From Albimonas donghaensis (GTDB lineage: Bacteria; Pseudomonadota; Alphaproteobacteria; Rhodobacterales; Rhodobacteraceae): a DNA stretch of 64,000 nt. The number at the start of each line of letters is the position of its first letter. Within the stretch, counting starts at the first letter, position 1. Below, one piece after another: positions 1-64,000 of the stretch. The notes under the pieces were generated by a model. It was not told where the DNA came from. It searched no databases and saw nothing but the letters and a program-made list of their open reading frames with translations. Where the stretch lies: NCBI RefSeq assembly GCF_900106695.1, contig NZ_FNMZ01000001.1, positions 310,001 to 374,000 on the forward strand, in the 5' to 3' direction. Position numbers and translations under genes: made by a program.

Positions 1-1228
1 GCATACTCATGACGCCATCGCCGGAAATGGTGGGGGTCTTTTCCGGGTCCGCTGCCAGCAGCTCGGTCTTGGTCGGGATGAAACGCAGGTTGCGCCCGAG
101 CTGAAATCCGATCTGGAACGGATAATTCGGTTTATCAAACAGGTTGATGGTGCCGTCCGGATGGGCGGGGTCATCGTTGTTGAGCGTGCCGCCCGCCCAT
201 AGAATGCCGACATCCTCGGTTTCTTCGAGCGAAAACAGGGTGTCGCTGTCCACGTCCGCCGCGTTGGACCATATCGGCTGACCGTTGGAATGGATCCAGG
301 TTCCGCCGCCGACCCAGAACGAGTTGGGCGACGCTCCTGCGCCGCGAACGCGGACCCCGCCCGCGTAGATCGTGCCGGAACAGAAGGCGTGCCCCGCCGG
401 GTGCCGCCCGCGCTTGCCCGTGACCCGCAGCATGTGATGGAAAGCGTTGATCGCGGCCGTGTCGTCATCCGCCAGGTTCCACTTCGCGCCGACCTGGCGC
501 GACAGGGGTTCCTCGTCGATCAGCTCCCACCAGGACCCCTCGGCCGTCTGGAGCCTGCCCGCGTGACCAGGATCGGCGCCGACCCTGCGATAGGTCCCGT
601 GTCCTCCATCGCCGCGTGCGGCGTAGCCCTGCGTTTCGATCACCTCCACCGCCGGGTCGACCGTGACCAGGTAGGCGGTCAGGGCGGTGCCGATGATCCA
701 GCTGCCGTCCGCGATCACGGCCACGGTCGCCTCGGCCGCGGTCGGGTTCCCCTGGCCGTCGAAGGCCAGCAGCTTGTTGGCCCGATAGGCGAGCGCGGGC
801 AGGGGGCTCACGCTGTCCAGCAGCTCGGGAATGCGGAGGGTGCGTTGGAACGCGGCCTGCATGTAGGCGGCTTTGCGCTCCAGGTCCTGGATGCCGCGTG
901 TCAGGCGGTCCAGCTGCTTCTCCAGCCCGGTCTCGCGCGCGCCGCCGGTGCTGGCGAAGCCCTGTTCAATGATCGTCGCGCGGGTGATGCGGAGCGTCTT
1001 GCCGTCATGGGTCACGGCGGCGTCGGCCGTCAGGTAGAGATTGCCCGACGCGGCCTCGGCCTCGGGCGTCACGCTGTAGTCGATGCCTTCGGTCAGGATC
1101 AGCGTCGTGATTCCGGTAAGCACCTCCGCGACCAGGGCGCCGCTCTCGCCGTATTCGTGCGGGATCGGGTAGGGGCCGGCGCCCGCCACAACGTAGTCGT
1201 CTGCCGGGATGAAGGCTTCGGTGGTCAT
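1..1228 (-). CDS. T7-type tail fibre protein, C-terminus cut by window edge
   Basis: Open minus-strand frame from an ATG at 1228 with no stop before base 1, giving at least 409 residues. The first ~100 residues follow the T7 tail-fibre N-terminal pattern: a 'YPIPHEY' segment, then an 'EGIDYSVTPEAEA' strand, then 'KTLRITRATIIEQ'. This domain docks the fibre to the tail. It is followed by a short heptad-like stretch (about 115-140) and a part that looks like the start of a beta-helix or receptor-binding region. The ATG overlaps the stop of the preceding gene (ATGA), so it is translationally coupled as the last visible gene of the late operon. Host recognition is the expected role; the receptor-binding tip lies off the window. 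Confidence 0.8.
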   Translation of the reverse strand, partial: MTTEAFIPADDYVVAGAGPYPIPHEYGESGALVAEVLTGITTLILTEGIDYSVTPEAEAASGNLYLTADAAVTHDGKTLRITRATIIEQGFASTGGARETGLEKQLDRLTRGIQDLERKAAYMQAAFQRTLRIPELLDSVSPLPALAYRANKLLAFDGQGNPTAAEATVAVIADGSWIIGTALTAYLVTVDPAVEVIETQGYAARGDGGHGTYRRVGADPGHAGRLQTAEGSWWELIDEEPLSRQVGAKWNLADDDTAAINAFHHMLRVTGKRGRHPAGHAFCSGTIYAGGVRVRGAGASPNSFWVGGGTWIHSNGQPIWSNAADVDSDTLFSLEETEDVGILWAGGTLNNDDPAHPDGTINLFDKPNYPFQIGFQLGRNLRFIPTKTELLAADPEKTPTISGDGVMSM

Positions 1229-3726
1229 CGGCGGGCGTCCCCTGCGAGGCTGGAGAAGGAGGGGGCGCGGTCGGGCGCGGTCTCGCCCTTGCGCCACCAG
1301 GCGGCGTTGCCCCGATCTCGGAGCGCCTTGCGTTCCTGCCGGCGCCAGAGGGTGCGCGCCTCGGGGTCGAGCATGTCCTGGAGCTGGTCCCAGACGAGCC
1401 GGTCGAGCGCGAGGCGCCCATACCAGAGGGACGAGCCGGGCGTGTAGCGGCGGGCGAGGTTCACCGCGTCGCGGCCGATCAGCGGGGCCTTGCCCTGGGC
1501 GGCGCGGTCGGCGTTGGAGGCGACGGCGCGCGCCACGTCCGCGCCCAGCCCGACCACCGGCCCGGCCAGCGTCTCGGCGAAGCCGCCGCCGGCGCGGCTG
1601 GTGGAGGCGGAAAAGAAGTCGCCGAAGATGCCGAGCCCGCCGCCCTGGAACACGGCCGCGCCCCAGAAGGCGGGATCGTCCATCGGCCGCGGATCGCGGC
1701 CCTTGGCGACTTCCTTGAGCTGCACCGATACCCCGCCCAGCAGGGTCAGGCCGGCCATCAGCTGCGCGGCGTAGAGCGCGCGGTTCATCGCGCCCGGCCG
1801 GGCCATGGTCCGGCGCACCTGGTTCAGCGTCAAGCTGAGCGCAAAGTTCTTGTACATGGCGGTCGAGCGGATCAGCTCGCCGTAGATGGTGCCCGGCGGG
1901 GCCTCGCCGATCAGCGACGTTCGGGCGTCCAGCGACACGGACGGAACCGCGAACTCCATCTGCTCTTCGATCAGCGCCTGGAGGCGGATCGCCAGCCCCT
2001 CGGCCTCGGCGTTCTCCAGCCCCGCCGCCAGCGCGGCCTCGCGCCAGTGCATCGGGGCGAGGAAGGTTTCGCCCGCGTCGGTCCGGAAGTGCAGGGCGGG
2101 ATCGGCGAGGCGGGTCCACTCGGCGTCGTCGAAGCCCCGCCCGCGCAGGATCGAGCGCAGGGGCTCGTCCACCTGGTCGAGCGTCCGGCCGGCCTGTTCG
2201 GCCAGCAGCCCGGCGAACTCCATCTGGAAGGCCAGCCGGTTCATGTCGGTCCAGCGTGCGAGGCCGCTGGCGCGCATGACGCCGCTCGCCAGCCGCTCGG
2301 TGATCTCGGGCGACCACACGTCGCCGAGATAGCGGGCGGCGGTGGAGCCCGTGTCGGCCAGCGTGTCGGCGATATAGCCCATGCGGGCGGCGGTCTCGCG
2401 GGTGGAGCCGCTGGCCATCAGCGAGACGAAGCGGGCGAAGACCTTGCCATGCCCGATCCCCACAGCGCGCGCGGCCATGTGCTGGGTCCAGAGGTCGGTC
2501 GGCGCGCTGAGAAGAGCGGAGCCGAGCTGCGCCGCGGTCAGCACGTTGCGCGTCCCGGCGAGGAAAGCGGCCATTCCGCTGTCGGCCGGATCGTTCGCGC
2601 TTCCGGTCAGGTGCGCCAGCATGGCCCGCGCCTGCACGGACGCGCGCTTCACGCGCCTTTCGGCCACCGGGTCCGCGGCCTGCGAGGCGACGCGCTGCGC
2701 GGTCTGGATCGCGTGTTCCAGCCCGGCCTTGGGATTGGGGCCGAGAACCCGCATCAGGGCGATGTCGCGAGCCATGCCGTCCAGGTGCGCCACGATGGCG
2801 TCGAAGGGGTTGGCCTGCCCGAAAGCGTCGTTATAGGCGAGCCAGCTGCTCGCGTCGCGGAAGTGCAGGACCCGGTGTTCCGCCCGCCGGTTCGCCAGCG
2901 CCGCGCCGCCGGGCATGAGCGAGGGAACCCGGTCATCCCAGCCGTGCGTCGTCAGGTTGGAGTAGATGTCGCGCAGGAAGCGGTCGGCTGCGGCGGCGTC
3001 AGGCGGCGCCCCGCGCGAACTGGCGAAGGGCCGGTCGGTCTGGTGATCGATGATCCGCGACCAGTCGAGCCGCGGCTGGATCTCCGCGCGCCAGGCGTCG
3101 AAGCCCGCCCGACGCAGGCGGCGGGGGTCATGGCTGTGCGGCAGGCCGAAATCCTCCAGCTCGCCGATGTCGCCGCCATGGGCGTTGAACAGGGTGCGCG
3201 CCCGCTCAAAAGCCTTTTGGACGGCGCCGGCCATGCGCGCGGCCTCGCCATTGCCCGAGCCCTCGCCATGCAGCTCGCGCACCACGTCGCCCAGCAGGGC
3301 GCGGTCGCGGGGCCGGCCGGTCAGGTCTCGGGCGTTGCGTTTCAGGAACTCGGGGATCATGCCGCGCAGCTGTCGGCTGATCGCGTCGCGGGTGGAGCGC
3401 ACGGCTTCCTGCGCGTGGCCGCGGCCCTCGCCACGCTCCAGCAGGCTTTTGACGGCGAGGTCCGGGCGTTCGGCCTGACCGACGAAATGCTGATTGGCCC
3501 GCATCCGCTGGAGCTGGGCGAGGACGGTATGCCGGCGGCTGGTCGCGGCGCGGGCCACCGACTTCTTCACGTCCTCCGCCGCCATCGCCGCGGCGGCGGC
3601 GTCGGGAGCGTGGCGGCGATACCGCTCGAACAGGTCCTGGTAGTCGCGCTGCGCGGCGGTCCCGCGCTGCGGGTCCACCAGGCCGGCGTCCATCGCGGAT
3701 TGCAGGCAGTCGAACAGGTCAGCCAT
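1225..3726 (-). CDS. Large internal virion protein of the prophage
   Basis: Encodes 833 residues. It lies between the polyvalent protein and the tail fibre, where T7-like phages keep large injected internal proteins. The N-terminal third is helical and charged. A stretch near residues 385-470 has hydrophobic helices. The C-terminal part contains phrases I know from phage proteins of many alphaproteobacterial prophages ('KGRDPRPMDDPAFWGAAVFQ', 'RRYTPGSSLWYGRLALDR'). It overlaps the upstream gene by 8 bp and the tail fibre by 4 bp. No enzymatic motif is evident. A role in genome ejection is inferred from position and size only. Confidence 0.65.
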   Translation of the reverse strand: MADLFDCLQSAMDAGLVDPQRGTAAQRDYQDLFERYRRHAPDAAAAAMAAEDVKKSVARAATSRRHTVLAQLQRMRANQHFVGQAERPDLAVKSLLERGEGRGHAQEAVRSTRDAISRQLRGMIPEFLKRNARDLTGRPRDRALLGDVVRELHGEGSGNGEAARMAGAVQKAFERARTLFNAHGGDIGELEDFGLPHSHDPRRLRRAGFDAWRAEIQPRLDWSRIIDHQTDRPFASSRGAPPDAAAADRFLRDIYSNLTTHGWDDRVPSLMPGGAALANRRAEHRVLHFRDASSWLAYNDAFGQANPFDAIVAHLDGMARDIALMRVLGPNPKAGLEHAIQTAQRVASQAADPVAERRVKRASVQARAMLAHLTGSANDPADSGMAAFLAGTRNVLTAAQLGSALLSAPTDLWTQHMAARAVGIGHGKVFARFVSLMASGSTRETAARMGYIADTLADTGSTAARYLGDVWSPEITERLASGVMRASGLARWTDMNRLAFQMEFAGLLAEQAGRTLDQVDEPLRSILRGRGFDDAEWTRLADPALHFRTDAGETFLAPMHWREAALAAGLENAEAEGLAIRLQALIEEQMEFAVPSVSLDARTSLIGEAPPGTIYGELIRSTAMYKNFALSLTLNQVRRTMARPGAMNRALYAAQLMAGLTLLGGVSVQLKEVAKGRDPRPMDDPAFWGAAVFQGGGLGIFGDFFSASTSRAGGGFAETLAGPVVGLGADVARAVASNADRAAQGKAPLIGRDAVNLARRYTPGSSLWYGRLALDRLVWDQLQDMLDPEARTLWRRQERKALRDRGNAAWWRKGETAPDRAPSFSSLAGDARR

Positions 3727-6700
3727 CGCGCGACCCTCCCGGTCGGCAAAAGGCCACCTGCTCCGCGAAGTCCTGGTCAGCGTCCAGGTCGCGCAGCACG
3801 TCCGACGCGCGCATTTCCACGCCGTCGATGGTCACGGTGAAGTCGCCCGCCGCAGCGTCATTGACTTGACCGGCAGGGGCGCCGATATTTGGGATGTCCC
3901 ATCCAGAGGAGGGATCTTCCATGCGGTTCGGAAACTGGGATTGGCGGCCCGCGGTGCTGGTGGGCGACAAGGCGTTTGCGCTGCTCGCGCCTGGCGAGGA
4001 CTGGTCGGAAGTTGACCGGCTCGACGTGGGGGCCACTGCGTCCGAGATACGCGACGAAGCCTTGTTCCGCGCGATATTCGAGCCGGAGTTCGGTTCGTTC
4101 GAACTCCCGAAAAGCGACTGAAGCGCGGGGTCAGACCGGGCCAGCGCGTCATTGTAGACGTCGAGCTGCTCCTGGTTGAGGCGCGCGATCTCGTCCGGAT
4201 CGGTCGACGAGCGGGCCTTGGTGTAGAGCGCCTGGCCGCGGGTTGATTTCGCCTCGATCATCGGCGCCGACCAAATCTGGATTTCCGCCAGCAGGCCGTT
4301 GTCGAGACGCAGCAGCACCTTTCGATCCACGAAGCCGGTTGCCAGCTTTCGGGTCCAGCCTTCGTCCACGAAGTCCAGTCCGGCCGCGCGAAAGGCGTCG
4401 ATGATGCCGTCAGCCTGCGCCGCGGTGTCGACCACGAAGCCCCCGCGGGCGAAGTCCGTCAGCTGAGTGATCCGCCGGTATCCTTTTCGATCCAGCTTTT
4501 CCTCGGTGGTCTCGCGACGCTTGATGCCGGGGTTCTTGAACTTCACTCCCAGTTCGCCGGACAGGCGCTCGCCAATCCTGGCGAGCTGCGCCTGCGCGTC
4601 GGGCGCGAGCTGGTAAAGCTCGTCGATGGTCACGAAGGGCTGGGCAGCGGAAAGCGCATCCGTCCGCTGCTTCACCTCCCGCAGACGTTCAGCCTCCCGC
4701 AACTCGGGAGCGTCCGTGTCGGTGGCCGTGGCGGGGTCTTCCGTCCGGGGCGTCGCTGTCGCCTGGCGCAGCTCGGCCGCGGACTGGTCATCCGCAGCCC
4801 TGGCGGCGGGCGACGCGGCTCCGCCGCGCCAGGCGGCGTCGTCGGCGCCGGCCAGGTCGATCAGCGCGGGTTCGTCGGAGGCGATGCGCTCGGCCGGGCC
4901 GGGCGCGCCTTCGGGCGCGGGCGCATCGTCCAGTCGGCGGGTCACGGCGTCGATCACGTCGAGAGGGCCGACCGGCGCGATCTCGTCCAGCAGCCCGCCG
5001 CCTTCGGCCCCGACGCGTCCGGCTTCATCGACATAGGCGCGCAGGCCGCGGGCGATGTCCTCGCGGCTGCGCGCGCGGGCGCCCCGATAAAGGACGCCGA
5101 CCATGCGCGCGGTCGCGGGATCGACGCCGCCGCCCAGCATGTCGTCCTGGGCCATCATGTCATCGAGCGCGCCGCGAACCGTCATGCCCTCGGCGCGGGC
5201 TTTCTCGCGCGCCTGACCGACCAGGCGAACCGCGCCGGTCAGCGCGTCGGTCAGGTCGTATTCGGGCCGCAGCCGGCCCTCGGCCGCGTCGGCGCGCAGC
5301 TGCGCCCAGGCGGGCGCGGCGTCGGTCATGGCGTCGATGGCGGCTTTCACGTCCCGCCCGCCTTCCTCGGTCATCGCCGCCACCAGGTCGGGGGCGTCGT
5401 AGCCGCGGGCGAACAACGCGGCCTGGAGGCGGGTGTGGCCAGCGGTGGACAAGCCGCCCTTGTCGGTCAGCAGCTCGCCGCGCTGGCCGGAGGGCAGGGC
5501 CCCTACCAGCGCGCGCAGGAAATCGCGGTTGCCGGGCGCGGCGATCCCGCCCGCCTCGGGGTCAAAGCGGGCAAGCACGTCCGGCGTCAGCGCCTCGGCG
5601 TCGGAGCGCGCCTGCTCGGACGGGCTCATGCGCTCCACGCTGTCCTCGTTGGCCTCCCGCACGAAGCGGCGCAGCTCGTCGGGGTCCAGGTCCGTGCGGC
5701 GGCGGGCGATCAGGACCGGCCGGGCCATGCCTTCGGGCACGTCGAAGCTGGCGCGGATCGTCTCGACATAGGCGGCGTAACGGTCGGGGAACTGGTCGGC
5801 CGCGTGCATCAGCGACATGACGCGGCCGTTACCGCTGTCGATCACGTGGTCAGCCCCGACCACGGGCGCGCCGTGGCTCGCCAGCGGCGAGGGCATGAGC
5901 AAGGCGGGATCGAGCGCCGCGGCCCGCTCCTTGACCTTGGCGGTCGGGGCGAGGCGGGATCGGTCGCGGGGCTGGCGGTCGCCCGAGGCGAGCGTCAGCG
6001 TGTCCATGTCGACCACTTCGTATTCGACCTGGACGCGGGTTCCGGCCGGCGTCGCCACCTCGTCGCCGGCGGTGTAGCCGCGGCGGGTCGCGGACTGGTA
6101 GGCGGCGCCCGGATCGGCGGCCTGGCCCATCTTGAATTCGGACCAGCGGCGAAGATCCTTGACGCTCCAGTGCTGGAGCGGCCGGCCCGCGAAGGTCACG
6201 TTGCGGTTGGCGTCGATCTGCGCGGCGGTCATCACCGATGTGACCGGCGCGTCCGGATCGGCCAGGAGCGCCCTGGTCGCGCCACCCGGCCCGAGGAAGT
6301 GCGCCAGGTAAAGGTTGGGCTCCGTCGCCTCCAGCCCCTGCGCGGCCAGATGCGCGGCGTTGTCCGACGCATAGGCGGCGGTCATCTCGCGGGACAGGGC
6401 GGGATCGGAGCGCAGCGCGAGAATTTCCGCCCGTCCTCGGGTGGCGGCGAGGTCCGGCCGATGGCGGGCGATCATGTCCAGCCAGGTCGCGTCGATGAAC
6501 TGGCCGGCCCCGGTGGCGCTGCTGCCGGGGTTCTTCGCGTTCGCGCGCCCGCCGCTCTCGACGCCCACGATCCGCCGGGACAGGCGGTCATAGTCCTGCG
6601 GGCTGGAGACGGGGGGCGGCGGCGGGACGGGTCGGCCCTCACGCAGGGCGACGGTGGCCTGATCGGTCGCCACCTCATGCTCGACCGGCCCGGCGGCGGA

Positions 6701-7450
6701 GGGGCGCGAGGCGTCGCCGGCCTCGCGCCCGAACTGCCGCATCGCCCAGCCGGTCCCGCGGACTGCCGCGACCGGCCCGGCGCCCAGGATCGCGCCGCCG
6801 GCGGCGCCAATGCCGATCTGCGTCAGCGCGTCCGGGTCCGGCTGTTCCAGCGCCTCGGCCGTGCGATACTGCGCGGGCAGCGCCAGCGCCTCACCAGCGG
6901 CCCCCAGCGCCGCCTCGGTGGCGAGAATGCGCATCAGCCCGCCCGTGCCGCCCAACGGCAGCATGGCGAGGCTGAGCGGGTCCGTCGCGGCGCTGCCCGC
7001 CGCGCCCAGGAACTCCGCCACCCCGGCGCCGCGCCCGCCCATGGAAAGCGTCTCGTTCGCGTCGTCCAGCTCGGCTTTCAGCTCGCGGTCGATCTGAGCC
7101 TGGAACGCTTCCTCGCTGATCGGCAGGGAGCCCCAGCGGCCGGGGTCCTCGGCTGCGGCGTTGGCCGCGGCTTCCAGCACCTGCTTGCGCAGGACGGCGA
7201 GCCCGCCGGGGCGGCGCTCCCATTCCACATGCGCGTCGCGGGTCATCGGCGACGGGGCCTTCACGCGGGCCAGCTGCGCGTTCACTTCGTCCAGCAGCTC
7301 GCGCTCGCGCTGGCCGCGGCGGTCCCAGCTGTTCTGGCTGATCGCGGCGCCGGTCCAGGCTGCGGCCGCGGTCTCGCCGAAGCCGGCGCGCGGGCGGGGC
7401 GCCGGGTTGAACGGCCGCGCCTGCGGCTCGGAGGGGAGAAAGAAGGTCAT
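3719..7450 (-). CDS. Virion polyvalent protein: lytic transglycosylase, DdrB-ParB-like and RelA/SpoT-like domains
   Basis: Encodes 1,243 residues starting at an ATG that overlaps the previous stop. Residues about 285-400 form an SLT/lysozyme-like domain; E298 in 'GVESGGRA' is the probable catalytic acid and 'GAGQFIDATW' follows. This domain would cut peptidoglycan during DNA entry. Residues about 470-640 resemble the DdrB-like ParB domain of phage polyvalent proteins ('DHVIDSGNGRVMSL', 'REANEDSVERMSP'). Residues about 945-1110 resemble a RelA/SpoT-type nucleotidyltransferase ('LLAEIQIWSAPMIEAK', with the conserved E of the E[VI]QI strand). Residues 1110-1200 are a Ser-rich linker that coincides with a gene on the opposite strand, and a short conserved-looking tail follows. 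Proteins of this type are delivered into the host; the effect on the host here is inferred. Confidence 0.75.
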   Translation of the reverse strand: MTFFLPSEPQARPFNPAPRPRAGFGETAAAAWTGAAISQNSWDRRGQRERELLDEVNAQLARVKAPSPMTRDAHVEWERRPGGLAVLRKQVLEAAANAAAEDPGRWGSLPISEEAFQAQIDRELKAELDDANETLSMGGRGAGVAEFLGAAGSAATDPLSLAMLPLGGTGGLMRILATEAALGAAGEALALPAQYRTAEALEQPDPDALTQIGIGAAGGAILGAGPVAAVRGTGWAMRQFGREAGDASRPSAAGPVEHEVATDQATVALREGRPVPPPPPVSSPQDYDRLSRRIVGVESGGRANAKNPGSSATGAGQFIDATWLDMIARHRPDLAATRGRAEILALRSDPALSREMTAAYASDNAAHLAAQGLEATEPNLYLAHFLGPGGATRALLADPDAPVTSVMTAAQIDANRNVTFAGRPLQHWSVKDLRRWSEFKMGQAADPGAAYQSATRRGYTAGDEVATPAGTRVQVEYEVVDMDTLTLASGDRQPRDRSRLAPTAKVKERAAALDPALLMPSPLASHGAPVVGADHVIDSGNGRVMSLMHAADQFPDRYAAYVETIRASFDVPEGMARPVLIARRRTDLDPDELRRFVREANEDSVERMSPSEQARSDAEALTPDVLARFDPEAGGIAAPGNRDFLRALVGALPSGQRGELLTDKGGLSTAGHTRLQAALFARGYDAPDLVAAMTEEGGRDVKAAIDAMTDAAPAWAQLRADAAEGRLRPEYDLTDALTGAVRLVGQAREKARAEGMTVRGALDDMMAQDDMLGGGVDPATARMVGVLYRGARARSREDIARGLRAYVDEAGRVGAEGGGLLDEIAPVGPLDVIDAVTRRLDDAPAPEGAPGPAERIASDEPALIDLAGADDAAWRGGAASPAARAADDQSAAELRQATATPRTEDPATATDTDAPELREAERLREVKQRTDALSAAQPFVTIDELYQLAPDAQAQLARIGERLSGELGVKFKNPGIKRRETTEEKLDRKGYRRITQLTDFARGGFVVDTAAQADGIIDAFRAAGLDFVDEGWTRKLATGFVDRKVLLRLDNGLLAEIQIWSAPMIEAKSTRGQALYTKARSSTDPDEIARLNQEQLDVYNDALARSDPALQSLFGSSNEPNSGSNIARNKASSRISDAVAPTSSRSTSDQSSPGASSANALSPTSTAGRQSQFPNRMEDPSSGWDIPNIGAPAGQVNDAAAGDFTVTIDGVEMRASDVLRDLDADQDFAEQVAFCRPGGSRDG
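3861..3889 (+). promoter_or_regulatory. Sigma70-like promoter for the embedded antisense gene
   Basis: TTGACT (3861-3866), a 17-bp spacer, then GATATT (3884-3889). The -35 matches 5/6, the -10 matches 4/6 and the spacing is ideal. Transcription would start near 3896, just before a strong ribosome binding site (3905-3914) and the ATG at 3921. It lies inside, and antisense to, the C-terminal coding part of the polyvalent protein, which is where a 'moron' gene would carry its own promoter. Confidence 0.6.
3921..4121 (+). CDS. Small antisense 'moron'-like protein embedded in the polyvalent gene
   Basis: Encodes 66 residues beginning MRFGNWDWRPAVLVGD. The ATG at 3921 is preceded by GAGGAGGGA with a good spacer, and by the promoter at 3861-3889. 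An earlier in-frame ATG at 3894 would fall before the predicted transcript start. The protein looks natural: Trp-rich N-terminus, hydrophobic 'KAFALLAPGEDW', acidic tail 'AIFEPEFGSFELPKSD'. The minus-strand frame over the same bases encodes only Ser/Asn-rich low complexity. The local GC is lower than that of its surroundings. I do not recognise the family. By analogy with morons it may be expressed from the prophage; an immunity or antitoxin role towards the adjacent RelA/SpoT-like domain is possible but speculative. Confidence 0.65.
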   Translation: MRFGNWDWRPAVLVGDKAFALLAPGEDWSEVDRLDVGATASEIRDEALFRAIFEPEFGSFELPKSD

Positions 7451-9585
7451 CGCCGCGACCTTTCCGGCCGCTCGCGCGCGTCGCGGACGGTGCGCCGGAA
7501 CCGCTCGGTCTCGCGCACCAGCTGGCGCAGGTCGATGCGGAACGGCCCGCCGGTTTCGAGGTCCACCAGGTCGCGCAGCTCGCCGCGGGTCTCGATCTGG
7601 ACGACATGGGTTCCCTGCGCGTCGGCCGTGAAGCGCAGCGCGGACAAGTCGTTCCAGCTCAGGGGCGCGCCGCTCGCGTAGCCGGGGGCGCCGCCGGACT
7701 TGCTCGCCCGCGCCAGCACGCCCGCGGATAGCGCGCGCATCTTCTCGCGCGTGCCGGCCTCGGGCAGCAGCTCGGGGTCGGCGTCGCCCAGCTCGTCGAG
7801 CGTGCCCAGCGCGTCCTCCACCTGGTCGGCCGACAGGTCGAGCGGAAGCAGCGTCGGGCGGTCGTTGATCTCCTGCACCCCGCCGGCGTCGCTGCGGGCG
7901 TTGACGGCGCTGCGGCCGAGCGCGCCCTGGATGGCGCGGGCATAGGCGGCGGAGGCCGCGTCGGGGTCTTCCTTGGGGTCGATCCCGGCGCCGTATTCGC
8001 CATAAAGCGCATCGGCGGCGCTCATAACCTCGCCGAGCTGGGCGGGCAGGAATTGCATGGCGTCGCCCAGCGTCTCGGCCAGGGCGAGCCGCCGGGCGTC
8101 CTCGGAAGGCAGTTTGACCACCTTCCCGGCAAGGGCCTGCTGGCCGCGGAAGGCGGCGAGCGCCTGCCCCCTTCCGCCGCCGGCGGCGATCAGCATTCCG
8201 AAATGTCGGAAGGCCGCGTCCTCGGGCGCGATGGCCGTGAAGGCGGCGTCCGCGTCGGGGCCGAGGGCCGCGGCCAGCGTGGCGGCGAGCGCCGCCCGGT
8301 CCTGGGGCGGCGTTGCGACGCCGGCCAGCTCTGACAGGCGCTCGCGCTCGTCGGCCGTGAACAGGGCGGGGGCCTCGGTATAGCCTTCTTCGGCCAGCCA
8401 GCCGCTGACGGAGCGACGCTGTCGCAGGGCCTGCGTCCAGGCGGCGGGGTCGGACAGGTCCTCGGGCAGGGGCGCGGGCGTGGCGATGCCCAGACGTGCG
8501 GCGTGCGCCAACGGATCGGCCTTCCAGGCTTGGTCGGCCGCGTCGCGGGTCTTGCGCATCACGTCCAGCAGCGCCGTGTCCGCTGAGCTGGCGGCGGGGC
8601 GCGCCGCCTCCGCCGAAATCATCCGGTCCATGTCGGCCGGCGTCATCAGCGAGAAGCCTGGCACGGTCTGGCGCAGATTGATCGCCGCCTGGGCTGCCGC
8701 GAAGCCGGGGTGTTGGATGGCCTCCGGGTCTGTCAGTAGCGCGGCCTCGCCCTCCATTGCCCGGCCCGAGGCTGCAATGCGGGTCAGTTCCTCCAGCTGT
8801 TCGCCGATGGCGTCGGAGCGCGCCCTGGCCGCGCTCGCCTCGGCCGAGGCGCGGGCGGCGGCGCGGCGCTGATCCTCGGCGACGGCGCTCGCGCGGAAAC
8901 GCTCGCGCGTCTCGGCCGCGAGGTCGTTGAAGCGACCGTCATCGATGTCGGCCAACAGCCGGGCGGGATCTTCGCTGAGCGTGCGGATCGCCGCCGCCGC
9001 GGCCAGTTCCTCGCGCCGCGCGGCCAGCAGCTTCGGCACTTCCTCGGGGTCGACATTGCCCTGCGCCAGCTCGGCCGCGAGCTGATCCGTATACTGGCCC
9101 AGCAGGCTCGCGCGGGTGTCGAAATCGGCGATGCCGGGGGTGGCGTCATGGGCCTGCCCCAGCTCGATCAGCCCGGCGCGCGCCCGGCCGCGGCGCAGTT
9201 CGTTGGCGCGCTGACCGACCGCAAGCCCATGGCGCCCGGCCAGCTCGTCGAAAGCCAGGCCGGCGGCTTCCTGGTTGCGCTGGTCGACGCCTTGAAGCAG
9301 CTGACCGCGCAGCTCCACCGTGCGCTCGGTCCAGGTCGCGTCGATCCGGTCCGGGTCGGCCAGCGTCTCGGCCTCCAGCCGCAGCTCGGCGAGCCCGTTG
9401 GCGATGCCGACGCGGGCGCGTCCGAGGTCGGCGTTCAGGCGGCTTTCCTCCAGCTGCAGGCCGGTTTCGGCCAGACGCTCGCCGAACTCGGCGACGGCGC
9501 GGCCCAGCCCATCGTCCACGGGGTGCGGAACCGCGGCCGTGACGCCGCCGCCAAGCGGGGCGCTGGGGACGGTTAGCCGGGTCAT
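7447..9585 (-). CDS. Internal virion protein, gp15-like by position
   Basis: Encodes 712 residues, mostly Ala/Glu/Arg/Leu-rich helix with extended coiled-coil propensity (for example residues 30-130 and 170-260). It lies between the gp14-like and polyvalent genes and is linked to both by 4-bp overlaps. T7-like phages encode an internal core protein here that forms part of the DNA ejection conduit. I see no catalytic motif. The role is assigned from synteny and composition, not from a recognised domain. Confidence 0.6.
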   Translation of the reverse strand: MTRLTVPSAPLGGGVTAAVPHPVDDGLGRAVAEFGERLAETGLQLEESRLNADLGRARVGIANGLAELRLEAETLADPDRIDATWTERTVELRGQLLQGVDQRNQEAAGLAFDELAGRHGLAVGQRANELRRGRARAGLIELGQAHDATPGIADFDTRASLLGQYTDQLAAELAQGNVDPEEVPKLLAARREELAAAAAIRTLSEDPARLLADIDDGRFNDLAAETRERFRASAVAEDQRRAAARASAEASAARARSDAIGEQLEELTRIAASGRAMEGEAALLTDPEAIQHPGFAAAQAAINLRQTVPGFSLMTPADMDRMISAEAARPAASSADTALLDVMRKTRDAADQAWKADPLAHAARLGIATPAPLPEDLSDPAAWTQALRQRRSVSGWLAEEGYTEAPALFTADERERLSELAGVATPPQDRAALAATLAAALGPDADAAFTAIAPEDAAFRHFGMLIAAGGGRGQALAAFRGQQALAGKVVKLPSEDARRLALAETLGDAMQFLPAQLGEVMSAADALYGEYGAGIDPKEDPDAASAAYARAIQGALGRSAVNARSDAGGVQEINDRPTLLPLDLSADQVEDALGTLDELGDADPELLPEAGTREKMRALSAGVLARASKSGGAPGYASGAPLSWNDLSALRFTADAQGTHVVQIETRGELRDLVDLETGGPFRIDLRQLVRETERFRRTVRDARERPERSRR

Positions 9586-10136
9586 GGCGCGTAAACCTGC
9601 GTTTCAGCCAGGCCGGGCCAGAGGTCGGGCGCCTTGGTCAGCAGCCCGCCGGCGGCGCTGAGCGTCCCGCGCATCAGGGCGGAGGACGCGAGCCCGCGCG
9701 ACTGGCGGGCCTCGGCGGTCAGCGTCCCGGCGCGGGCCGCGGCCCCGCTGCGCACGCTCTGCGAAGCGAAGGAGGTTTCGCGCGCGGCGCGCTCTCCGAT
9801 GGCCAGCGCGGACGGGCTGTCGAGCTGCACGCCGCGCCCCGCCAGCTGCGCGAGCGTCCGGCCCAGTTCCTCGCGCATCCGCTCGCGGGTCCGCTGGTCC
9901 TCGATGGCGCCCAGCATGGTCTCGTATTTCGCCCGCTCGGCCTGCGCCTCGGCATAGTCGTTCTGCGCCTGCGACTGCTGGATGCCCGACGCGATGGAGC
10001 CGGTGGCGGCGAGGCCCGCGCCGACCGTGGTTGCGAGCGTGCCCAGGGTCAGGCCGGTGGTCGCGGCCGTTGCCGCGGCTCCGCCCGCGGTGGCGAGCGC
10101 CGGCAGCGCGGCGAGGGCGACCGCGGGACCGCACAT
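9582..10136 (-). CDS. Internal virion protein B (T7 gp14-like)
   Basis: Encodes 184 residues starting MCGPAVALAALPALA. The start at 10136 is chosen over longer frames because it has AAGGAGG nine bases upstream and overlaps the stop of the tail tubular B gene by one base (TGATG). As in T7 gp14, the protein opens with Met-Cys followed by a hydrophobic Ala/Gly-rich segment (5-48) and then a long helical domain ('NDYAEAQAERAKYETMLG'). T7 gp14 inserts in the outer membrane during DNA ejection. The similarity is one of layout; I could not align it formally. Confidence 0.65.
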   Translation of the reverse strand: MCGPAVALAALPALATAGGAAATAATTGLTLGTLATTVGAGLAATGSIASGIQQSQAQNDYAEAQAERAKYETMLGAIEDQRTRERMREELGRTLAQLAGRGVQLDSPSALAIGERAARETSFASQSVRSGAAARAGTLTAEARQSRGLASSALMRGTLSAAGGLLTKAPDLWPGLAETQVYAP

Positions 10137-12385
10137 CAGGAACCCTCCTTCGGGCGGGTCGGGTCGGGCGTCTCGGTCAGGGGCGCGATGGACAGGAGCG
10201 TGAAGGGCGCGGCGCCGAGCGGCGCGAATTCCAGCCGAACGCCGTTGGCCCAGCCTGTGGTCAGGTCGATCTTGTCGGCCCCGCTCCAGCCGGTGCGCAG
10301 GTCGCCGGGAACCCCGTCGCCGGTCCGCTGCACCCATGGCCCGGCCGGATGATCGCGGCCCCAGGCGCGCAGGCTCGCTCGCGCGCGATAGGCGGCGGTG
10401 CGGTGCAGACGCAGGCCCAGCCCGCGCAGCGCCAGCTCGTCGCCCAGCGCGTCGCCGTTTCGCGAAACCGCATAGAGGTCGAAGGTCTCGGCCGAGTGGC
10501 TGTCGTCATGGAGCCCGATCACCGCCCGACCGGCCGGGGCTTCAAGCTCCACCGCGCCGTCCGTCACCAGGTAGGGGCCGAACTGGCCCTGATCGGTCCA
10601 GGCCAGGACGCTCTCGCCCTCCAGGTGGTCGAGCCCGGCGAAGCTCGTCGCCGGGGCGGCGGGCGGATAGACCACCGACGCGAACAGGTGGTTGGCGTCG
10701 GGAATGTCGATGGCGCCGGTCAGCAGTCCGAAGAACGGGGCCAGCCGCTCCACATGGCGGCGGGTCTGGCCGTCGATCTCGCGCCGCACAACCAACGTCA
10801 CCGTGTCGTCGCCGCCATCGAGGCCGGGCGAGACCGAAACGCTCTCCACCGCGCCGCCGGCGACGGGCAGGGTGGCCCAGCCCAGCACGTCCTCGGCGGT
10901 CTCCAGGATCATCACGGCCAGCTCGCCCGACGCGCGGGTGATCCAGCCCAGGCGCAGCGGGGCCGACTGCCAGGCGATGGCCTCGAACCGATCGGCGCCC
11001 AGGTGGCGGGCGGGCAGGGTCAATTCACGCGGTTTCACGCTGTCGTCGGCGAGGCTGTAGGCCAGTTCGTAGAGGCGCCCGCGCTCGCGCGAAATGTAGA
11101 TCGGGGCGCCGTCCGGCGAGACCGGCTGCGCATCGTCGGCGCCCAGCGTCGCGACCATGGCGAAAGCCGCGTTCTCGATGGTCACGGCCTCGGCCGAGAC
11201 GGTCGAGCGCGAGGCATGAACCTCGCCCGTCGCTCCAATGGCGAGACCGCGGGCGCCGCTCTCCAGCCAGACGATGCGGTTCAGCCCCTGCCTGGCGGCG
11301 ATGGTGTAGGCGAAGGCGAGGTCGGCCGCGGTTCCCAGCGCGAAGTCGGTGAACAGGCCCACGGCCGAGAACCAGACGGTTCGCGGCTCGGTCGGGGTGG
11401 CGGCGAAGACCAGGCGCTGATCGTGGATCGCGACCGCGGCGGGGTATCCGTAGGCGTCCGACCAGGCGCCCGGCGCCCAGGTCGCGGTGCCGGCGCCGCC
11501 GACCAGCTGCTGGGGGATGCGGTCCAGGACCTTGGCCGTGGCCTCGGTCGCGGAGGCGACGGCGGTGATCCGAACCAGGCCGGTATCGGTCGAGCGGTAG
11601 CGCCAGGTGATCCCGTCCTTTTCGGCCAGCGCCCGGCCGCTCAGATGCACCGGCGGGTTCACGCCCGTGTTCTTGCCGCTGGGCACGTCCGTCACTTCGT
11701 AGACGCGGCCGTCATACCGCATCAGGTCGCCTTCGATCACGTCGGTGTTGCCGGTCCACAGGGGAACGTCGGTCCAGTCCTCGACCCGCATCGCGAACAA
11801 GCCGCCGATCTGGCCCGCTTCGAACACGTCGCCCCCGGTCGCGGTCAGCGTGACCGTGCCCGAGGCGGCGTCGGCCGAGACGGTCACGGCCTCGTCGCCG
11901 TTCCAGGGCCGCAGCGGCCCGCCGTCGAACTCTGCCGTCTCGATGGTCCAGTTATCGAGCGCGAAGCGGCTGAGCTTCTTGATCGGCTTCACGCCGTCGA
12001 CCAGGTAAATCACGTCCGCGGCCTGCGCGAGTTTCAGGCGCTTGAGGGCGGCGGCGCTGTTCCAGGGAATGGCCAGCTCGTAGGGGACGCCCCCGTCCAT
12101 CACCAGCGCGCCGTAGCGCCAGACGCGCATGAAGCCGGGGGTGAACTCCAGCACCACCGCGTCGTCCACATTGAACTCGAACTCGATCAGCCGCGCCCAG
12201 GCGTCTCCGCGCGTGCGGCCGTCATAGATGGTGCCGGGCGCGCGGGTGATCGGGCCTTCGACCAGCGGCAGGAAACCCCGCGCGCGGGCAAGCCCGGTCT
12301 GGAAACGCACGAAGTCGTCGCGCCCGGCCAGGAGCGGCGACACTTCGCCGGCGGCGAAGCTGCGTTGGGCGTTGGCGCGGATCAT
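10136..12385 (-). CDS. Tail tubular protein B (T7 gp12-like nozzle protein)
   Basis: Encodes 749 residues starting MIRANAQRSFAAGEVSPLL. The ATG at 12385 forms an ATGA overlap with the stop of the tail tubular A gene. The opening, 'SFAAGEVSPLLAGRDDFVRF' followed by 'GLARARGFLPLVEGPITRAPGT', is characteristic of the phage stabilisation / tail tubular B family. The rest is beta-rich, with typical segments such as 'HDQRLVFAATPTEPRTVWFS'. The family forms the tail nozzle that seals the DNA channel. Its length is close to that of T7 gp12 (about 790). Confidence 0.85.
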   Translation of the reverse strand: MIRANAQRSFAAGEVSPLLAGRDDFVRFQTGLARARGFLPLVEGPITRAPGTIYDGRTRGDAWARLIEFEFNVDDAVVLEFTPGFMRVWRYGALVMDGGVPYELAIPWNSAAALKRLKLAQAADVIYLVDGVKPIKKLSRFALDNWTIETAEFDGGPLRPWNGDEAVTVSADAASGTVTLTATGGDVFEAGQIGGLFAMRVEDWTDVPLWTGNTDVIEGDLMRYDGRVYEVTDVPSGKNTGVNPPVHLSGRALAEKDGITWRYRSTDTGLVRITAVASATEATAKVLDRIPQQLVGGAGTATWAPGAWSDAYGYPAAVAIHDQRLVFAATPTEPRTVWFSAVGLFTDFALGTAADLAFAYTIAARQGLNRIVWLESGARGLAIGATGEVHASRSTVSAEAVTIENAAFAMVATLGADDAQPVSPDGAPIYISRERGRLYELAYSLADDSVKPRELTLPARHLGADRFEAIAWQSAPLRLGWITRASGELAVMILETAEDVLGWATLPVAGGAVESVSVSPGLDGGDDTVTLVVRREIDGQTRRHVERLAPFFGLLTGAIDIPDANHLFASVVYPPAAPATSFAGLDHLEGESVLAWTDQGQFGPYLVTDGAVELEAPAGRAVIGLHDDSHSAETFDLYAVSRNGDALGDELALRGLGLRLHRTAAYRARASLRAWGRDHPAGPWVQRTGDGVPGDLRTGWSGADKIDLTTGWANGVRLEFAPLGAAPFTLLSIAPLTETPDPTRPKEGS

Positions 12386-14142
12386 CGCAGCACCTGCGCG
12401 ACCCAATCGCCGGCGCCATGGTCGGCCCAGTCCTGCGCCGACGCCTGGTCACGGTCGACCCGCAGCGCCGCGCGCTTGGCGATGTCGGCGCGGGCCATCA
12501 GCTGCTGCGCCAGCTTCTCGCCGGCGAAGCGGGGGGCGAGGTCGCGGGCCAGCGCCAGCGCCGCCCAGGCGATGAACTCCGCCGGCCAGTCGGTCTCGGC
12601 CGCTGCGGTCGCCGCGTCGTCGGTCACGACGCCGGCGCCGACCGGGGCCATGGTGAAGCGCACCACCAGCGCGTCGGGCTCGTCGGCCAGGATATGCGGC
12701 CCGGCGCGGCGCCACGCGACGCCATCGGGGCGCACTTCGCGGATGGTCAGCGCGCCGGCCGGGATGGCGTAGGCGTGGGGCAGGTCCTCGTCGTCGGTCC
12801 AGTCGGGGTCGGCCGCGGCCGGGTCCGCTATCTCGGTCAGGCTGCGCAGCTTGCTCGCGAAGCTCCAGTCGGCGGCGCCCAGACAGGCGCGGACCGCGCG
12901 CCGGTAAAGCCGATCCGTGGCGCGGGCCTTCTCGCCGTCATCGTCGGGGCGGGCGTCCTCGCCGGCTTCGATGTGAGCCCACGCCTGTTGCGCGATCTCG
13001 GAGCCCTCCAGCGTCTCCGACAGGAACGGGCCGGCGGATCGCTGCGGCGCTTCGGTCTTGATCGCGTAGGCGCGGGCCTCGGCGAGCTTTTCGGCCAGCA
13101 GCTGCGCCACCTCGGCGCTGGCGGCGAAGCGCGGGGCCAGCAGCATCGCGAGGGTCAGGGCCACATAGTCGCGGATGGCGGCGGGCAGCTCGTCCTCGTC
13201 CGCGGCCGTGAACCGGCGGGTGAAGCGGAGGTCGATGGCGCTGGCCCTGTCGGCCCGGATGAAGGGGCCTTCGCGGCGCCAGCGCGTGCCGCGGGGCCGG
13301 ACCGCGCGCGGGGTCAGCGCATCGTCGGGCAGGGCGTAGGCGTGGGGCAGGGACGGGTCGTCGCGCCAGCCGGTCACGGTGGCGGCGGGATCGGCGTCCT
13401 CGGCCAGCTCGCTCGTGGCGGAGGCGAAGGGCCAGTCTTCCTCGGCCAGGCACTGATCGAGCGCGTGCGGGTAGAGCTGCGACGCGGCGCGGGCTTCCTC
13501 TGCGTCGTCGCCGAACCGGCCGGCCTCGGAACCGATCACATAGCGAAACGCCTGCTGGACGATCTGCGAGGACGCGAGGTCGGCGCCCAGCCAGGGGCCG
13601 GGCGTCGCCTGGCCCTGGTCGGCGGCGATGGCGGAGGCGAGCGCGGTTTCGCGCTGCTCGCCGATCATGGCGATGCGGGAGGCGTCGCGGGCGAAGCGGG
13701 GGGCGAGCTGGAGGGCCAGGGTCAGCGCCACCAGGTCCCGGAACGCCGCCGGCAGGTTCTTCTCGTCCGTGCGCAGCATGGTCGCGCGCAGCGTGACGCC
13801 CTCGTCCTGGTCGCAGCGCAGGTAATCGCCGTCGCGCCGCCAGCGGGCGCCGCGCGGCTGGATCGCGCGGGCGACCAGCACGCCGTCCGGCAGGCGGTAG
13901 GCATGGGGCAGGTCGGCGTCGGCGGTCCATTCCGGCGCGGTCGGGGTGGTTTTCACCAGCCGCAGGAGGCTGGAGGCGAAGCGCCAGTCGCGCAGCTCCA
14001 GGCACTCGCGGATCGCGGCCGGGAACTGCTCGGTCGCCGCGCGCGTTTCCTCGCTGTCATCCGCGAAGGACGAGGGGGTGGACGCGCCGATGTATCGGAA
14101 CGCCTGTTGCGCGATGGTCGCCGCGGCGATGGGGGTGGTCAT
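12382..14142 (-). CDS. Tail tubular protein A, three fused gp11-like repeats
   Basis: Encodes 586 residues starting MTTPIAAATIAQQAF at 14142; the longer frame upstream is Arg/Pro-rich noise. The protein is three diverged copies of a ~190-residue unit (1-190, 191-379, 380-586). Each copy contains 'QQA[FW]', an acidic 'DD.E..RA' helix, 'DW.FAS' (52-57, 236-241, 425-430), '[DS]LPHAY' (77-82, 264-269, 453-458), 'P.G..WRR' and an 'APRFA' helix. The T7 homologue gp11 is one unit of about 196 residues that forms a dodecameric gatekeeper ring below the portal. The fusion implies that four chains could make an equivalent ring; that stoichiometry is inference. Confidence 0.85.
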   Translation of the reverse strand: MTTPIAAATIAQQAFRYIGASTPSSFADDSEETRAATEQFPAAIRECLELRDWRFASSLLRLVKTTPTAPEWTADADLPHAYRLPDGVLVARAIQPRGARWRRDGDYLRCDQDEGVTLRATMLRTDEKNLPAAFRDLVALTLALQLAPRFARDASRIAMIGEQRETALASAIAADQGQATPGPWLGADLASSQIVQQAFRYVIGSEAGRFGDDAEEARAASQLYPHALDQCLAEEDWPFASATSELAEDADPAATVTGWRDDPSLPHAYALPDDALTPRAVRPRGTRWRREGPFIRADRASAIDLRFTRRFTAADEDELPAAIRDYVALTLAMLLAPRFAASAEVAQLLAEKLAEARAYAIKTEAPQRSAGPFLSETLEGSEIAQQAWAHIEAGEDARPDDDGEKARATDRLYRRAVRACLGAADWSFASKLRSLTEIADPAAADPDWTDDEDLPHAYAIPAGALTIREVRPDGVAWRRAGPHILADEPDALVVRFTMAPVGAGVVTDDAATAAAETDWPAEFIAWAALALARDLAPRFAGEKLAQQLMARADIAKRAALRVDRDQASAQDWADHGAGDWVAQVLR

Positions 14143-14200
14143 GGGGCGTCGGCTCCGGTCACGGAAGCCGCCGGGGCCTCGCGGCCCCGGCGCGGCCGGG

Positions 14201-14659
14201 TCAGATGGTGTCGAGCCAGGCGATGCAGAACGGCATGGAGCCGGCGCCCGTCGCGTTCGCCTCGGCGTGGGCGTAGATGTCGATGACCGCATTCGGGTCG
14301 GCCGACATGCCCAGCACCTCCCACAGGTGCTTTCCGTGGTTGGCGTCGCCCCAGGCGAAGGGGCTCTGGGTGGTCGCCGCCGAGCGCGCCACGTCCAGCA
14401 GCTGGTCGGTGATGTCGCGCGAGCCGATCACCACCTGCGCGAAACCCCAGTTCTCCACGTCGAACAGGGTCGACGGGTGCAGGATCGCATAGGAGGGGAT
14501 GGACGCCAGGCGATACATCGACCCCGAGCTGTCGGTGGCGAGGTTGGCGACGGTCCCGACCGCATGGCGCACCACGCCGGCGCGCAGCTGCGGATCGGGG
14601 TTGCTCTCCAGCGCCTGGGCGGAGCGGAAGAGGTTGGACTGTCCGGTGACGATAGCCAT
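14201..14659 (-). CDS. Hypothetical virion structural protein
   Basis: Encodes 152 residues starting MAIVTGQSNLFRSAQALES. It is a compact globular protein without signal or membrane segment ('FDVENWGFAQVVIGSRD', 'DIYAHAEANATGAGS'). It lies directly after the capsid gene and before the tail tubular A gene, a position often taken by head decoration or head-completion proteins. I do not recognise a family, so the structural role is inferred from position only. Confidence 0.6.
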   Translation of the reverse strand: MAIVTGQSNLFRSAQALESNPDPQLRAGVVRHAVGTVANLATDSSGSMYRLASIPSYAILHPSTLFDVENWGFAQVVIGSRDITDQLLDVARSAATTQSPFAWGDANHGKHLWEVLGMSADPNAVIDIYAHAEANATGAGSMPFCIAWLDTI

Positions 14660-14721
14660 GGCAGGGGCTCCCTGGGCTTGTCAGAAGCGGGAGGGGGCCG
14701 ACGCGGGCCAGCCCCCCGCGA

Positions 14722-15633
14722 TCAGGCTTCCGTGGCCTCGATGATGTGAACGCCCTTGTCCTGCTTGCGGGTGCAGTCCATGACGAAATCGATCTCGAAA
14801 TACGGGGTCTGGCTCTTCGAACTGTCGTTCCAGGCGCGGGTCCGGATGTCCTGCCACACGCCCAGCACGATATTGTTCTTGAGCCAGACCGGGCAGGAGC
14901 GGGTCGAGCCGGTCTTGTAGAGCCCGTTATGCTCCACGAACTCGAAGCCCATCAGCCGCGTGACCTTGCCATCGACGATCTGCGGCTGCTCCAGCATGTT
15001 CAGGTTGGCCGACGCGCTCTCCACGATGCCCAGCAGGTCGTCGTGCTGGGTGGTGGTGATGGCGCAGACCGGGGTGAACATGGCCAGGTCGTTCTCGTCC
15101 AGGCCCAGCTTCTTGCGGGCCTTGCGCAGCTTGGCGATGGTCAGCCCGGCGCCGCCATGGACGGTCTTGAACTCGGACGGCAGCTGCGAAACCGAGCTGA
15201 GCCGCTTGCCCGACACGGCCGAGCCGAGAATGCCGCCCTCGCCCAGGTTGCCGTCCTCGTCCATGCCCAGGATCAGGTCATCGAGCGCGCGCCCGGTGGC
15301 GTTGCTGTGCGCCTGGACGATCTCGGACTGCGGGTCCATGGCCGAGTTGAACTTGTCCACGTCATCGAGATACTGCCCGGTCCCGATGGGATCGCGCCGG
15401 ACGAGCCAGCGCCGCTCGCGCGGAACCGGGTTCTCGATGTTGGAACGACGCCGCGCCGCGAGCCGGCGGGCCTTCACCTCGCCCAGCAGGTCGGAGGCGG
15501 GGACCGCCTCGCCCATCGCGGGCTTCTCGGTGACGTAGGGGCGGAGCTTGGAACCCATGCGCTGGAGCGCAAGCTCGACGGCGTTGGACATGCCGAGCTG
15601 GTGGTGGGCTTCCACGAGTTGGTCGAAGGACAT
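14722..15633 (-). CDS. Major capsid protein
   Basis: Encodes 303 residues. It starts MSFDQLVEAHHQLGMSNAVE and contains 'RRWLVRRDPIGTGQYLDDVD', 'KLRKARKKLGLDENDLAMFT' and a C-terminal 'LGVWQDIRTRAWNDSSKSQT'. This is the pattern of the capsid family found in podovirus-like prophages of alphaproteobacteria (HK97-type fold expected). It follows the scaffold gene, as in most tailed phages. The length fits a major capsid protein without a fused protease. Confidence 0.8.
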   Translation of the reverse strand: MSFDQLVEAHHQLGMSNAVELALQRMGSKLRPYVTEKPAMGEAVPASDLLGEVKARRLAARRRSNIENPVPRERRWLVRRDPIGTGQYLDDVDKFNSAMDPQSEIVQAHSNATGRALDDLILGMDEDGNLGEGGILGSAVSGKRLSSVSQLPSEFKTVHGGAGLTIAKLRKARKKLGLDENDLAMFTPVCAITTTQHDDLLGIVESASANLNMLEQPQIVDGKVTRLMGFEFVEHNGLYKTGSTRSCPVWLKNNIVLGVWQDIRTRAWNDSSKSQTPYFEIDFVMDCTRKQDKGVHIIEATEA

Positions 15634-15851
15634 GGTTTTCCCCTTCTGACGACCAAGTGAACGGATTGGCTGTCGGAAGGGGTGCCCGGCTACTCCGGAC
15701 CCGTCCTCGCGATGCGCTCGCGTGGGCGGCGGTCTGTTCCCGCGGGTCAGCCGGACCGCTGGGGTTGCGGGTGCCCGGACATGAAAGGTCGCTAGACCTG
15801 ACGCTGCGAATCTCTCCTGACGGGCTATTTGGTGTCAAGAGAAATTCGCGA

Positions 15852-16010
15852 TCAGTGAACCGTATCGTCGCCGTCCGGCAGACGATGCATCACAACGCGG
15901 CCGCTCGCATCCGCTTGGCCCTTGTAGGTGAACATGCGCCGGTTGCAGACATACCAGTCGCCAGGCTTGCAATGCGTCATCGTGATTGTTTCGGGCGTCT
16001 CGGTCGGCAT
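15852..16010 (-). CDS. Small phage protein of unknown function
   Basis: Encodes 52 residues starting MPTETPETITMTHCKPGDWY. The ATG at 16010 has AGGA seven bases upstream. The sequence 'CKPGDWYVCNRRMFTYKGQ' looks like a small folded beta protein with two cysteines. It lies between scaffold and capsid. The 218 bases between it and the capsid gene (15,634-15,851) hold no other convincing frame. Function unknown. Confidence 0.45.
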   Translation of the reverse strand: MPTETPETITMTHCKPGDWYVCNRRMFTYKGQADASGRVVMHRLPDGDDTVH

Positions 16011-16090
16011 GGCTCGTCCTATTTGGTTCGGAGGCAAGGAGAAAACCCGCGCCGCCGCTAGATTGCGACGACGCGGACGCAGGCGCCGGA

Positions 16091-17161
16091 TCACCGCTTC
16101 GGCGGCGCCGCCAGTTTCAGGAGCATCGCCCGCCGGTCCTCCAGGTCTTTCGAGACGCGGCCGGCGGCGTTCGCCTTGCCATACTCGCCTTCGCGGCTGG
16201 TGAACCGCTGCAATTCGGCCTTCGCCTCGGCCGGGGTCATGCCCATGCCGCTGGCCCCACCGGCGCCGCCGGCGACGAAACCGTCATCGCCGGCCATGTC
16301 GCCGATGGCCGCGAACAGGCGCATGATCCCCGCATCGCCGATCTTCGGCGCCAGCAGCTCGCCGATGCGCATGATCGCGTCGTTGTCGAGCCCCGCCGCC
16401 TGGCCGACCGCCTGGGCGGCTTGCTGGGCGCGCTGGATCTTCGCCGGATACTGGTCGCCCCAATCGCGCTCCAGCGCCTGGCGCATGGCGTCGCTCGCCT
16501 CCTGGAGCTGGGCGCCGACCGTCTCGAACTGCCTGGCCTGGAACTCGGCGAAGAACTTCGCGCCGGCCTGCACCTGGGCGGGGGTCATGGCGTGTTCGTG
16601 GGCCAGCTGACGGAACCCCGCTTCCAGCTCGCCGTTCCACTCCAGCCCCTTGGGCAGCTCGGGCTTCTCGATCTCGTAGCCCTCGGGCGCGTCGGGCAGG
16701 CCGAGCATGGCGCTGTTGGCGCGCAGCCAGTCGTGAACGTCCTGTCCCTTGGCGGGCTTCTCCATCAGCGCGTCGGCAGGCTTTCCCAGGCGCGTCTCCG
16801 CCGCCATGTGGCCGCGGATCGCGCGCAGCAGCACCCCCTCCGTGTCGTCGGTCAGCATTCCGCGGGCTTTGAGCCATTCGCGCTCGGGGCCGGTCAGGGC
16901 GCCTTCCCGCTCATGCCACGGCCTGCCGCCGCCCGCGTTCTCGTCGGCGCCAGCGCCGCCGCTCTCGCCACCAGCCGAGCCGCCCGCGCCGCCTTCGCCC
17001 GCCCCGCTCGCGCCCGCAGCCGCGCCGCCTTCGCCATCGCCCGCGCCAGCCTGCGCGCCGCCCGCGTCTCCGCCGCCCGTGCCGCCGCCGCCCGCGCCTT
17101 CGCCCTCGGGTCCACGGATCAGCTCAGCCCAGAGGGCCGTCATCATCGTCAGTCGTCGCAT
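16091..17161 (-). CDS. Capsid assembly scaffold protein
   Basis: Encodes 356 residues. After a short N-terminus comes a very Gly/Ala/Glu-rich disordered stretch (about 18-85), then a helical body rich in Ala, Gln and Glu, and a basic helical C-terminus ('KDLEDRRAMLLKLAAPPKR'). This layout, together with the position between portal-side genes and capsid, is typical of phage scaffolds, which are removed from the prohead before packaging. The start at 17161 (GGAG seven bases upstream) overlaps the upstream gene by 38 bases; a shorter start at 17146 is possible. Confidence 0.65.
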   Translation of the reverse strand: MRRLTMMTALWAELIRGPEGEGAGGGGTGGGDAGGAQAGAGDGEGGAAAGASGAGEGGAGGSAGGESGGAGADENAGGGRPWHEREGALTGPEREWLKARGMLTDDTEGVLLRAIRGHMAAETRLGKPADALMEKPAKGQDVHDWLRANSAMLGLPDAPEGYEIEKPELPKGLEWNGELEAGFRQLAHEHAMTPAQVQAGAKFFAEFQARQFETVGAQLQEASDAMRQALERDWGDQYPAKIQRAQQAAQAVGQAAGLDNDAIMRIGELLAPKIGDAGIMRLFAAIGDMAGDDGFVAGGAGGASGMGMTPAEAKAELQRFTSREGEYGKANAAGRVSKDLEDRRAMLLKLAAPPKR

Positions 17162-17489
17162 GGTTGGTCTCCATCATCTGGTCTCGGATTTCGTGGGGGC
17201 TGACGCCCATCAGCGACAGCAGCTCCAGGGCGAAGTCGCGCCGCTCGGCCTCCGCCGCCTGTTCCAGCGGGTCGCGCGCGATCTCGCCGCCGGCCGTCCG
17301 GGGGCTCGCGGCCAGCACCCGGCCCAGCTGCAACAGGTCGTCGGCCAGGCGCGGGTCGGTCTCGAAGGCTCGCCCCCAGCGGCGCGCGCGGGCGGAGGTC
17401 ATGCGCAGCACGCCGCGCCGCACCGCCCGGTCGCCCTCGCCGATCAGATCGGCGAGGGCGATATGGAGGGGCGCCCAGATGCGGGTCAT
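17124..17489 (-). CDS. Hypothetical phage protein in the head gene cluster
   Basis: Encodes 121 residues starting MTRIWAPLHIALADLIGEGD. The ATG at 17489 overlaps the stop of the gene before it (ATGA). The protein is helical and ends in an acidic tail ('TTDDDDGPLG') that overlaps the scaffold gene. No family recognised. The tight coupling on both sides supports that it is real. Confidence 0.6.
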   Translation of the reverse strand: MTRIWAPLHIALADLIGEGDRAVRRGVLRMTSARARRWGRAFETDPRLADDLLQLGRVLAASPRTAGGEIARDPLEQAAEAERRDFALELLSLMGVSPHEIRDQMMETNHATTDDDDGPLG

Positions 17490-17770
17490 GGCGCAGCCGC
17501 CTCGCGGCACTCGGCTCTGAACTGTTGCTCGCTCAACCGAACCCAGCCGTCCACTTCCCGCACCATCCAGTCGCCACTCTGAAGTTCGACTTCACCGTGT
17601 TTCGCTGGAGCGACCAGCGAAAATCGGAAAGCGCCTGCGTCGTTGGTCGGACGCTGGCGCAGCCAGAACCCTCCTTTCAGCTCGAACGGCGCGAGGCGCT
17701 CCCCGGTGACGAATTCGCAGACTTCCCGCGCATTTCGGCCCGTGTAACGAATGGCTCGGAGTGCGCCCAT
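17486..17770 (-). CDS. Small conserved-type phage protein next to the portal gene
   Basis: Encodes 94 residues starting MGALRAIRYTGRNAREVCEF. It begins with 'YTGRNAREVCEFV' and ends with a 'SGDWMVREVDGWVRLSEQQF' segment. This is the same plan as a very common small phage protein whose C-terminus reads like '[21 protein letters not shown]'. The start overlaps the portal stop by one base (TGATG). The exact function of that family is not known to me. Confidence 0.7.
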   Translation of the reverse strand: MGALRAIRYTGRNAREVCEFVTGERLAPFELKGGFWLRQRPTNDAGAFRFSLVAPAKHGEVELQSGDWMVREVDGWVRLSEQQFRAECREAAAP

Positions 17771-19398
17771 CACGCGGCCCCCTCGGGCTGGGCCGCGGCG
17801 ATGTCGCGGGCGATCCCTCCGCCGGCCTGCGCCGCCTCCAGCATCGCCGCGGCCTGCTGCTGCTCGGCCCGCGCCGCCCGCATCTGACCGGCTTCGTCGC
17901 GCGACCGCAGCAGGCGGGCCGGGGCGCCGCGGGCCTCGGCCAGCACTTCCACGATGTCGTCTTCGGACAGTCGGTCCAGCACGTCCGGCTTGACCTGGGC
18001 GAGCGGGCCGAGGTCCGACAGCAGCCGGACCGTCGCCGCGCCCTCGGCCGAGCGCGCGGCCATGGCGGCGGCGGAGGTGTATTCCACGGTCAGCGGCGAG
18101 CCCGCGGCCTCGGGCGGGGGCGCCGGCATCTGGCCGGCCTTCCACAACAAGGCGAAGCGGCGGGCGATCTTGGGGGCCAGGTATTCCTCCTGGATGCGGC
18201 CCAGATGCGGGGCCATCAGGCGCAGCTTTTCCTCCTGGCGCTCGATCACTTCGGTCGCGGTCATGCCGGTGCGGCCGGCGAGGTTCATCAGCGACCAGTG
18301 GTGCGCGTCGCGCATTTCCTCGACGGCCTGCTGCTGCATTTCCAGCGACAGGCCGGTGCGCGCCGTAGTGTCGAGCGCGCGCACCAGCTGGCGCCCCGCC
18401 ATGTCGACGCCGCCGTAGATCATGGCGCCGGGACGGACGCGGCCGCTCAAGGGCCAGTCCTCTTTCGAGGGAGCGAGCAAGGTTGGGTCCGCGGCCCGCT
18501 GGCCCGCCCGGAGGTTCGCCGCGGTCATCAGCTCCAGTTTGCGGGCGGCGGGCAGGGCGGTCCATCCAGGGCCGCGGGCGTAGACCTGGCCCGTCTCCAC
18601 GTCCCAGCGCGGCGCGAAAAACGGCATGTCGTCGTAACCGCCGTGACGCAGGACCGTGCCGCCTTCCTCGGCCGCGTGGATCGAGAACCACCGCTTGCCG
18701 GTCGGGCCGAGCCTGCCGCGCCGCCAGGCGTGGTTGCGGCCGACATGGTGGTAGAAGGTCACGCGGTCGCGCGAGCCCTTGTCGGCCAGCTCGCGTAGCT
18801 TCTCGGGCAAGGGGTCGTAGCCATACCGCTGCGCCGCGGCCGTGGGCGTGAGCCTGAATTTGCGGATCACTTCGGTGACGCGGCCGTAGGCGTCGATGTC
18901 ATAGCAGCATTCGGCCATGCTCAGGGTCACGTCCAGGAACCCGGTCTCGCCCGGCGGCTGCTCGTCGTATTGGGCGGCGTTGCCGAACACCGACACGTCG
19001 CCGAACAGCTGCGCCGCGGCCGAGTAGAATGGCGAGTTGGCCGGGGCGAAGCTCAGCAGCAGGCGGCGGCTGGCGGTGTCGAGCCATTCGCGCATCGGCT
19101 GGAAGTCGCGCAGCCGCTCGTCGGGCGTGGTCAGGGCGAACCAGCGGTTGGCCGAGTTGGTCAGGGTCCCGTGCAGGCCGGCGGAGAAGTTCTGCGCGGC
19201 GATGATCCCGGCGCTGTTGAGGATCTTTTCGCGGCGATGCGCGCCCGGATCGGCCGCGGTGAAGCCGCCGCGCGAAGGGCGCAGCAGCTGGCCCAGCTCC
19301 ATCCAGTCCTGTTCGTGTTCGGTGCGCGCGCCTTTCAGCTCCTGCCAGACGCGGATCGCGGCTTCGGCCCGCGGGTCCTTCTCGATGGCGGAGGTCAT
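17770..19398 (-). CDS. Portal (head-to-tail connector) protein
   Basis: Encodes 542 residues starting MTSAIEKDPRAEAAIRVWQE. The ATG at 19398 overlaps the preceding stop. The sequence matches the T7-like head-tail connector family: 'ILNSAGIIAAQNFSAGLHGT', 'SANRWFALTTPDERL', 'DVSVFGNAAQYDE' and a helical C-terminus with a long Ala/Gln stretch. The portal forms the dodecameric DNA gate and docks the terminase. Its length agrees with the family (about 500-560). Confidence 0.9.
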   Translation of the reverse strand: MTSAIEKDPRAEAAIRVWQELKGARTEHEQDWMELGQLLRPSRGGFTAADPGAHRREKILNSAGIIAAQNFSAGLHGTLTNSANRWFALTTPDERLRDFQPMREWLDTASRRLLLSFAPANSPFYSAAAQLFGDVSVFGNAAQYDEQPPGETGFLDVTLSMAECCYDIDAYGRVTEVIRKFRLTPTAAAQRYGYDPLPEKLRELADKGSRDRVTFYHHVGRNHAWRRGRLGPTGKRWFSIHAAEEGGTVLRHGGYDDMPFFAPRWDVETGQVYARGPGWTALPAARKLELMTAANLRAGQRAADPTLLAPSKEDWPLSGRVRPGAMIYGGVDMAGRQLVRALDTTARTGLSLEMQQQAVEEMRDAHHWSLMNLAGRTGMTATEVIERQEEKLRLMAPHLGRIQEEYLAPKIARRFALLWKAGQMPAPPPEAAGSPLTVEYTSAAAMAARSAEGAATVRLLSDLGPLAQVKPDVLDRLSEDDIVEVLAEARGAPARLLRSRDEAGQMRAARAEQQQAAAMLEAAQAGGGIARDIAAAQPEGAA

Positions 19399-19592
19399 CA
19401 CGCGGCCCCCAGCTGACGGTTGGCGGGCCGCCCGCCGGGGATGCCGGCGGGCGAGGTCAGGATATTCGCCGCGGCCCCGGCGCGCATCCGCTGCATGACG
19501 CGAGCCAGCGAGGCGTCGCGGTTCGCCTCGGCGTTGTCCGGGGCCGGGATGATCGGCGCGGCGGTTTTGGGGGCGGAACCCATCATGCACAT
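19398..19592 (-). CDS. Small phage structural protein (MC...P-rich type)
   Basis: Encodes 64 residues starting MCMMGSAPKTAAPIIPAPDN. The Met-Cys start, the Pro/Ala-rich front part and the 'AGAAANILTSPAGIPG' end follow a small protein type often found next to podovirus portal genes. It is coupled to the portal gene by a one-base overlap. Function unknown; a minor head or internal component is possible. Confidence 0.6.
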   Translation of the reverse strand: MCMMGSAPKTAAPIIPAPDNAEANRDASLARVMQRMRAGAAANILTSPAGIPGGRPANRQLGAA

Positions 19593-19606
19593 GGGGCGAT
19601 CTCCGT

Positions 19607-20149
19607 TCAGAAGGGGAGGCCGGGAAGCAGGGCGAACTGCTGGAGGGGGGCAGGGTCGTCGATGAACCGGGGGACGGTCGCTTCGCGCGCGAAGCCGATG
19701 GCGGTCAGCAGAGCCGGCGCGGTCGGGTGGCTGCTCCAGCAGCGCGCCTCGATCCGCGCCACGCCCCGCGCCTGCGCCCAGGCGGGCAGGTCGGCGCGCA
19801 TGGCTGCGGCGAGCTGCGCGAGCGGGCGCCGCCAGCGCCGATGATCGCGGGCCAGCAGCGCGCCGGCGAAGCATCCGGGCATGTAGACCGGCGAGAAGCC
19901 GACGAGGGCGAAGGGCAGGGCCCCCCCTTCCGGCGCGTGCCGCCAGACGGTGAAGAACAGCCCGCCCGCCGCCTCCTGACAGATCAGCTGGCGCAGCGCG
20001 TCGCCGGCATCGAAGTGTGAACCCAGCGTGAAAGCAGCCTCCATCCGGTCGTGCGCGTCCAGGTCGGTCAGCACGGCCAGGGCCGGGGCCGGGGCCAGCG
20101 GCTCCATGCTGAGCCCGCGCCAGGCGGGGGAGCGAAGCCCGTCGATCAT
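19607..20149 (-). CDS. gp13-like virion protein with GNAT-like fold
   Basis: Encodes 180 residues starting MIDGLRSPAWRGLSMEPLAP. The ATG at 20149 overlaps the terminase stop (ATGA). The C-terminal half has an acetyltransferase-like ending ('GVARIEARCWSSHPTAPALL' then 'IGFAREATVPRF'). The middle 'ALVGFSPVYMPGCFAGALLA' fits the beta strands. T7 gp13, a virion protein, has a similarly degenerate GNAT-like layout. Enzymatic activity is unproven. Confidence 0.55.
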   Translation of the reverse strand: MIDGLRSPAWRGLSMEPLAPAPALAVLTDLDAHDRMEAAFTLGSHFDAGDALRQLICQEAAGGLFFTVWRHAPEGGALPFALVGFSPVYMPGCFAGALLARDHRRWRRPLAQLAAAMRADLPAWAQARGVARIEARCWSSHPTAPALLTAIGFAREATVPRFIDDPAPLQQFALLPGLPF

Positions 20150-21819
20150 CGTTCGGCCCCCGCATAGGGGGCCGACACGTCCCAGCCGGTCTCCAGCCCG
20201 CGCGCCTCGGCCGGCGCGCCGCGCCGGCGGTCGGACGAGGCGCGGGCGTGGAAGCCGGACGGGCCGGCCGCGCCCCGCGCCTCCGACAACAGCAGGTATT
20301 GCAGGGCGTCCATGGCGTTCGCCTCGACCAGTTTCTTGTTCGGGATCTTCCGCTTGTTGCCCGACGCGTCGACTTCCTCGGTCCAGACGTAGCGGGCTTC
20401 GAAACCGCCCCGCAGATACCGGCAGGACGGGTCCAGGATCAGGCCGGGGCGTCCCTCGCGCAGGAATTCCAGTGGCGCGCGCACCGCCTCCAGCCGGGGG
20501 TTGATCCGGTTCGCCCCGATCCGCTGCGGGCGCACCCGGAACCCGGCGGTCTGGCCGACGATCCGGTTCCATGTCGCGTTCTCCGCGGCCTGCGCGGCCT
20601 CGGCCTCGCCGGCCACGTCGCCCCAGGCTTCCTCCACGCGCAGGCCGGGGAAGCGTTCGTCCAGCAGGTCGGCCAGCCGCTCGCCGAACACCCTCGCCAG
20701 CAGATGCTCGGTCGGAAACATCAGCTCGGCGAGGATGGTCCAGCGCATCGGCGGTTCGAACTGGCCGATCACCGCGGCGGGGGTGAAGCCCTGGTCGAGC
20801 CCGATGCGCAGCCCGCGGGCCGGATCGGCGCGCAGCCGGTCGGGCGCGACATGGATCGCCGGGTTGAACTCGCGCTTGAAGACCGGATCACCGGCCTTGA
20901 TGAAGGCCGGGCGGTTGTCGATCAGGCGCGTGACCTGATCGCCGCGCCCGGCCAGCGTCATGGTCGCGATCTGGCGGGCGTAGTAGCCGGGCGCAAGGTT
21001 CGACAGGTTCTCCGCGCCGGGCTCGCGGGCGCCCGGCTGGCGGTGGAAGTTGATCCGGATGGGCTTCGCGCCTTCCTCCAGCCCCTCGCTGAGCTGGCGC
21101 GCGATCCGCTCGCGCTCCTGGTCGTCGTGAAAGACGCGATAGGTCCAGTTGTCCTCGTCGGGCGCGTTGAGGTCGAAGCACATCTGGCCCCAGCTGCGCA
21201 GCTCGGGCGGGTATCCCGCGAAATGCGAGCGGGCGGGGTATCGATCGATGCGGCCGATCCCGGTGGTCAGCACCTCCACGGGCAGGGTGTCGGCCTCGTT
21301 CCCGTAGATGTCCGTGACCTGCCAGCCCCGCATGGCCTCGATCACGTTGTCACCGAAGGCCAGGAACTCGGCCACCCATTCGATCTCGCCGAACTCGTCT
21401 TCGAAGCGGACGGTGTGGCTCACCGGGTCGCCGCGCCCGCCGGCCCAGATGCCGAGCGCCTTGGGGACCGTCTCCAGGTAGGACGGAATGGTGGTGGCCC
21501 ACAGCTGGCGATAGGTCTCGCGGACCAGGCCGAGCTTGTAGCGCCGCACCCCGTCCTCGACCGACCGCGGCATCATCATCGCGCGCCGGACGCGGGACAT
21601 GAGCGCGGTCGTGGTCTTGCCCGAGCCGACCGGCCCCTGGATCGCCACCACGTCCGCGTCGTCATCGAAGAAGGCTTGCGCCACCGGGCCGGGGAAGGTC
21701 ACATGGGCGGCGGAGGGCATGTCGCCCATGGCCCCGCCGGGCAGCTCGCGCACGGCGTCAGCGGCTCCCATACCCTCCAGCCGGGCCGCAGCGGCCCCGA
21801 TCCCCGCACCCTCGGTCAT
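20146..21819 (-). CDS. Terminase large subunit
   Basis: Encodes 557 residues starting MTEGAGIGAAAARLEGM. The ATG at 21819 is chosen because a GGGGGAG site precedes it and the upstream extension is Pro/Arg noise. The Walker A motif is 'GPVGSGKTT' (62-70). The nuclease half contains 'IGLDQGFTPAAVIGQ', with a likely metal-binding Asp, and the closing 'VEANAMDALQYLL' helix with its conserved Asp. The enzyme packages DNA through the portal and cuts concatemers. Confidence 0.9.
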   Translation of the reverse strand: MTEGAGIGAAAARLEGMGAADAVRELPGGAMGDMPSAAHVTFPGPVAQAFFDDDADVVAIQGPVGSGKTTTALMSRVRRAMMMPRSVEDGVRRYKLGLVRETYRQLWATTIPSYLETVPKALGIWAGGRGDPVSHTVRFEDEFGEIEWVAEFLAFGDNVIEAMRGWQVTDIYGNEADTLPVEVLTTGIGRIDRYPARSHFAGYPPELRSWGQMCFDLNAPDEDNWTYRVFHDDQERERIARQLSEGLEEGAKPIRINFHRQPGAREPGAENLSNLAPGYYARQIATMTLAGRGDQVTRLIDNRPAFIKAGDPVFKREFNPAIHVAPDRLRADPARGLRIGLDQGFTPAAVIGQFEPPMRWTILAELMFPTEHLLARVFGERLADLLDERFPGLRVEEAWGDVAGEAEAAQAAENATWNRIVGQTAGFRVRPQRIGANRINPRLEAVRAPLEFLREGRPGLILDPSCRYLRGGFEARYVWTEEVDASGNKRKIPNKKLVEANAMDALQYLLLSEARGAAGPSGFHARASSDRRRGAPAEARGLETGWDVSAPYAGAER

Positions 21820-22045
21820 CGCGCTCCCCCTACCCCAGACAGAGCCCCCCCGTTTCCGGCTGCGCCTCGTCCGGCGGGTCGGCCGGGAAGGCTGAACGGG
21901 GTCGGAGCGGGGGGCATGTCTTGCGCGCGCCGGCCCGGCCCCCCCCGGCCGCGGCCCGCGGGCGCGGGGGCGGGCGCGAAGGCGGGGGGGCGGGCGCGGG
22001 CGACCAGGGCGGGCACGGAGGCGCGGCCGGCGGCGGCGAGGCACG

Positions 22046-22074
22046 CGGCCCGCTTATATTCGATAAGCGGGCCG
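22046..22074. other. Strong 12-bp hairpin between the terminase genes
   Basis: A perfect 12-bp inverted repeat (CGGCCCGCTTAT / ATAAGCGGGCCG) around a 5-base loop ATTCG. It lies in the 304-base stretch between the two terminase genes (21,820-22,123), whose remainder is extreme GC with poly-C and poly-G runs and no credible gene. There is no T run on the minus strand after it, so it is not a classic terminator. It could be an mRNA stem controlling large terminase expression, or part of the packaging site. Confidence 0.6.
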
Positions 22075-22123
22075 AGGGCGATTTTGCCCTGCGTTTTCAA
22101 TGGCTTGGTTCGAGCGTCCGACT

Positions 22124-22777
22124 TCATTCGTCCGACCCCTCGTCTTCGTCGCCGCTAACCTCTTGATTTCGTTGGGGTTGGCTCGGCATCGGTGGCGGGG
22201 CGTAGACGGACGCCGCGACGGTCCGCGCCTCGCCCTCGATCACCCGCGCCCCGTCGCCCGGCGCGCCCTGGGCGACCGGCGCGGGCAGGTTGATGAAGGT
22301 GACGGGCGCGCCGCCGCCCTGGTCGGGCGTGACCTTCGCCAGACCGTAGGGCAGCAGCGCCTCGTTGGCCCGCCGTATCTCGCCCGCCACCTGGAAGACG
22401 ATGGCGATGCGGGCCGCGGGCGTCGCCTCGCCGCCGCTCCAGGCAATGATCTGCTCGGCCCGCGCCATCGCCCGTTCCCACAGATCCCCGTCGCCCAGGT
22501 CGAGCCCGGCGAGGCGAGCCAGCTGGTCCTCGGGCATCGCCCAGCCGCGAGCGGCGAACATCTTGCGCAGCTCGGCCCGCTTCACCCGGTTCCGCGACCC
22601 GGCCGGCCGGCCCGGCCCGCGCCGCTCGCCCTCGGCCGGAGGGGGCGGTGAGGCGTCGGCCCGGTCGGCCGGGGCCAGGAGGGACAGTTGCTCGGCCCGC
22701 TCGCGGCCCGCGGCCATGCGCTCGGCGGCAGCGGCGGCGAGCTTCTGCGCCTGGCCGGCCTTCTTCCCGCCGCTCAT
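22124..22777 (-). CDS. Putative small terminase subunit
   Basis: Encodes 217 residues starting MSGGKKAGQAQKLAAAAAER. The ATG at 22777 has GGGGA upstream; a longer start at 22819 is possible. It contains 'RRGPGRPAGSRNR', a basic motif common in small terminases and packaging proteins of such phages, a helical centre, and an acidic C-terminus ('SGDEDEGSDE'). It is the first gene of the leftward late operon, where small terminases usually lie. Assignment rests mainly on position and the basic motif. Confidence 0.55.
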   Translation of the reverse strand: MSGGKKAGQAQKLAAAAAERMAAGRERAEQLSLLAPADRADASPPPPAEGERRGPGRPAGSRNRVKRAELRKMFAARGWAMPEDQLARLAGLDLGDGDLWERAMARAEQIIAWSGGEATPAARIAIVFQVAGEIRRANEALLPYGLAKVTPDQGGGAPVTFINLPAPVAQGAPGDGARVIEGEARTVAASVYAPPPMPSQPQRNQEVSGDEDEGSDE

Positions 22778-22845
22778 GCCGAGATCCCCGCTTTGTTTAT
22801 TGGTTTCAGCGGGTTGCACGGCATCGGCGACGCCTCGGCAGGGGC

Positions 22846-22878
22846 GTCGCTGCTTTGTCGCTGGTCTGTCGCTGCTGT
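22846..22878 (+). repeat. Three 11-bp direct repeats, left array of a mirrored pair
   Basis: GTCGCTGCTTT, GTCGCTGGTCT and GTCGCTGCTGT follow one another without gap; the 7-base core GTCGCTG recurs at exactly 11 bp (22846, 22857, 22868). An AT-rich stretch follows immediately (22876-22905). A mirror-image array lies 153 bp to the right. One-helical-turn spacing is what iteron-type binding sites show. The gene-free stretch 22,778-23,217 also holds single AGCGAC/GTCGCT copies at 22912, 22919, 22985, 22993 and 23079. Confidence 0.8.
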
Positions 22879-23031
22879 TTGTTTATCTATTTCAAGGAGA
22901 TAGAGAGGAAGAGCGACAAGCGACGACGAAGCGCGCGCGCGCGCATGATCGCGCGCGCGCATGTGAGGGGGGCGTGCAAATCCTGTCGCTCCGTCGCTGA
23001 TCGACGGCAAGATGTTGATATGAAAAGAAGA

Positions 23032-23064
23032 ACACCAGCGACACACCAGCGACAAAGCAGCGAC
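23032..23064 (-). repeat. Three 11-bp direct repeats, right array in opposite orientation
   Basis: ACACCAGCGAC, ACACCAGCGAC and AAAGCAGCGAC in tandem, the reverse complement of the left-array unit (consensus GTCGCTGSTKT on the other strand), again with an 11-bp period. Together the two arrays frame an AT-rich element and an alternating CG tract. Candidate replication origin or late-operon operator of the prophage. Confidence 0.8.
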
Positions 23065-23217
23065 AACGCCCCCGACCCGTCGCTGCGCGACAGCCCCCGA
23101 TGGGCGCAACCAAAGGGCGAGTATGCCGGACCCGCGACGCGGATCAAGGCTTCCGTCCATGGGTCCGGGAGCGGGCGCAGCAAGGGGCGTCGGGGTGCAG
23201 GGCACGTCCTGGTCCTC

Positions 23218-25098
23218 TCAGTCTTCGGGGGTGTCGGTGGGGGCCTCGTCGGGCTCGGCCGAGAGGTCGAGCAACTCGACCAGCGGCACGTCCATGTAGC
23301 GGACGCTACGGCCGTCGAAGCGGGTCGAGGACTTGGGCACCACGGCGCCGGGCACGCGGCGCAGGGACTGCGCCCACACGCCGGTCTGCCCGGCGCCGGC
23401 CCACCATTGAGTGTCGCGGAACAGGTTCGCCAGCAGCGGATGGCTGTTGGCGATCCAGACGCGGGCGCGACGCCCCGTGCCCTGCACGCGGATCCCGTAT
23501 CGGGGCAGGAAGGACTTGGCGTCGGCCACGCTCGGCCCGGTCTCGCGTTCCTCGGTGGTCTGGAGGCAGGCCGCGGCCAGCAGCAGCGCGCCGATGGAGA
23601 AGCGTGAGCCCCCGCGCCACGCCTCCACCTGCTGGCCCAGCAGCCAGGTCGCCAGGCGCTGCCAGTCCCGCGCCTGGTCGGTCTGCTCGCCCACCAGGCT
23701 CGCGGCGAGCTGCGCGGCCCAGCCGTCGCATCGGCCCGGCAGGGGAACCGCGTCCTCCATGCACATGTCGGCCATCGCCAGCAGCGTTCCGAACTGGTCG
23801 GCGCCTCGGGCGTTGTGGCCCTGGCGGGCGAGGGCCGCGCGATACAGCTCCAGCGTCTGGTGCCATCGCGGCCACTGGTCGATGATCCGGGTTCGCAGCG
23901 CACGCCCGAGCTGGCGCATCCGGTCAGGGCGCAGGGACGGCGGCGTCACGCCCCGCCCCAGCGGCTCCAGCTCCAGCAGCGCCATGCGGCTGATGTCCTG
24001 GTCGAGCATGGCCGGGCGCAGGATGGAGGACAGGAGGAAGCAGCTGCGGGCCTTGAACTCTGAGCCCTTGTGATCCGAGCCGCCGCGCAGGATCACGCCG
24101 CCGCTCGCCGCCTGGCGCGCCAGTTTGATGACGCCTGAAACCCGCGTCCGACTGTCCACGTCCGGCTCGACCTCATCGAGGGCGACGGGCAGGGCGTCGG
24201 TCCCCAGCATCTGCCAGAGGCTGGCGGGGGTCGCGTCGGAGGATTGCAGCAGCGCGCCCTCGCCGCCCAGCACGTTGCCGATCAGTCCTTGCAACGTGCT
24301 CTTGCCCGTGCCGGCGTCGCCGGTGATCCAGACCAGCGGGCGCCAGGGCAGGGCGCCGCCGAACAGCGCGCAGCCGATCCAGCCCAGCAGCAGGAAGGCG
24401 TCGACATGCCGGCGCTGCCAGCTCCAGGTATCCAGCAGCTCCAGCAGCGCGTCGGGCGCGCTCTCCACTTCGGGGCCGGGGGGCAGGGGGCGCGGGATGC
24501 GGGGGGCGGAGGGATAGACGAAGCCCTCCAGCTCGCCCGGATCGTGCCAGACGCCCCGGTGCAGCACGGCGTCGCCGCAATGCAGGATCAGCCCGCCGTC
24601 GCCATCGGTCCACGCGCCCCGGCCTCGGAGGCGCTGGAGCGGGTTCCATATGCCCTGGTCGGCGGCGGCGCGCTGCATGGCGGCCGCGGCCTTGGACTGG
24701 TCCCAGCCGATCACGTCGCCGCTCTTGGCCTGGCGTTTGAAGTGGCGGCGCAGTTCTTCCTCGCGCCCGCCGAAGATGTGCAGGATCGTGTCGCGGTCGT
24801 GCTTGCTCACGTCCCTGATCTGGCCCAGCCAGTCGATATACCAGCTGACCTTGCCATGGACGCCGAGCGCCTTGACCGGGCAGCCGTCATAGATCTCGCC
24901 TCGGGCGGGCTGGCCCTTCCTGGGCGGAGCGGAACCGCTGGTGCGCCCGCCTCGGGCGCCGCCCTTGGCCTTTCTGGCCTCGCCCTCCGCAAACTCCGTC
25001 GCCTTGGCGGATAGCTGCTGGCGCGCCGGTTCGGGCGCGTCCAGCTCGCTCGCCAGCACGCGCAGCGTGGGCCGAGGGCTGTCGCCGCCGCTGGTCAT
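23218..25098 (-). CDS. Phage SF3-like helicase / primase-associated ATPase
   Basis: Encodes 626 residues starting MTSGGDSPRPTLRVLASELD. The ATG at 25098 overlaps the preceding stop. The N-terminal part (60-210) is a beta-rich region typical of phage primase-helicase proteins. The ATPase core has Walker A 'GDAGTGKST' (260-268), Walker B 'LPVALDEVEP' (303-312) and a sensor region around 'ARSCFLLSSILRPAM'. The C-terminal ~250 residues are helical. It would unwind prophage DNA at the origin, next to the repeat arrays and together with the Toprim primase. Confidence 0.75.
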   Translation of the reverse strand: MTSGGDSPRPTLRVLASELDAPEPARQQLSAKATEFAEGEARKAKGGARGGRTSGSAPPRKGQPARGEIYDGCPVKALGVHGKVSWYIDWLGQIRDVSKHDRDTILHIFGGREEELRRHFKRQAKSGDVIGWDQSKAAAAMQRAAADQGIWNPLQRLRGRGAWTDGDGGLILHCGDAVLHRGVWHDPGELEGFVYPSAPRIPRPLPPGPEVESAPDALLELLDTWSWQRRHVDAFLLLGWIGCALFGGALPWRPLVWITGDAGTGKSTLQGLIGNVLGGEGALLQSSDATPASLWQMLGTDALPVALDEVEPDVDSRTRVSGVIKLARQAASGGVILRGGSDHKGSEFKARSCFLLSSILRPAMLDQDISRMALLELEPLGRGVTPPSLRPDRMRQLGRALRTRIIDQWPRWHQTLELYRAALARQGHNARGADQFGTLLAMADMCMEDAVPLPGRCDGWAAQLAASLVGEQTDQARDWQRLATWLLGQQVEAWRGGSRFSIGALLLAAACLQTTEERETGPSVADAKSFLPRYGIRVQGTGRRARVWIANSHPLLANLFRDTQWWAGAGQTGVWAQSLRRVPGAVVPKSSTRFDGRSVRYMDVPLVELLDLSAEPDEAPTDTPED

Positions 25099-25316
25099 CG
25101 TCCCTTCGCATCCATGGCGCGCAGCTCGGCGGTGATCGCGGCTTCGGCTGCGTCGACTGCGGCGGTCATGTCGGCGAGGGACCGACGCGCTTCGGCGATG
25201 TGGTCTCGGCCCTCCTTGAGGATGACGCGCGCGGCGCCGGGATGCCCGACGCCCGCGCGGCCACGGGCTTTTGGGGGCGCTTCCTCCGCGCGCCTGATCC
25301 GGGTTTCGATCCTCAT
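25095..25316 (-). CDS. Small helical phage protein of unknown function
   Basis: Encodes 73 residues starting MRIETRIRRAEEAPPKARGR. Basic N-terminus and a helical C-terminus ('DHIAEARRSLADMTAAVDAA'). It is coupled by 4-bp overlaps to the Toprim gene before it and the helicase gene after it, so it is very probably translated. No family recognised. Confidence 0.65.
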   Translation of the reverse strand: MRIETRIRRAEEAPPKARGRAGVGHPGAARVILKEGRDHIAEARRSLADMTAAVDAAEAAITAELRAMDAKGR

Positions 25317-26473
25317 GCTGCGCCCTCCTGCCGCTCGCGCGCCCGCGCCATCCGCAAGGCGTCGTTGAGGTCCTTGCCGCCATACTGATTGCGCCAGACG
25401 CTCACCGTCCGGCCCTCGCCGGCGAAGCGTTCGGCGGCGGCGTCGATCTGGGCGCGCTGCTTCTCGCCGGGGTCCTGGTCCGCGATCAGCACCACGCGGC
25501 GCAGCTGCGGGGGCAGGCCGACCGCGGCCATGTTCCCGAGGTTCAGCGCGCAGATGACGTAGACGCCGGGCCGCTGGCCGATCAGCACGGCGGCGGAAAG
25601 CGCGTCCTCGATGCCCTCGGCGATGTAGACGGCGGCGTCCTCGGGGGCCTGGCTGATCGGCGCGCCCTTGCCGCCGCGCGGGCCGTAGCCCGACCACAGG
25701 CGCACATAGCCGGCCCGGTGCTGGCCCTGGATCTTCTTCGCCTTGGGCACGGGGGCCTTGGTCCAGCGGCCGGTCGCCGGATCGCGGGCGATCCAGGTCC
25801 GGTGGATGCCGAGGAAGGTGGGCGGGCCGTCCGGCTTCCACGGGCCGTGGATCGCGGCGACCATGGCCGGCCAGCGCCCCTCGAACACTTCGCCCGTCTC
25901 GTCGTCGGTGTGCTGATACCAGAGCGCGGGGTGGAACCGCAGCGCGCCGGGCGCCCGCCCGAGGTCGCCCGGCCCGACGCAGCGGCCGGAAAGGTAAGCC
26001 GCGGCGGGCGTGTTCTCGATGGGCTTGCCGTCGAGAAACCGGGCGTAGGCGCGGCGCCGCTCGCGGGCCTTCTCGGCCTCCGCTTCGCGGGCCTGCGTCT
26101 CCGCCGCCTCTCTCGCCCGCTGCGCCTCGCGCTGGCGGAGCGCGCGCTGCGCCTCCGTCTCGTCGTCGGCGATGCCCAGGAAGGCGCGGGCCTCGGCCAG
26201 CGCCGCCCTGCGGTCGCAGCCGAGCGCCAGCTGGATCAGGTCCAGCATGTCGCCATGCTCGCCGGTGCTGGCGTCATTGAACCGGCCGACATGGGGGCCG
26301 GCGACGTTCACCCAGAACGAGCCGATCCGCTTGTCGGCCCGCCCCGGATTGCGGGCGCGATACTGCTGGCCATTCACGAACCCGCCGGGAGCGTAGCGCC
26401 GGGCCACGTCCTCGGGGCGCGCCTGGAGCAGCGCCACGATGTCGGCGAAGGAGGTGAGGGCGGCGCGGGTCAT
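25313..26473 (-). CDS. Toprim-domain DNA primase
   Basis: Encodes 386 residues. The N-terminal domain (1-100) resembles the front part of phage primases but lacks an obvious zinc finger. Residues 103-140 are a charged coiled coil. The Toprim domain covers about 275-375: 'VYIAEGIEDALSAAVL' with E286, 'VVLIADQDPG' with D332 and D334, and 'GGKDLNDAL' (365-373). It should make primers for phage replication together with the helicase two genes downstream. Confidence 0.85.
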   Translation of the reverse strand: MTRAALTSFADIVALLQARPEDVARRYAPGGFVNGQQYRARNPGRADKRIGSFWVNVAGPHVGRFNDASTGEHGDMLDLIQLALGCDRRAALAEARAFLGIADDETEAQRALRQREAQRAREAAETQAREAEAEKARERRRAYARFLDGKPIENTPAAAYLSGRCVGPGDLGRAPGALRFHPALWYQHTDDETGEVFEGRWPAMVAAIHGPWKPDGPPTFLGIHRTWIARDPATGRWTKAPVPKAKKIQGQHRAGYVRLWSGYGPRGGKGAPISQAPEDAAVYIAEGIEDALSAAVLIGQRPGVYVICALNLGNMAAVGLPPQLRRVVLIADQDPGEKQRAQIDAAAERFAGEGRTVSVWRNQYGGKDLNDALRMARARERQEGAA

Positions 26474-26853
26474 GCGGCGCGGCCCTCCTGCGCCTTGGCC
26501 CGCGCCACGGCCTCCAGCGCGGCGCCGGCGCGGGCGGCGAGGATCATCGCGACGTTGGCTTGCAGGTCGAACCAGACCCGCTCGAACCGCCCCGTCGCCA
26601 TCACGCCCGGCCGGCGCAGGTCGCCCAGGTCCACGAAGGCGCCCACGGCCTCGGGCAGGGCGGCGAGGCGCGGGTGGAACAGGTCCACGTCCGGCAGCAG
26701 GTCGGCGAGGTCGAGCTGGTAGAGCCGCAGCGTCTCGGGCGCGTTGCGGTGCAGGCAGGCGGCGTTCGCCACGAAGAACAGCGCCAGGTCGGCGGGGCTG
26801 AGCGGGCGAGGCGCCTCGGTCGACGGCGCCGGCGGAAGCTCGGGCGCGCTCAT
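26470..26853 (-). CDS. Hypothetical phage early protein
   Basis: Encodes 127 residues starting MSAPELPPAPSTEAPRPLSP. A proline-rich start is followed by a helical domain ('DLALFFVANAACLHRN', 'RFERVWFDLQANVAMILAAR'). Both ends overlap neighbouring genes by 4 bp. No family recognised; the context is the replication operon. Confidence 0.6.
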   Translation of the reverse strand: MSAPELPPAPSTEAPRPLSPADLALFFVANAACLHRNAPETLRLYQLDLADLLPDVDLFHPRLAALPEAVGAFVDLGDLRRPGVMATGRFERVWFDLQANVAMILAARAGAALEAVARAKAQEGRAA

Positions 26854-27167
26854 GCCAGGTCCTTCCGGCTCTGCCAGGCGAAGCCGGCGTTATCGAGCGC
26901 GCCGGCGAGGCGGCGCGCGTGGCCCTCGGCCAGGTCGCCGACCACGGCCAGGAAGGCGTCGGCCGCTTCCTCCGGCTCGCCCTCGGTCACGCCCGCATCG
27001 AAGCGGGAGACGGCTTCGGCGAGGTCCGCGCGGTCCGGCAGCAGCTGCGCGCGCTTCCCGGCCAGCTCGTCCAGCGCCTCGGCGGTCAGCGCGCCGGTCT
27101 TCGCCCGCATGGCGCAGGTCACGGCGTAGAGCCCGAAGGCGACGACTGGGGAGCGGTCGCCGGTCAT
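26850..27167 (-). CDS. Hypothetical phage early protein
   Basis: Encodes 105 residues starting MTGDRSPVVAFGLYAVTCAM. The ATG at 27167 overlaps the zinc-ribbon gene stop; the upstream extension of the frame is basic noise. Helical and acidic, ending 'LAGALDNAGFAWQSRKDLA'. Function unknown. Confidence 0.6.
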   Translation of the reverse strand: MTGDRSPVVAFGLYAVTCAMRAKTGALTAEALDELAGKRAQLLPDRADLAEAVSRFDAGVTEGEPEEAADAFLAVVGDLAEGHARRLAGALDNAGFAWQSRKDLA

Positions 27168-27373
27168 CGCGCCAGCCTCGCGTCGGGCATACCGGGATCG
27201 GCGCGGCGGATGGACTGGCGGCACGGTTCGCAGAGGCGGTTATGCGCGCCCTCCGAGGGGAAGGGCTCGCCGCAGCGCAGGCAGGGACGGCGGGTGGTCT
27301 CGCCGGACTTGGGCTTCCGCATCCCTTCCAGGTGCTGGACGCGGCGTCGGGGGCGGGAGGCTTTGTCGGTCAC
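27164..27373 (-). CDS. Small zinc-ribbon protein
   Basis: Encodes 69 residues with a GTG start preceded by AGGAGGGA eight bases upstream. Two Cys pairs, 'PCLRCGEPF' and 'LCEPCRQS', are spaced as in a small zinc ribbon; flanking Arg/Lys suggests nucleic-acid binding. Its start forms a GTGA overlap with the stop of the 84-residue gene before it. Probably a regulatory or DNA-binding early protein. Confidence 0.7.
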   Translation of the reverse strand: MTDKASRPRRRVQHLEGMRKPKSGETTRRPCLRCGEPFPSEGAHNRLCEPCRQSIRRADPGMPDARLAR

Positions 27374-27624
27374 CGTTGATCCCTCCTGGAAAGCCCGGAC
27401 GCCGGCGTGCGCAGGGAGGCGCGCGCGCCGGCGTCCGGAGTTGGGCGGCTCGCGTCACGGCGACAGGCGCTGCGCCGTGGAACGAGGGAGGAGCCGCCGA
27501 GGGGGATGGCCAGGAGAGGTGACGTCCTGCGCGGGTCGTCATGCCCGCGGACTATTACGCCGCCGCTCGCCGCCTGCTTCGCGAGATGGATAATTTCGGC
27601 GAAACGCGCTTCCTGATCGTCCAT
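27370..27624 (-). CDS. Coupled early ORF with a segment resembling the helicase
   Basis: Encodes 84 residues starting MDDQEARFAEIIHLAKQAAS. The ATG follows the Cro-like stop by only four bases (TGAGCCGATG) with GGAG upstream, and its stop overlaps the next start (GTGA). This double coupling argues that it is translated. The first 30 residues look natural; the rest is Arg/Ser/Pro-rich. The segment 'LAKQAASGGVIVRG' closely matches 'LARQAASGGVILRG' in the prophage helicase (residues 326-339), with a shared 20-base DNA stretch. It may be a relic of a duplicated helicase fragment or a small regulator. Confidence 0.45.
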   Translation of the reverse strand: MDDQEARFAEIIHLAKQAASGGVIVRGHDDPRRTSPLLAIPLGGSSLVPRRSACRRDASRPTPDAGARASLRTPASGLSRRDQR

Positions 27625-27628
27625 CGGC

Positions 27629-27850
27629 TCACTCCGCGGCGAGGGTTTCGGAGGAAGGGAGAGCGTCGAACCAGCTGTTCATCTGGACGGCCCCGTTCGT
27701 CGCGTCCTCGATGCGCTTCGCCAGCTCCAGGGAGGGGCGTGCCCGGCCCTTCTCAAGCTGAGAGACAAACCCCTGCGTGATGCCGAGCCGAGCGGCGAAG
27801 TCCGCCTGGGTCTCGCCTTTCTCGGCGCGGTATCTTGCGAGGGTGCTCAT
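27629..27850 (-). CDS. Cro-like XRE-family regulator
   Basis: Encodes 73 residues. A full helix-turn-helix ('TQADFAARLGITQGFVSQLE') covers residues 14-33, with almost no C-terminal extension, as in Cro-type proteins. It is the first gene of the leftward early operon and is divergent from the second XRE gene across a 55-base operator region. It probably controls the lytic/lysogenic switch by repressing the opposite promoter. Confidence 0.8.
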   Translation of the reverse strand: MSTLARYRAEKGETQADFAARLGITQGFVSQLEKGRARPSLELAKRIEDATNGAVQMNSWFDALPSSETLAAE

Positions 27851-27861
27851 AGGCTCGCCAT

Positions 27862-27880
27862 ATTAGCTATGCCCATATTT
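27862..27880. promoter_or_regulatory. Probable repressor operator in the divergent immunity region
   Basis: ATTAGCTATGCCCATATTT lies between the two divergent repressor genes (27,851-27,905), which is unusually AT-rich for this genome. A near copy (16 of 19 bases) occurs at 28432-28450, before the rightward integrase operon. Shared sites in front of both operons fit binding by one of the XRE proteins. Confidence 0.6.
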
Positions 27881-27905
27881 CTGTCAACAACTACCAGATC
27901 TGGAC

Positions 27906-28253
27906 ATGAGCCCCAAAATATGGACGGAAAAATTAGCCTCAGTCATACCGGCGTGCATGAAACTTCGTGTGCGCGACATCCGCAGGGCCGCTGGCATGAC
28001 CCAGGAGCAGCTTGCCGCTGCTGCTGGGATCACTCAGTCAATGGTCAGCCACATAGAGCGTGGGCGGGATCGGCCTGGGCTGGAGACTTTGGAGCTTCTG
28101 GCTAAGGCGCTGAGCGTCGAGGTCGGCGATCTCTTCGAGCGTTCCGACGCCGATGTGATAGGCATGGAGATCCTGCAGATCGCTAAAGGGCTTTCCGAAG
28201 AAGATCGCGAAGTTCTTCTTTCGTTGGCCAGGCGGCTGGCCTCCGTCTCCTAG
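27906..28253 (+). CDS. CI-like XRE-family prophage repressor
   Basis: Encodes 115 residues. The helix-turn-helix is 'TQEQLAAAAGITQSMVSHIE' followed by 'RGRDRPGLETLELLAKAL' (about residues 32-70). The helical C-terminus ends 'SEEDREVLLSLARRL'. There is no LexA-type autocleavage domain, so induction by RecA cleavage is not expected. Neither start has a clear ribosome binding site; the alternative ATG at 27957 would give 98 residues and keep the whole HTH. It is divergent from the Cro-like gene and probably maintains lysogeny. Confidence 0.75.
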   Translation: MSPKIWTEKLASVIPACMKLRVRDIRRAAGMTQEQLAAAAGITQSMVSHIERGRDRPGLETLELLAKALSVEVGDLFERSDADVIGMEILQIAKGLSEEDREVLLSLARRLASVS

Positions 28254-28353
28254 AACCTGCTTTCAGGATTCTGGCTGCGATCAGCAGCCGCCTTTTCGAG
28301 TGCGCGTCGAGCCTGGCCACTGTCCGCGCCAGCTCCGTTAAGTCCTCCGACAT
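28183..28353 (-). CDS. Possible small protein antisense to the end of the repressor gene
   Basis: Encodes 56 residues starting MSEDLTELARTVARLDAHSK. The ATG at 28353 has GGGGAGG six bases upstream, one of the strongest sites in this region. The first 32 residues look natural and helical. The last 24, which overlap the repressor gene by 71 bases tail to tail, are basic. If transcribed it would also be antisense to the repressor message. Coding status is uncertain. Confidence 0.4.
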   Translation of the reverse strand: MSEDLTELARTVARLDAHSKRRLLIAARILKAGSRRRRPAAWPTKEELRDLLRKAL

Positions 28354-28431
28354 GTCGGGCCTCCCCTACTAATATTTTCTTGTGCCGCCGTGCTGCGAGC
28401 GCGGCCATGGTCACCTCTGCGGCCTTGAAAA

Positions 28432-28482
28432 ATTAGCTGTGCCCATTTTATGCATTGATCGCAACATGAGTTGCGCTAATAT
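28432..28482 (+). promoter_or_regulatory. Promoter and operator of the integrase operon
   Basis: The second copy of the operator motif (28432-28450) is followed by TTGATC (28455-28460), a 16-base spacer and TAATAT (28477-28482). The spacer holds a perfect dyad CGCAAC-ATGA-GTTGCG (28460-28475), placed to block RNA polymerase when bound. The transcript would enter the gene at 28542. The 288 bases before that gene also hold the palindrome CCGACATGTCGG (28347-28358). Confidence 0.55.
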
Positions 28483-28541
28483 ATGTCGAGGCCCCACGGG
28501 GTCCGCCACGCTACACATTCAGCGCGATCAAGGGAGGCTTC

Positions 28542-28811
28542 ATGCCGCTGCCCGAACCCAAACCTCTGCCGCCGCTCGACGATCTGACGCTGGAGCATCT
28601 CGGCGTCGTCGCGTCGGAAATTCAACGCAACCAGGCGACCAAGGAAGGCGTGATGCTGTTCACACTCTGCGCGCCGGCGCTGGTGGACGAGCTGCGCCGC
28701 TTCCGCGCCTTCCGCCTTCGGATGCAGGACATGGCCAGCCGCATGGCCGAACGCTCGGCCGCGGAAGGCCCGGCCCTGCGCCTTCTGGACGGAGGGCGGA
28801 GCGATGCGTGA
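28542..28811 (+). CDS. Hypothetical prophage protein, first gene of integrase operon
   Basis: Encodes 89 residues starting MPLPEPKPLPPLDDLTLEHL. AGGGAGG lies six bases before the ATG. A proline-rich lead is followed by a helical protein ('LGVVASEIQRNQATKEGVML', 'VDELRRFRAFRLRMQDMASR'). The end overlaps the next gene by 8 bases. No family recognised. Confidence 0.65.
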   Translation: MPLPEPKPLPPLDDLTLEHLGVVASEIQRNQATKEGVMLFTLCAPALVDELRRFRAFRLRMQDMASRMAERSAAEGPALRLLDGGRSDA

Positions 28812-28974
28812 CACGCAAGACTTGCTGCTCTCGCCCCACGATCAGCTCTGGCTGATCCTGGGCATCGCCGGCGTGCTGCTGGGCGGCATCCTGATCGGCG
28901 CCGCGACCACGCACCTGGCCCAGTGGTGGGCCCAGAGGAAGGATCGCGAGGCGCTGCGGAGGGCAGGGCGATGA
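28804..28974 (+). CDS. Small single-span membrane protein
   Basis: Encodes 56 residues: a short polar start, one membrane segment ('LWLILGIAGVLLGGILIGAA', about residues 15-34), then a basic tail ('WAQRKDRE'). The start has GGAGGGCGGAG just upstream and the stop overlaps the next ATG (ATGA). Possibly a superinfection or lysogeny-related membrane peptide; the function is unknown. Confidence 0.65.
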   Translation: MRDTQDLLLSPHDQLWLILGIAGVLLGGILIGAATTHLAQWWAQRKDREALRRAGR

Positions 28975-29273
28975 CCAGGCGCCGTGTGCCTCGCGGCGAG
29001 GGCCGGCTGTTCCTGACATCGGCCGAGGTCGCCAAGCTGATCGGCTACGCCTCGGCCGACACGTTTCTGAGCGCCCGCGCTCGCTTGGTCGAGGATGAGC
29101 GTTTCCCTGAACCGATCCAGCAGCGCGCCGTCTGCCCGCTCCGCTGGCGGCGGGATGAGATCGTCGCCTGGATGAACCGCCCGCCGGCGTCGGTCGAAGG
29201 CGTGCCGGGCATGGCCGCGGCCGACCTGGCCGTGGACCGCGCCGTGATGATGCGCATGGCGAGGACGGCATGA
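28971..29273 (+). CDS. AlpA/MerR-like DNA-binding protein, possible excisionase
   Basis: Encodes 100 residues starting MTRRRVPRGEGRLFLTSAEV. The winged-helix pattern 'LFLTSAEVAKLIGYAS' and later 'RWRRDEIVAWMNRPP' is that of AlpA/excisionase-type proteins. It overlaps the integrase start by 4 bp, so the two are made together. It may direct excision or regulate integrase expression. Confidence 0.7.
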   Translation: MTRRRVPRGEGRLFLTSAEVAKLIGYASADTFLSARARLVEDERFPEPIQQRAVCPLRWRRDEIVAWMNRPPASVEGVPGMAAADLAVDRAVMMRMARTA

Positions 29274-30433
29274 AAGGCCGAGCCGCGAAGCCGAAGTCGA
29301 AGCCCGAAGCCGGGCCGCTCGACGACATCGAGCCCGTGCCGGCGCGCGTGCGCCAGCGTCAGCGGGCCGATGAAAGCTGGCGGCTGTGGTGGGAACCGAC
29401 CAAGGCCGAGCGCGAGGCGTTCGGGTTCGAGGCCGTGCCGCTCGATCCGCACCGCCTCACCTGGTCGATGCGCCAGGCGACGGCGCTGAACCGGAAGGTG
29501 GACGACGCCCGCAACGGGATCACCGTGAGGGACCGGGGCGGGCGCACCTTCTCCCGCCTTGCGGCCGAGTATCGACGCTCGCCCCTCTGGACGAAGCTGC
29601 GCGAGGCGACCCGGCGCGACTACGACGCCACGCTGCGGCGGATCGAGAAGAAGTGGGGCGCCACGCAGGCCGCGGCCTTCACCAAGCCGATCCTGCGCGA
29701 GTGGTATGAAACGCTTTACCGCGAGAACGGGAAGTGGATCGCTCAGCATGACATTCGCGTCATGTCGGTGGTGCTGGGCTATGGCGAGCTGCGCGGCTGG
29801 ATCCCGGCCAACCCGGCGGTGCGCCTGAGGATGGAGACGCCGCCGCCTCGCGATCGGGTGCTGTCCTGGGAAGAGTTCGACGCCCTCTGCGCCGCGGCCG
29901 AGGATCTGAGCCTGGCCGGAATGCGCCTCGCGATTGCGGTGGCCTGGTATCAGGGGCAGCGGCAGGCCGACGTGCTGGCGGCGCGGGTGGAGAACTTCGG
30001 ACCGGACGGCATGTGGCGTTTTCTGCGCTCCAAGGCGAAGGCCGGAAGCGCGCAGAAGGCCGCGGTCATGCCAGTGCATTCCGAGCTGGCCCCGCTGATC
30101 GAGGCGCGGCGGGCGGAGGCTGAGGGCGAAGGTCCCCTGATCCTGAACGCCGAGGGCGCCGCCTACCTTCCCGATAACTTCCGAACCCACTTTGCCAAGG
30201 TCCGCGCCAGGGCGGCGCGCACCATGCCAGCGATCAGGGACGTGCAGTTCCGAGATCTGCGCCGAAGCTGGGCCTGGTGGGCGCGCGAGGGCGGCGCCAG
30301 CGACCGAGACCGGGCGGACGGGATGGGGAATCAGTCGGACAAGGACGTGCGGCTGGGGATCACCTACAACCCGGCCTCGCAGGCTGGGGCGGGGCGGGCG
30401 GTGGAGGCGATGCGGCGGCCGGTGAGGCGGTAG
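29270..30433 (+). CDS. Prophage tyrosine-recombinase integrase
   Basis: Encodes 387 residues: an arm-binding N-terminal part, a SAM-like core-binding domain (about 92-190) and a catalytic domain. Visible catalytic candidates are R231 ('YQGQRQADVL'), K255 or K257 ('RSKAKAG'), R331 ('FRDLRRS') and Y366 ('GITYNPA'). The usual His of box II is Arg (R328) and the later His is Asn ('MGNQ'). 'FRDLRR' versions are common in alphaproteobacterial phage integrases, so activity is still likely. It is the last gene of the rightward operon and would recombine the phage with the tRNA-Lys site. Confidence 0.85.
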   Translation: MKGRAAKPKSKPEAGPLDDIEPVPARVRQRQRADESWRLWWEPTKAEREAFGFEAVPLDPHRLTWSMRQATALNRKVDDARNGITVRDRGGRTFSRLAAEYRRSPLWTKLREATRRDYDATLRRIEKKWGATQAAAFTKPILREWYETLYRENGKWIAQHDIRVMSVVLGYGELRGWIPANPAVRLRMETPPPRDRVLSWEEFDALCAAAEDLSLAGMRLAIAVAWYQGQRQADVLAARVENFGPDGMWRFLRSKAKAGSAQKAAVMPVHSELAPLIEARRAEAEGEGPLILNAEGAAYLPDNFRTHFAKVRARAARTMPAIRDVQFRDLRRSWAWWAREGGASDRDRADGMGNQSDKDVRLGITYNPASQAGAGRAVEAMRRPVRR

Positions 30434-30850
30434 GGCGGGCTCGGGGAGCCCTTGTCTAGGTTAGCGCGCCGTCGCCCCACGCATGCCCACCAAGCCTTAT
30501 AGGCAGCCTATCCGTATCGACGGATTGGGCGGCAAGGGGACTTTCGCTGCGCGAGAACCAGACAACGGTTCGGGGCGGACACCGGTCTGACGGCGGTGCG
30601 ACCTAGCGACCCCAGAAACTATGGCGGAGCAGCCGTACGTGTGGACTGCTCCGTGACCACGACTAGATTGATGGCACGAGAGGGCAGCCGATGCTCCTTC
30701 CCTCGTCTCCGCACAGCAACTATCTAGGCGTCCATCATCAGCGATGTATCCCGGTCGAGCTTCTTTGACCAACCGACTGCGCGCCGGGAGAACCGGGAGG
30801 TGAAGACGTCCCCCCCCCACTCTGACATCATAAACATAGCGGGCGCAAAA
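30434..30850. other. Gene-free stretch after the integrase
   Basis: There is no convincing gene; a 107-residue minus frame here has random composition. It contains a short dyad ATCCGT-ATCG-ACGGAT (30510-30525) and an eight-base C run near 30810. GC falls steadily across it towards the defence genes. It may include part of the phage attachment-site arms, but I see no proof. Confidence 0.5.
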
Positions 30851-32527
30851 CTAGGGTCGAGTCAAAAGATTTTTAATCCGCGCCCTGACATTTTGAAATA
30901 CTTGATTTAAGTGAGTTTTTCCTGCTGCGCTCAGCAATCCCGTGTGTCCTACAGCATTTCTAACCGGCTTATAATTTACTGCATCAAGCCAAAGAGATGG
31001 ACCTTGGGGGGACTTAGAGCCTTCGGCCATCACCGCAAGTCCGTCCATGTCTATGTAGTATAGATCGTCATCCGCAGTTCTGATAGCCCAGCTTATGTTT
31101 GCTTTCTTAAGATTTTCTGATTCACGTCTTTTCCAATCGGCGGCGTCTTTTGTGGCGATAGGAGTTAGGGGAATGGATTTTTCAACCAAATATTTACGGA
31201 TCAAGTTCTCAGAGAGAAAGCAGTCAGCGTATGCTTGTAAATTATACTGCGCGTCATCTCGTAGTGATTCCAGCCATCTGTCAACTTTGTCTTTGTTTGG
31301 CTCGGCATCCTCTAGCTTGTAGTCATCTTTGGCTGCACTAAAAAGTTCACGGGCCTTGCGCTCCTTCTTGGTCTTCCGATTGTTTTCATCGTCGCCCTCA
31401 AGGCCCCGATCCAAGCGGAGTCCATCCCATTCATCAATGATTTGAGGAAGAAGATCGCGTTTGAGGTAGTCCATCAAGGATTGGAATTGGATGTCATCTT
31501 CTACCACACCCTCACGGCTGCTGGTGAAGGGATCGGTCCCCTCTCTATCCATGGTGTCGAAGTGTAATTGGCCGTAGAGATAGCTCTCGACAATTCTTTG
31601 GGTTGGGATGTGGCGAAGGAGATTCTTCTCACGGATGCGACCGTTGACGATAAGGTCGACTGTGGCGCGCTCATCCGTACCGGTAATCTTGAGGTGTCGC
31701 GGCTTTTCAACCGTGGCCAAGAAGCCTCGGATGCCAAGTTTGGTTGTCTTGGGTACTGCTGATGATTTCAGTCTATCGAGCGCGGCCACATAGCCGTCGG
31801 TGTAACCATTCACGATCCAGAGAAACTCGGTTGCTCTGGCCAAGTCACCCAGGTCGGCTTCGCTCACCTCCGTACCGTCCACAAAGATCTTGAATGCCTT
31901 GTCGTGGAGTGAAAACTTGAAGCTCATGGCGAGCATCTTGCGAATGTGCGCCGGAGAGCTGCGCAGTTTCTCCTTTGTTGCGTCAAACACTATGATGGTG
32001 CCGTGCTCGTGCCCCTGCTGGAGCTTCTCAATTCGGCCGAGGTCTGGCTGCTCAAGCGGATACTGATCGGCGGTATTGTCGCTCTTGATCGCCTTATCCA
32101 GATCGGCGTTATCGATGACACCCCCGACGTAGCCTGCACCGGTAGTCTTTGAATAAATCGAAACCCGGTTGGCGCAGGATAGCAGGGCGAGCTTACCGAT
32201 GCCTTTGGCACCAATGAACGGTCGCCCTCTATCGGTCGCCTTTTTGCCGTCCTTGCGCTTAGAATAACCGATCTTCAGAAACTTCTCTTGGAAGTCTTCA
32301 GCGGTCATGCCTAGGCCATCGTCCTTGATGGAGAAGGTGTTCCCCTCCTTGTCGATCTCGATCCAAACGTTCTGGGCTTCGGCGTCCCAAGAGTTTGATA
32401 CCGCTTCCGCGATAACGGTGATGAAGTTGCGGTATAGGTTGCGGCCCAAGTGGTTTAGGACGCTGAGCGAAATCTCAAAATGGAAAGGCTTAGGTGCACC
32501 GTCCGACAACGTCATCTCCATGTTCAC
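30851..32527 (-). CDS. GHKL (MORC/Hsp90-like) ATPase of a restriction-modification-type system
   Basis: Encodes 558 residues. The ATP-binding fold is clear: N-box 'IAEAVSNSWDAEAQ' (E41, N45), G1 'KDDGLGMT' (68-75) and G2 'GAKGIGK' (106-112). A transducer-like region follows, then a charged coiled-coil part (about 390-440) and a C-terminal domain with no obvious nuclease motif. Its start overlaps the cytosine methyltransferase gene by 38 bp. GHKL ATPases of the MutL/MORC group paired with DNA methyltransferases are known from bacterial restriction systems. The GC is far below that of the surroundings, indicating recent acquisition. Confidence 0.8.
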   Translation of the reverse strand: MNMEMTLSDGAPKPFHFEISLSVLNHLGRNLYRNFITVIAEAVSNSWDAEAQNVWIEIDKEGNTFSIKDDGLGMTAEDFQEKFLKIGYSKRKDGKKATDRGRPFIGAKGIGKLALLSCANRVSIYSKTTGAGYVGGVIDNADLDKAIKSDNTADQYPLEQPDLGRIEKLQQGHEHGTIIVFDATKEKLRSSPAHIRKMLAMSFKFSLHDKAFKIFVDGTEVSEADLGDLARATEFLWIVNGYTDGYVAALDRLKSSAVPKTTKLGIRGFLATVEKPRHLKITGTDERATVDLIVNGRIREKNLLRHIPTQRIVESYLYGQLHFDTMDREGTDPFTSSREGVVEDDIQFQSLMDYLKRDLLPQIIDEWDGLRLDRGLEGDDENNRKTKKERKARELFSAAKDDYKLEDAEPNKDKVDRWLESLRDDAQYNLQAYADCFLSENLIRKYLVEKSIPLTPIATKDAADWKRRESENLKKANISWAIRTADDDLYYIDMDGLAVMAEGSKSPQGPSLWLDAVNYKPVRNAVGHTGLLSAAGKTHLNQVFQNVRARIKNLLTRP

Positions 32528-33572
32528 TGGATAAGATCAAAGCACCGATGGCCTCCGCCAGTGAGACGGGGACCGCATTGCCGATCCATCGCCCGACTTC
32601 CGAGAACGAGACCTTCTGACCTGGCGGCAGGAAAGCGTAATCCTGCGGGAACGTTTGGAGGAGAGCGGCTTCGCGAAGGGAGATTGCTCGATCTTGGTCA
32701 GGATGCCCAAACCGGCCGTTGCCGAACCCGTAGCATTGGGTCGTCATGGTTGGGGAAGGTTGGTCCCATTCCATCCGCGCGTACACCCCAGGGTAAGTCC
32801 CGCCGGACGCTCGTTGGTGGCACTTGGCGCGAAGCTCGAATGGCCAGTCTCGCCATGTGCCACCTGGCTTGGACGACTTGATACGTTCTAAGTTCTTCTC
32901 GGAAAGTGATGCTGCGCTGTGAAGCGGGTCGCGGGGATGAACTTCGCCAGCTTCAATTTCTGGCAGGGACCGGATGGCGTCTCTAACTGACAGTGGCTGG
33001 TCGTGAGTTGGCTTAAGTTCCGGAAGTTGGCGCTCCCGTGATGCAATCAGCACTAGCCGCCGCCTCTTTTGCGGTACGCCAAATTCCTCGCAGCGGACCA
33101 CGTTCCACTGGATATGCTCGTAACCTGCGGCCTTCAGCGTGCCCACGAAGCCAGCGAATACGGTTCCATCTTTATACTTGAGTAGGGCTGGAACGTTTTC
33201 CATGGTTACAAAGTCGGACTTCACCTCGGCAGCTAGGCGAGCAAACACAGCGACAAGCTCCCATCGAGGGTCGGCCTCGTATCTATGCTTGTATGTAGAG
33301 AACGGCTGGCACGGGGCGCAGCCGGCAAGTACCGAAGGCACCGCACCACTGAAATGGCCCTGCAGCTCCTGGGCTGTCAGCTTCGCTACATCGCGGGCGT
33401 AGAAGGTGGCGTTATTGTTCTTCTCGTAGGCATACTTGCAGTTTCTATCGACGTCGTAACCAGCCTGTATAGTAAGGCCAGCTCGCAATAGGCCGTGGCT
33501 CAATGCTCCAACGCCACAAAACAAATCTACTACTTCACCAATTGCACGGGGTTCTTCGTTCATATTTTTCAT
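32490..33572 (-). CDS. C5 cytosine-specific DNA methyltransferase
   Basis: Encodes 360 residues with the standard motif order: I 'DLFCGVGALSHG' (16-27), IV 'GCAPCQPFS' with catalytic C88, VI 'MENVP' (124-128), VIII 'QKRRRLVLIAS' (168-178), IX near 'ERIKSSKPGG' to 'SPTMTTQC', X 'GNAVPVSLAEAI'. It protects or marks host DNA by methylating cytosine; the target sequence cannot be read from the protein. It is the first gene of a two-gene unit with the GHKL ATPase. No separate restriction endonuclease gene is visible. Confidence 0.9.
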   Translation of the reverse strand: MKNMNEEPRAIGEVVDLFCGVGALSHGLLRAGLTIQAGYDVDRNCKYAYEKNNNATFYARDVAKLTAQELQGHFSGAVPSVLAGCAPCQPFSTYKHRYEADPRWELVAVFARLAAEVKSDFVTMENVPALLKYKDGTVFAGFVGTLKAAGYEHIQWNVVRCEEFGVPQKRRRLVLIASRERQLPELKPTHDQPLSVRDAIRSLPEIEAGEVHPRDPLHSAASLSEKNLERIKSSKPGGTWRDWPFELRAKCHQRASGGTYPGVYARMEWDQPSPTMTTQCYGFGNGRFGHPDQDRAISLREAALLQTFPQDYAFLPPGQKVSFSEVGRWIGNAVPVSLAEAIGALILSSEHGDDVVGRCT

Positions 33573-33576
33573 TCAT

Positions 33577-33611
33577 TTAGCGCCCTTGAAGCCGTTAGCG
33601 CATCGTAGCGC
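33577..33611. promoter_or_regulatory. Repeated TAGCGC motifs upstream of the methyltransferase
   Basis: TTAGCGC (33577-33583), TTAGCGC (33595-33601) and GTAGCGC (33605-33611) lie within 40 bases upstream of the methyltransferase start, with a fourth, TAAGCGC, near 33623. On the minus strand they overlap a weak promoter-like TTGCGC / TACGAT pair. Restriction modules are often autoregulated through repeats at this place. The bases from 33,612 to 34,144 hold no convincing gene. Confidence 0.4.
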
Positions 33612-34144
33612 CTACCGGTTTGTAAGCGCAAAGGCCGGGCCGTCTGGACAAATTCCGAGCGCGTTGCATTCTCTCTACGTCTCATATTGGCCAAGGGCAA
33701 CGTTCGCAGATATCTTGCCGAAACGCTAACGGACGCGCAACGTTCATCATGCTCTCACACGACAGGAGGCAACCATATACACGGTGACTCAGTTGACTCC
33801 GGTTGTGTGGCTGGACGCCATGCTCAATAGAACTGCAAGCGTGAGGGCGCTGGCACAGCCAGTCGGCGTCTCGCCGCGACGGCATACGGAAGCAGTCACC
33901 GCCCCCAAATCGCGGATAGCCACCCTTGGTCGCACCCCTCCCACATGTGCGAAAGCAGATGTGTCTCGCTGACGAACCTCCGCTCGGCCCGCGCCACAGA
34001 CGCTTGTCACCACGAAATGCTGCATGGTCTGTGGAGCGGCTGCTTTAGGGAGTGCCGCCGTGCGGCACCACCGGTAGTCGAGTGACGGCAATGGGTCGTT
34101 TGCGATTTAGTTGCATGAATTTCCATCGCGAAACGGTAAGTATG

Positions 34145-34621
34145 CTAACTAAAATGAACCGCATAGCGCAAAGTGTTAGACGATGAATGCGCTTCCACAA
34201 TAAAGTGGATCAGTTGGTGCCCTGCCTCGAGAAACTGTCTTGTTCGATTAAGCGTAAAAGGTGCCGGAAGCTGAGCCTTGTTTCCGTGCGCAACATTGTT
34301 CCGTAGCTGAGCATAGCTACGCCCCAGCAATACCTGCCAAGACACAACGTCAATTTCATCACTGTCCCACTTCAACCCACCATCCTCTTTGGCTACCAGA
34401 TGTTGAGGAGCTGTTTCTTTGAAGAGCTGAAATCCCGATCCTTCGAAATCGAATTCCGAGAACGGATGCTTATCTTCCAATGATTGACCGATCCGGTCCC
34501 AGTTGACGCCCCTAACAATCCGCGTCGCCCTATCCACGCGGGCAAAGGATTGGTCGAAATTGACCAAGAAAAACTCTAACTTAGCAGCCAAAAGCATGAA
34601 TTCAGAGATTTCTTTGTCCAA
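34145..34621 (-). CDS. HEPN-motif protein, possible defence RNase
   Basis: Encodes 158 residues with a TTG start preceded by GGGAGG. It is helical, with the HEPN signature R-x4-H at R107-H112 ('RNNVAHGNK') in the second half, and aromatic, hydrophobic helices at the N-terminus ('LLAAKLEFFLVNFDQSF'). HEPN proteins are frequently toxins or effector RNases in phage defence. Gene length and low GC match its neighbours in the cargo region. It is 570 bases away from the methyltransferase, so it may be an independent unit. Confidence 0.6.
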   Translation of the reverse strand: MDKEISEFMLLAAKLEFFLVNFDQSFARVDRATRIVRGVNWDRIGQSLEDKHPFSEFDFEGSGFQLFKETAPQHLVAKEDGGLKWDSDEIDVVSWQVLLGRSYAQLRNNVAHGNKAQLPAPFTLNRTRQFLEAGHQLIHFIVEAHSSSNTLRYAVHFS

Positions 34622-34850
34622 GGTGGCCTCCCGTATGCTCTCGCCAGGCTACAGCTGAAGCTGGCAAGCGGCAACTCAGCCTTGTCATCTGGCATCTGTC
34701 TGCTCTGGAAAGCTGCACTTCAGCATTCATTTTCCATGCCGAGGTCCGGATTGGGCCGATACCAGCACTGGTGAGCGCGAGTGATCTCGGCGTCGGGTGG
34801 GCTCCAGGCGCGTCAACAGGGGAGCCATCGAAGCGCCGGCCAAACGCAAG

Positions 34851-34877
34851 CGGCCTCCCAAATCGGGAGGCCGTTTT
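34851..34877 (+). terminator. Rho-independent terminator
   Basis: A 9-bp stem (CGGCCTCCC / GGGAGGCCG) with loop AAATC is followed by TTTT on the plus strand. No plus-strand gene ends just before it, so it may be the remnant of a lost gene or insulate the element from the tRNA. The bases from 34,622 to 34,976 contain no other feature I can support. Confidence 0.65.
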
Positions 34878-34976
34878 CAGTCTGGCCACCCGATTCCCGT
34901 CCGACTCGGACGCCCTCGGACAGTCGGACGATCAGCAATGTGTCGAGTTCGCAAGGTGTTGAAACTAAGGGGAAAT

Positions 34977-35051
34977 TGGTGAGCGGGGTGGGTATCGAAC
35001 CCACGACCAGCTGATTAAAAGTCAGCTGCTCTACCACTGAGCTACCCGCCC
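34977..35051 (-). tRNA. tRNA-Lys(TTT), likely attachment site
   Basis: The full cloverleaf reads on the minus strand from 35051: acceptor GGGCGGG pairing with CCCGCTC (one G-U), D-stem GCTC/GAGC, anticodon stem GCTGA/TCAGC with loop CTTTTAA (anticodon TTT), T-arm GTGGG-TTCGATA-CCCAC, discriminator A, and CCA encoded. The prophage side lies directly 3' of it and the host side 5'. This is the usual geometry for integration into the 3' end of a tRNA gene. Confidence 0.95.
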
Positions 35052-35121
35052 ACTCGCGCGCGCCCGTCGGACTGGCCTCGAGCCGGCGCGGGGGTCGTGA
35101 TAGGCGCCCGCGCGGCTCGGG

Positions 35122-36936
35122 TCAAGGGCGGGTTGACGCCGTTTCGCAGCCCGCCAGCATCGGGTCGCCGCTCCGCGACATCAGCCGCAGAACCGTCGGC
35201 TTGCCGCGGTTGGGGTTGAAGGCCTCGATGCGCGCCAGCTCGTTCAGGTCGGGCGGCGTCTCGCCGAACGCCGCGTCCAGGCGCTCGCGCCGGCGGTCCT
35301 CGATCCAGACCAGGGCGCCCGGGGCCTCGCGCAGGGTCCGGGCGGCCTCGTCCTCGGAGAGGAAGGCGGTGTCGGTCCCCTGCAGGAAGACCAGGCTGGG
35401 CTCGCGGAAGCTCTGGCTTGCGGCGGGGCGTCCGACGCAGGCGGCGTAGGGGGCGGAGGCGCGGGCCATGGCCTGCGACGGGAAGCCCCAGGCGAGCGCG
35501 GGCAGGGCGAACTGGAGGATCGCGGGGTAGAGGAAGAGCGTCGCGGCGAACATCGCCGGGACCGCGTCGCGGGGCAGGCCGCGCCAGAGCGAGACCCCCC
35601 CGAGGACCACCAGCCCCAGTGCCGGAAGCGCCAGCGCGGCGGCGGGCCAGCTGACATTCCCGACGGCGACGGGCAGGGCGATGCAGGCGCCGGCGAGCGC
35701 GACGCCCACCGCCCCGAAGATCACCGCGGCCGCGCGCGACCAGCCGAGCCGGGGCGCCCCCCCGCCGGCCAGCCAGGCCGCGACCAGCCCGGCCAGCGGC
35801 GGGATCACCGGCAGCAGGTAGTGGGCGAGCTTGGTGGGCGTCGCCTCCAGCACGATCCAGAAGGGGATGGACCAGCCCAGCAGCAGCGCCGCCCAGGGCC
35901 GCCGGCGCGCGGCCCAGGCCGCGGGGGCGGCCAGCAGCAGCAGCGGCGCCCAGGGCCAGAGCACGCCCCAGACCACGCCCAGATAGGTTCCCGGAGGGGC
36001 GCCGTGCTTCTCCTGCCCGCTGGCGAGCTTGCCGACCAGGTCGCGGCCCACCGCCTCGGCCCAGAAACCGCCGTCGGAGGCGATGTGGATCGCCGCCAGC
36101 CACGGCAGGACGAGGGCGAGGAACAGGACCGGCCCGAAGCCGCGCCACCCCATGCAGACCAGCCCCCGGCGCGAGCCGGTGGCGATCGCCGTCCAGATCA
36201 GCGTCAGCGCCAGAACCACCGGCGCGATCGGCCCCTTGACCAGCACCGCCAGCCCCAGCGCGCCCCAGAGCACGGCGCGCAGCGGGGCGGCATCGGGGGT
36301 GGGGTCGCCGCGGGCGGGGAAGTGCTCGGCCGGGATTTCGGCGAACCAGGCGTCGCGGCGCAGGCCGAAGCCGGCGCCCGACAGCAGCCGGATCCAGGCG
36401 CCCATGGCCAGCGTGGTCAGGCCCAGCAGCATGGCGTCGGTCTTGGCGATGTTGGCCTCGCCCGCCAACGCCATGGCGGTGGCGGTCAGCCCAGCGGCGA
36501 GGAAGGCGGCGGGGCCTCCGATCAGCGGGCTCAGCGCCCACAGGGTCGCCAGCGCGGCCAGCGTCGCCCCGATCAGCGAGGGGATGCGCCAGGCCCAGAT
36601 GCCGGTGTCCTCGGGGCCGCCGACGGCGGTGACGGTCGCGGCCTGCATCCAGTAGATGCCCACGGGCTTTTTCCAGCGCGGCTCGTCCTGGAAGCGGATG
36701 TCGATGAGGTCGCCCGAGGTCAGCATCTGCTTGGTGGCCTGGGCGAAGCGGGCCTCGTCGCGGTCGGTGACGGGCAGGGCGGCGATGCCGGGCAGGTAGA
36801 GCGCGAGGCAGAGCAGGATCAGCGCGGCGGCCTGGCGGGGTCGGCTTGCGGCCAGCCAGCGGCCGGCCCGGCGGCCCAGGGCGCCGACGCGTTCCGCGGC
36901 CAGGGAGAGGGGGGCGCGGGCGGGGGCGTCGGACAT
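35122..36936 (-). CDS. ArnT/PMT-type membrane glycosyltransferase
   Basis: Encodes 604 residues with about twelve hydrophobic segments and a large C-terminal soluble part. The first periplasmic loop has the hallmark 'VTDRDEARFAQATKQML' with acidic catalytic residues, then 'PRWKKPVGIYWMQA', as in ArnT-like polyprenyl-phosphate sugar transferases (GT83). Such enzymes move sugars such as aminoarabinose to lipid A or other envelope targets; the acceptor here is unknown. It is the first host gene beyond the tRNA. Confidence 0.8.
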   Translation of the reverse strand: MSDAPARAPLSLAAERVGALGRRAGRWLAASRPRQAAALILLCLALYLPGIAALPVTDRDEARFAQATKQMLTSGDLIDIRFQDEPRWKKPVGIYWMQAATVTAVGGPEDTGIWAWRIPSLIGATLAALATLWALSPLIGGPAAFLAAGLTATAMALAGEANIAKTDAMLLGLTTLAMGAWIRLLSGAGFGLRRDAWFAEIPAEHFPARGDPTPDAAPLRAVLWGALGLAVLVKGPIAPVVLALTLIWTAIATGSRRGLVCMGWRGFGPVLFLALVLPWLAAIHIASDGGFWAEAVGRDLVGKLASGQEKHGAPPGTYLGVVWGVLWPWAPLLLLAAPAAWAARRRPWAALLLGWSIPFWIVLEATPTKLAHYLLPVIPPLAGLVAAWLAGGGAPRLGWSRAAAVIFGAVGVALAGACIALPVAVGNVSWPAAALALPALGLVVLGGVSLWRGLPRDAVPAMFAATLFLYPAILQFALPALAWGFPSQAMARASAPYAACVGRPAASQSFREPSLVFLQGTDTAFLSEDEAARTLREAPGALVWIEDRRRERLDAAFGETPPDLNELARIEAFNPNRGKPTVLRLMSRSGDPMLAGCETASTRP

Positions 36937-37288
36937 GGCGCGGGACCTCGCAAGGACCGGGAAGGGGGAGCGGGGCGGACCCCGGACCGTCGGGAAGCGG
37001 TCGGGGCGACCGCAGCCCGGGCGGAGCCCGGGGCGCGGGCGCGCGCCGGGCGGAGGGGCGTGGCTCGCCCGTGACCGCGGGACGGATGGGCGAAAAGCAC
37101 CGTCCGACCCTGGCCCGAACGCGTCGGCGTTGGCGTCGGCTGCGCGCGCGGGGCGTCGTCATGCCCCCGCCGTTCGCCCCGCCCTATGCCGCGTCGTCGC
37201 GCTGCCGCTATTTCGACCCGAGGTCCCGGCCGCGGTCAACCCGTTCGCCAGGCTCCAAGTCCGCGGCGGCGCGACCGGCGCGGGCCGA
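36937..37288. other. Gene-free GC-rich stretch
   Basis: This 352-base stretch lies between the glycosyltransferase start and the secG end. The frames on both strands are Arg/Pro/Gly-rich without ribosome binding sites. I see no RNA or terminator I can support. Promoters for the glycosyltransferase are expected here. Confidence 0.4.
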
Positions 37289-37744
37289 TCAGTCGGCGGC
37301 GGGCAGGGTGCCGGACTCGGAGGTCGCGGGCGGCGTCGCGGGCTGGGAGGAGGCCGGAGCGGAGGACGCGCCGTCGCCGGCGGCCGGCTGATCGACCGCC
37401 GAGGGCGGGGTCAGCAGGCGCTGCAGGTCGGGGGCGAGCCCGCCATCCGCCGGCGCGTCGCCCGTCGGCGAGGCCGGGGCGGAGACGCCGCCGAGGCGGT
37501 CGAGCACCGAGCGGTCGCCGCTTTTCTGCGCCGCGATGATGGTCAGCACCAGCGAGGTGGCGATGAACGCCGCGGCGAGGATCCAGGTGGCCTTGGCGAG
37601 CCCGGTGGCCGCGCCGCGCGACGAGGTCAGCCCGCCGCCGCCCCCGCCGATGCCGAGCGCGCCGCCCTCGGAGCGCTGCAGCAGCACCAGCCCGATGAGA
37701 AAGGCCGCGAGGATCAGGTGGACGATGAGCAGTACGTTTTCCAT
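37289..37744 (-). CDS. secG: Preprotein translocase subunit SecG
   Basis: Encodes 151 residues. SecG has two membrane segments: 'ENVLLIVHLILAAFLIGLVL' at the start and 'TWILAAAFIATSLVLTIIAA' (about 52-71). They are joined by the typical Gly-rich loop with 'LLQRSEGGALGIGGG'. It assists SecYE protein export. The ATG at 37744 begins directly before the first segment. The C-terminal ~75 residues are Ala/Pro/Ser-rich and longer than in many SecG proteins, as is usual in alphaproteobacteria. Confidence 0.9.
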   Translation of the reverse strand: MENVLLIVHLILAAFLIGLVLLQRSEGGALGIGGGGGGLTSSRGAATGLAKATWILAAAFIATSLVLTIIAAQKSGDRSVLDRLGGVSAPASPTGDAPADGGLAPDLQRLLTPPSAVDQPAAGDGASSAPASSQPATPPATSESGTLPAAD

Positions 37745-38315
37745 GACGTCGCGGTCCTTCGCGGTCGGTCGTGTCGCGGGCGGCGCGGCGGGCGATCCCT
37801 CGGGTGGGGCGGTCCGGCGCGGGCGCAATGACGGTGCGGCCGGGCGGCATGCGCCCGGCGGTCGGTCGCCCATGTAACGCTCGCGCGCGGCGATGTCGAG
37901 AGACCGGGCGCGGGTCGGGGCGCGGTCGCGGCGTCGCGGGGAGGCGCGGCGGGGGGCGGGCGTATCGGCGCCAGCCGCGCCGGTCGCGTCGGCGGGATGC
38001 GGGCCGCGCGTCGACGGTTCCGCCAGCGACGCGGGCGCGCCCGCGCGGCGGTGCGTGTGGCGGCGCGGGGGGGGGCGCGGTTTTCACCGTGTCTCCGCCT
38101 CCGGGGAGGGTTGGGGAGCGTTTCTGCGGTCGGCCTCGGGGCGCCCGCGCGCGCTCCGGGCCGCGGCCGGTCCCTGCGGCAAGGCGCGGCGTCATCGCGG
38201 CTGACGCACAAAACCCGCCGCCCCGGCCAACGCTCTTGAACCCGCGCCCGTCCGCGGCTTTGCTGCGCCCCACGCCCCACGCCCCACGCCTCCCCAGAAA
38301 AACCGGAGCCGCCCC
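37745..38315. other. Divergent intergenic region secG / galM
   Basis: This 571-base stretch lies between divergent genes. No credible frame. It includes a threefold 7-base repeat (GCCCCAC, about 38271-38291) immediately before galM. Promoters for both genes should lie here, but in this GC range I cannot pick them with confidence. Confidence 0.4.
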
Positions 38316-39332
38316 ATGCCCGTCACCCTTCGCCGCTTCGCCGAATACCGGGGCGCCCCGGTGATGGAGGCCGAGCTGCGCTCCGACGTCGCCGCCATCC
38401 GGGTGCTGTCCTGGGGCTGCGTCATCCGGGACTGGCGGGCCGAGGCCCCCGAAGGCCCGCGCCCGGTCACGCTGGGCTTCGAGGATTTCGCCCCTTACCC
38501 CACCCATTCCCCCGCCTTCGGCGCGCTCTGCGGGCGGGTCGCGAACCGCATCGCCAACGCCCGCTTCGCGCTGGACGGACGTGAGATCGCCGTCACCCCC
38601 AACACGCCGCCGCACCACCTGCACGGGGGGCTTGACGGATTCGGGCGCCGCGACTGGACGATGGAGACCGACGGGACCGCCCTGCGCCTGACCCGCGTCA
38701 GCCCGCACGGGGAGGAGGGCTATCCCGGCGAGGTGGCGCTGGACGTGGTGATGCGGCTGGAGGGCGGGCGGCTGCGCGTCGACATGTCGGCCCGCCCCGA
38801 CCGCCCGACGCCGATCAACCTCGCCCAGCATTCCTACTGGAACCTCGGCGGCGCCGGGGCGGCGGGGGGCGACGTTCTGGATCATCGGCTGCGGCTCGCG
38901 GCCTCGCATTGCACGCCGACCCGGCCCGACCTGATCCCCACCGGCGAGATCGCGTCGGTCGAGGGCGACCCGCTGGACTTCCGCGCCGCCCGCCCGCTGC
39001 GCGACGCGGACGGCGCGCCGCTGCCGCTGGACCTCAACTTCGCGCTCGACGCGCGTGATCCGGCGGAGCCGGCGGCGGAGGTTCTCTCGCCCTCCGGCGA
39101 CCTGCGCCTGCGGCTCTGGACCGATCAGCCGGGCGTGCAGGTCTACAACGCCCCCCGGCTGGCGATCCCGGTTCCGGGGCTGGAGGGGCGGCGGTACGGC
39201 GCCTATGCGGGACTGTGCCTCGAAGCGCAGAACTTCCCCGATGCGGTCAACCAGTCGGGTTTTCCGGACCCGATCTTCACGCCCGACCGGCCCTATTCCC
39301 AGCGGCTGGAAATCGAGATCGCCCGACCCTGA
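38316..39332 (+). CDS. Aldose 1-epimerase (mutarotase)
   Basis: Encodes 338 residues with the aldose epimerase pattern. 'GRVANRIANARFALDG' and 'NTPPHHLHGGLDGFGRRDW' hold the first catalytic His region, 'NLAQHSYWNLGGAG' the second His, and 'GLCLEAQNFPDAVNQSGFP' the catalytic Glu near the C-terminus. It interconverts alpha and beta sugars such as galactose and glucose. GGAG precedes the ATG. It converges on xerD with only 24 bases between. Confidence 0.9.
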   Translation: MPVTLRRFAEYRGAPVMEAELRSDVAAIRVLSWGCVIRDWRAEAPEGPRPVTLGFEDFAPYPTHSPAFGALCGRVANRIANARFALDGREIAVTPNTPPHHLHGGLDGFGRRDWTMETDGTALRLTRVSPHGEEGYPGEVALDVVMRLEGGRLRVDMSARPDRPTPINLAQHSYWNLGGAGAAGGDVLDHRLRLAASHCTPTRPDLIPTGEIASVEGDPLDFRAARPLRDADGAPLPLDLNFALDARDPAEPAAEVLSPSGDLRLRLWTDQPGVQVYNAPRLAIPVPGLEGRRYGAYAGLCLEAQNFPDAVNQSGFPDPIFTPDRPYSQRLEIEIARP

Positions 39333-39356
39333 AGCCCACCCCTCGATCGTCGGGGC

Positions 39357-40265
39357 TCAATCGCCCGCCATCGGGTGATGGGTCAGCACCAGGTCGCGCA
39401 GGCGGGCTTCGAGCACATGGGTGTAGATCTCGGTGGTGGCGAGATCGGCATGGCCGAGCAGCGCCTGAATGGCCCGCAGATCCGCGCCATGGGCCAGAAG
39501 ATGCGTGGCGAAGGCGTGGCGCAGGGTGTGCGGAGAGACGCGGGCCGGGTCCACGCCCGCCTCCGCCGCCAGCCCGGTAACCAGTTGCCAGAGCCGCGCC
39601 CGGGTCAGGTGGCCGGCCTTCCCGCGCGACGGGAAAAGAAAGGGCGAGCGCGCCGCCGCCGGATCCGCGTCCCGCGCCGCCAGCCAGGCCGCCAGCGCCT
39701 CGCGCGATGGTCCGGTCAGCGGCGTGATCCGCTCCTTCCCGCCCTTGCCCCGGACCAGCAGCACCCGCGGATCGCCGCGGGCGGCGGCGACGGGCAGGGC
39801 GCAAAGCTCGGTCGCGCGCAGGCCGGTGGCGTAGAGCAGTTCCATGATGCAGGTCAGGCGCAGGGCGTCGCGGGCCGCCGCCCCGGTTTCGCGTCGCGGG
39901 CGGCGGGCGGCGTCGAGCATGGCGCCGGCCTCGGCCTCCGACAGGGTCTTGGGCAAGCGGCGCGCGGCGCCGGGCCCGGCGATGCGCGCGGCGGGGTCGT
40001 CGTCGCGCCAGCCCTCGGTCAGCGCGAAGCGGAAGAACTGGCGCAGGGCCGAGAGCCGCCGCGCCCGCGTCGCCTGTCCCAGGCCGCGGGCGTCGAGATC
40101 GGCCAGCCACGCCTCCACCCGCGCCCGGTCGGCGCGCCAGAAATCGCGGCCGGCGAACTCGGCGAAATCGCCCAGGTCGCGGGCATAGGCGGTCAGGGTG
40201 TTGGCGGCCGCGCCGCGCTCGGCCTGCATCGCCTCCAGGAAGGCCTCGATGCGGGCCGCGTCCAT
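39357..40265 (-). CDS. xerD: Tyrosine recombinase XerD
   Basis: Encodes 302 residues with a core-binding domain (1-95) and a catalytic domain. The full catalytic set is present: R150 ('TGLRATEL'), K174 ('GKGGKE'), H246 and R249 ('HTLRHAFATHLL'), H272 ('LGHADLATTEIYTHV') and Y281. Length and motifs are those of the chromosome-dimer-resolution recombinases rather than a phage integrase. The gene order (small membrane protein, then xerD, divergent from aroK) is a common alphaproteobacterial arrangement. Confidence 0.9.
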   Translation of the reverse strand: MDAARIEAFLEAMQAERGAAANTLTAYARDLGDFAEFAGRDFWRADRARVEAWLADLDARGLGQATRARRLSALRQFFRFALTEGWRDDDPAARIAGPGAARRLPKTLSEAEAGAMLDAARRPRRETGAAARDALRLTCIMELLYATGLRATELCALPVAAARGDPRVLLVRGKGGKERITPLTGPSREALAAWLAARDADPAAARSPFLFPSRGKAGHLTRARLWQLVTGLAAEAGVDPARVSPHTLRHAFATHLLAHGADLRAIQALLGHADLATTEIYTHVLEARLRDLVLTHHPMAGD

Positions 40266-40272
40266 GGCCCGA

Positions 40273-40407
40273 TCAGAGGTCCGGAGCGGGCGCGGGCAGC
40301 GTGACCTCGCGCACCGGGGCCGGCAGATCGGCGATCGCCGCGTAGACCGCGAAGCCGGCCGCGGCCAGCAGGATGAGATAGAGCAGATACCTGTAGACCG
40401 CCGACAT
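40273..40407 (-). CDS. Small membrane protein upstream of xerD
   Basis: Encodes 44 residues starting [20 protein letters not shown]: one membrane segment followed by a short periplasmic tail '[18 protein letters not shown]'. It ends seven bases before the xerD start, so the two are probably co-transcribed. A protein of this size and plan is often found between aroK and xerD in Rhodobacterales. Function unknown. Confidence 0.7.
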
Positions 40408-41021
40408 GCCTCGTCCCGTATGTGCTGCGCCGGCCTGTGCCTGGCGCCTGTCTCATGGGGCGGGCGTCTGCGCGCCCGTCTCCGTCGGTTTCGGCCCGCC
40501 GGGGGCCGCCCGGCCAGGCTGGCGCGTGCGCCGGACGCCCGGCTCGGCGGGGCTTCGGGCGAACCTTACTCCCGCCGACCCATCCCCGCAACGCGGGCGG
40601 CGGCGCAGCAAGGCCGCGTCGCCTGCGCCGGATCGCGGAGCGCGGCGTATCTTCGCGCCCCGGGCGCGGTTTTCGTCGGGGAGGCAGGGGGTTGCCGGAC
40701 GCCCGCGGCCTACCCGCGCGCGCCCCTGCGGCGAACGGGCGGCGGCCGCGGCGGGCGCGCCGTTCACCGCCCCGCTTCAGGCTGGCCCGGCCCCTTCGCC
40801 GCCCCGCGATCCCCCCGGCCTGGGGGCGGCGGCGCATCGCCCCGACAGGCCCGCGAGGCAAAACCGCGCTTGACGCGGCGCGCCGGGCGCGCCAAGCCCC
40901 CTTCCACCGCTCGAAGAACGCCTCGCCCGGACGACGCCGCCTTCGCGTCGCCCCTTCGCCCGCCCCGTGCGCCCCGCGCGCGCGGCCGGCCAGCCCGAAA
41001 GACCGACCCCGTCGCCCGACC
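40408..41021. other. Divergent intergenic region before aroK
   Basis: This 614-base, very GC-rich stretch has long spurious frames on both strands but no ribosome binding site or recognisable protein. It should carry the promoters of the xerD unit and of aroKB. Confidence 0.4.
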
Positions 41022-41780
41022 ATGACGCCTGAGCCCGCTTCGCCCCCCGATCCCGTCTCCGCCACCCGCCTGCCGCCGCCGCGGCCGGTGCGCGGCGTGG
41101 TGCTCGTGGGCCTGATGGGGGCGGGCAAGACCTCCGTCGGCCGTCGGCTGGCGGCGGCGCTCGCCACGCCCTTCGTGGATTCGGACGACGAGGTCGAACG
41201 CGCCGCCCGCATGACCGTGCCCGAGATCTTCGCCACCATGGGCGAGCCCAGCTTCCGCGACGGGGAGCGCCGGGTCATCGCCCGCCTGCTGGAAGGCGGC
41301 CCGCGGATCATCGCCACCGGCGGCGGCGCCTGGATGAATGACGAGACCCGCGCCGCGATCCGCGCGCGGGGGGCGGTCGTGGTCTGGCTGCGCGCGGAGC
41401 TGGACACGCTGGTCGAGCGCGTGTCGCGCCGCGCCGGGCGGCCGCTGCTGGCCCAGGGGAACCCGCGGGAGATCCTCGCCGGCCTGATGGAGGTCCGTCA
41501 CCCGGTCTACGCTCTGGCCGATGTGGTGGTCGACAGCCATGCCGGCGACCGGCATGAGACCGTGGTGGCCCGGATCATCGACGCGCTGGCCGCCCGCGGC
41601 GACGTGGCCGGGGGCGCCGTCGCCGCGGCGCCCGTTCGCGACGATGCGGCGGGTGACGCTGCGGCGGACGACCATGCGGCGGACGAACATGCGGCGGATG
41701 GGGCGCATGAGACCGGGAAGGCCGGGCCCTCCCGCCCCGCGCCCGACACGCCCGATACGCCCGGAGGCGCCGCCGGCTGA
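41022..41780 (+). CDS. aroK: Shikimate kinase
   Basis: Encodes 252 residues. P-loop 'GLMGAGKTS' (30-38), 'FVDSDDEVE' for shikimate and Mg binding, 'GGGAWMN' and the lid 'RPLL' motif are all present. It phosphorylates shikimate with ATP. The catalytic domain ends near residue 190; the extra C-terminal ~55 residues are Asp/Ala/His-rich with a short repeat ('[16 protein letters not shown]'), not part of the fold. The ATG at 41022 is chosen because the upstream frame is low-complexity. aroB follows after 69 bases. Confidence 0.9.
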
Positions 41781-41849
41781 GCGCCTCGGCGCCGCCGACC
41801 GGACCGCCCGACCCAGATCGACCGAAACAGACCCAACCGGGGGAAGACG

Positions 41850-42965
41850 ATGCGCGAGACCGTGGAAGTGGCGCTGGGGGCGCGGGCCTACCGGATCGAG
41901 ATCGGCGCCGGCCTGCTGGCCCGCTCGGGCGAGCTGATCGCCCCGCTCCTCCCCCGCCCCCGGGTCGCGGTGATCACCGACGAGACCGTCGCCGACCGCC
42001 ATCTCGATGCGCTGCGCGACGGGCTCGCGACCGCGGGCGTGTCGATGGAGGCGCTGGCGCTGCCCCCGGGCGAGGCCACCAAGAACTGGACCGATCTCGG
42101 CCGGACCGTGGACTGGCTGCTGGACCGCAAGGTCGAGCGCGACGACCTGGTGGTGGCGCTGGGGGGCGGCGTGATCGGCGATCTCGCCGGTTTCGCCGCC
42201 GCCATCCTGCGCCGGGGCGTGGGCTTCGTGCAGATCCCGACCACGCTGCTGGCCCAGGTCGACAGCGCGGTCGGCGGCAAGACCGGGGTCAACGCGCGCC
42301 AGGGCAAGAACCTGATCGGCGCCTTCCATCAGCCCCGCCTGGTGCTGGCCGATATCGACGCGCTCGACACGCTGCCGCGCCGCCAGTTCCTCTCGGGCTA
42401 CGCCGAGGTGGTGAAATACGGCCTGCTGGGCGATCCGGATTTCTTCGACTGGCTGGAGGCGGAGGGCCCGGCGCTCGCCGCCGGCGACAAGGCCGCGCGG
42501 ATCCGCGCCGTGCGCCGGTCCTGCGAGATGAAGGCCGAGATCGTGGCCCGCGACGAGACCGAGCAGGGGGATCGCGCGCTGCTCAACCTCGGCCACACCT
42601 TCGGGCACGCGCTGGAATCGGCCACCGGCTATTCCGACCGGCTGCTGCATGGCGAGGGCGTGTCCATCGGCTGCGCGCTGGCCTTCGAGCTGTCGGCCCG
42701 GCTCGGCCTTTGCGCGCAGGAGACGCCGAGCCGCGTCGCCGCGCATTTCGCCGCCATGGGGATGCGCGCCAGCCTCGCCGACATTCCCGGAGACCTGCCG
42801 GACGCGGACGGGCTGCTGGCCCTGATGGCCCAGGACAAGAAGGTGAAGGCCGGCGCGCTGACCTTCATCCTCGCCCGCGGGGTGGGCGAGGCCTTCGTGA
42901 CCCGCGACGTCCCGCGTGAGGCGCTGTCCAGCCTGCTGACCGACGCGCTGGCCGCCCGCGGCTGA
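41850..42965 (+). CDS. aroB: 3-dehydroquinate synthase
   Basis: Encodes 371 residues with the full family pattern: 'VALGGGVIGDLAGFAAA' for NAD binding, 'QIPTTLLAQVDSAVGGKTGV', 'NLIGAFHQP', 'SGYAEVVKYGLL' and 'NLGHTFGHALES' with the zinc-binding His, then 'HGEGVSIG'. It makes 3-dehydroquinate from DAHP in the shikimate pathway, working with aroK in the same operon. Confidence 0.95.
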   Translation: MRETVEVALGARAYRIEIGAGLLARSGELIAPLLPRPRVAVITDETVADRHLDALRDGLATAGVSMEALALPPGEATKNWTDLGRTVDWLLDRKVERDDLVVALGGGVIGDLAGFAAAILRRGVGFVQIPTTLLAQVDSAVGGKTGVNARQGKNLIGAFHQPRLVLADIDALDTLPRRQFLSGYAEVVKYGLLGDPDFFDWLEAEGPALAAGDKAARIRAVRRSCEMKAEIVARDETEQGDRALLNLGHTFGHALESATGYSDRLLHGEGVSIGCALAFELSARLGLCAQETPSRVAAHFAAMGMRASLADIPGDLPDADGLLALMAQDKKVKAGALTFILARGVGEAFVTRDVPREALSSLLTDALAARG

Positions 42966-43446
42966 GCGGCCTCGCCCGGCCTGGCGAGCCCCGGCCCTGA
43001 CCGGAACCGCGCCCCCGTTTCCCGACCTGTCCCCTTCCTCGACCTGCGGACGGGGCGGAGTGCGCCTGCACCCGTGCGCCGCAGCGGAAGGGCCGGAGGG
43101 GAAAGCCCGAAAACCGAATCCCGCCTGACGGATCAGCCGAATCCTCGGCGCCTCGGAGGCCGGGGCGCTCGGCGGGGGTTCTCGGAAAATCCATGATAAT
43201 CGCAGTTTTCCTTACAAACCTCCTTGCAAGGTCGTCAGGAATACGATCTAGTCACCGATGTTCGCTTCCACGTAGGAAGTGATTGGATTAGCGCACCTTT
43301 TCCATGCGCTTGCCGGGGCTTCGCGTATCAGCCCCCATCATCCCGCTCACGCCTCAGTGAGACGGGCGCTTCCCATGCTTAATTTTCCTTGAACGTCGCC
43401 TCGGTCAGGCGTATCTCCTTGGTCCACGCTTCAACATGAACGATTC
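42966..43446. other. Intergenic region upstream of the first VPLPA-CTERM gene
   Basis: This 481-base stretch contains no gene. From about 43,180 the base composition becomes distinctly less GC-rich than the flanks, as expected for a regulated promoter. It holds the palindrome CCTTGCAAGG (43222-43231) and, overlapping the next start codon, the dyad CATGAA-CGA-TTCATG (43434-43448), which could mask initiation. Confidence 0.45.
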
Positions 43447-44196
43447 ATGAAGGAGCGGCCGGCGCTGGGGCGCCGGATCTGGGGTTGGGTACTAGGTATC
43501 GTCATGGTTGTGTCTTCGTGCTTCGCCGCGCTCTCTGCGCGCGGCTCGTCTCTTTTCGCGTTCATGGGCGCCGCGCTGGCCGCGCTGTCCCTGACCTTCG
43601 CGCCGATCGATACGGCGCAGGCCGCGGGCTCTCCGCTTCCCTGCGTGGACGTGAACCTCGCCGGCGACGCGTCGGGCTTCTCCAGCGCCTGCCAGGTGCT
43701 CCAGGGCGTCTCCAACGACCAGCCCAAGACCGAAGTCGCCGAGCAGGGCGCGTTCGGCATCTATGACTGGGTGTTCGCCGGCAAGGACGAGTTCGGCTCC
43801 AGCGAAACCTCCATCGAAACCGGCTTCTCGCTCGATCGCGGATCGGACGGGCAGGGCGGCGTCTGGAGCATCGACCCCATCGTGTGGGACAGCTTCCCCA
43901 GCGTGCTGGTGCTGTTCAAGTCGGCCGGCAGCAAGCAGGCCGAGAAGGTCGGGTCGCTGGGCAACGTCGTGATGTTCCTGATCCAGCCGGGGCTGAGCTC
44001 GGGCGAATACGCCTCCAGCCTGGGCAAGTACGATGTCAGCCATGTCAGCCTGTACCTGTCGCAGACCGACCCGTTCGGCTCCGGGACCTCGCTCCGCGAG
44101 TCGGCGAACGTGCCGCTGCCGGCCCCGGCCTGGATGCTGATCGCGGGGCTTGGCGCGCTGGGCTGGCTGCGCCGCCTGCGGCGCCCGCGCGCCTGA
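43447..44196 (+). CDS. Exported protein with VPLPA-CTERM sorting signal
   Basis: Encodes 249 residues. A long N-terminal region with a hydrophobic segment ('FAFMGAALAALSLTFAPI') ends in 'AQAAGS', a likely signal cleavage site near residue 59. The body is a beta-rich domain of unknown function with two Cys. The C-terminus has 'NVPLPAPAWMLIAGLGALGW' followed by an Arg cluster, the VPLPA-CTERM signal processed by exosortase-type enzymes in Rhodobacterales. Expected to be exported and attached or released at the cell surface. Confidence 0.75.
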   Translation: MKERPALGRRIWGWVLGIVMVVSSCFAALSARGSSLFAFMGAALAALSLTFAPIDTAQAAGSPLPCVDVNLAGDASGFSSACQVLQGVSNDQPKTEVAEQGAFGIYDWVFAGKDEFGSSETSIETGFSLDRGSDGQGGVWSIDPIVWDSFPSVLVLFKSAGSKQAEKVGSLGNVVMFLIQPGLSSGEYASSLGKYDVSHVSLYLSQTDPFGSGTSLRESANVPLPAPAWMLIAGLGALGWLRRLRRPRA

Positions 44197-44304
44197 ACCT
44201 GCGCCTGCGCGCGGCCCATGGACAGGCCGGGCGCGGCGCCTGCGCCAGCGTCTCGCTTGCAAGCTAGGTCAGATCTATTAACCTTAAGGAGCGGACGCCT
44301 CCGA

Positions 44305-44324
44305 GCCCCCTTGGGGAAGGGGGC
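44305..44324. other. GC hairpin between two VPLPA-type genes
   Basis: Inverted repeat GCCCCCTT-GGGG-AAGGGGGC, an 8-bp stem with a 4-base loop, in the 182 bases between the two sorting-signal genes. There is no T run. It may attenuate transcription or stabilise the upstream message. Confidence 0.4.
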
Positions 44325-44378
44325 GAGGCGGCCGCAGAGCCTGCGCGTGGGTATGCGTGCGTCTTCCTGGGGTTAAGT

Positions 44379-45206
44379 ATGCTTTTGCGAATATCCGCTG
44401 CGCTTTTGGGCGCAGGCCTGTTGCTGTGCGGGGCCGGGGCCGGGGCCGCGACCCGCTACGACGTCTCCGCCTATCCGTTCCACGCCGCCGAGCTGGACTC
44501 CGAATACGTCATCCAGGACGGCGTGGTGGTGAACCCGTTCTCCGGCGACGCCGCCACCGATAACGGCTACAGCCCCTCGGATTTCGGCGGCACCAGCTTC
44601 CGGCAGGGCGCCTTCGTGACCGGATCCACGGATGAAGCGGACGGCTGGTCCGGCAGCCATTCCCTGTCACTCTCCCAGATAGCCTATCGCGGCGGCGGCT
44701 TCCAGTTCGGCTTCGACAGCAATGAGCCGGGGCATGACATCAAGGTCGGCCTGGCGCGCATCCAGATCGAGATCGACGGCGTCATGATCTGGGATTTCGA
44801 CCCCTTCGTCGGCGCGGCCGCGGTGCAGACCGCCATCTGGCTGAACGATCTCGACAATGACGGCTGCGCGTCCTGCGGCCAGACCAACAACCCGCGCGGC
44901 TCGGGCGTGGACATGGGGCTGTACCTGCCCATCTCCACCGTCGCCGCGGCGGCGGGCGACGCGACCATCACCGGCGCGTCGACCTTGGTCTTCCGGTGGA
45001 TGCAGACGTCGACGGGGGAGGCCGGCTCCTCCGGCGCCGGGGCGGAGCAGTGGAACCTGCTGAGCTCCGGCATCGGCGCGACGTTCCTGGAGGATGAGGT
45101 GGTGAACCCGCCGATGCCGTCGGTCCCGCTTCCGTTCAGCGGGCCGCTGCTGGCGTTCGGGCTGGCCGCGCTCATCGGGGGGTCGCGGCGCGCGGCGCGG
45201 GGCTGA
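44379..45206 (+). CDS. Exported protein with VPLP-type C-terminal sorting signal
   Basis: Encodes 275 residues: signal peptide (about 1-24, '[13 protein letters not shown]'), a beta-rich body with '[15 protein letters not shown]' (two Cys), and a C-terminus '[20 protein letters not shown]' ending in Arg residues. The signal differs from the usual VPLPA by having Phe for Ala. The body is not a family I recognise. It follows another sorting-signal gene on the same strand but is separated by 182 bases. Confidence 0.7.
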
Positions 45207-45265
45207 GCCGGGCGGCGGCGGTCGCGAGCGGCGCGCGCGGTCGGGCGGGGCCGTGCAGGCGGGGC

Positions 45266-46240
45266 TCAGCCCGAGCAGCTCGCCCCGCCCAGCACGCAGA
45301 ATTTCGAGCAATGCGGGTGGTTCAGCTTCACCGGGGCCGAGGCCGCGTCCAGCGTCTCGCCCAGGTCGAAGGCCGGGTCGTAGGGGATCAGCGTGCAGGC
45401 CGCGACCGAGGCCCGCGCCGACCCCTTGCGCCGCACCACCATCCGCGCCGAGGCGCACATCACCGCGTCCGGCGACAGGCCGAGAATCCCCCAGCAGGCG
45501 GTGGTGATCTCGGGCGTCGGCGCGGCCTCGTCCATCTCGGGGAAGATCACGCAGGCGCCCGGATCGGCGGCGTCGATGGCCAGGCCCTCGCGCGCGAAAA
45601 GCGCGGCGTAGCCGGCCCGCGCCTCCGCCTCGCGGCCCAGCATGAAGGCCCGCCCCGCCACCGCCAGCCGGGCGCCGGGCGCGTGGTCGCGCAGCCAGCG
45701 CATCCCCTCCAGCGAGGCCGCGAAGGCCCCCGCCCCCCGCTCCGCGTCATGGGCGGGGGCCGCGTGGTGGTCGAGCGAGACCCGGAACGTCAGCCGCGCC
45801 CCGAACCGCGTGGCCAGGTCCGCGATGCCCGCCTGCACCGACGGGCGCATCATCGGGCGCATGGCGTTGGTGAGGATCAGGACCTCGTGCCCCGCCTCCA
45901 GCGCGGCCTCGGCCATGCCGATCATCTCGGGGTTCATGAAGGGCTCGCCGCCGGTGAAGCCGACCTCGCGCAGGGGCCAGTCGAGCGCGCGGGCCTCCTC
46001 CAGGAACCGCTCGACCTCGGCGCGGGTCATGTAGACCAGCCGGTCGTTCTTCGGCGAGCTCTCGATATAGCAGCTCGGGCAGTCGATGTTGCACAGGGTG
46101 CCGGTGTTGAACCACAGCGTCCGCGGATCGCTCAGCGCCACCGAGGCGCGGGCTTCGCCGGTCGCGGTCACGTCCGGGTCCTGGAAGCGGCCGCGGGCGG
46201 GCAGGGCGAGCGGGCTGGCGAGCGCGTCGTCGGGGGGCAT
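45266..46240 (-). CDS. Radical SAM protein
   Basis: Encodes 324 residues. The iron-sulphur motif CX3CX2C is at C50, C54 and C57 ('[10 protein letters not shown]'), followed by '[15 protein letters not shown]', the GGEP SAM-binding motif. Further Cys occur late ('TTACWG', 'VMCAS', 'AACTL', '[13 protein letters not shown]'), suggesting an extra cluster in a SPASM-like tail. The ATG at 46240 is chosen because the upstream frame is noise. The substrate is not evident; no peptide precursor gene is recognisable beside it. Confidence 0.8.
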
Positions 46241-46654
46241 GGGCGTCTCCGTCAAGGCGGCGGGCGGGGGGCGGCGGGCGGTGTGGCGCAGGCGAACGGA
46301 TCGCGCTTGCGCGGTCTGGCCAATAGGCCCCGCGGGACGCCTTCGGGGCAAGAGGGGCGACCCGCCGAGAGGGGCTCCGTATCATCAACCCTGCGTGCGC
46401 GGCGAGGCTTCGCGCGGCCCTCGCCGCCCGGGACGCCGCCGCCCGCGCCCCCGGTCCCGCGCGCCGCGGGCGGAAGGGCGCCGCCGGCGGGCGCTCGACG
46501 CGGCGCCTCCCCCGTCTGGACGGATGCGCCCGGCGCGGCTATGGGAGGCCTCGGTCGGCCCGGCGCCCGCCCGCCCCGGCCCGGGCGCGCTCGTCCCCGC
46601 GCCTCCATCCGCATGATGCGCAGACAGCAGAGCCCAGGCCCGGAGCATCCGCCC
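46241..46654. other. Divergent intergenic region before rpe
   Basis: This 414-base stretch lies between the divergent radical SAM gene and rpe. Very GC-rich, with Arg/Pro/Ala-rich spurious frames only. No terminator or RNA seen; promoters for both genes are expected. Confidence 0.4.
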
Positions 46655-47362
46655 ATGAAAGACTTCCGCACGATCAAGATCGCCCCCTCGATCCTCGCCG
46701 CCGACTTCGCCGCCTTCGGCGAGGAATGCCGGGCGGTGGAGGCCGCCGGCGCCGACTGGATCCATGTGGACGTCATGGACGGGCATTTCGTGCCCAACAT
46801 CACCTTCGGCCCCGAGACCGTCCGCGCCCTGCGCCCGCATGTGACCGGCGTCATGGACGTGCATCTGATGATCGCGCCGGTGGACCCCTATCTCGCCGCC
46901 TTCGCGGCCGCGGGCGCCGACATGATCACCGCCCATGCCGAGGCCGGGCCGCATCTCGACCGCACCCTTCAGGCGATCCGCGAACTGGGCTGCCATGTCG
47001 GCGTGGCGCTGAACCCGGCCACGCCGATCGCGGCGATCGAGCATGTGCTGGACCGGATCGACATGGTCTGCGTGATGACCGTGAACCCCGGCTTCGGCGG
47101 GCAGAAGTTCATCATGTCCCAGGTCGAGAAGGTCCGGAACCTCAAGGCCATGATCGGCGAGCGCCCCATCCATATCGAGATCGACGGCGGCATCACGCCC
47201 GAGACCGCGCCGTTGATGAGCGCGGCGGGCGCCGATGTGCTGGTCGCGGGCTCGGCCGTGTTCAAGGGCGGCTCGCCCCGCAACCCGCAGGTCTACGCCG
47301 ACAATATCCGCGCCATCCGCGACGCCGCCGAGGCCGCCCAGCCGCCGCTCGCGGCCGAGTGA
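46655..47362 (+). CDS. rpe: Ribulose-phosphate 3-epimerase
   Basis: Encodes 235 residues of a TIM-barrel epimerase: '[15 protein letters not shown]', '[19 protein letters not shown]' with metal ligands and the catalytic Asp, 'DVHLMI', '[13 protein letters not shown]', '[10 protein letters not shown]' and 'VAGSAVF'. It interconverts ribulose-5-phosphate and xylulose-5-phosphate in the pentose phosphate or Calvin cycle. A clear terminator follows. Confidence 0.95.
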
Positions 47363-47416
47363 TCCCGCGGGCGCGGCGCGCGCAGGCGCCCCACCCACCG
47401 GTTCGACGCAAGACCG

Positions 47417-47458
47417 ACCGCCCCCGGCGCCGCTAGCTCAGGGGGCGGTTTTCGTTTG
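47417..47458 (+). terminator. Rho-independent terminator after rpe
   Basis: ACCGCCCCC (47417-47425) pairs with GGGGGCGGT (47441-47449) around a 15-base loop and is followed by TTTTCGTTT. It ends the rpe transcript 55 bases after the stop; the SDR gene then begins 18 bases later from its own signals. Confidence 0.8.
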
Positions 47459-47475
47459 ATGGGAAGGGACGGGGC

Positions 47476-48207
47476 ATGGATCTCGATTTCGGCGGCAAGA
47501 CGGTTCTGGTGGTGGGCGGCTCCAGCGGCATCGGCAACGGCATCGCCCAGGCGTTCCGCGCCCGCGGCGCCTCGGTCCATGTCTGGGGCACCCGCGCCGC
47601 CGCCGCAGACTACGCCGACAATCCCGACAGCGACCTCGAGGGGCTGACCTACGCGCAGGTCGACGTCTCGGACTTCGCGGCGGTCGAGGCGGCGATCCCC
47701 GGCTTCGAGACCCTCGACGTGCTGGTGCTGAGCCAGGGCACGGTGATCTACAACCGCGGCGAGTTCGAGATGCCCGGCTTCACCAAGGTCGTCGACGTCA
47801 ACCTCAACAGCCTGATGGCCTGCGCGGCGAAGTTCCACCCGATGCTGGCGGCCGCCAAGGGCGCGCTGATCACCATCAGCTCGACCGCGGCCTACCACTC
47901 GACCCGGGGCAACCCGGCCTACGCGGCCTCCAAGGTCGGGGTCGTCGGGCTGACCCGCACTCTGGGCGAGGCCTGGGCCCGCGATGGCATCCGGGTCAAC
48001 GGCATCGCGCCGGGGCTGGTGGACACCAAGCTCACCAAGGTCACGACCGAGAACCCGGCCCGCCTCGAAGGCACGCTGAAGTCGATCCCCATGCGCCGGC
48101 TGGGCCTGCCGGCGGACATGGCGGGGGTGGCGCTGTTCCTGGCCTCGCCGCTGTCGGCCTATGTCTGCGGGCAGACGATTCCCGTCGATGGCGGGCTGAT
48201 TCTCTAA
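47476..48207 (+). CDS. Short-chain dehydrogenase/reductase
   Basis: Encodes 243 residues. Cofactor motif 'VGGSSGIG' (13-20), the Asn of 'VDVNLNS' (109) and the catalytic Ser135/136, Tyr149 and Lys153 ('ISSTAAY' and 'AYAASK') are present. The C-terminus has 'IAPGLVDT' and 'CGQTIPVDGG', as in classical FabG-like SDRs. It oxidises or reduces an alcohol/ketone with NAD(P); the substrate is unknown. GGAAGGGACGGGG precedes the ATG. The 290 bases after it hold only a promoter region, with a GCTTTCGC / GCGAAAGC stem near 48352-48380. Confidence 0.85.
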   Translation: MDLDFGGKTVLVVGGSSGIGNGIAQAFRARGASVHVWGTRAAAADYADNPDSDLEGLTYAQVDVSDFAAVEAAIPGFETLDVLVLSQGTVIYNRGEFEMPGFTKVVDVNLNSLMACAAKFHPMLAAAKGALITISSTAAYHSTRGNPAYAASKVGVVGLTRTLGEAWARDGIRVNGIAPGLVDTKLTKVTTENPARLEGTLKSIPMRRLGLPADMAGVALFLASPLSAYVCGQTIPVDGGLIL

Positions 48208-48497
48208 CGATTTCGGCGACAATCGACGCCCCGCAGGTCTGATCCTGCCGAAAACGGGCCCGGCGCCGATGGGCGCCCGGCTCGATAACGTGGACGTCAT
48301 GTTTCCACGCCGGAGACGCTGATCGGCAAGCATATGCCGTCATGAAGATTTTCGCTTTCGCGCGCCTTGGCGGGCGAAAGCGGAGAAACCTTGCGTCTCC
48401 CAATCATCTCCAGATCGCGCTATTCATTTTAGTGAACGCACGCAAGGGCGCGGCGGCTCCGGGGGCGGAGTCCGTCGCGTGACAATGGGGAATACAC

Positions 48498-49442
48498 ATG
48501 ACGGTTTCACGCGCCGCTTTCGCGGTCGCGGTGACGTTGGGCATGGCCTTTCAGGCCACGCCCGGCGCCGCCGCGCTGTTGGATGCGCAATATCTGATGC
48601 AGGGGTTCAACAACATCGTTCTGGGCGACGTCACGGCGCAAGCCGAGACCGAGGGGTCGGTCTTCGTCGGCGGCGATTTCACCGGGCCGGTGAACATCAA
48701 CCCGCGCGGCCAGTCGAATGTCGATATCGGGGCGGGGGTCTCCGGCACGCTGGTGGTCGGCGGTTCGGTCTACGGCGCGCCCAAGCTGCAGACCGGCGAC
48801 GCGGCCATCGGCGGGACCAGCACGGTGATCAACAACGGGTCGGGCACGGTCCGCTCCGGCATCTCCGGGATCCCGGCGGAGGAGGTCGGCAAGGTCCTGC
48901 GCGACGCCTCGCTGGAGCTCGCGAGCTGGGACGACACGCCGGGCGGCACGGCCAATATCTCGGATCGAAACAACATCAGCTTCGACGCGGTGGGGGACGC
49001 GAACAACATCGCGGTCTTCAACATCTCCGCCGATGCGCTGAGAAGCGGGACCTTCAAGGGGGTGAACGCCGAGCCGGACGTGACGGTGATCATCAACGTG
49101 TCGGGAACGTCGGTGACCGTCGGCGTGAACGGGAACGAGACCGGCTCCAACGTGCTGTTCAACTTCTACGAGGCGGTGACGCTGAACATCGACACGGCCT
49201 TCAACTACTCGATCCTGGCGCCGCTGGCGAACATCCGGCTGCAGGGCGGGGGCATCAACGGCACGGTGGTGTCGAACAATCTCACGCAATACGCGGAGAT
49301 CCGGCCGGACAACTTCTCGGGGACCTTCGCGTTCGAAGAGCCGGACGCCCCGTCGAACGTGCCGGCGCCCCCTGCGCTGTGGCTGATGGCGGGGGCGCTG
49401 GCGGGGTTCGGGGCGCTGAAGGCGCGCCGCCGGGCGATCTGA
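48498..49442 (+). CDS. Choice-of-anchor A family exported protein
   Basis: Encodes 314 residues. Signal peptide about 1-26 ('AFQATPGAAA'). The body has the choice-of-anchor A pattern: 'FNNIVLGDVTAQAETEGSVF', 'VGGDFTGPVNIN', 'VVGGSVYGA' and a late 'FNYSILAPLANIRL' with 'NGTVVSNNL'. The C-terminus 'NVPAPPALWLMAGALAGFGA' plus Arg residues is a PEP-CTERM-like sorting signal. It should be exported and anchored at the cell surface, probably in an adhesive or extracellular matrix role. Confidence 0.8.
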   Translation: MTVSRAAFAVAVTLGMAFQATPGAAALLDAQYLMQGFNNIVLGDVTAQAETEGSVFVGGDFTGPVNINPRGQSNVDIGAGVSGTLVVGGSVYGAPKLQTGDAAIGGTSTVINNGSGTVRSGISGIPAEEVGKVLRDASLELASWDDTPGGTANISDRNNISFDAVGDANNIAVFNISADALRSGTFKGVNAEPDVTVIINVSGTSVTVGVNGNETGSNVLFNFYEAVTLNIDTAFNYSILAPLANIRLQGGGINGTVVSNNLTQYAEIRPDNFSGTFAFEEPDAPSNVPAPPALWLMAGALAGFGALKARRRAI

Positions 49443-49533
49443 TCGCGCGGGCTGATCGCGCGGGCGCGGCGTCCGGTCAGCCTTGTCGGCCGGGCCGCGC
49501 CGCGGTTCCCCGTCAGCCGTCGCTCCGGAGCGA

Positions 49534-50229
49534 TCAGGCGCGGCGGCGCGACGCGGCCAGCGCGACAAGGCCGGCGCCCAGAAGCAGCCCGCTCGCCGGA
49601 AGGGGAACCGCCGTCAGGTCGCCCGACTCGGCCAGGGTGTCGGTGTCGGTGATGAAGGCCCAGGACTCGCTCGCGCCCAGCCCTCCGCCGGTCGTGCCGC
49701 TGAGATCCACGTTCATCAGGGCGAAGAGATCGCCCACCGGCTCCGCGCTGCCCACGCCCACGGCCGCCGAATAGGTCACGACGATGGCGCCGGTCAGCGC
49801 GGTTCCGGACTCGATCAGGTCGCGCCCTCCGGACGATCCGGGCGTGCCGCTGTTCGGATTGCTGCGATCGAACAGCGTGTCGCCGGCGCCCGCGTCGAAG
49901 AACAGGGATTCCAGCGCGGTTCCGGACAGATTGGTGATCTGGAACGGGTTGGAATAGGTGGTGTTGGTCTGGAAGATGCTGAAGAGCGACCCGGTCGCGC
50001 CGCCGGAATTGGCCGCTGTGGGCGCGAAGACCAGGGTCTCCGTCGCGCCTCCGGCGAAGGCGGCGGTGACGGTCATGCCGGTCATGTCGGCGCCGTCGGT
50101 CGTGTAGCTGGCCACGCCGTTCTGGCTGATGAGCGAAGCGGCGCCACCTTCCTGGTAGGTGATCGTCGCGGCGAAAGCCGAGGCGGGCGCCAGGGTCGCC
50201 AACAGGATGAGGGAAGCGGTACGGAACAT
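49534..50229 (-). CDS. Exported protein with VPLPA-CTERM sorting signal
   Basis: Encodes 231 residues. Signal peptide 'MFRTASLILLATLAPASAFA' (1-20), a beta-rich Gly/Thr/Ser body ('ATITYQEGGAASLISQNGVA', 'ESWAFITDTDTLAESGD') and C-terminus 'AVPLPASGLLLGAGLVALAA' plus an RRR tail. The ATG at 50229 is preceded by GGGAG. The 291 bases up to tRNA-Gly form its promoter region. It converges on the choice-of-anchor A gene; both probably share the same export and sorting machinery, encoded elsewhere. Confidence 0.75.
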   Translation of the reverse strand: MFRTASLILLATLAPASAFAATITYQEGGAASLISQNGVASYTTDGADMTGMTVTAAFAGGATETLVFAPTAANSGGATGSLFSIFQTNTTYSNPFQITNLSGTALESLFFDAGAGDTLFDRSNPNSGTPGSSGGRDLIESGTALTGAIVVTYSAAVGVGSAEPVGDLFALMNVDLSGTTGGGLGASESWAFITDTDTLAESGDLTAVPLPASGLLLGAGLVALAASRRRA

Positions 50230-50520
50230 GGCGTGTGGTCTCCCACGGATACGCGAAAACTTAACCGTGCCTAACCTGAATCGGCTCCTGAGAAAACCCG
50301 GTATCTCTCGGAAATCTATGCGCAAAATGGAAACGATCACCAATGCGCGCATCGGTTGAACAAGGCGCCGGGAGGGATGTCTGAAAGGGGAGCGGCGCTT
50401 CCCCAAGGTCACGCGGCGGCGGTCGTCATTCGACGAGGCCCGAAGGCGAGGCGGCGCGAAAAGGCGAGGCGCATCGGCTCCGCCTGGGCGCACGCGGTTT
50501 CGGTCGGGTTCGCAAGGGGA

Positions 50521-50594
50521 TGGAGCGGGTGAAGGGAATCGAACCCTCGTCGTAAGCTTGGGAAGCTTCTGCTCTACCATTGAGCTACACCCGC
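50521..50594 (-). tRNA. tRNA-Gly(CCC)
   Basis: The cloverleaf reads on the minus strand from 50594: acceptor GCGGGTG / CACCCGC, D-arm GCTC-AATGGTA-GAGC, anticodon loop TTCCCAA giving CCC, T-arm GAGGG-TTCGATT-CCCTT, discriminator T and encoded CCA. The outermost anticodon-stem pair (27-43) is a G-A mismatch in this reading. Confidence 0.9.
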
Positions 50595-50774
50595 GACAGG
50601 CGGGTTGGTACGCCGGGTCCGCGCCGCCGTCAAGATGCCGCGCCGACCCCGTTGCGCTTTCGGGCGCGCCGCCCGTCGCCCGCGACCTCGCCCCCGGTCC
50701 GGGGCCGTTACCTTCTTGCTAACGATACGCGCCGACAATGCCCGCTGACGGCAGTGCGGAACGGGAGACCGAGG

Positions 50775-51221
50775 ATGGAGCTGGAGGCGGAGGACATCGC
50801 CCTGATGCGCGATGGCTGGCGCAGCGCGATGCGCGTCCGCGCCATGGCGGCGGGGCTGTTCTACGGACGGCTGTTCCAGATCTCGCCGCAGAGCCAGGCG
50901 CTGTTTCGCGGCGATCTGGCCGCCCAGGGCCGCAAGCTGGCGGAACTGATGGACTATGTGATCCTGCATCTCGACGCGCCCGACACGCTGCTTCCCGCGG
51001 CGGAGGCGCTGGCGCGCCGTCATGTGGAATACGGGGTGCGGGCGGAGGACTACGCCAATGTCGGCCAGGCGCTGATCTGGATGCTGGAGCGGGTGTTGAA
51101 GGAGGATTTCACCCCCGCCCAGCGTCTCGCCTGGGGGCGGGGCTACGCGGGGCTGTCGAAGGCGATGATCGCCGCGGCCGATCCCGCCCGGTCCCCGCGG
51201 CTCGGGGTTTCGGGCGGATGA
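50775..51221 (+). CDS. Single-domain bacterial globin
   Basis: Encodes 148 residues. The family pattern is clear: 'LFYGRLFQISPQSQALFRGD', 'AAQGRKLAELMDYVILHLD', the proximal haem His83 in 'ARRHVEYGVRAEDYANVG', and 'DFTPAQRLAWGRGYAGL'. A Gln in the E helix (Q51) is the likely distal residue. Such globins bind O2 or NO, and many detoxify NO. It lies just upstream of the LOV/PAS hybrid kinase and points the same way; a link between the two is possible but not shown. Confidence 0.85.
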   Translation: MELEAEDIALMRDGWRSAMRVRAMAAGLFYGRLFQISPQSQALFRGDLAAQGRKLAELMDYVILHLDAPDTLLPAAEALARRHVEYGVRAEDYANVGQALIWMLERVLKEDFTPAQRLAWGRGYAGLSKAMIAAADPARSPRLGVSGG

Positions 51222-51359
51222 GGCGGGCCCGCGCGCCGGGGCCCGCCGCGAAAATCACGCATGCCGCGTCGAATCGGGGCCGGCGCACACCAAACCCTAA
51301 CCAAGTCGGTTCATTGCTTCGGCGACGATTCCTTTAGGCCGCATGGCGAGGTGAGACGG

Positions 51360-54300
51360 ATGCCGGAGGACGAGGCCCTGCTTCGCGCGCTGGCGCAGCT
51401 CGAACGCCGCCGCACGCGGGAGGCGGCGGCGCTGCGGGAAGCCAACGCGCTGCTGGCGGGGCTGGAGCGGATGACCGCCGCCGACGGGCCGGCGGAGGCG
51501 CTGGCCGCGCTGCTCGACGCGCTGCGCGGGGCCCTGGGTTGCGACGCGACGGCGGTGCTGACGCCGGAGGGAGGAGACCTGGTCTTCGCCCATGCCGCGG
51601 GCCTGCGCCTGGCGGGCTGGCTTCCCGGCGCGGCGGAGGCCGTGGGCGCCGCCCCGGCCCGTCTCGACGACCTGTCGGAGGAGCCTTGGTGGCCGGGCGA
51701 CCGTCGCGGCGTCGATCACGGCTCGGACCCCGCGTCGCCGCAAGAGCCCGCCGCCGGCCGGCCCGATCGGCCCCCCGCGTCCTCCGCCGCCGCACCCCGC
51801 CAAGCCGAATCCGAAGCCGCCGCCGGCGAGCCCCCGCCCCCCGCGCTTCCGCCCTTGGCGCGGCCCGGTGCGCGCGACCCGCTCGCCGGTCTTCCCCCGG
51901 CGATGGCCGCGCGGCTCGCGGGGGGCGCCGGTCCGCCGGCCTCTCCGGCCCCCGAGGCGGAGACGACCGCGCCCGGGTCGGACGACGCGCCCATGCGGGC
52001 CTGGATCTCCGCGCCCGTGCCGGCGGAGGACGGCGCCCCGCCCTCCGTCCTCGCCTGTCTCTCCCGCCGCGCCGCCGGGTTCGGCGACGACGACCTGCGC
52101 CTGGTGGCGCGCTTCGCCGGGCTCGCCGCCCAGGTGCTCGCCAACCACGCGCTGGCCGAGCGCAACGCGCTGCTCGCGGCGGTGGTCGAGGGGTCCTCCG
52201 CCTCCGTCGTCATCGCCGAGGCCTCCGGCCACGCCCCGTCGCGGCCCGCGTCCGCCTCCCGCGGCGACTTCCCGCTGATCTACGTCAACCGCGCGTTCGA
52301 GACCCTGACCGGCTGGTCCCGCGCCGAGGCGCTGGGCCGCGACTGCCGCTTCCTCTCGGCCGAGCCCCCCGACAGCCCCGAGCGCGCCCGCCTTCGCCAG
52401 GCCATGCAGGACGGGGCGACGGGCCGCTTCGTGCTGCGCAACCGCGCGCGCGACGGCCGCGCCTTCTGGAACGAGCTCTCGCTGCACCCGATCCTCGACG
52501 CCGACGGGCGCATCGACAAGATCGTCGCCACCCAGGTCGACGTCACCGAACGCATGAAGGCCGAGCGCGACCGCGACCGCGCCCGCTCGCGCCTGATCAA
52601 CGCGCTGGCCTCGCTGGGGCAGGGGTTCCTGCTGCTCGACGACCGCGGGCGGGTGGTCTTCGCCAACCCGCCCTATCGCGATTTCTTCGCCCCCGGCGAC
52701 GCGCCCTGGGCGCCCGGGCGCAGGTTCGAGGATGTCTGGGCCGCCCGCCTCGCGGCGCAGGGTCGGCCCGAGGACGCCGCCCGCGCCGAGGCCCGCGCCC
52801 GGCTGGAGGGGATGCGCGCCGGCCGCGCCGAGCGGGAGGAGACGCTGCCCGACGGCCGCATCCTGCTGATGACCGAACAGCCCGCCCCCGATGGCGGCTG
52901 CATGTCCATGGCGGTCGACGTCACCCGCCTTAAGACCTCCGAGCGGATGCTGGCCGGGCGCGCGGCGGCGATGGACGCGGCCCAGGACGGCATCGCCATC
53001 GCCGATGAGGCGGGGCGCATCGTCTACATGAACCCCGCGCATCGGGCGATGTTCGGGTTCGAGGATGAGTCGGCGGCGCTGGGGCGTCCCTGGCTCGACC
53101 TCTACGCCCCGGACCGGGCGGACTGGCTGGTCCGCCGCATCCTGCCCGAGCTGGAGACCCGCGGCGCCTGGCGCGGTGAGCTCAAGGGCCGGCGGCGCGA
53201 CGGCGGCGCGGTGGATCAGGAGGTTTCGCTGACCCTGGTCGAGGGCTTCGGCCTTGTCTGCGTGAGCCGCGACACCGCCGAACGGCGGCGGGCGGAGGCC
53301 GAGCAGGCTCGGCTGCGCGATCAGCTCCACGCCGCCCAGCGGCATGAGGCGATCGGGGTGCTGGCGGCGGGGATCGCGCATGATTTCAACAACCTGCTCT
53401 CCGCGATCACCGGCTCCGCGGCGATGATCGCGGGCGCGGTCCCCCCCGCCGCGGCGGAGCGGCGGCATGCGGAGCGGATCCTGGCGGCGGGCGGACGGGC
53501 GGCGGACCTGGTCTCTCGCCTTCTGGCGGTGGGCCGGCGCCCGGCGCCGCGGGCCGAGTCCGATCTGCGCGCGGCGCTGGACGACGCCACCGACCTGGTG
53601 CGCGCCGGTCTGCCGACCCAGATCGACCTGCATATCGAGGCCGCGGAGACGCCGCTTCGCGCCCGCATCGACCCCACTGATTTCCTGCAGGTGCTGCTCA
53701 ACCTGGTGATCAACGCCCGCGACGCGATGACGGAGAGCGGGGCGGCGGGCGTGATCTCGGTGGTGCTGGACGCGGCCATGGCGCCGGAACCGGGCGACGA
53801 CCCGACCCCGTCGGCGGAGCCGGGCGGGGCGGCGTCCGGTGGTCGGGCGAGCCCGCAGCCGGGCGGCGGCGCCCTGGACGCGAGCCTTGCGCGCGCCGCC
53901 CACTCGGCCGGGACCGCGCCGGCCGCGCTGTCGCCGCCTTCCGGGCCCGCCCCCGCGCCCGTCCCCGCACCCGTCCTCGCACCCGTCCTGGGGCCAGCCT
54001 CGGCGCCGCGCTTCGCGCCGGCCGAAACCCAGGCGATCTCCGCGTCCTCCGCGCCCGGACGATCCGCCGTCGTCGACCCGCTGTGCGGCGCGCCGGCGTT
54101 GCGGCTCAGCGCGGCCCCCGCCGGCACGGCCTGCGCCCGGCTTCGGGTCCGCGACACCGGCTGCGGGATCCCGCCCGACCGGATCCGGGAGATTTTCGAG
54201 CCCTATTTCACCACCAAGGGCGGGGCCGGCACCGGGTTGGGCCTGTCGGTGCTGGCGAGCCTGGTGCAGGGCGCGGGCGGCGGGCTCGCCCTGCGCTCGC

Positions 54301-55157
54301 GCGAAGGGGTGGGGACCGAGTTCGAAGTGCTGTGGCCGCTGGCGCGTCCGGATGCGGCGGCGGCGCCGGCGCCTTCCGCGGTTCATGCGGGCGGCGCCGG
54401 GGCCGGGGCCATGCGGCGCGACGCGGAGGCGCAGGACGATCCCGCGGCGCGCACCGGGCGCTCCATTGGTTCAGCCGCCATGGCCGCGTCGTCCTCGACG
54501 CCCGCCGCCGCGCCTCCCTTCGCCCCGCCGGCGCCCGACCTGCCGGCCGCGCGCCCGCTTGCCGGCGCGCTGGCGCTGGTGGTCGACGACGACCCCGCGG
54601 CGGCCGAGACCCTGGGCGCCTTGCTGGAGTCCGCCGGGGCCGAGGCCGCGATATGCCAGCACCCCGCCGACGCGCTGGACGCGTTGGGCGAGGATCCCGG
54701 GGCGTGGCGCCTGCTGGTCACCGATTTCGAGATGCCTGGCCAGAACGGCGCCGACGTGGCCGAGGCCGCGCGCCGGCTCGCCCCGGGCCTGCCGGTGCTG
54801 CTCTGCACAGGACTGGGATTCGAGGCGGTGCGCCGCGCGGGCGGGGAGGGGCTGTTCGATGCGGTGCTGCCCAAGCCCATCGATCCCGATCGCCTGATCG
54901 CCGCCTGCGCCCGCGCGATCGCGGCACGCTCGGGGCTCGCCGCGTCGGGCGCCCCCGTCCCGCCTGACGCCGTCCCGCCCGACGCCGCGCCGCCCGACGC
55001 CGCGTCCGGCGCCGCCCGGCCTCCCGGAATCGCCGCCGATGCGCGCGCCGACGGGGCGCCGACGCCGCCCGCCCCAAGCGCCGCCGACCCGCCGCCCCGC
55101 GGGTCCCCCGCCCGTCCGTCGCCCGCCTCTCCCCGCGCAAGGACCGAGACCCGATGA
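51360..55157 (+). CDS. Hybrid histidine kinase with GAF, LOV-like and PAS domains and a receiver
   Basis: Encodes 1,265 residues starting MPEDEALLRALAQLERRRTR (GAGGTGA upstream). It has a short coiled coil, a GAF-like domain split by a Pro-rich insert (about 120-200), and a LOV-like PAS domain: 'GRDCRFL' with Cys329, 'RDGRAFWNELSLHP' and 'ATQVDVTE'. Two more PAS domains follow (about 415-535 and 540-660), then HisKA with the phospho-His in 'IAHDFNNLLSAI' (about 673). The ATPase N-box is 'LNLVINARDAM' (about 777) and the G-boxes start at 'DTGCGIPP' (about 931), separated by a long low-complexity insert. The receiver has Asp1122 ('LVTDFEMPG') and a Pro/Asp/Ala-rich tail. It signals to the response regulator overlapping its end. 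Confidence 0.85.
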   Translation: MPEDEALLRALAQLERRRTREAAALREANALLAGLERMTAADGPAEALAALLDALRGALGCDATAVLTPEGGDLVFAHAAGLRLAGWLPGAAEAVGAAPARLDDLSEEPWWPGDRRGVDHGSDPASPQEPAAGRPDRPPASSAAAPRQAESEAAAGEPPPPALPPLARPGARDPLAGLPPAMAARLAGGAGPPASPAPEAETTAPGSDDAPMRAWISAPVPAEDGAPPSVLACLSRRAAGFGDDDLRLVARFAGLAAQVLANHALAERNALLAAVVEGSSASVVIAEASGHAPSRPASASRGDFPLIYVNRAFETLTGWSRAEALGRDCRFLSAEPPDSPERARLRQAMQDGATGRFVLRNRARDGRAFWNELSLHPILDADGRIDKIVATQVDVTERMKAERDRDRARSRLINALASLGQGFLLLDDRGRVVFANPPYRDFFAPGDAPWAPGRRFEDVWAARLAAQGRPEDAARAEARARLEGMRAGRAEREETLPDGRILLMTEQPAPDGGCMSMAVDVTRLKTSERMLAGRAAAMDAAQDGIAIADEAGRIVYMNPAHRAMFGFEDESAALGRPWLDLYAPDRADWLVRRILPELETRGAWRGELKGRRRDGGAVDQEVSLTLVEGFGLVCVSRDTAERRRAEAEQARLRDQLHAAQRHEAIGVLAAGIAHDFNNLLSAITGSAAMIAGAVPPAAAERRHAERILAAGGRAADLVSRLLAVGRRPAPRAESDLRAALDDATDLVRAGLPTQIDLHIEAAETPLRARIDPTDFLQVLLNLVINARDAMTESGAAGVISVVLDAAMAPEPGDDPTPSAEPGGAASGGRASPQPGGGALDASLARAAHSAGTAPAALSPPSGPAPAPVPAPVLAPVLGPASAPRFAPAETQAISASSAPGRSAVVDPLCGAPALRLSAAPAGTACARLRVRDTGCGIPPDRIREIFEPYFTTKGGAGTGLGLSVLASLVQGAGGGLALRSREGVGTEFEVLWPLARPDAAAAPAPSAVHAGGAGAGAMRRDAEAQDDPAARTGRSIGSAAMAASSSTPAAAPPFAPPAPDLPAARPLAGALALVVDDDPAAAETLGALLESAGAEAAICQHPADALDALGEDPGAWRLLVTDFEMPGQNGADVAEAARRLAPGLPVLLCTGLGFEAVRRAGGEGLFDAVLPKPIDPDRLIAACARAIAARSGLAASGAPVPPDAVPPDAAPPDAASGAARPPGIAADARADGAPTPPAPSAADPPPRGSPARPSPASPRARTETR

Positions 55158-55771
55158 AGATCCTGATCGCCGACGACCACGACCTGGTGCGCGACACGCT
55201 CGCGGCCTTCCTGTCGCTGGAGCCGAACCTGGACGTCTCGGCGGTGGAGAGCCTGCCCGCGGCCACCGCCCGGATCGAGGCGGAGGGTCCATTCGACCTG
55301 GTGATGCTGGATTACGGCATGCCGGGGATGAACGGGCTGCGCGGCCTGGGGGAGGCGATCGGGCTGAATGGAGGGCGGCCGGTGGCGCTGATGTCGGGCG
55401 TCGCCCCCCGGGCCGTGGCGGCGGAGGCGCTGGAGGCGGGCGCGGCCGGATTCCTGCCCAAGACCATCGCCGCGGCGTCGCTGGTCCACGCGGTGCGCTT
55501 CATGCTGGCCGGCGAGAAATACGCGCCGATCCAGTTCATGACCGCGCCGGAGGCCGAGCCCGAGGCGCATCCGCTGGCCGACAAGCTCTCCGGGCGGGAG
55601 CGGGAGGTGCTGGGCGGGCTGTGCCGGGGGCTGTCCAACAAGGAGATCGCGCGGGAACTGGAGCTTCAGGAGGTGACGGTGAAGCTGCACGTCAAGACGC
55701 TGTGCCGGAAGCTGGAGGCGCGCAACCGCACCCAGGCGGCGATGATCGCGAAGGAGGCCGAGCTGATCTGA
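55154..55771 (+). CDS. LuxR/NarL-family response regulator
   Basis: Encodes 205 residues. The receiver domain has the acidic pocket 'IADDHD', phospho-Asp53 ('VMLDYGMPG') and Lys in 'FLPK'. The C-terminal LuxR-type helix-turn-helix is 'LSGREREVLGGLCRGLSNKE' onward to 'EVTVKLHVKTLCRKL' (about 145-200). The start overlaps the kinase stop by 4 bp (ATGA), so this is the cognate partner. Target genes are unknown. Confidence 0.9.
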   Translation: MKILIADDHDLVRDTLAAFLSLEPNLDVSAVESLPAATARIEAEGPFDLVMLDYGMPGMNGLRGLGEAIGLNGGRPVALMSGVAPRAVAAEALEAGAAGFLPKTIAAASLVHAVRFMLAGEKYAPIQFMTAPEAEPEAHPLADKLSGREREVLGGLCRGLSNKEIARELELQEVTVKLHVKTLCRKLEARNRTQAAMIAKEAELI

Positions 55772-55780
55772 GCCATCGGA

Positions 55781-55807
55781 GCCCCTTGCGGGGCGCACCT
55801 TTCTCTC
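55781..55807 (+). terminator. Weak terminator-like hairpin after the response regulator
   Basis: GCCCC-TTGC-GGGGC (55781-55794) is followed by GCACCTTTCTCTCC, with T-rich but interrupted bases. It sits ten bases after the stop of the response regulator gene and is the likely end of the two-gene kinase operon. Confidence 0.4.
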
Positions 55808-56365
55808 CGGCCGCAGGCGGCCTCCGGGCGCCGGGGCTTGTCGTGGTCGGCGGGCCGGGACCGGGGGGCGGGTTCTCATGGTCGCGAGCCGGAAACGGAT
55901 GGCGGCGTGCCTGCGCGCCGAGGCGGGCATGTGGGCGGCGGGGATGTCGTCGGGGTTCCGCTGCTGGCGGGCGGCGAGGCCCGGACCCACGGGCGCCGGT
56001 TCAGCCGCCGCTCGCCCCGGCGCCGTCGGCGGCAGGGCCGCGGACGGATTCCGACCGCCTCCCGGCGGGCCGCGCGGGGCGGGCTGTTCGTCCAGAGGCC
56101 GCGGGCGGTCGGGCCCTCGCGGATCGCGCGGGCGTGGCAGGCGCGGTTCGCGATCCCGGGCCCGCCGCCCTAGTCTCGATCAGCGACGAACGGGGGCACA
56201 TACCGGCGCGTTCCCAGCTGGTCGAGCGTCAGTTGCAGGCGGACGGGACGGCAGTCGGAGCCGACCCGGGCGCGGCTTTTCGGGGTCGAGCCGGGTCGGG
56301 GCAGGGGACGTCCGCCCCCCGGTTCGCCCACGGATTGCGGGAACGGCCGTGCAGCCATGGTCGCC

Positions 56366-56440
56366 GGCGGCGCTCCGCCTCTTGTCCCGGCGGCGCTCCG
56401 CCTCTTGTCCCGGCGGCCCTCCGCCTCTTGTCCCGGCGGC
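56366..56440 (+). repeat. 23-bp tandem repeat, 3.3 copies
   Basis: The unit, starting GGCGGCGCTCCGCC and ending TCTTGTCCC, repeats at 56366, 56389 and 56412, with a partial fourth copy from 56435; copy three has one base change. Each unit begins with a small dyad (GGCGG-CGCT-CCGCC). The period is not a multiple of three, which argues against coding. It lies in the gene-free stretch 55,772-57,101, where the long frames are Arg/Pro/Gly noise and I find no protein-like sequence. Confidence 0.75.
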
Positions 56441-57101
56441 CCCATACGCCCGGAGACGGATGCAGGAACCGCCGATCATCGCGATGTCGCGGTCCCGGCC
56501 CCCCGGCGGACAAGTCGCCGGCAGAGCATCGAGCGCGGACCGAACCGCTCGCGCAGGTCTCTCCAGAGGCGTCCGGCCCCTCCACGGATGCCGCCGATCA
56601 CCCGAAGGTTGTCCCCCCATGGCTTTCGCGGAGCCGCGGGGCGGGAAGATCGCCCATCCCCTGTCGCCCGGAGCGTGGCGGCGTATCGAAGCCTCCTGTC
56701 TTCGGCGGTTGGGTCAAACCCTCGCGCCCACACGGATCCCGTCCGCGGGATCAGTTCGCGGGGCCAGGTCCCAGCGGCGAAGACACTGGCATGACGAGAC
56801 CCTCCTGGGAGGGCCTGCGCAGGTCGCCTCGCGCGCCGTGACCTCGCCCGCGGACTCGCCGCGGCGCCGGGAGGGGGAAGTCGTGACGGCGGCGCGCGGT
56901 CCGGGCCGTCTTCGACGGTCGCCCGCGACCCTGTCAACCGTCCGTCCGCCGGCCGGATGGAGATGGCTCCGCGGGCGCCCCGGCCGCAGCGCCGCGCGGG
57001 CGCCCGGGCGGCCGTCGGCGCGGCGGTCGTCGCGCGGCTCCCGCGCTCGCCGTCCTCCGGCCCGTTGACATGCCGCGCGCCCGGGCGTTACCTCGGGCGC
57101 A

Positions 57102-57184
57102 TCCGTCGGGGGGCCCAGCTGGGCTGAGAGGGCATCGCGCCGACCCGTCGAACCTGATCCGGGTCATGCCGGCGAAGGGAACGG
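57102..57184 (+). promoter_or_regulatory. TPP riboswitch (THI element)
   Basis: The conserved core is evident: GGGCTGAGAGGG (the CTGAGA pyrimidine-sensing element) and then ACCTGATCCGGG, followed by ATGCCGGCGAAGGGA. It lies about 160 bases before thiY, and the intervening bases could form the expression platform. Thiamine pyrophosphate binding should shut down the thiYZX transporter operon. Confidence 0.95.
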
Positions 57185-57342
57185 ATCCCGCGGCCCCGGC
57201 CGTCGGCGCCCGCACGTCCATTGCGGATGTCGCGCGCCCGGCCTCCGCGCAACCCTTCCCCCTGCCATGCGCGTCCCGGCCGTTCCGCCTCGCCGCGCCC
57301 GGGCTCCGACGCCCCGCGGCCACGACCGAAGGGCTCCGCGCC

Positions 57343-58347
57343 ATGCGCCTGAACTCCCGCCCCGCCCGCGCCGTCACCCGCGCCGCCGCGCTGGCGCTCG
57401 CCGCCGGCCTCTCCGCCGCGCCGGCCGCGGCCGCCGACCGCCTCTCGGTGGTGCTCGACTGGTTCGTGAACCCCGACCACGGCCCCCTGATCGTCGCCGA
57501 GGCGCGCGGCTACTTCGCCGACGAAGGGCTGGAGGTGGAGATCATCGCCCCCGCCGACCCCGCCGATCCGCCCAAGATGGCCGCGGCCGGGCGCGCCGAC
57601 ATCGCCATCGGCTACCAGCCCCAGCTCCACCTCCAGATCCATGAGGAGCTGCCCCTGATCCGCGTCGGCACGCTGGTCGCCACGCCGCTCAACTGCCTGC
57701 TGGTGCTGGAGGACGGCGGCGCGGAGGCCATCGCGGACCTGAAGGGCAAGCGCATCGGCTATTCGGTCGCGGGGGTGGAGGAGGCGCTGCTCTCCGCCGT
57801 GCTCACCCCCGCCGGGCTGACGCTGGACGACATCGAGCTGATCAACGTCAACTGGTCGCTCTCGCCCGCGCTGATGTCGGGGCAGGTGGACGCGGTGATC
57901 GGCGCCTTCCGCAATTTCGAGCTCAACCAGATGGAGATCGAGGGCCGCCCCGGCCGCTGCTTCTTCCTCGAGGAGCACGGCCTGCCCCCCTATGACGAAC
58001 TGATCTACCTCGCCAATCCCGAGACCATGGACCCCGCCGTCATCGCCCGCTTCCTGCGCGCGACCGAGCGGGCGACCCAGTATATCGTCAACCATCCGCA
58101 GGCGTCGTGGGAGATCTTCGCCGGGACCGCGCCCGAGTTGCAGGACGAGCTGAACGAAAAGGCCTGGTTCGACACCTATCCCCGCTTCGCGCTGCGCCCC
58201 GCGGCGTTCTCCGCCGGGCGCTACGCGGCGTTCGAGGCGTGGCTGGTTTCCGCCGGCCTGGTCGAGACCCCGCTGGCGGTGGAGACGCTGGCCATCGACG
58301 TCACCGCGATCCCCGCCCCCACTCCCGCCTCCGCCGCGACGGAATGA
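57343..58347 (+). CDS. thiY: Thiamine-precursor ABC transporter, substrate-binding protein
   Basis: Encodes 334 residues starting MRLNSRPARAVTRAAALALA. Signal peptide to about residue 29 ('AAPAAAADR'). The body is of the NMT1/THI5-like type: 'VVLDWFVNPDHGPLIVAEAR', 'GYFADEGLEVEI', 'RADIAIGYQPQLHL' and 'GQVDAVIGAFRNFELNQMEI'. With the upstream TPP riboswitch and downstream ThiZ and ThiX genes, this fits the formylaminopyrimidine (HMP precursor) binding protein ThiY. It ends in an ATGA overlap with thiZ. Confidence 0.9.
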   Translation: MRLNSRPARAVTRAAALALAAGLSAAPAAAADRLSVVLDWFVNPDHGPLIVAEARGYFADEGLEVEIIAPADPADPPKMAAAGRADIAIGYQPQLHLQIHEELPLIRVGTLVATPLNCLLVLEDGGAEAIADLKGKRIGYSVAGVEEALLSAVLTPAGLTLDDIELINVNWSLSPALMSGQVDAVIGAFRNFELNQMEIEGRPGRCFFLEEHGLPPYDELIYLANPETMDPAVIARFLRATERATQYIVNHPQASWEIFAGTAPELQDELNEKAWFDTYPRFALRPAAFSAGRYAAFEAWLVSAGLVETPLAVETLAIDVTAIPAPTPASAATE

Positions 58348-59081
58348 CCGGCGCGCCCCCTCCCGGCCTGCGCCTGAACGGCACGCTGCGCTTCGGGGCG
58401 CAGGTGCTGTTCCGCGACCTGTCGATGACCGTCCGGCCGGGCGAATGGACCTGCCTGCTGGGCGATTCCGGCGTCGGCAAGTCCACCGTGCTCCGGCTGC
58501 TCGCGGGGCTGGAGACGGGGGCGGCGCTGGAGGGCGAGGCCGGCGCGACCGACGGCGCGCCGCTGGAGGGGCGGATCGCGTGGATGGCGCAGTCCGACCT
58601 GCTCGCCCCCTGGCTGGACCTGCATGAAAACCTCGCCATGGGCGCCCGCCTGCGCGGCGAGCCCCCCGACCGGGACCGCGCCGCGGAACTGCTGGAACGC
58701 GTCGGCCTCGGCCCCCATGCGCACAAGACCCCGCACATGCTCTCGGGCGGGATGCGCCAGCGGGCGGCGCTGGCCCGGGCGTTGATCGAGGACCGGCCCG
58801 TCGCCCTGCTGGACGAGCCCTTCGCGGCGCTCGACCTGCGCACGCGCGCCGCCATGCAGGAACTGGCCTTCGCCGAACTGGCCGGCCGCACGGTCCTGCA
58901 TGTCACCCATGACCCGCACGAGGCCGCGCGGCTCGGCCATCGCATCCTGGTGCTGACCCGCGACGGGCTGGTGGAGCCCGCGCTTCCCGCCGGCCTTCCG
59001 ATCCGCGACGCCGCGGGGCCGGAGGTGCTGGAGGCGCAGGCCCGCCTCACCCGCCTGCTGCTGGGCGAGACGAGGGCGTGA
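58344..59081 (+). CDS. thiZ: Thiamine-precursor ABC transporter, ATP-binding protein
   Basis: Encodes 245 residues with Walker A 'GDSGVGKST' (40-48), Q-loop 'AWMAQSDLLAPW', signature 'LSGGMRQRAALARAL' (133-147), Walker B 'VALLDEPFAALD' (153-164) and the H-loop His in 'VTHDPHEA'. It energises the ThiXYZ importer. Overlaps both neighbours by 4 bp. Confidence 0.9.
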   Translation: MTGAPPPGLRLNGTLRFGAQVLFRDLSMTVRPGEWTCLLGDSGVGKSTVLRLLAGLETGAALEGEAGATDGAPLEGRIAWMAQSDLLAPWLDLHENLAMGARLRGEPPDRDRAAELLERVGLGPHAHKTPHMLSGGMRQRAALARALIEDRPVALLDEPFAALDLRTRAAMQELAFAELAGRTVLHVTHDPHEAARLGHRILVLTRDGLVEPALPAGLPIRDAAGPEVLEAQARLTRLLLGETRA

Positions 59082-59890
59082 GCCGCCCCCCCGACCCCGC
59101 CCGCTCCGACCCAGCGGGTCCGGATACCAGTCGGCTGCGCGACCGGGTCCGGGACCGGGCGCTGGTCGCCGCCATTCTGGTCGGCGCCTGGGCGGCGGTG
59201 GCCTGGGGGACCGGCGCGCCGGCCTTCATCCTGCCCTCTCCGCTGCGCGTGGCGGAGGCCTTCGTCGCCAATGCCGCGCTGATCGGGGATCACGCGCTGG
59301 TGACGCTGGCCGAGGTGCTGGCCGGGCTGGCGCTGGGCGCGGGGCTGGGGGCGGCGACGGCGGTGTGGCTCAGCCTCTCGGCCCCGGCCCGGCGGCTGGT
59401 GATGCCGGCGCTGGTGTTCAGCCAGGCGGTGCCGATCTTCGCGCTGGCCCCGGTGCTGACCCTGTGGCTGGGCTACGGGATCTGGCCCAAGATCCTGGTG
59501 ACGGTGCTGATCATCTACTTTCCCGTCGCCTCGGCCTTTCTGGACGGGCTGCGGCGGGCCGACCCCGCGTTGATCGAGCTCGCCCGGGTCATGGGCGGCG
59601 GGCGCTGGCGGATCCTGCTGCGCATCCGGGCGCCGCTGGCGCTGCCGGACCTCGCGTCCGGCCTGCGGCTGGCGGCGGTCTACGCGCCGATCGGGGCGGT
59701 GATCGGGGAATGGGTCGGGGCCTCGAAGGGGCTCGGCTACCTGATGCTGCTGGCCAACGGCCGGGCCAAGACCGACCTGATGTTCGCGGCCCTCGTGGCG
59801 CTGGCGCTGGGCGCGGTGGCGCTGCATGCGGTGCTGGGGAGTCTCGCGACCCGGCTGGAACGGTGGAGCCGCACCGGGCGCTGGCGCTGA
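59078..59890 (+). CDS. thiX: Thiamine-precursor ABC transporter, permease
   Basis: Encodes 270 residues with a GTG start overlapping the thiZ stop. About six membrane segments. The EAA-like loop 'ELARVMGGGRWRILLRIRAP' that contacts the ATPase is clear, as is 'AVIGEWVGASKGLGYLMLLA'. Together with ThiY and ThiZ it imports a thiamine pyrimidine precursor across the inner membrane. Confidence 0.9.
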   Translation: MSRPPDPARSDPAGPDTSRLRDRVRDRALVAAILVGAWAAVAWGTGAPAFILPSPLRVAEAFVANAALIGDHALVTLAEVLAGLALGAGLGAATAVWLSLSAPARRLVMPALVFSQAVPIFALAPVLTLWLGYGIWPKILVTVLIIYFPVASAFLDGLRRADPALIELARVMGGGRWRILLRIRAPLALPDLASGLRLAAVYAPIGAVIGEWVGASKGLGYLMLLANGRAKTDLMFAALVALALGAVALHAVLGSLATRLERWSRTGRWR

Positions 59891-59977
59891 GTTCTGGACA
59901 GGTTCGGTTCATCTCGGCAATGATTTTTCTTTTTTGGCGCGCGTTTGAGGCGTCGACTGGGAAGAGTGATTGTCGGG

Positions 59978-61345
59978 ATGCGGATTTCGAACAAGGCCCT
60001 CCGGGGCGTGAGCTTCGGGGCGACGGCGATGCTCGCGCTCGGCGCGGCGACCGAGGCGGGGGCGCGCAGCGTTACGCTGACGCTGGTCTCGGGCCTGTCG
60101 AACGGCGGGCCGGTGGCCGACGGGGTGGCGGTGCCCGGCGCGCCGGACGCGGTTCTGCTGCTCGAACTCCGCGGCGGCGCGATCAGCCTGGTGGACCGGG
60201 CGACGGGAAGCTCGACCCCGTTCCTCGCCCCGATCGGGTTCGAGGGCGCGCCGCTCTCCTCCCAGGCCTGGGCCGCGGCCTATTCGTTGGCGCTGGCGCC
60301 GGATTTCGCGACATCGGGCCTGTTCTACGTCAGCTTCTCCACCGGCGATCGGCGCAACGTGCTGGTGGAGTACCGCGCCGATCCCGGGGCGATGACGGTG
60401 GACCCCGCCACCCAGCGCCAGGTGCTGAGCATCGACCCGTGGGTCGCGCCCTCCGCCGGCGCGCATATGGGCGGCGCGATCAGCTTCGGGCCGGACGGTC
60501 ACCTCTACATGACCACCGGCGACAATGACGGGCCGTTCGGCGCGGGCTCGGGCAATCCGGGGCAGGACGTGACCTCGCGGCTCGGCAAGGTGCTGCGCAT
60601 CGACCCTACGGGGGGCGACGCCTTTCCGGACGACCCGGCCAACAACTACGCGATCCCGCCCGGCAACCCGGATCTGGGCCCAGGCGCCGACCCCGCGATC
60701 TTCGCGCTGGGACTGCGCAATCCTTTCAAGGGCAAGTGGGATGCGGCCGGCGAGATGTTTCTTGTCGCCGATGTGGGCGAGGACGCGTGGGAGGAGGTCA
60801 ACCGCCTTTCCCCAGGCGCCAACTACGGCTGGGACGCGGCGGAGGGGCCCGACGCGGCGGGGGGCGAGGCGTCGCTGGCGGGCGAGCCGATGCTGCCGGT
60901 CCACGCCTATTCCCATGCGGCCGGGCCGTTCGGCGGGATCTCGGTCACCGGCGGGCTGATCGCCTCGGGCGGGCCGGCGGCGCTGGACGGGCTGTATCTG
61001 TTCACCGACTACGGGGTGGCGGCGAAGGCCATGAACGCGCCGTTCTGGACGCTGGATCCCGGGGATTTCGGAGCCGGCGCGCTGGCCTGGGACGTGACCA
61101 CGTCCGGCGGGGCGCTGACCCGGCCCATCGGCTACGCCCAGGACGCGGGCGGGCGGATCTATCTGTTCGACCAGGACGGCGAGGTGTGGGAGGTCGTCTC
61201 GGCCGCGGTCCCCGCGCCCGCCGCCGGTCTGTTGCTGGCGGCGGGCGTCGGGGTTTTGGCGTCTCGGGGATGGCGCCGGCGTCAGGCGACCAGCCCGAAG
61301 ATCACGCCCGCCAGCACCGCGCCCACCAGCCCGAAGCCCACATAG
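59978..61345 (+). CDS. Exported PQQ-type sugar dehydrogenase-like protein with sorting signal
   Basis: Encodes 455 residues starting MRISNKALRGVSFGATAMLA; signal peptide cleaved near residue 32. The body is a GSDH-type beta propeller: 'AHMGGAISFGPDGHLYMTTG', 'LGKVLRIDPTGGDAFPDDPA', 'FALGLRNPFKGKWDAAGEMF', 'VADVGEDAWEEVNRL' and 'GANYGWDAAEG'. Cofactor use is inferred from the family. The C-terminus has a PEP-CTERM-like segment ('VPAPAAGLLLAAGVGVLASR' then RRR) but continues 15 more residues, all antisense to the next gene, so the 3' ends overlap by 64 bases. A TTG start at 59945 is less likely. Confidence 0.8.
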   Translation: MRISNKALRGVSFGATAMLALGAATEAGARSVTLTLVSGLSNGGPVADGVAVPGAPDAVLLLELRGGAISLVDRATGSSTPFLAPIGFEGAPLSSQAWAAAYSLALAPDFATSGLFYVSFSTGDRRNVLVEYRADPGAMTVDPATQRQVLSIDPWVAPSAGAHMGGAISFGPDGHLYMTTGDNDGPFGAGSGNPGQDVTSRLGKVLRIDPTGGDAFPDDPANNYAIPPGNPDLGPGADPAIFALGLRNPFKGKWDAAGEMFLVADVGEDAWEEVNRLSPGANYGWDAAEGPDAAGGEASLAGEPMLPVHAYSHAAGPFGGISVTGGLIASGGPAALDGLYLFTDYGVAAKAMNAPFWTLDPGDFGAGALAWDVTTSGGALTRPIGYAQDAGGRIYLFDQDGEVWEVVSAAVPAPAAGLLLAAGVGVLASRGWRRRQATSPKITPASTAPTSPKPT

Positions 61346-62319
61346 GCTGCGAAGACCGGGAGGCGCACCAGCGACCACACCGCCGCCATCGCCGGGATGC
61401 AGGACACGGCCCCGGCGGTGAGGAAGGCCATCGCCGCCCCCGCGCTCATGCCCTGGGCGATCAGGGCGGCCAGAAGCGGGGGCGCCGCGTAGCCGTTCAG
61501 ATAGGCCGGCATCCCCACCAGGGCGCCCATCAGGATCGGGCCCAGCCCCTCGCCGCCGACGACGGAGACCACGGCCTCGGCCGGCACGAAGGTGATCATC
61601 ACCCCTTCCAGCAGGTAGGCCAGCGCCATCCATTTCAGCAGGAACAGGGCGTTGTCGCGGGCCTCGTGCGCGAAGGTCTCGCGCCGCGCCGGCTCCTGCC
61701 AGAACTTCCACACCGGGCGGCCGGAGAAGGGCGAGGGCCCGCAGCCGCAGCGCTTGATCGGGGCGGAGGCCTTGAGCGGCTCGGCGAAGGCCCCCGCGCG
61801 CATCATCCCTGCCATGGCGAAGCCGCCCATCAGCCCGATGGCGACCGCAGTCACCCCCTTGCCGATGGCGAAGTTCCAGCCCAGCGCGCCGGCGGTGATC
61901 AGGAAGGTGCCCGGGTCCATCAGGGGCGAGGACAGCCAGAACGCCATGACCGCCGGGATCGGCGCGCCCAGCGCCAGCAGGCCGGCGATGAAGGGGATCA
62001 CCTGGCAGGAGCAGAACGGCGCCAGCCCGCCGATCAGGGCGGCGGCGACGATCATCCGGCTCTGGCGGCCCTCGAAGGCGCGGGCCACCATGGTTTCGGC
62101 CCCGGTGGCCTTGAGGCCGGCGATCAGCGCCACGGCCAGCGCGATATAGGGCAGGGTGCCCGCGAAGGCGCCGATGGCGATGTCGAGCACCTCGGCCAGG
62201 TCGCCCGGCGCGGCCAGCGCCACGATGGCGAGCACCGCCAGCATGAACAGCACCACCCGGTCGAAGCGGCGCAGGCCGGCCCAGGCGGCGGCGGATGTGC
62301 GAGTGGCGAGGTCGGTCAT
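61282..62319 (-). CDS. ArsP-like permease (DUF318/COG0701 family)
   Basis: Encodes 345 residues with eight or more membrane segments. The family landmarks are 'GGLAPFCSCQVIPFIAGLLA' with its Cys pair, 'PLMDPGTFLITAGALGW', a cytoplasmic loop with 'KRCGCGPSPFSG' and a second 'GMPAYLNGYAAPPLLAALIA'. The family exports organoarsenicals or related toxic compounds. It is co-transcribed with the ArsR-type regulator just upstream (4-bp overlap). Confidence 0.8.
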   Translation of the reverse strand: MTDLATRTSAAAWAGLRRFDRVVLFMLAVLAIVALAAPGDLAEVLDIAIGAFAGTLPYIALAVALIAGLKATGAETMVARAFEGRQSRMIVAAALIGGLAPFCSCQVIPFIAGLLALGAPIPAVMAFWLSSPLMDPGTFLITAGALGWNFAIGKGVTAVAIGLMGGFAMAGMMRAGAFAEPLKASAPIKRCGCGPSPFSGRPVWKFWQEPARRETFAHEARDNALFLLKWMALAYLLEGVMITFVPAEAVVSVVGGEGLGPILMGALVGMPAYLNGYAAPPLLAALIAQGMSAGAAMAFLTAGAVSCIPAMAAVWSLVRLPVFAAYVGFGLVGAVLAGVIFGLVA

Positions 62320-62705
62320 CTCGCGGTCTCCTTCGAGACGGGGGATACGGGAAGGGAGGGGGAGGCGCCGCAGCCGGAATGCGCCTCATGCGCCTGGCCG
62401 GCGGCGTCGGCGCAGCATTCGGCGTGAAGGAAATGCGCCAGCGCCTCGATATTGGCGAAGCGGGCGCGGCAGATCAGGGACCGGCCCTGCCGCTCCTGGC
62501 TCAGCAGGTCGGCGGCGGCGAGAAAGCGCAGATGGTGCGACAGCGTCGAGGCGGCGATGCCCAGGCGTTCCTGCAAGGCGCCCACGGGCAGGCCCTCGGG
62601 CCCGGCGCGGACCAGGGCGCGGATCACTTCCAGCCGCGGCTCGGAGCCGAGCGCGGCGAAAGCCTGGGCGGCGGATTCGGGGGGGAGAAGTCTGTCGATG
62701 TCCAT
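62316..62705 (-). CDS. ArsR-family metalloregulator
   Basis: Encodes 129 residues: a winged helix with 'FAALGSEPRLEVIRALVRAG', 'LGIAASTLSHHLRFLAAADL' (recognition helix) and 'RQGRSLICRA'. The C-terminal 'HAECCADAAG' Cys pair and a later Cys ('HSGCG') could bind As(III) or another thiophilic metal. It should repress its own operon with the ArsP-like permease until the inducer binds. The ATG at 62705 is directly downstream of the operator-like palindrome. Confidence 0.85.
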   Translation of the reverse strand: MDIDRLLPPESAAQAFAALGSEPRLEVIRALVRAGPEGLPVGALQERLGIAASTLSHHLRFLAAADLLSQERQGRSLICRARFANIEALAHFLHAECCADAAGQAHEAHSGCGASPSLPVSPVSKETAR

Positions 62706-62740
62706 GATTCTAGAATTATAGAAATGAAGGGGGCGGTCAA
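62706..62740 (-). promoter_or_regulatory. ArsR operator and promoter
   Basis: The perfect palindrome ATTCTAGAAT (62707-62716) lies immediately before the arsR start, and TATAAT (62720 to 62715 on the minus strand) overlaps it. TTGACC (62740-62735) is a -35 candidate, although the 14-base spacer is short. A start point seven bases after TATAAT would make the message almost leaderless. Repressor binding at the palindrome would cover the -10 element. Confidence 0.5.
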
Positions 62741-62898
62741 GCCGGAAATGCGGCCGAGGACGCGGCGCGTCCGCGCCCGAAAAGGCGGAGCCCCCGCCCC
62801 GCCCCGGCGCGACGGGGAAGTGCGGGGGCTCCGGTCGCCCACGAAACTGGCCCAGGCGCCCCCCTCCGCCTGGCGGGAAGGGGCGCGTCAGGCCTCCG

Positions 62899-63666
62899 TC
62901 AGAAATTGTCCTTGCGCTTGCGGATCTCGGCGAAGATGGCGCCCGCATCGGCGCCGACCAGTTCCAGCCGCTCCTGGATCTCGCGCGAGTCGGGGCGCAG
63001 GAACGGGTTGGTCGCCAGCTCCTCGGCCAGCAGGACGGGCACGATCGGCGTCCCGGCCTCGTCGGCCTGGGCGATGCCCGCGATCCGCGCCTGAAGGGCT
63101 TCGTTGCCGGGCTCGATGGACAGGGCGAAGCGCCCGTTGGCGGCGCCGTAGTTGTGGCCCGAATAGACCAGCGTTTCCGGCGACAGGGCGAGCAGCTTCT
63201 TCAGGCTCTCCCACATCTGGAGATAGGTGCCCTCGAACACCCGCCCGCAGCCCAGCGCCATCAGGCTGTCGGCGGTGAAGGCCTTTTTCGCGCCCTCGAA
63301 GCAGTAGGCGATATGGCCGATCGTGTGGCCCGACACGTCGACGATCCGCGCCTGCTCGGCCCCGACGGAGACCATGTCCCCCTCCGACACCGTCACGTCC
63401 AGCGCCGGCAGCCGGGCCGCGTCGGCGCCATGGCCGACGGTTTTCGCGCCATAGGCCTCGACCAGCTCGGCGACGCCCTGGATATGGTCCGCATGGTGAT
63501 GGGTGATCAGAATCAGGTCCAGCTTGCCGCCGGCCGCGTCGATGGCGGCGCGCAGCGGGGCGGCGTCGGGCACGTCGACCACGGCCCAGACATTCTCGGT
63601 CGTCTCGTGGAGCAGATAGCCGTAGTTATCGTCCAGGCAGGGGATCACGGTGACTTCGAGCGGCAT
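62899..63666 (-). CDS. gloB: Hydroxyacylglutathione hydrolase (glyoxalase II)
   Basis: Encodes 255 residues of the metallo-beta-lactamase fold. Zinc motif 'THHHADH' (55-61), 'DVSGHTIGH', 'FTADSLMALGCGRVFEGT' and 'YSGHNYG' carry the binuclear metal and substrate residues; the C-terminal glutathione-binding domain ends 'EIRKRKDNF'. It hydrolyses S-lactoylglutathione in methylglyoxal detoxification. Start at 63666; it is divergent from the methyltransferase gene across 74 bases, a common Rhodobacterales pair. Confidence 0.95.
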   Translation of the reverse strand: MPLEVTVIPCLDDNYGYLLHETTENVWAVVDVPDAAPLRAAIDAAGGKLDLILITHHHADHIQGVAELVEAYGAKTVGHGADAARLPALDVTVSEGDMVSVGAEQARIVDVSGHTIGHIAYCFEGAKKAFTADSLMALGCGRVFEGTYLQMWESLKKLLALSPETLVYSGHNYGAANGRFALSIEPGNEALQARIAGIAQADEAGTPIVPVLLAEELATNPFLRPDSREIQERLELVGADAGAIFAEIRKRKDNF

Positions 63667-63740
63667 GGGGTTACCTCCACGGCTTGCATTTCCGGCGGTC
63701 GCGCGCAGCATACAGATCGACGCGAGGAGGATAAGGCCCC

Positions 63741-64000
63741 ATGCATCTCGACGTGATCGACCTGCGCCGGTTCTATTACCGCACCCCGCTCGGGCGCGCC
63801 GCCCAGCGCAGCCTGCAGGAGGCGATCCGCGCCCTGTGGCCCAACGTGGCCGGGGAGACGGTGGTGGGCTTCGGTTTCGCCGCGCCCCTGTTGAGGCCCT
63901 TCGTGAAGGAGGCCGCCCGCGTGGTCTGCCTGATGCCGGGTCCGCAGGGGGTCTGCCGCTGGCCGCCGGAGGGGCCGAACATGGCGGTTCTGGCCGAGGA
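63741..64000 (+). CDS. Class I SAM-dependent methyltransferase-like protein, C-terminus cut by window edge
   Basis: The frame is open to the end of the window; 86 residues are visible, starting [27 protein letters not shown] precedes the ATG. '[20 protein letters not shown]' resembles a degenerate SAM-binding strand-loop ('GxGxA'). A methyltransferase-type gene is often found divergent from gloB in Rhodobacterales. The catalytic part lies outside the window. Confidence 0.7.

What the first reader, a model, noticed from the sequence alone, without database searches (positions are those of the whole stretch)
3861..4121. Independent gene nested antisense in the linker of the phage polyvalent protein
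A plus-strand gene with TTGACT-17-GATATT promoter, a near-perfect ribosome binding site and a natural-looking 66-residue product lies exactly over the Ser-rich linker (residues 1110-1177) of the minus-strand polyvalent protein. The large frame stays open through it, so the insert was accepted in frame and now codes on both strands. It adjoins the RelA/SpoT-like domain. This could be a moron, or a safety gene (immunity or antitoxin) expressed from the silent prophage.
Basis: partly seen in the sequence, partly recalled or inferred. Interest (0 to 1): 0.75.

Follow-up and report, generated by a model that had tools for sequence, protein, structure and literature searches.

The report
Toxin's antidote hidden on opposite strand
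A prophage carries a small gene read backwards through the gene of a large phage protein; nearly every close relative found of one toxin-like part of that protein has the same small gene beside it, so it is most likely the toxin's antidote.

Summary
In this window alone the open frame is unremarkable (74.6% of synonymous shuffles keep it open); the evidence is comparative. The adjoining RelA/SpoT-like domain is a toxSAS-type synthetase closest in sequence to the toxin Tas1 (E 9.4e-20). Scans with that domain gave 74 loci. A homologue or positional counterpart of the 66-aa gene adjoins it in 73: 68 nested antisense in one codon phase, 2 convergent, 3 downstream on the same strand; 1 lacks it. 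The scan's seeds all carried the gene, a bias. The linker is more constrained in the antisense frame, the domain in the sense frame. A sigma70-like promoter precedes 31 of 39 distinct members, against 3.5% of control windows. The protein is modelled with pLDDT 95; a weak structural match is Tis1, Tas1's own immunity protein (Z 2.4). Related polyvalent proteins without the domain lack the gene (0 of 15). Best reading: an immunity gene nested antisense in its toxin's gene, inside a swappable cassette. Toxicity, neutralisation and expression are untested.

The parts
3921..4121 (+). Nested antisense gene, 66 aa; predicted immunity (antidote) protein of the adjoining RelA/SpoT-like domain
   Evidence: homologues; model pLDDT 95.1, pTM 0.80; constraint
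3861..3889 (+). sigma70-like promoter TTGACT-17-GATATT of the nested gene (predicted)
   Evidence: 9 or more of 12 matches upstream of 31 of 39 distinct family members vs 55 of 1560 control windows (3.5%)
3905..3913 (+). Shine-Dalgarno AGAGGAGGG, 7 nt before ATG 3921
   Evidence: similar sites before most homologues, (starts there were chosen partly by such sites)
3719..7450 (-). Phage polyvalent protein, 1243 aa (ddrB-ParB domain 469-584; transglycosylase-like region about 294-485)
   Evidence: (PF18763 E 9e-34)
4109..4660 (-). RelA/SpoT-like (toxSAS-type) synthetase domain, residues 931-1114, predicted toxin
   Evidence: Tas1 E 9.4e-20; pLDDT 95.4
3920..4123 (-). Ser-rich linker, residues 1110-1177, coded opposite the nested gene
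   Evidence: not seen in relatives without the RelA/SpoT-like domain
3860..4819 (.). Swappable cassette (residues 878-1197): toxin domain, nested gene and its promoter; unrelated sequence with an ART-like domain stands here in a same-genus relative. Edges are BLAST alignment ends, accurate to a few residues
3722..3859 (-). C-terminal tail of the polyvalent protein (residues 1198-1243), kept in relatives with other slot contents
   Evidence: 62% identity over 45 residues to L025; similar tails in 13 of the 15 slot relatives without the domain, by eye

Best explanation
The 66-aa protein is the immunity protein (antidote) of the RelA/SpoT-like domain of the phage polyvalent protein. That domain is a Tas1-like small alarmone synthetase, most likely toxic by moving pyrophosphate from ATP onto an adenosine nucleotide (inferred from its closest relative by sequence; product not shown). 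The polyvalent protein is presumably packaged in the virion and injected with the DNA (inferred from its family). The antidote gene lies antisense inside the toxin gene, between the toxin domain and a conserved C-terminal tail, under its own sigma70-type promoter. It can therefore be made in the lysogen or producing cell independently of the late operon on the other strand, and binds the toxin there, perhaps at the active site as Tis1 does. Toxin and antidote share one stretch of DNA and move as one cassette among polyvalent proteins. Shown by comparison: nested family, linkage, constraint, promoter pattern, modelled folds, cassette replacement. Inferred: toxicity, neutralisation, timing, delivery.
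For: Linkage in 73 of 74 loci fetched with the domain as query, in three gene arrangements. Toxin domain closest to Tas1 by sequence and among the best by fold. A structural match of the small model is Tis1 from the same complex 6ox6, rank 2 of 98 chains re-aligned. Convergent and same-strand members show the small protein is kept where most or all of the opposite strand is not translated. Antisense frame better conserved in the linker, sense frame in the domain. Promoter-like sites recur. No domain, no small gene: 0 of 15, against 5 of 5 with the domain, two of the five being the window itself. Published precedent: prophage MuF-Apk2 toxins with non-enzymatic immunity proteins encoded adjacently (PMC11699363, PMC12226406, passages).
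Against: No expression, toxicity or binding data. The Tis1 match is weak (Z 2.4, 5% identity, tied with unrelated rows), the profile finds no Tis1 by sequence up to E 10, and 6ox6_B is not among Foldseek's 49 hits with E up to 10. The 11 seeds of the domain query all carried the small gene, so distant domains without it may have been missed; the one wider search (plasmids) met a pair without it (L127). One locus of 74 (L074) has the domain and no small gene. Six nested members (L076, L078, L079, L080, L088, L091) were assigned by position, phase and ribosome site, not by sequence score. With alignments made on the sense protein, the most diverged pairs favour the sense frame.
Confidence: 0.8

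Rival explanations
1. The small protein is real and linked to the domain but is not an antidote: it is a partner, chaperone or activator of the alarmone synthetase, or regulates late genes.
For: Linkage alone fits any dedicated partner; the Tis1 fold match is weak.
Against: Small partners reported for Tas1, Apk2 and FaRel-type synthetases are immunity proteins or antitoxins (PMC11782079, PMC11699363, passages). Synthetases exported by a Sec signal peptide are reported to lack an adjacent immunity gene (PMC12691689, passages), and the exported-looking pair in L127 shows no small gene.
Confidence: 0.12
2. The antisense transcript, not the protein, is the functional product: an antisense RNA that silences the toxin gene (type I-like control).
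For: Recurrent promoter-like site opposite the coding region.
Against: The antisense frame is conserved as protein, is modelled confidently and exists as a same-strand, non-antisense gene in 3 loci. No Rfam match; RNA fold little better than shuffles, z -1.14. An additional RNA role is not excluded.
Confidence: 0.04
3. Chance open frame opposite a Ser-rich linker, with no function.
For: In this window the openness is expected: 74.6% of synonymous shuffles stay open; the first two codon positions are shared, so sense conservation could carry some antisense conservation.
Against:: recurrence, frame-specific constraint, promoter pattern, convergent and same-strand homologues, absence without the domain.
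Confidence: 0.02
4. A moron: a host-fitness gene unrelated to the toxin that happens to sit there.
For: Own promoter-like site on the strand opposite the late operon.
Against: A hitchhiking moron should occur elsewhere. In sampled genomes the family was seen only beside this domain: a single-protein search of 295 family genomes gave one clear relative beyond the window, a profile search of 385 class genomes one credible one (a third hit, with three stops inside, was dismissed); both lie beside the domain. Both searches are of limited sensitivity: one search did not report the member in G220.
Confidence: 0.02

Closest known systems
Tas1/Tis1, type VI effector and immunity pair (PDB 6ox6)
   Same: Toxin domain is its nearest solved relative by sequence and at the top by fold, tied with ordinary small alarmone synthetases; small partner of similar size with a weak fold match.
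   Different: Here the toxin domain is internal to a phage polyvalent protein and the small gene is antisense and nested in the toxin gene; no sequence similarity to Tis1 detected.
MuF-Apk2 toxins of prophages with non-enzymatic immunity proteins and Aph1 hydrolases
   Same: Prophage-encoded phage-structural protein fused to an alarmone-synthetase toxin with immunity proteins encoded adjacently (PMC12226406, PMC11699363, passages).
   Different: Carrier is a ddrB-ParB polyvalent protein, not MuF; the small gene is usually nested antisense. I did not look for a hydrolase gene.
Phage polyvalent proteins (PMC5512222)
   Same: Multidomain protein of mobile elements; that paper reports RelA/SpoT domains in some and suggests a conflict role (passages).
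   Different: The terms 'immunity protein', 'antisense' and 'overlap' do not occur in its main text.
Antisense overlapping genes of bacteria such as nog1, asa, laoB, ano, aatS (review PMC7457138, passages; the laoB paper PMC5810103 seen in a listing only)
   Same: Protein-coding gene embedded antisense in another gene. The review notes widespread homologues for aatS.
   Different: The review says individually analysed ones are typically younger than their host genes, though many embedded frames are conserved beyond the genus. Here 37 of 42 non-redundant domains carry the nested gene, with a specific predicted link to the gene it sits in.

Membership tests
Tas1/Apk-type toxSAS (toxic small alarmone synthetase) | RelA/SpoT synthetase fold | tested here: met
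   AF2 pLDDT 95.4; 6ox6_A Foldseek E 2.1e-8, VIA Z 16.1, rmsd 2.9, 163 aligned; ordinary synthetases Z 15.5, so tied
Tas1/Apk-type toxSAS (toxic small alarmone synthetase) | Conserved active-site type residues | tested here: met
   Invariant in 38: K47, D69, R72, D99, D112, G122, E126, Q128, K138, G142; 9 of these 10 pair with the same residue in the Tas1 alignment, D112 pairs with Gly. Their catalytic role is recalled, not tested
Tas1/Apk-type toxSAS (toxic small alarmone synthetase) | Makes (p)ppApp (or pyrophosphorylates tRNA) and is toxic | not testable with these tools
   Biochemistry needed. Nearest by sequence is a (p)ppApp maker; by fold the tRNA-modifying CapRel also matches, Z 13.1
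Tis1-like immunity proteins | Sequence homology | tested here: inconclusive
   Profile of 47 lists no Tis1 chain in PDB up to E 10
Tis1-like immunity proteins | Tis1 fold | tested here: inconclusive
   6ox6_B Z 2.4, rmsd 3.1, 56 aligned, rank 2 of 98 chains, tied with others
Tis1-like immunity proteins | Encoded with a toxSAS-type domain | tested here: met
   73 of 74 loci, with seed bias
Tis1-like immunity proteins | Binds and neutralises the toxin | not testable with these tools
   No complex prediction or assay available
Polymorphic toxin-immunity system | Exchangeable toxin domain on a conserved carrier | tested here: met
   Same slot holds RelA/SpoT-like, ART-like, kinase-like, other or no domain, tail kept in 13 of 15 by eye (names of the other domains are recalled)
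Polymorphic toxin-immunity system | Immunity gene adjacent downstream of the toxin domain | tested here: met
   Adjacent in 73 of 74, but on the opposite strand inside the gene in 68
Type II toxin-antitoxin operon | Toxin and antitoxin genes in one operon on one strand | tested here: not met
   Opposite strands in the window and in 70 of 74 loci
Phage polyvalent protein | Large multidomain protein with ddrB-ParB or similar domains in a mobile element | tested here: met
   1243 aa, PF18763 E 9e-34; PHROG matches; phage late genes around it
Antisense overlapping gene | Fully embedded frame under its own selection | tested here: met
Antisense overlapping gene | Transcribed and translated | not testable with these tools
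   No RNA-seq or ribosome profiling data available

The most novel reading that the evidence does not exclude
A self-sealing toxin cassette: toxin domain and antidote are coded side by side on the two strands within one gene, so recombination that brings in the toxin domain brings the antidote with its promoter. Antidote transcription in the lysogen may also oppose toxin-gene transcription, giving a double lock (protein plus antisense transcription). The named hosts are Alphaproteobacteria plus one gammaproteobacterial and one unclassified proteobacterial MAG; most loci are uncultivated virus contigs.
Probability: 0.4. Interest if true: 0.9.

Novelty: new variant of a known kind. Interest (0 to 1): 0.82.

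Why it matters
Whether proteins coded antisense inside other genes are functional in prokaryotes is disputed (PMC7457138, passages). This one recurs widely, has a promoter-like site, a confident model and a specific predicted job linked to the gene it sits in, so function and evolution of antisense overlap become directly testable. It also points to phage polyvalent proteins as polymorphic toxins with immunity, and suggests how a toxin domain can sit before a conserved tail and still travel with its antidote. No Pfam, NCBIfam or PHROGs model recognises the small protein convincingly, so annotation pipelines may miss it.

Tried and rejected
Openness of the frame as evidence: rejected, since synonymous shuffles keep it open in 74.6% of 5000. 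Antisense RNA as sole product: no Rfam match, fold z -1.14. Known family models for the small protein: Pfam gave only scattered weak matches (best E 0.034; none for the window's own), NCBIfam none, PHROGs none. For the synthetase domain: Pfam RelA_SpoT weakly in 8 of 38 (best E 0.0038), NCBIfam none, PADLOC none. Annotated records: tblastn of the small protein found nothing in phages or plasmids at E up to 1; four synthetase domains found nothing in phages; plasmids gave 5 records with weak matches, of which only the Photobacterium one was fetched and read. Viral structure library: best E 0.98 for the small model. Foldseek in PDB for the small model: best E 1.0; ATfaRel2-type antitoxins did not appear in its lists, which excludes nothing. 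Antisense genes in slots holding other contents (four examined: L129, L133, L139, L145): frames with a ribosome-like site were printed in three, none similar to the family or convincing by eye. Direction of evolution between nested, convergent and same-strand arrangements: the tree is drawn on a midpoint root and does not settle it.

Literature searches for a toxin gene with an immunity or antitoxin protein gene nested antisense listed none that I could recognise from titles and abstract openings; the library is open-licence PMC only, so absence is weak.

Full report
What is there. The plus strand at 3861-4121 holds a promoter-like TTGACT-17-GATATT, a strong ribosome site and a 66-codon frame (ATG 3921, TGA 4119-4121), all opposite residues of a 1243-aa minus-strand protein (7450-3719) that stays open; the gene lies over residues 1110-1177. 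That protein carries a ddrB-ParB domain and PHROG matches that include a transglycosylase family. Around it lie phage late genes on the minus strand: virion, internal virion and tail proteins, major head protein, head-tail adaptor, terminase large subunit. IMG/VR holds a 42,722-base viral contig identical over both genes. The host is in the same family as genome G137, whose contig length equals that of NZ_BNCJ01000001.1, Seohaeicola zhoushanensis, so a Rhodobacteraceae/Roseobacteraceae bacterium (inference).

Chance. By itself the open frame proves little. In this phase the first two positions of each codon are shared by the two genes, 74.6% of 5000 synonymous shuffles keep the frame open, and longer open runs of the same phase exist in the same ORF. 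The case rests on comparison.

Homologues. A single-protein search of 295 family genomes found one clear relative beyond the window (G137, 40% identity, E 1.9e-6). It sits at the same place, antisense, same phase, in a homologous polyvalent protein. A second genome (G220) showed the same layout in a fragment. Their shared ribosome-site-plus-start string, searched as DNA in viral contigs, gave 21 loci: 13 encode family members, each antisense to an open frame in the same phase (L029 is cut by the contig end), and 8 are chance matches. I printed the large protein for 12 of the 13 (L036, with the same small protein as L027, left out): 11 of the 11 with enough sequence have the RelA/SpoT-like domain just before the linker.

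Scan by the domain. The synthetase-domain alignment A5 (11 rows) was used to scan viral contigs (62 loci) and genomes (12 loci). The scan itself does not look at the small gene, but all 11 seeds came from loci that carry it, so close relatives of such loci are favoured. Of the 74, 68 have the small gene nested antisense, all with small codon position 1 facing large position 2; 2 are convergent with a short tail overlap (L063, L116); 3 have it downstream on the same strand (L073, L075, L123); 1 has none (L074). In L072, L095 and L120 the large frame runs off the contig, and L095's small gene is cut before its start. Several loci are copies of one another; L047 is the window's prophage. At 90% domain identity, with L122 and L123 left out as partial, 42 remain: 37 nested, 2 convergent, 2 same-strand, 1 none. 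Six nested members (L076, L078, L079, L080, L088, L091) did not score in the first profile and were assigned by position, phase and ribosome site. Starts were chosen partly by ribosome sites. The first profile was seeded with some of the same loci; genome loci not in the second profile (A6) score independently, for example L114 6e-24, L118 6.5e-18, L116 2e-15, L119 1.7e-15, L123 1.3e-7, L122 2.9e-5, L120 3.1e-4. In L123 the synthetase domain is split over two frames.

Why the three arrangements matter. In L063 and L116 the polyvalent frame stops soon after the synthetase domain, so only 43 and 73 bases overlap, yet the small gene is intact. In L073, L075 and L123 it does not overlap at all and follows the domain in the usual toxin-then-immunity order. 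The small frame is therefore a protein family in its own right and stays with the domain. The viral same-strand pair forms one clade (100/99) beside nested ones, and the convergent two lie apart; direction of change is not resolved.

Which strand is under selection. With small-protein alignments (44 rows; L063, L073, L075 dropped), the antisense frame has the higher mean BLOSUM score in 883 of 946 linker pairs; in the synthetase domain, same phase, in 1 of 703. Each of the 38 domains has 2 to 10 stops in that antisense phase. Aligning instead on the sense protein (43 rows; L023 also dropped), which favours the sense frame, antisense is better in 470 of 903 pairs: 327 of 362 where mean identity is 0.3 or more, but only 143 of 541 among more diverged pairs. 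Changes in disjoint close pairs: linker 41 at sense position 1 and 60 at sense position 2 (16 pairs); domain 202 and 121 (11 pairs); Fisher p 1.3e-4. Second codon positions are usually the slow ones, so the linker evolves as the antisense gene and the domain as the sense gene.

Promoter. Of 39 distinct upstream regions (from 43 nested rows), 31 score 9 or more of 12 for TTGACA-16/18-TATAAT, against 55 of 1560 windows (3.5%) of the same strand 900-3000 bases away in the same loci. The best spacing is 17 in 29 of 39; TATATC is the commonest -10 found by a simple pattern (18 of 43 rows).

What the partners are. The synthetase profile finds Tas1 first among solved structures (6ox6_A, E 9.4e-20), then exported SaSAS (1.1e-5) and RelQ-type enzymes. 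Its model (pLDDT 95.4, pTM 0.89) matches Tas1 first (Foldseek E 2.1e-8; VIA Z 16.1, 163 aligned). Ordinary small alarmone synthetases are tied with it (Z 15.5), the tRNA-modifying CapRel follows (Z 13.1) and FaRel2 is lower (Z 7.7), so the fold does not fix the product. Ten residues are invariant in 38 members; nine pair with the same residue in Tas1. The small protein models well (pLDDT 95.1, pTM 0.80) and has no convincing match in Pfam, NCBIfam, PHROGs or PDB sequences. When Foldseek's top 98 chains for it were re-aligned, rank 2 was 6ox6_B, the immunity protein Tis1 of that same Tas1 complex (Z 2.4, rmsd 3.1, 56 residues). Alone that is too weak to claim homology, and other rows tie with it; as the partner of the toxin's nearest relative it is suggestive.

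The slot. A profile of the polyvalent region upstream of the domain (5 rows, one without the domain) found 13 viral and 7 genomic loci. Five carry the synthetase domain (L128 and L142 are the window itself; L131, L132, L141) and all five carry the small gene. The other 15 carry neither at profile E up to 0.01: they have an ART-like domain, a P-loop-kinase-like domain, another domain, or a short spacer, and 13 keep an acidic tail with a late Cys by eye (L129/L143, L134/L136 and L138/L144 look like copies in the printed parts; L147 is a short partial match; domain names other than RelA/SpoT are recalled). The same-genus relative matches the window protein at residues 548-877 (47%) and 1198-1242 (62%) and has no match between, i.e. 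over window 3860-4819, which holds toxin domain, linker, nested gene and promoter. In four slots with other contents no antisense gene of this kind was seen.

Mechanism. Published work reports that (pp)pApp-making toxSAS are blocked by Tis1-type domains at the acceptor site, in part from structure predictions (PMC11782079, passages), that prophage MuF-Apk2 toxins come with adjacent non-enzymatic immunity proteins (PMC11699363 and PMC12226406, passages), and that Sec-exported synthetases lack adjacent immunity genes (PMC12691689, passages; the exported-looking pair in L127 agrees). Polyvalent proteins were reported to include RelA/SpoT domains as presumed conflict weapons, without the terms immunity protein or antisense (PMC5512222, passages). 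The best-supported account is an antidote gene on the opposite strand, made from its own promoter in the producing or lysogenic cell, that restrains the synthetase until it is delivered into a new cell. Not shown: toxicity, the nucleotide made, binding, expression, delivery.

Novelty. Each half is a known kind of thing. An immunity protein gene nested antisense within its own toxin's coding sequence, kept in one phase in many phages and moved as one cassette, did not turn up in my searches (judged from listings). I file it as a new variant of a known kind.

Noticed in passing
L073 4692-4961 and 4877-5228 (+): Two tandem same-strand copies of the small gene after the synthetase domain; the second is split over two frames.
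   Followed up: partly
L074 4001-4705 (+): The only synthetase domain of the 74 without a recognisable small gene; possibly another immunity type or none.
   Followed up: partly
L145 1501-3888 (+): Same polyvalent slot carries a P-loop kinase-like domain (zeta-toxin-like, from memory) instead of the synthetase.
   Followed up: no
L129, L143 and L133, C-terminal slot: ART-like domains (named from memory) occupy the slot in relatives, one in the window's own genus.
   Followed up: partly
L127 2282-4126 (+), Photobacterium sp. DA100 plasmid pDA100: Two tandem RelA/SpoT-like proteins with signal-peptide-like N-termini (by eye) and no small gene, like reported exported synthetases; the PLSDB table lists no gene there.
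   Followed up: partly
L123 3965-4458 (+): Synthetase domain split over two frames (frameshift or sequencing error) with the small gene downstream on the same strand.
   Followed up: no
window 32490-33572 (-) and 34977-35051 (-): Phage-type DNA methyltransferase near the prophage end, and a tRNA-Lys gene just beyond that may mark the attachment site.
   Followed up: no
window 3719-3726: The polyvalent gene's end overlaps the start of the next virion protein gene (ATG 3726) by 8 bases, typical of coupled late genes.
   Followed up: no
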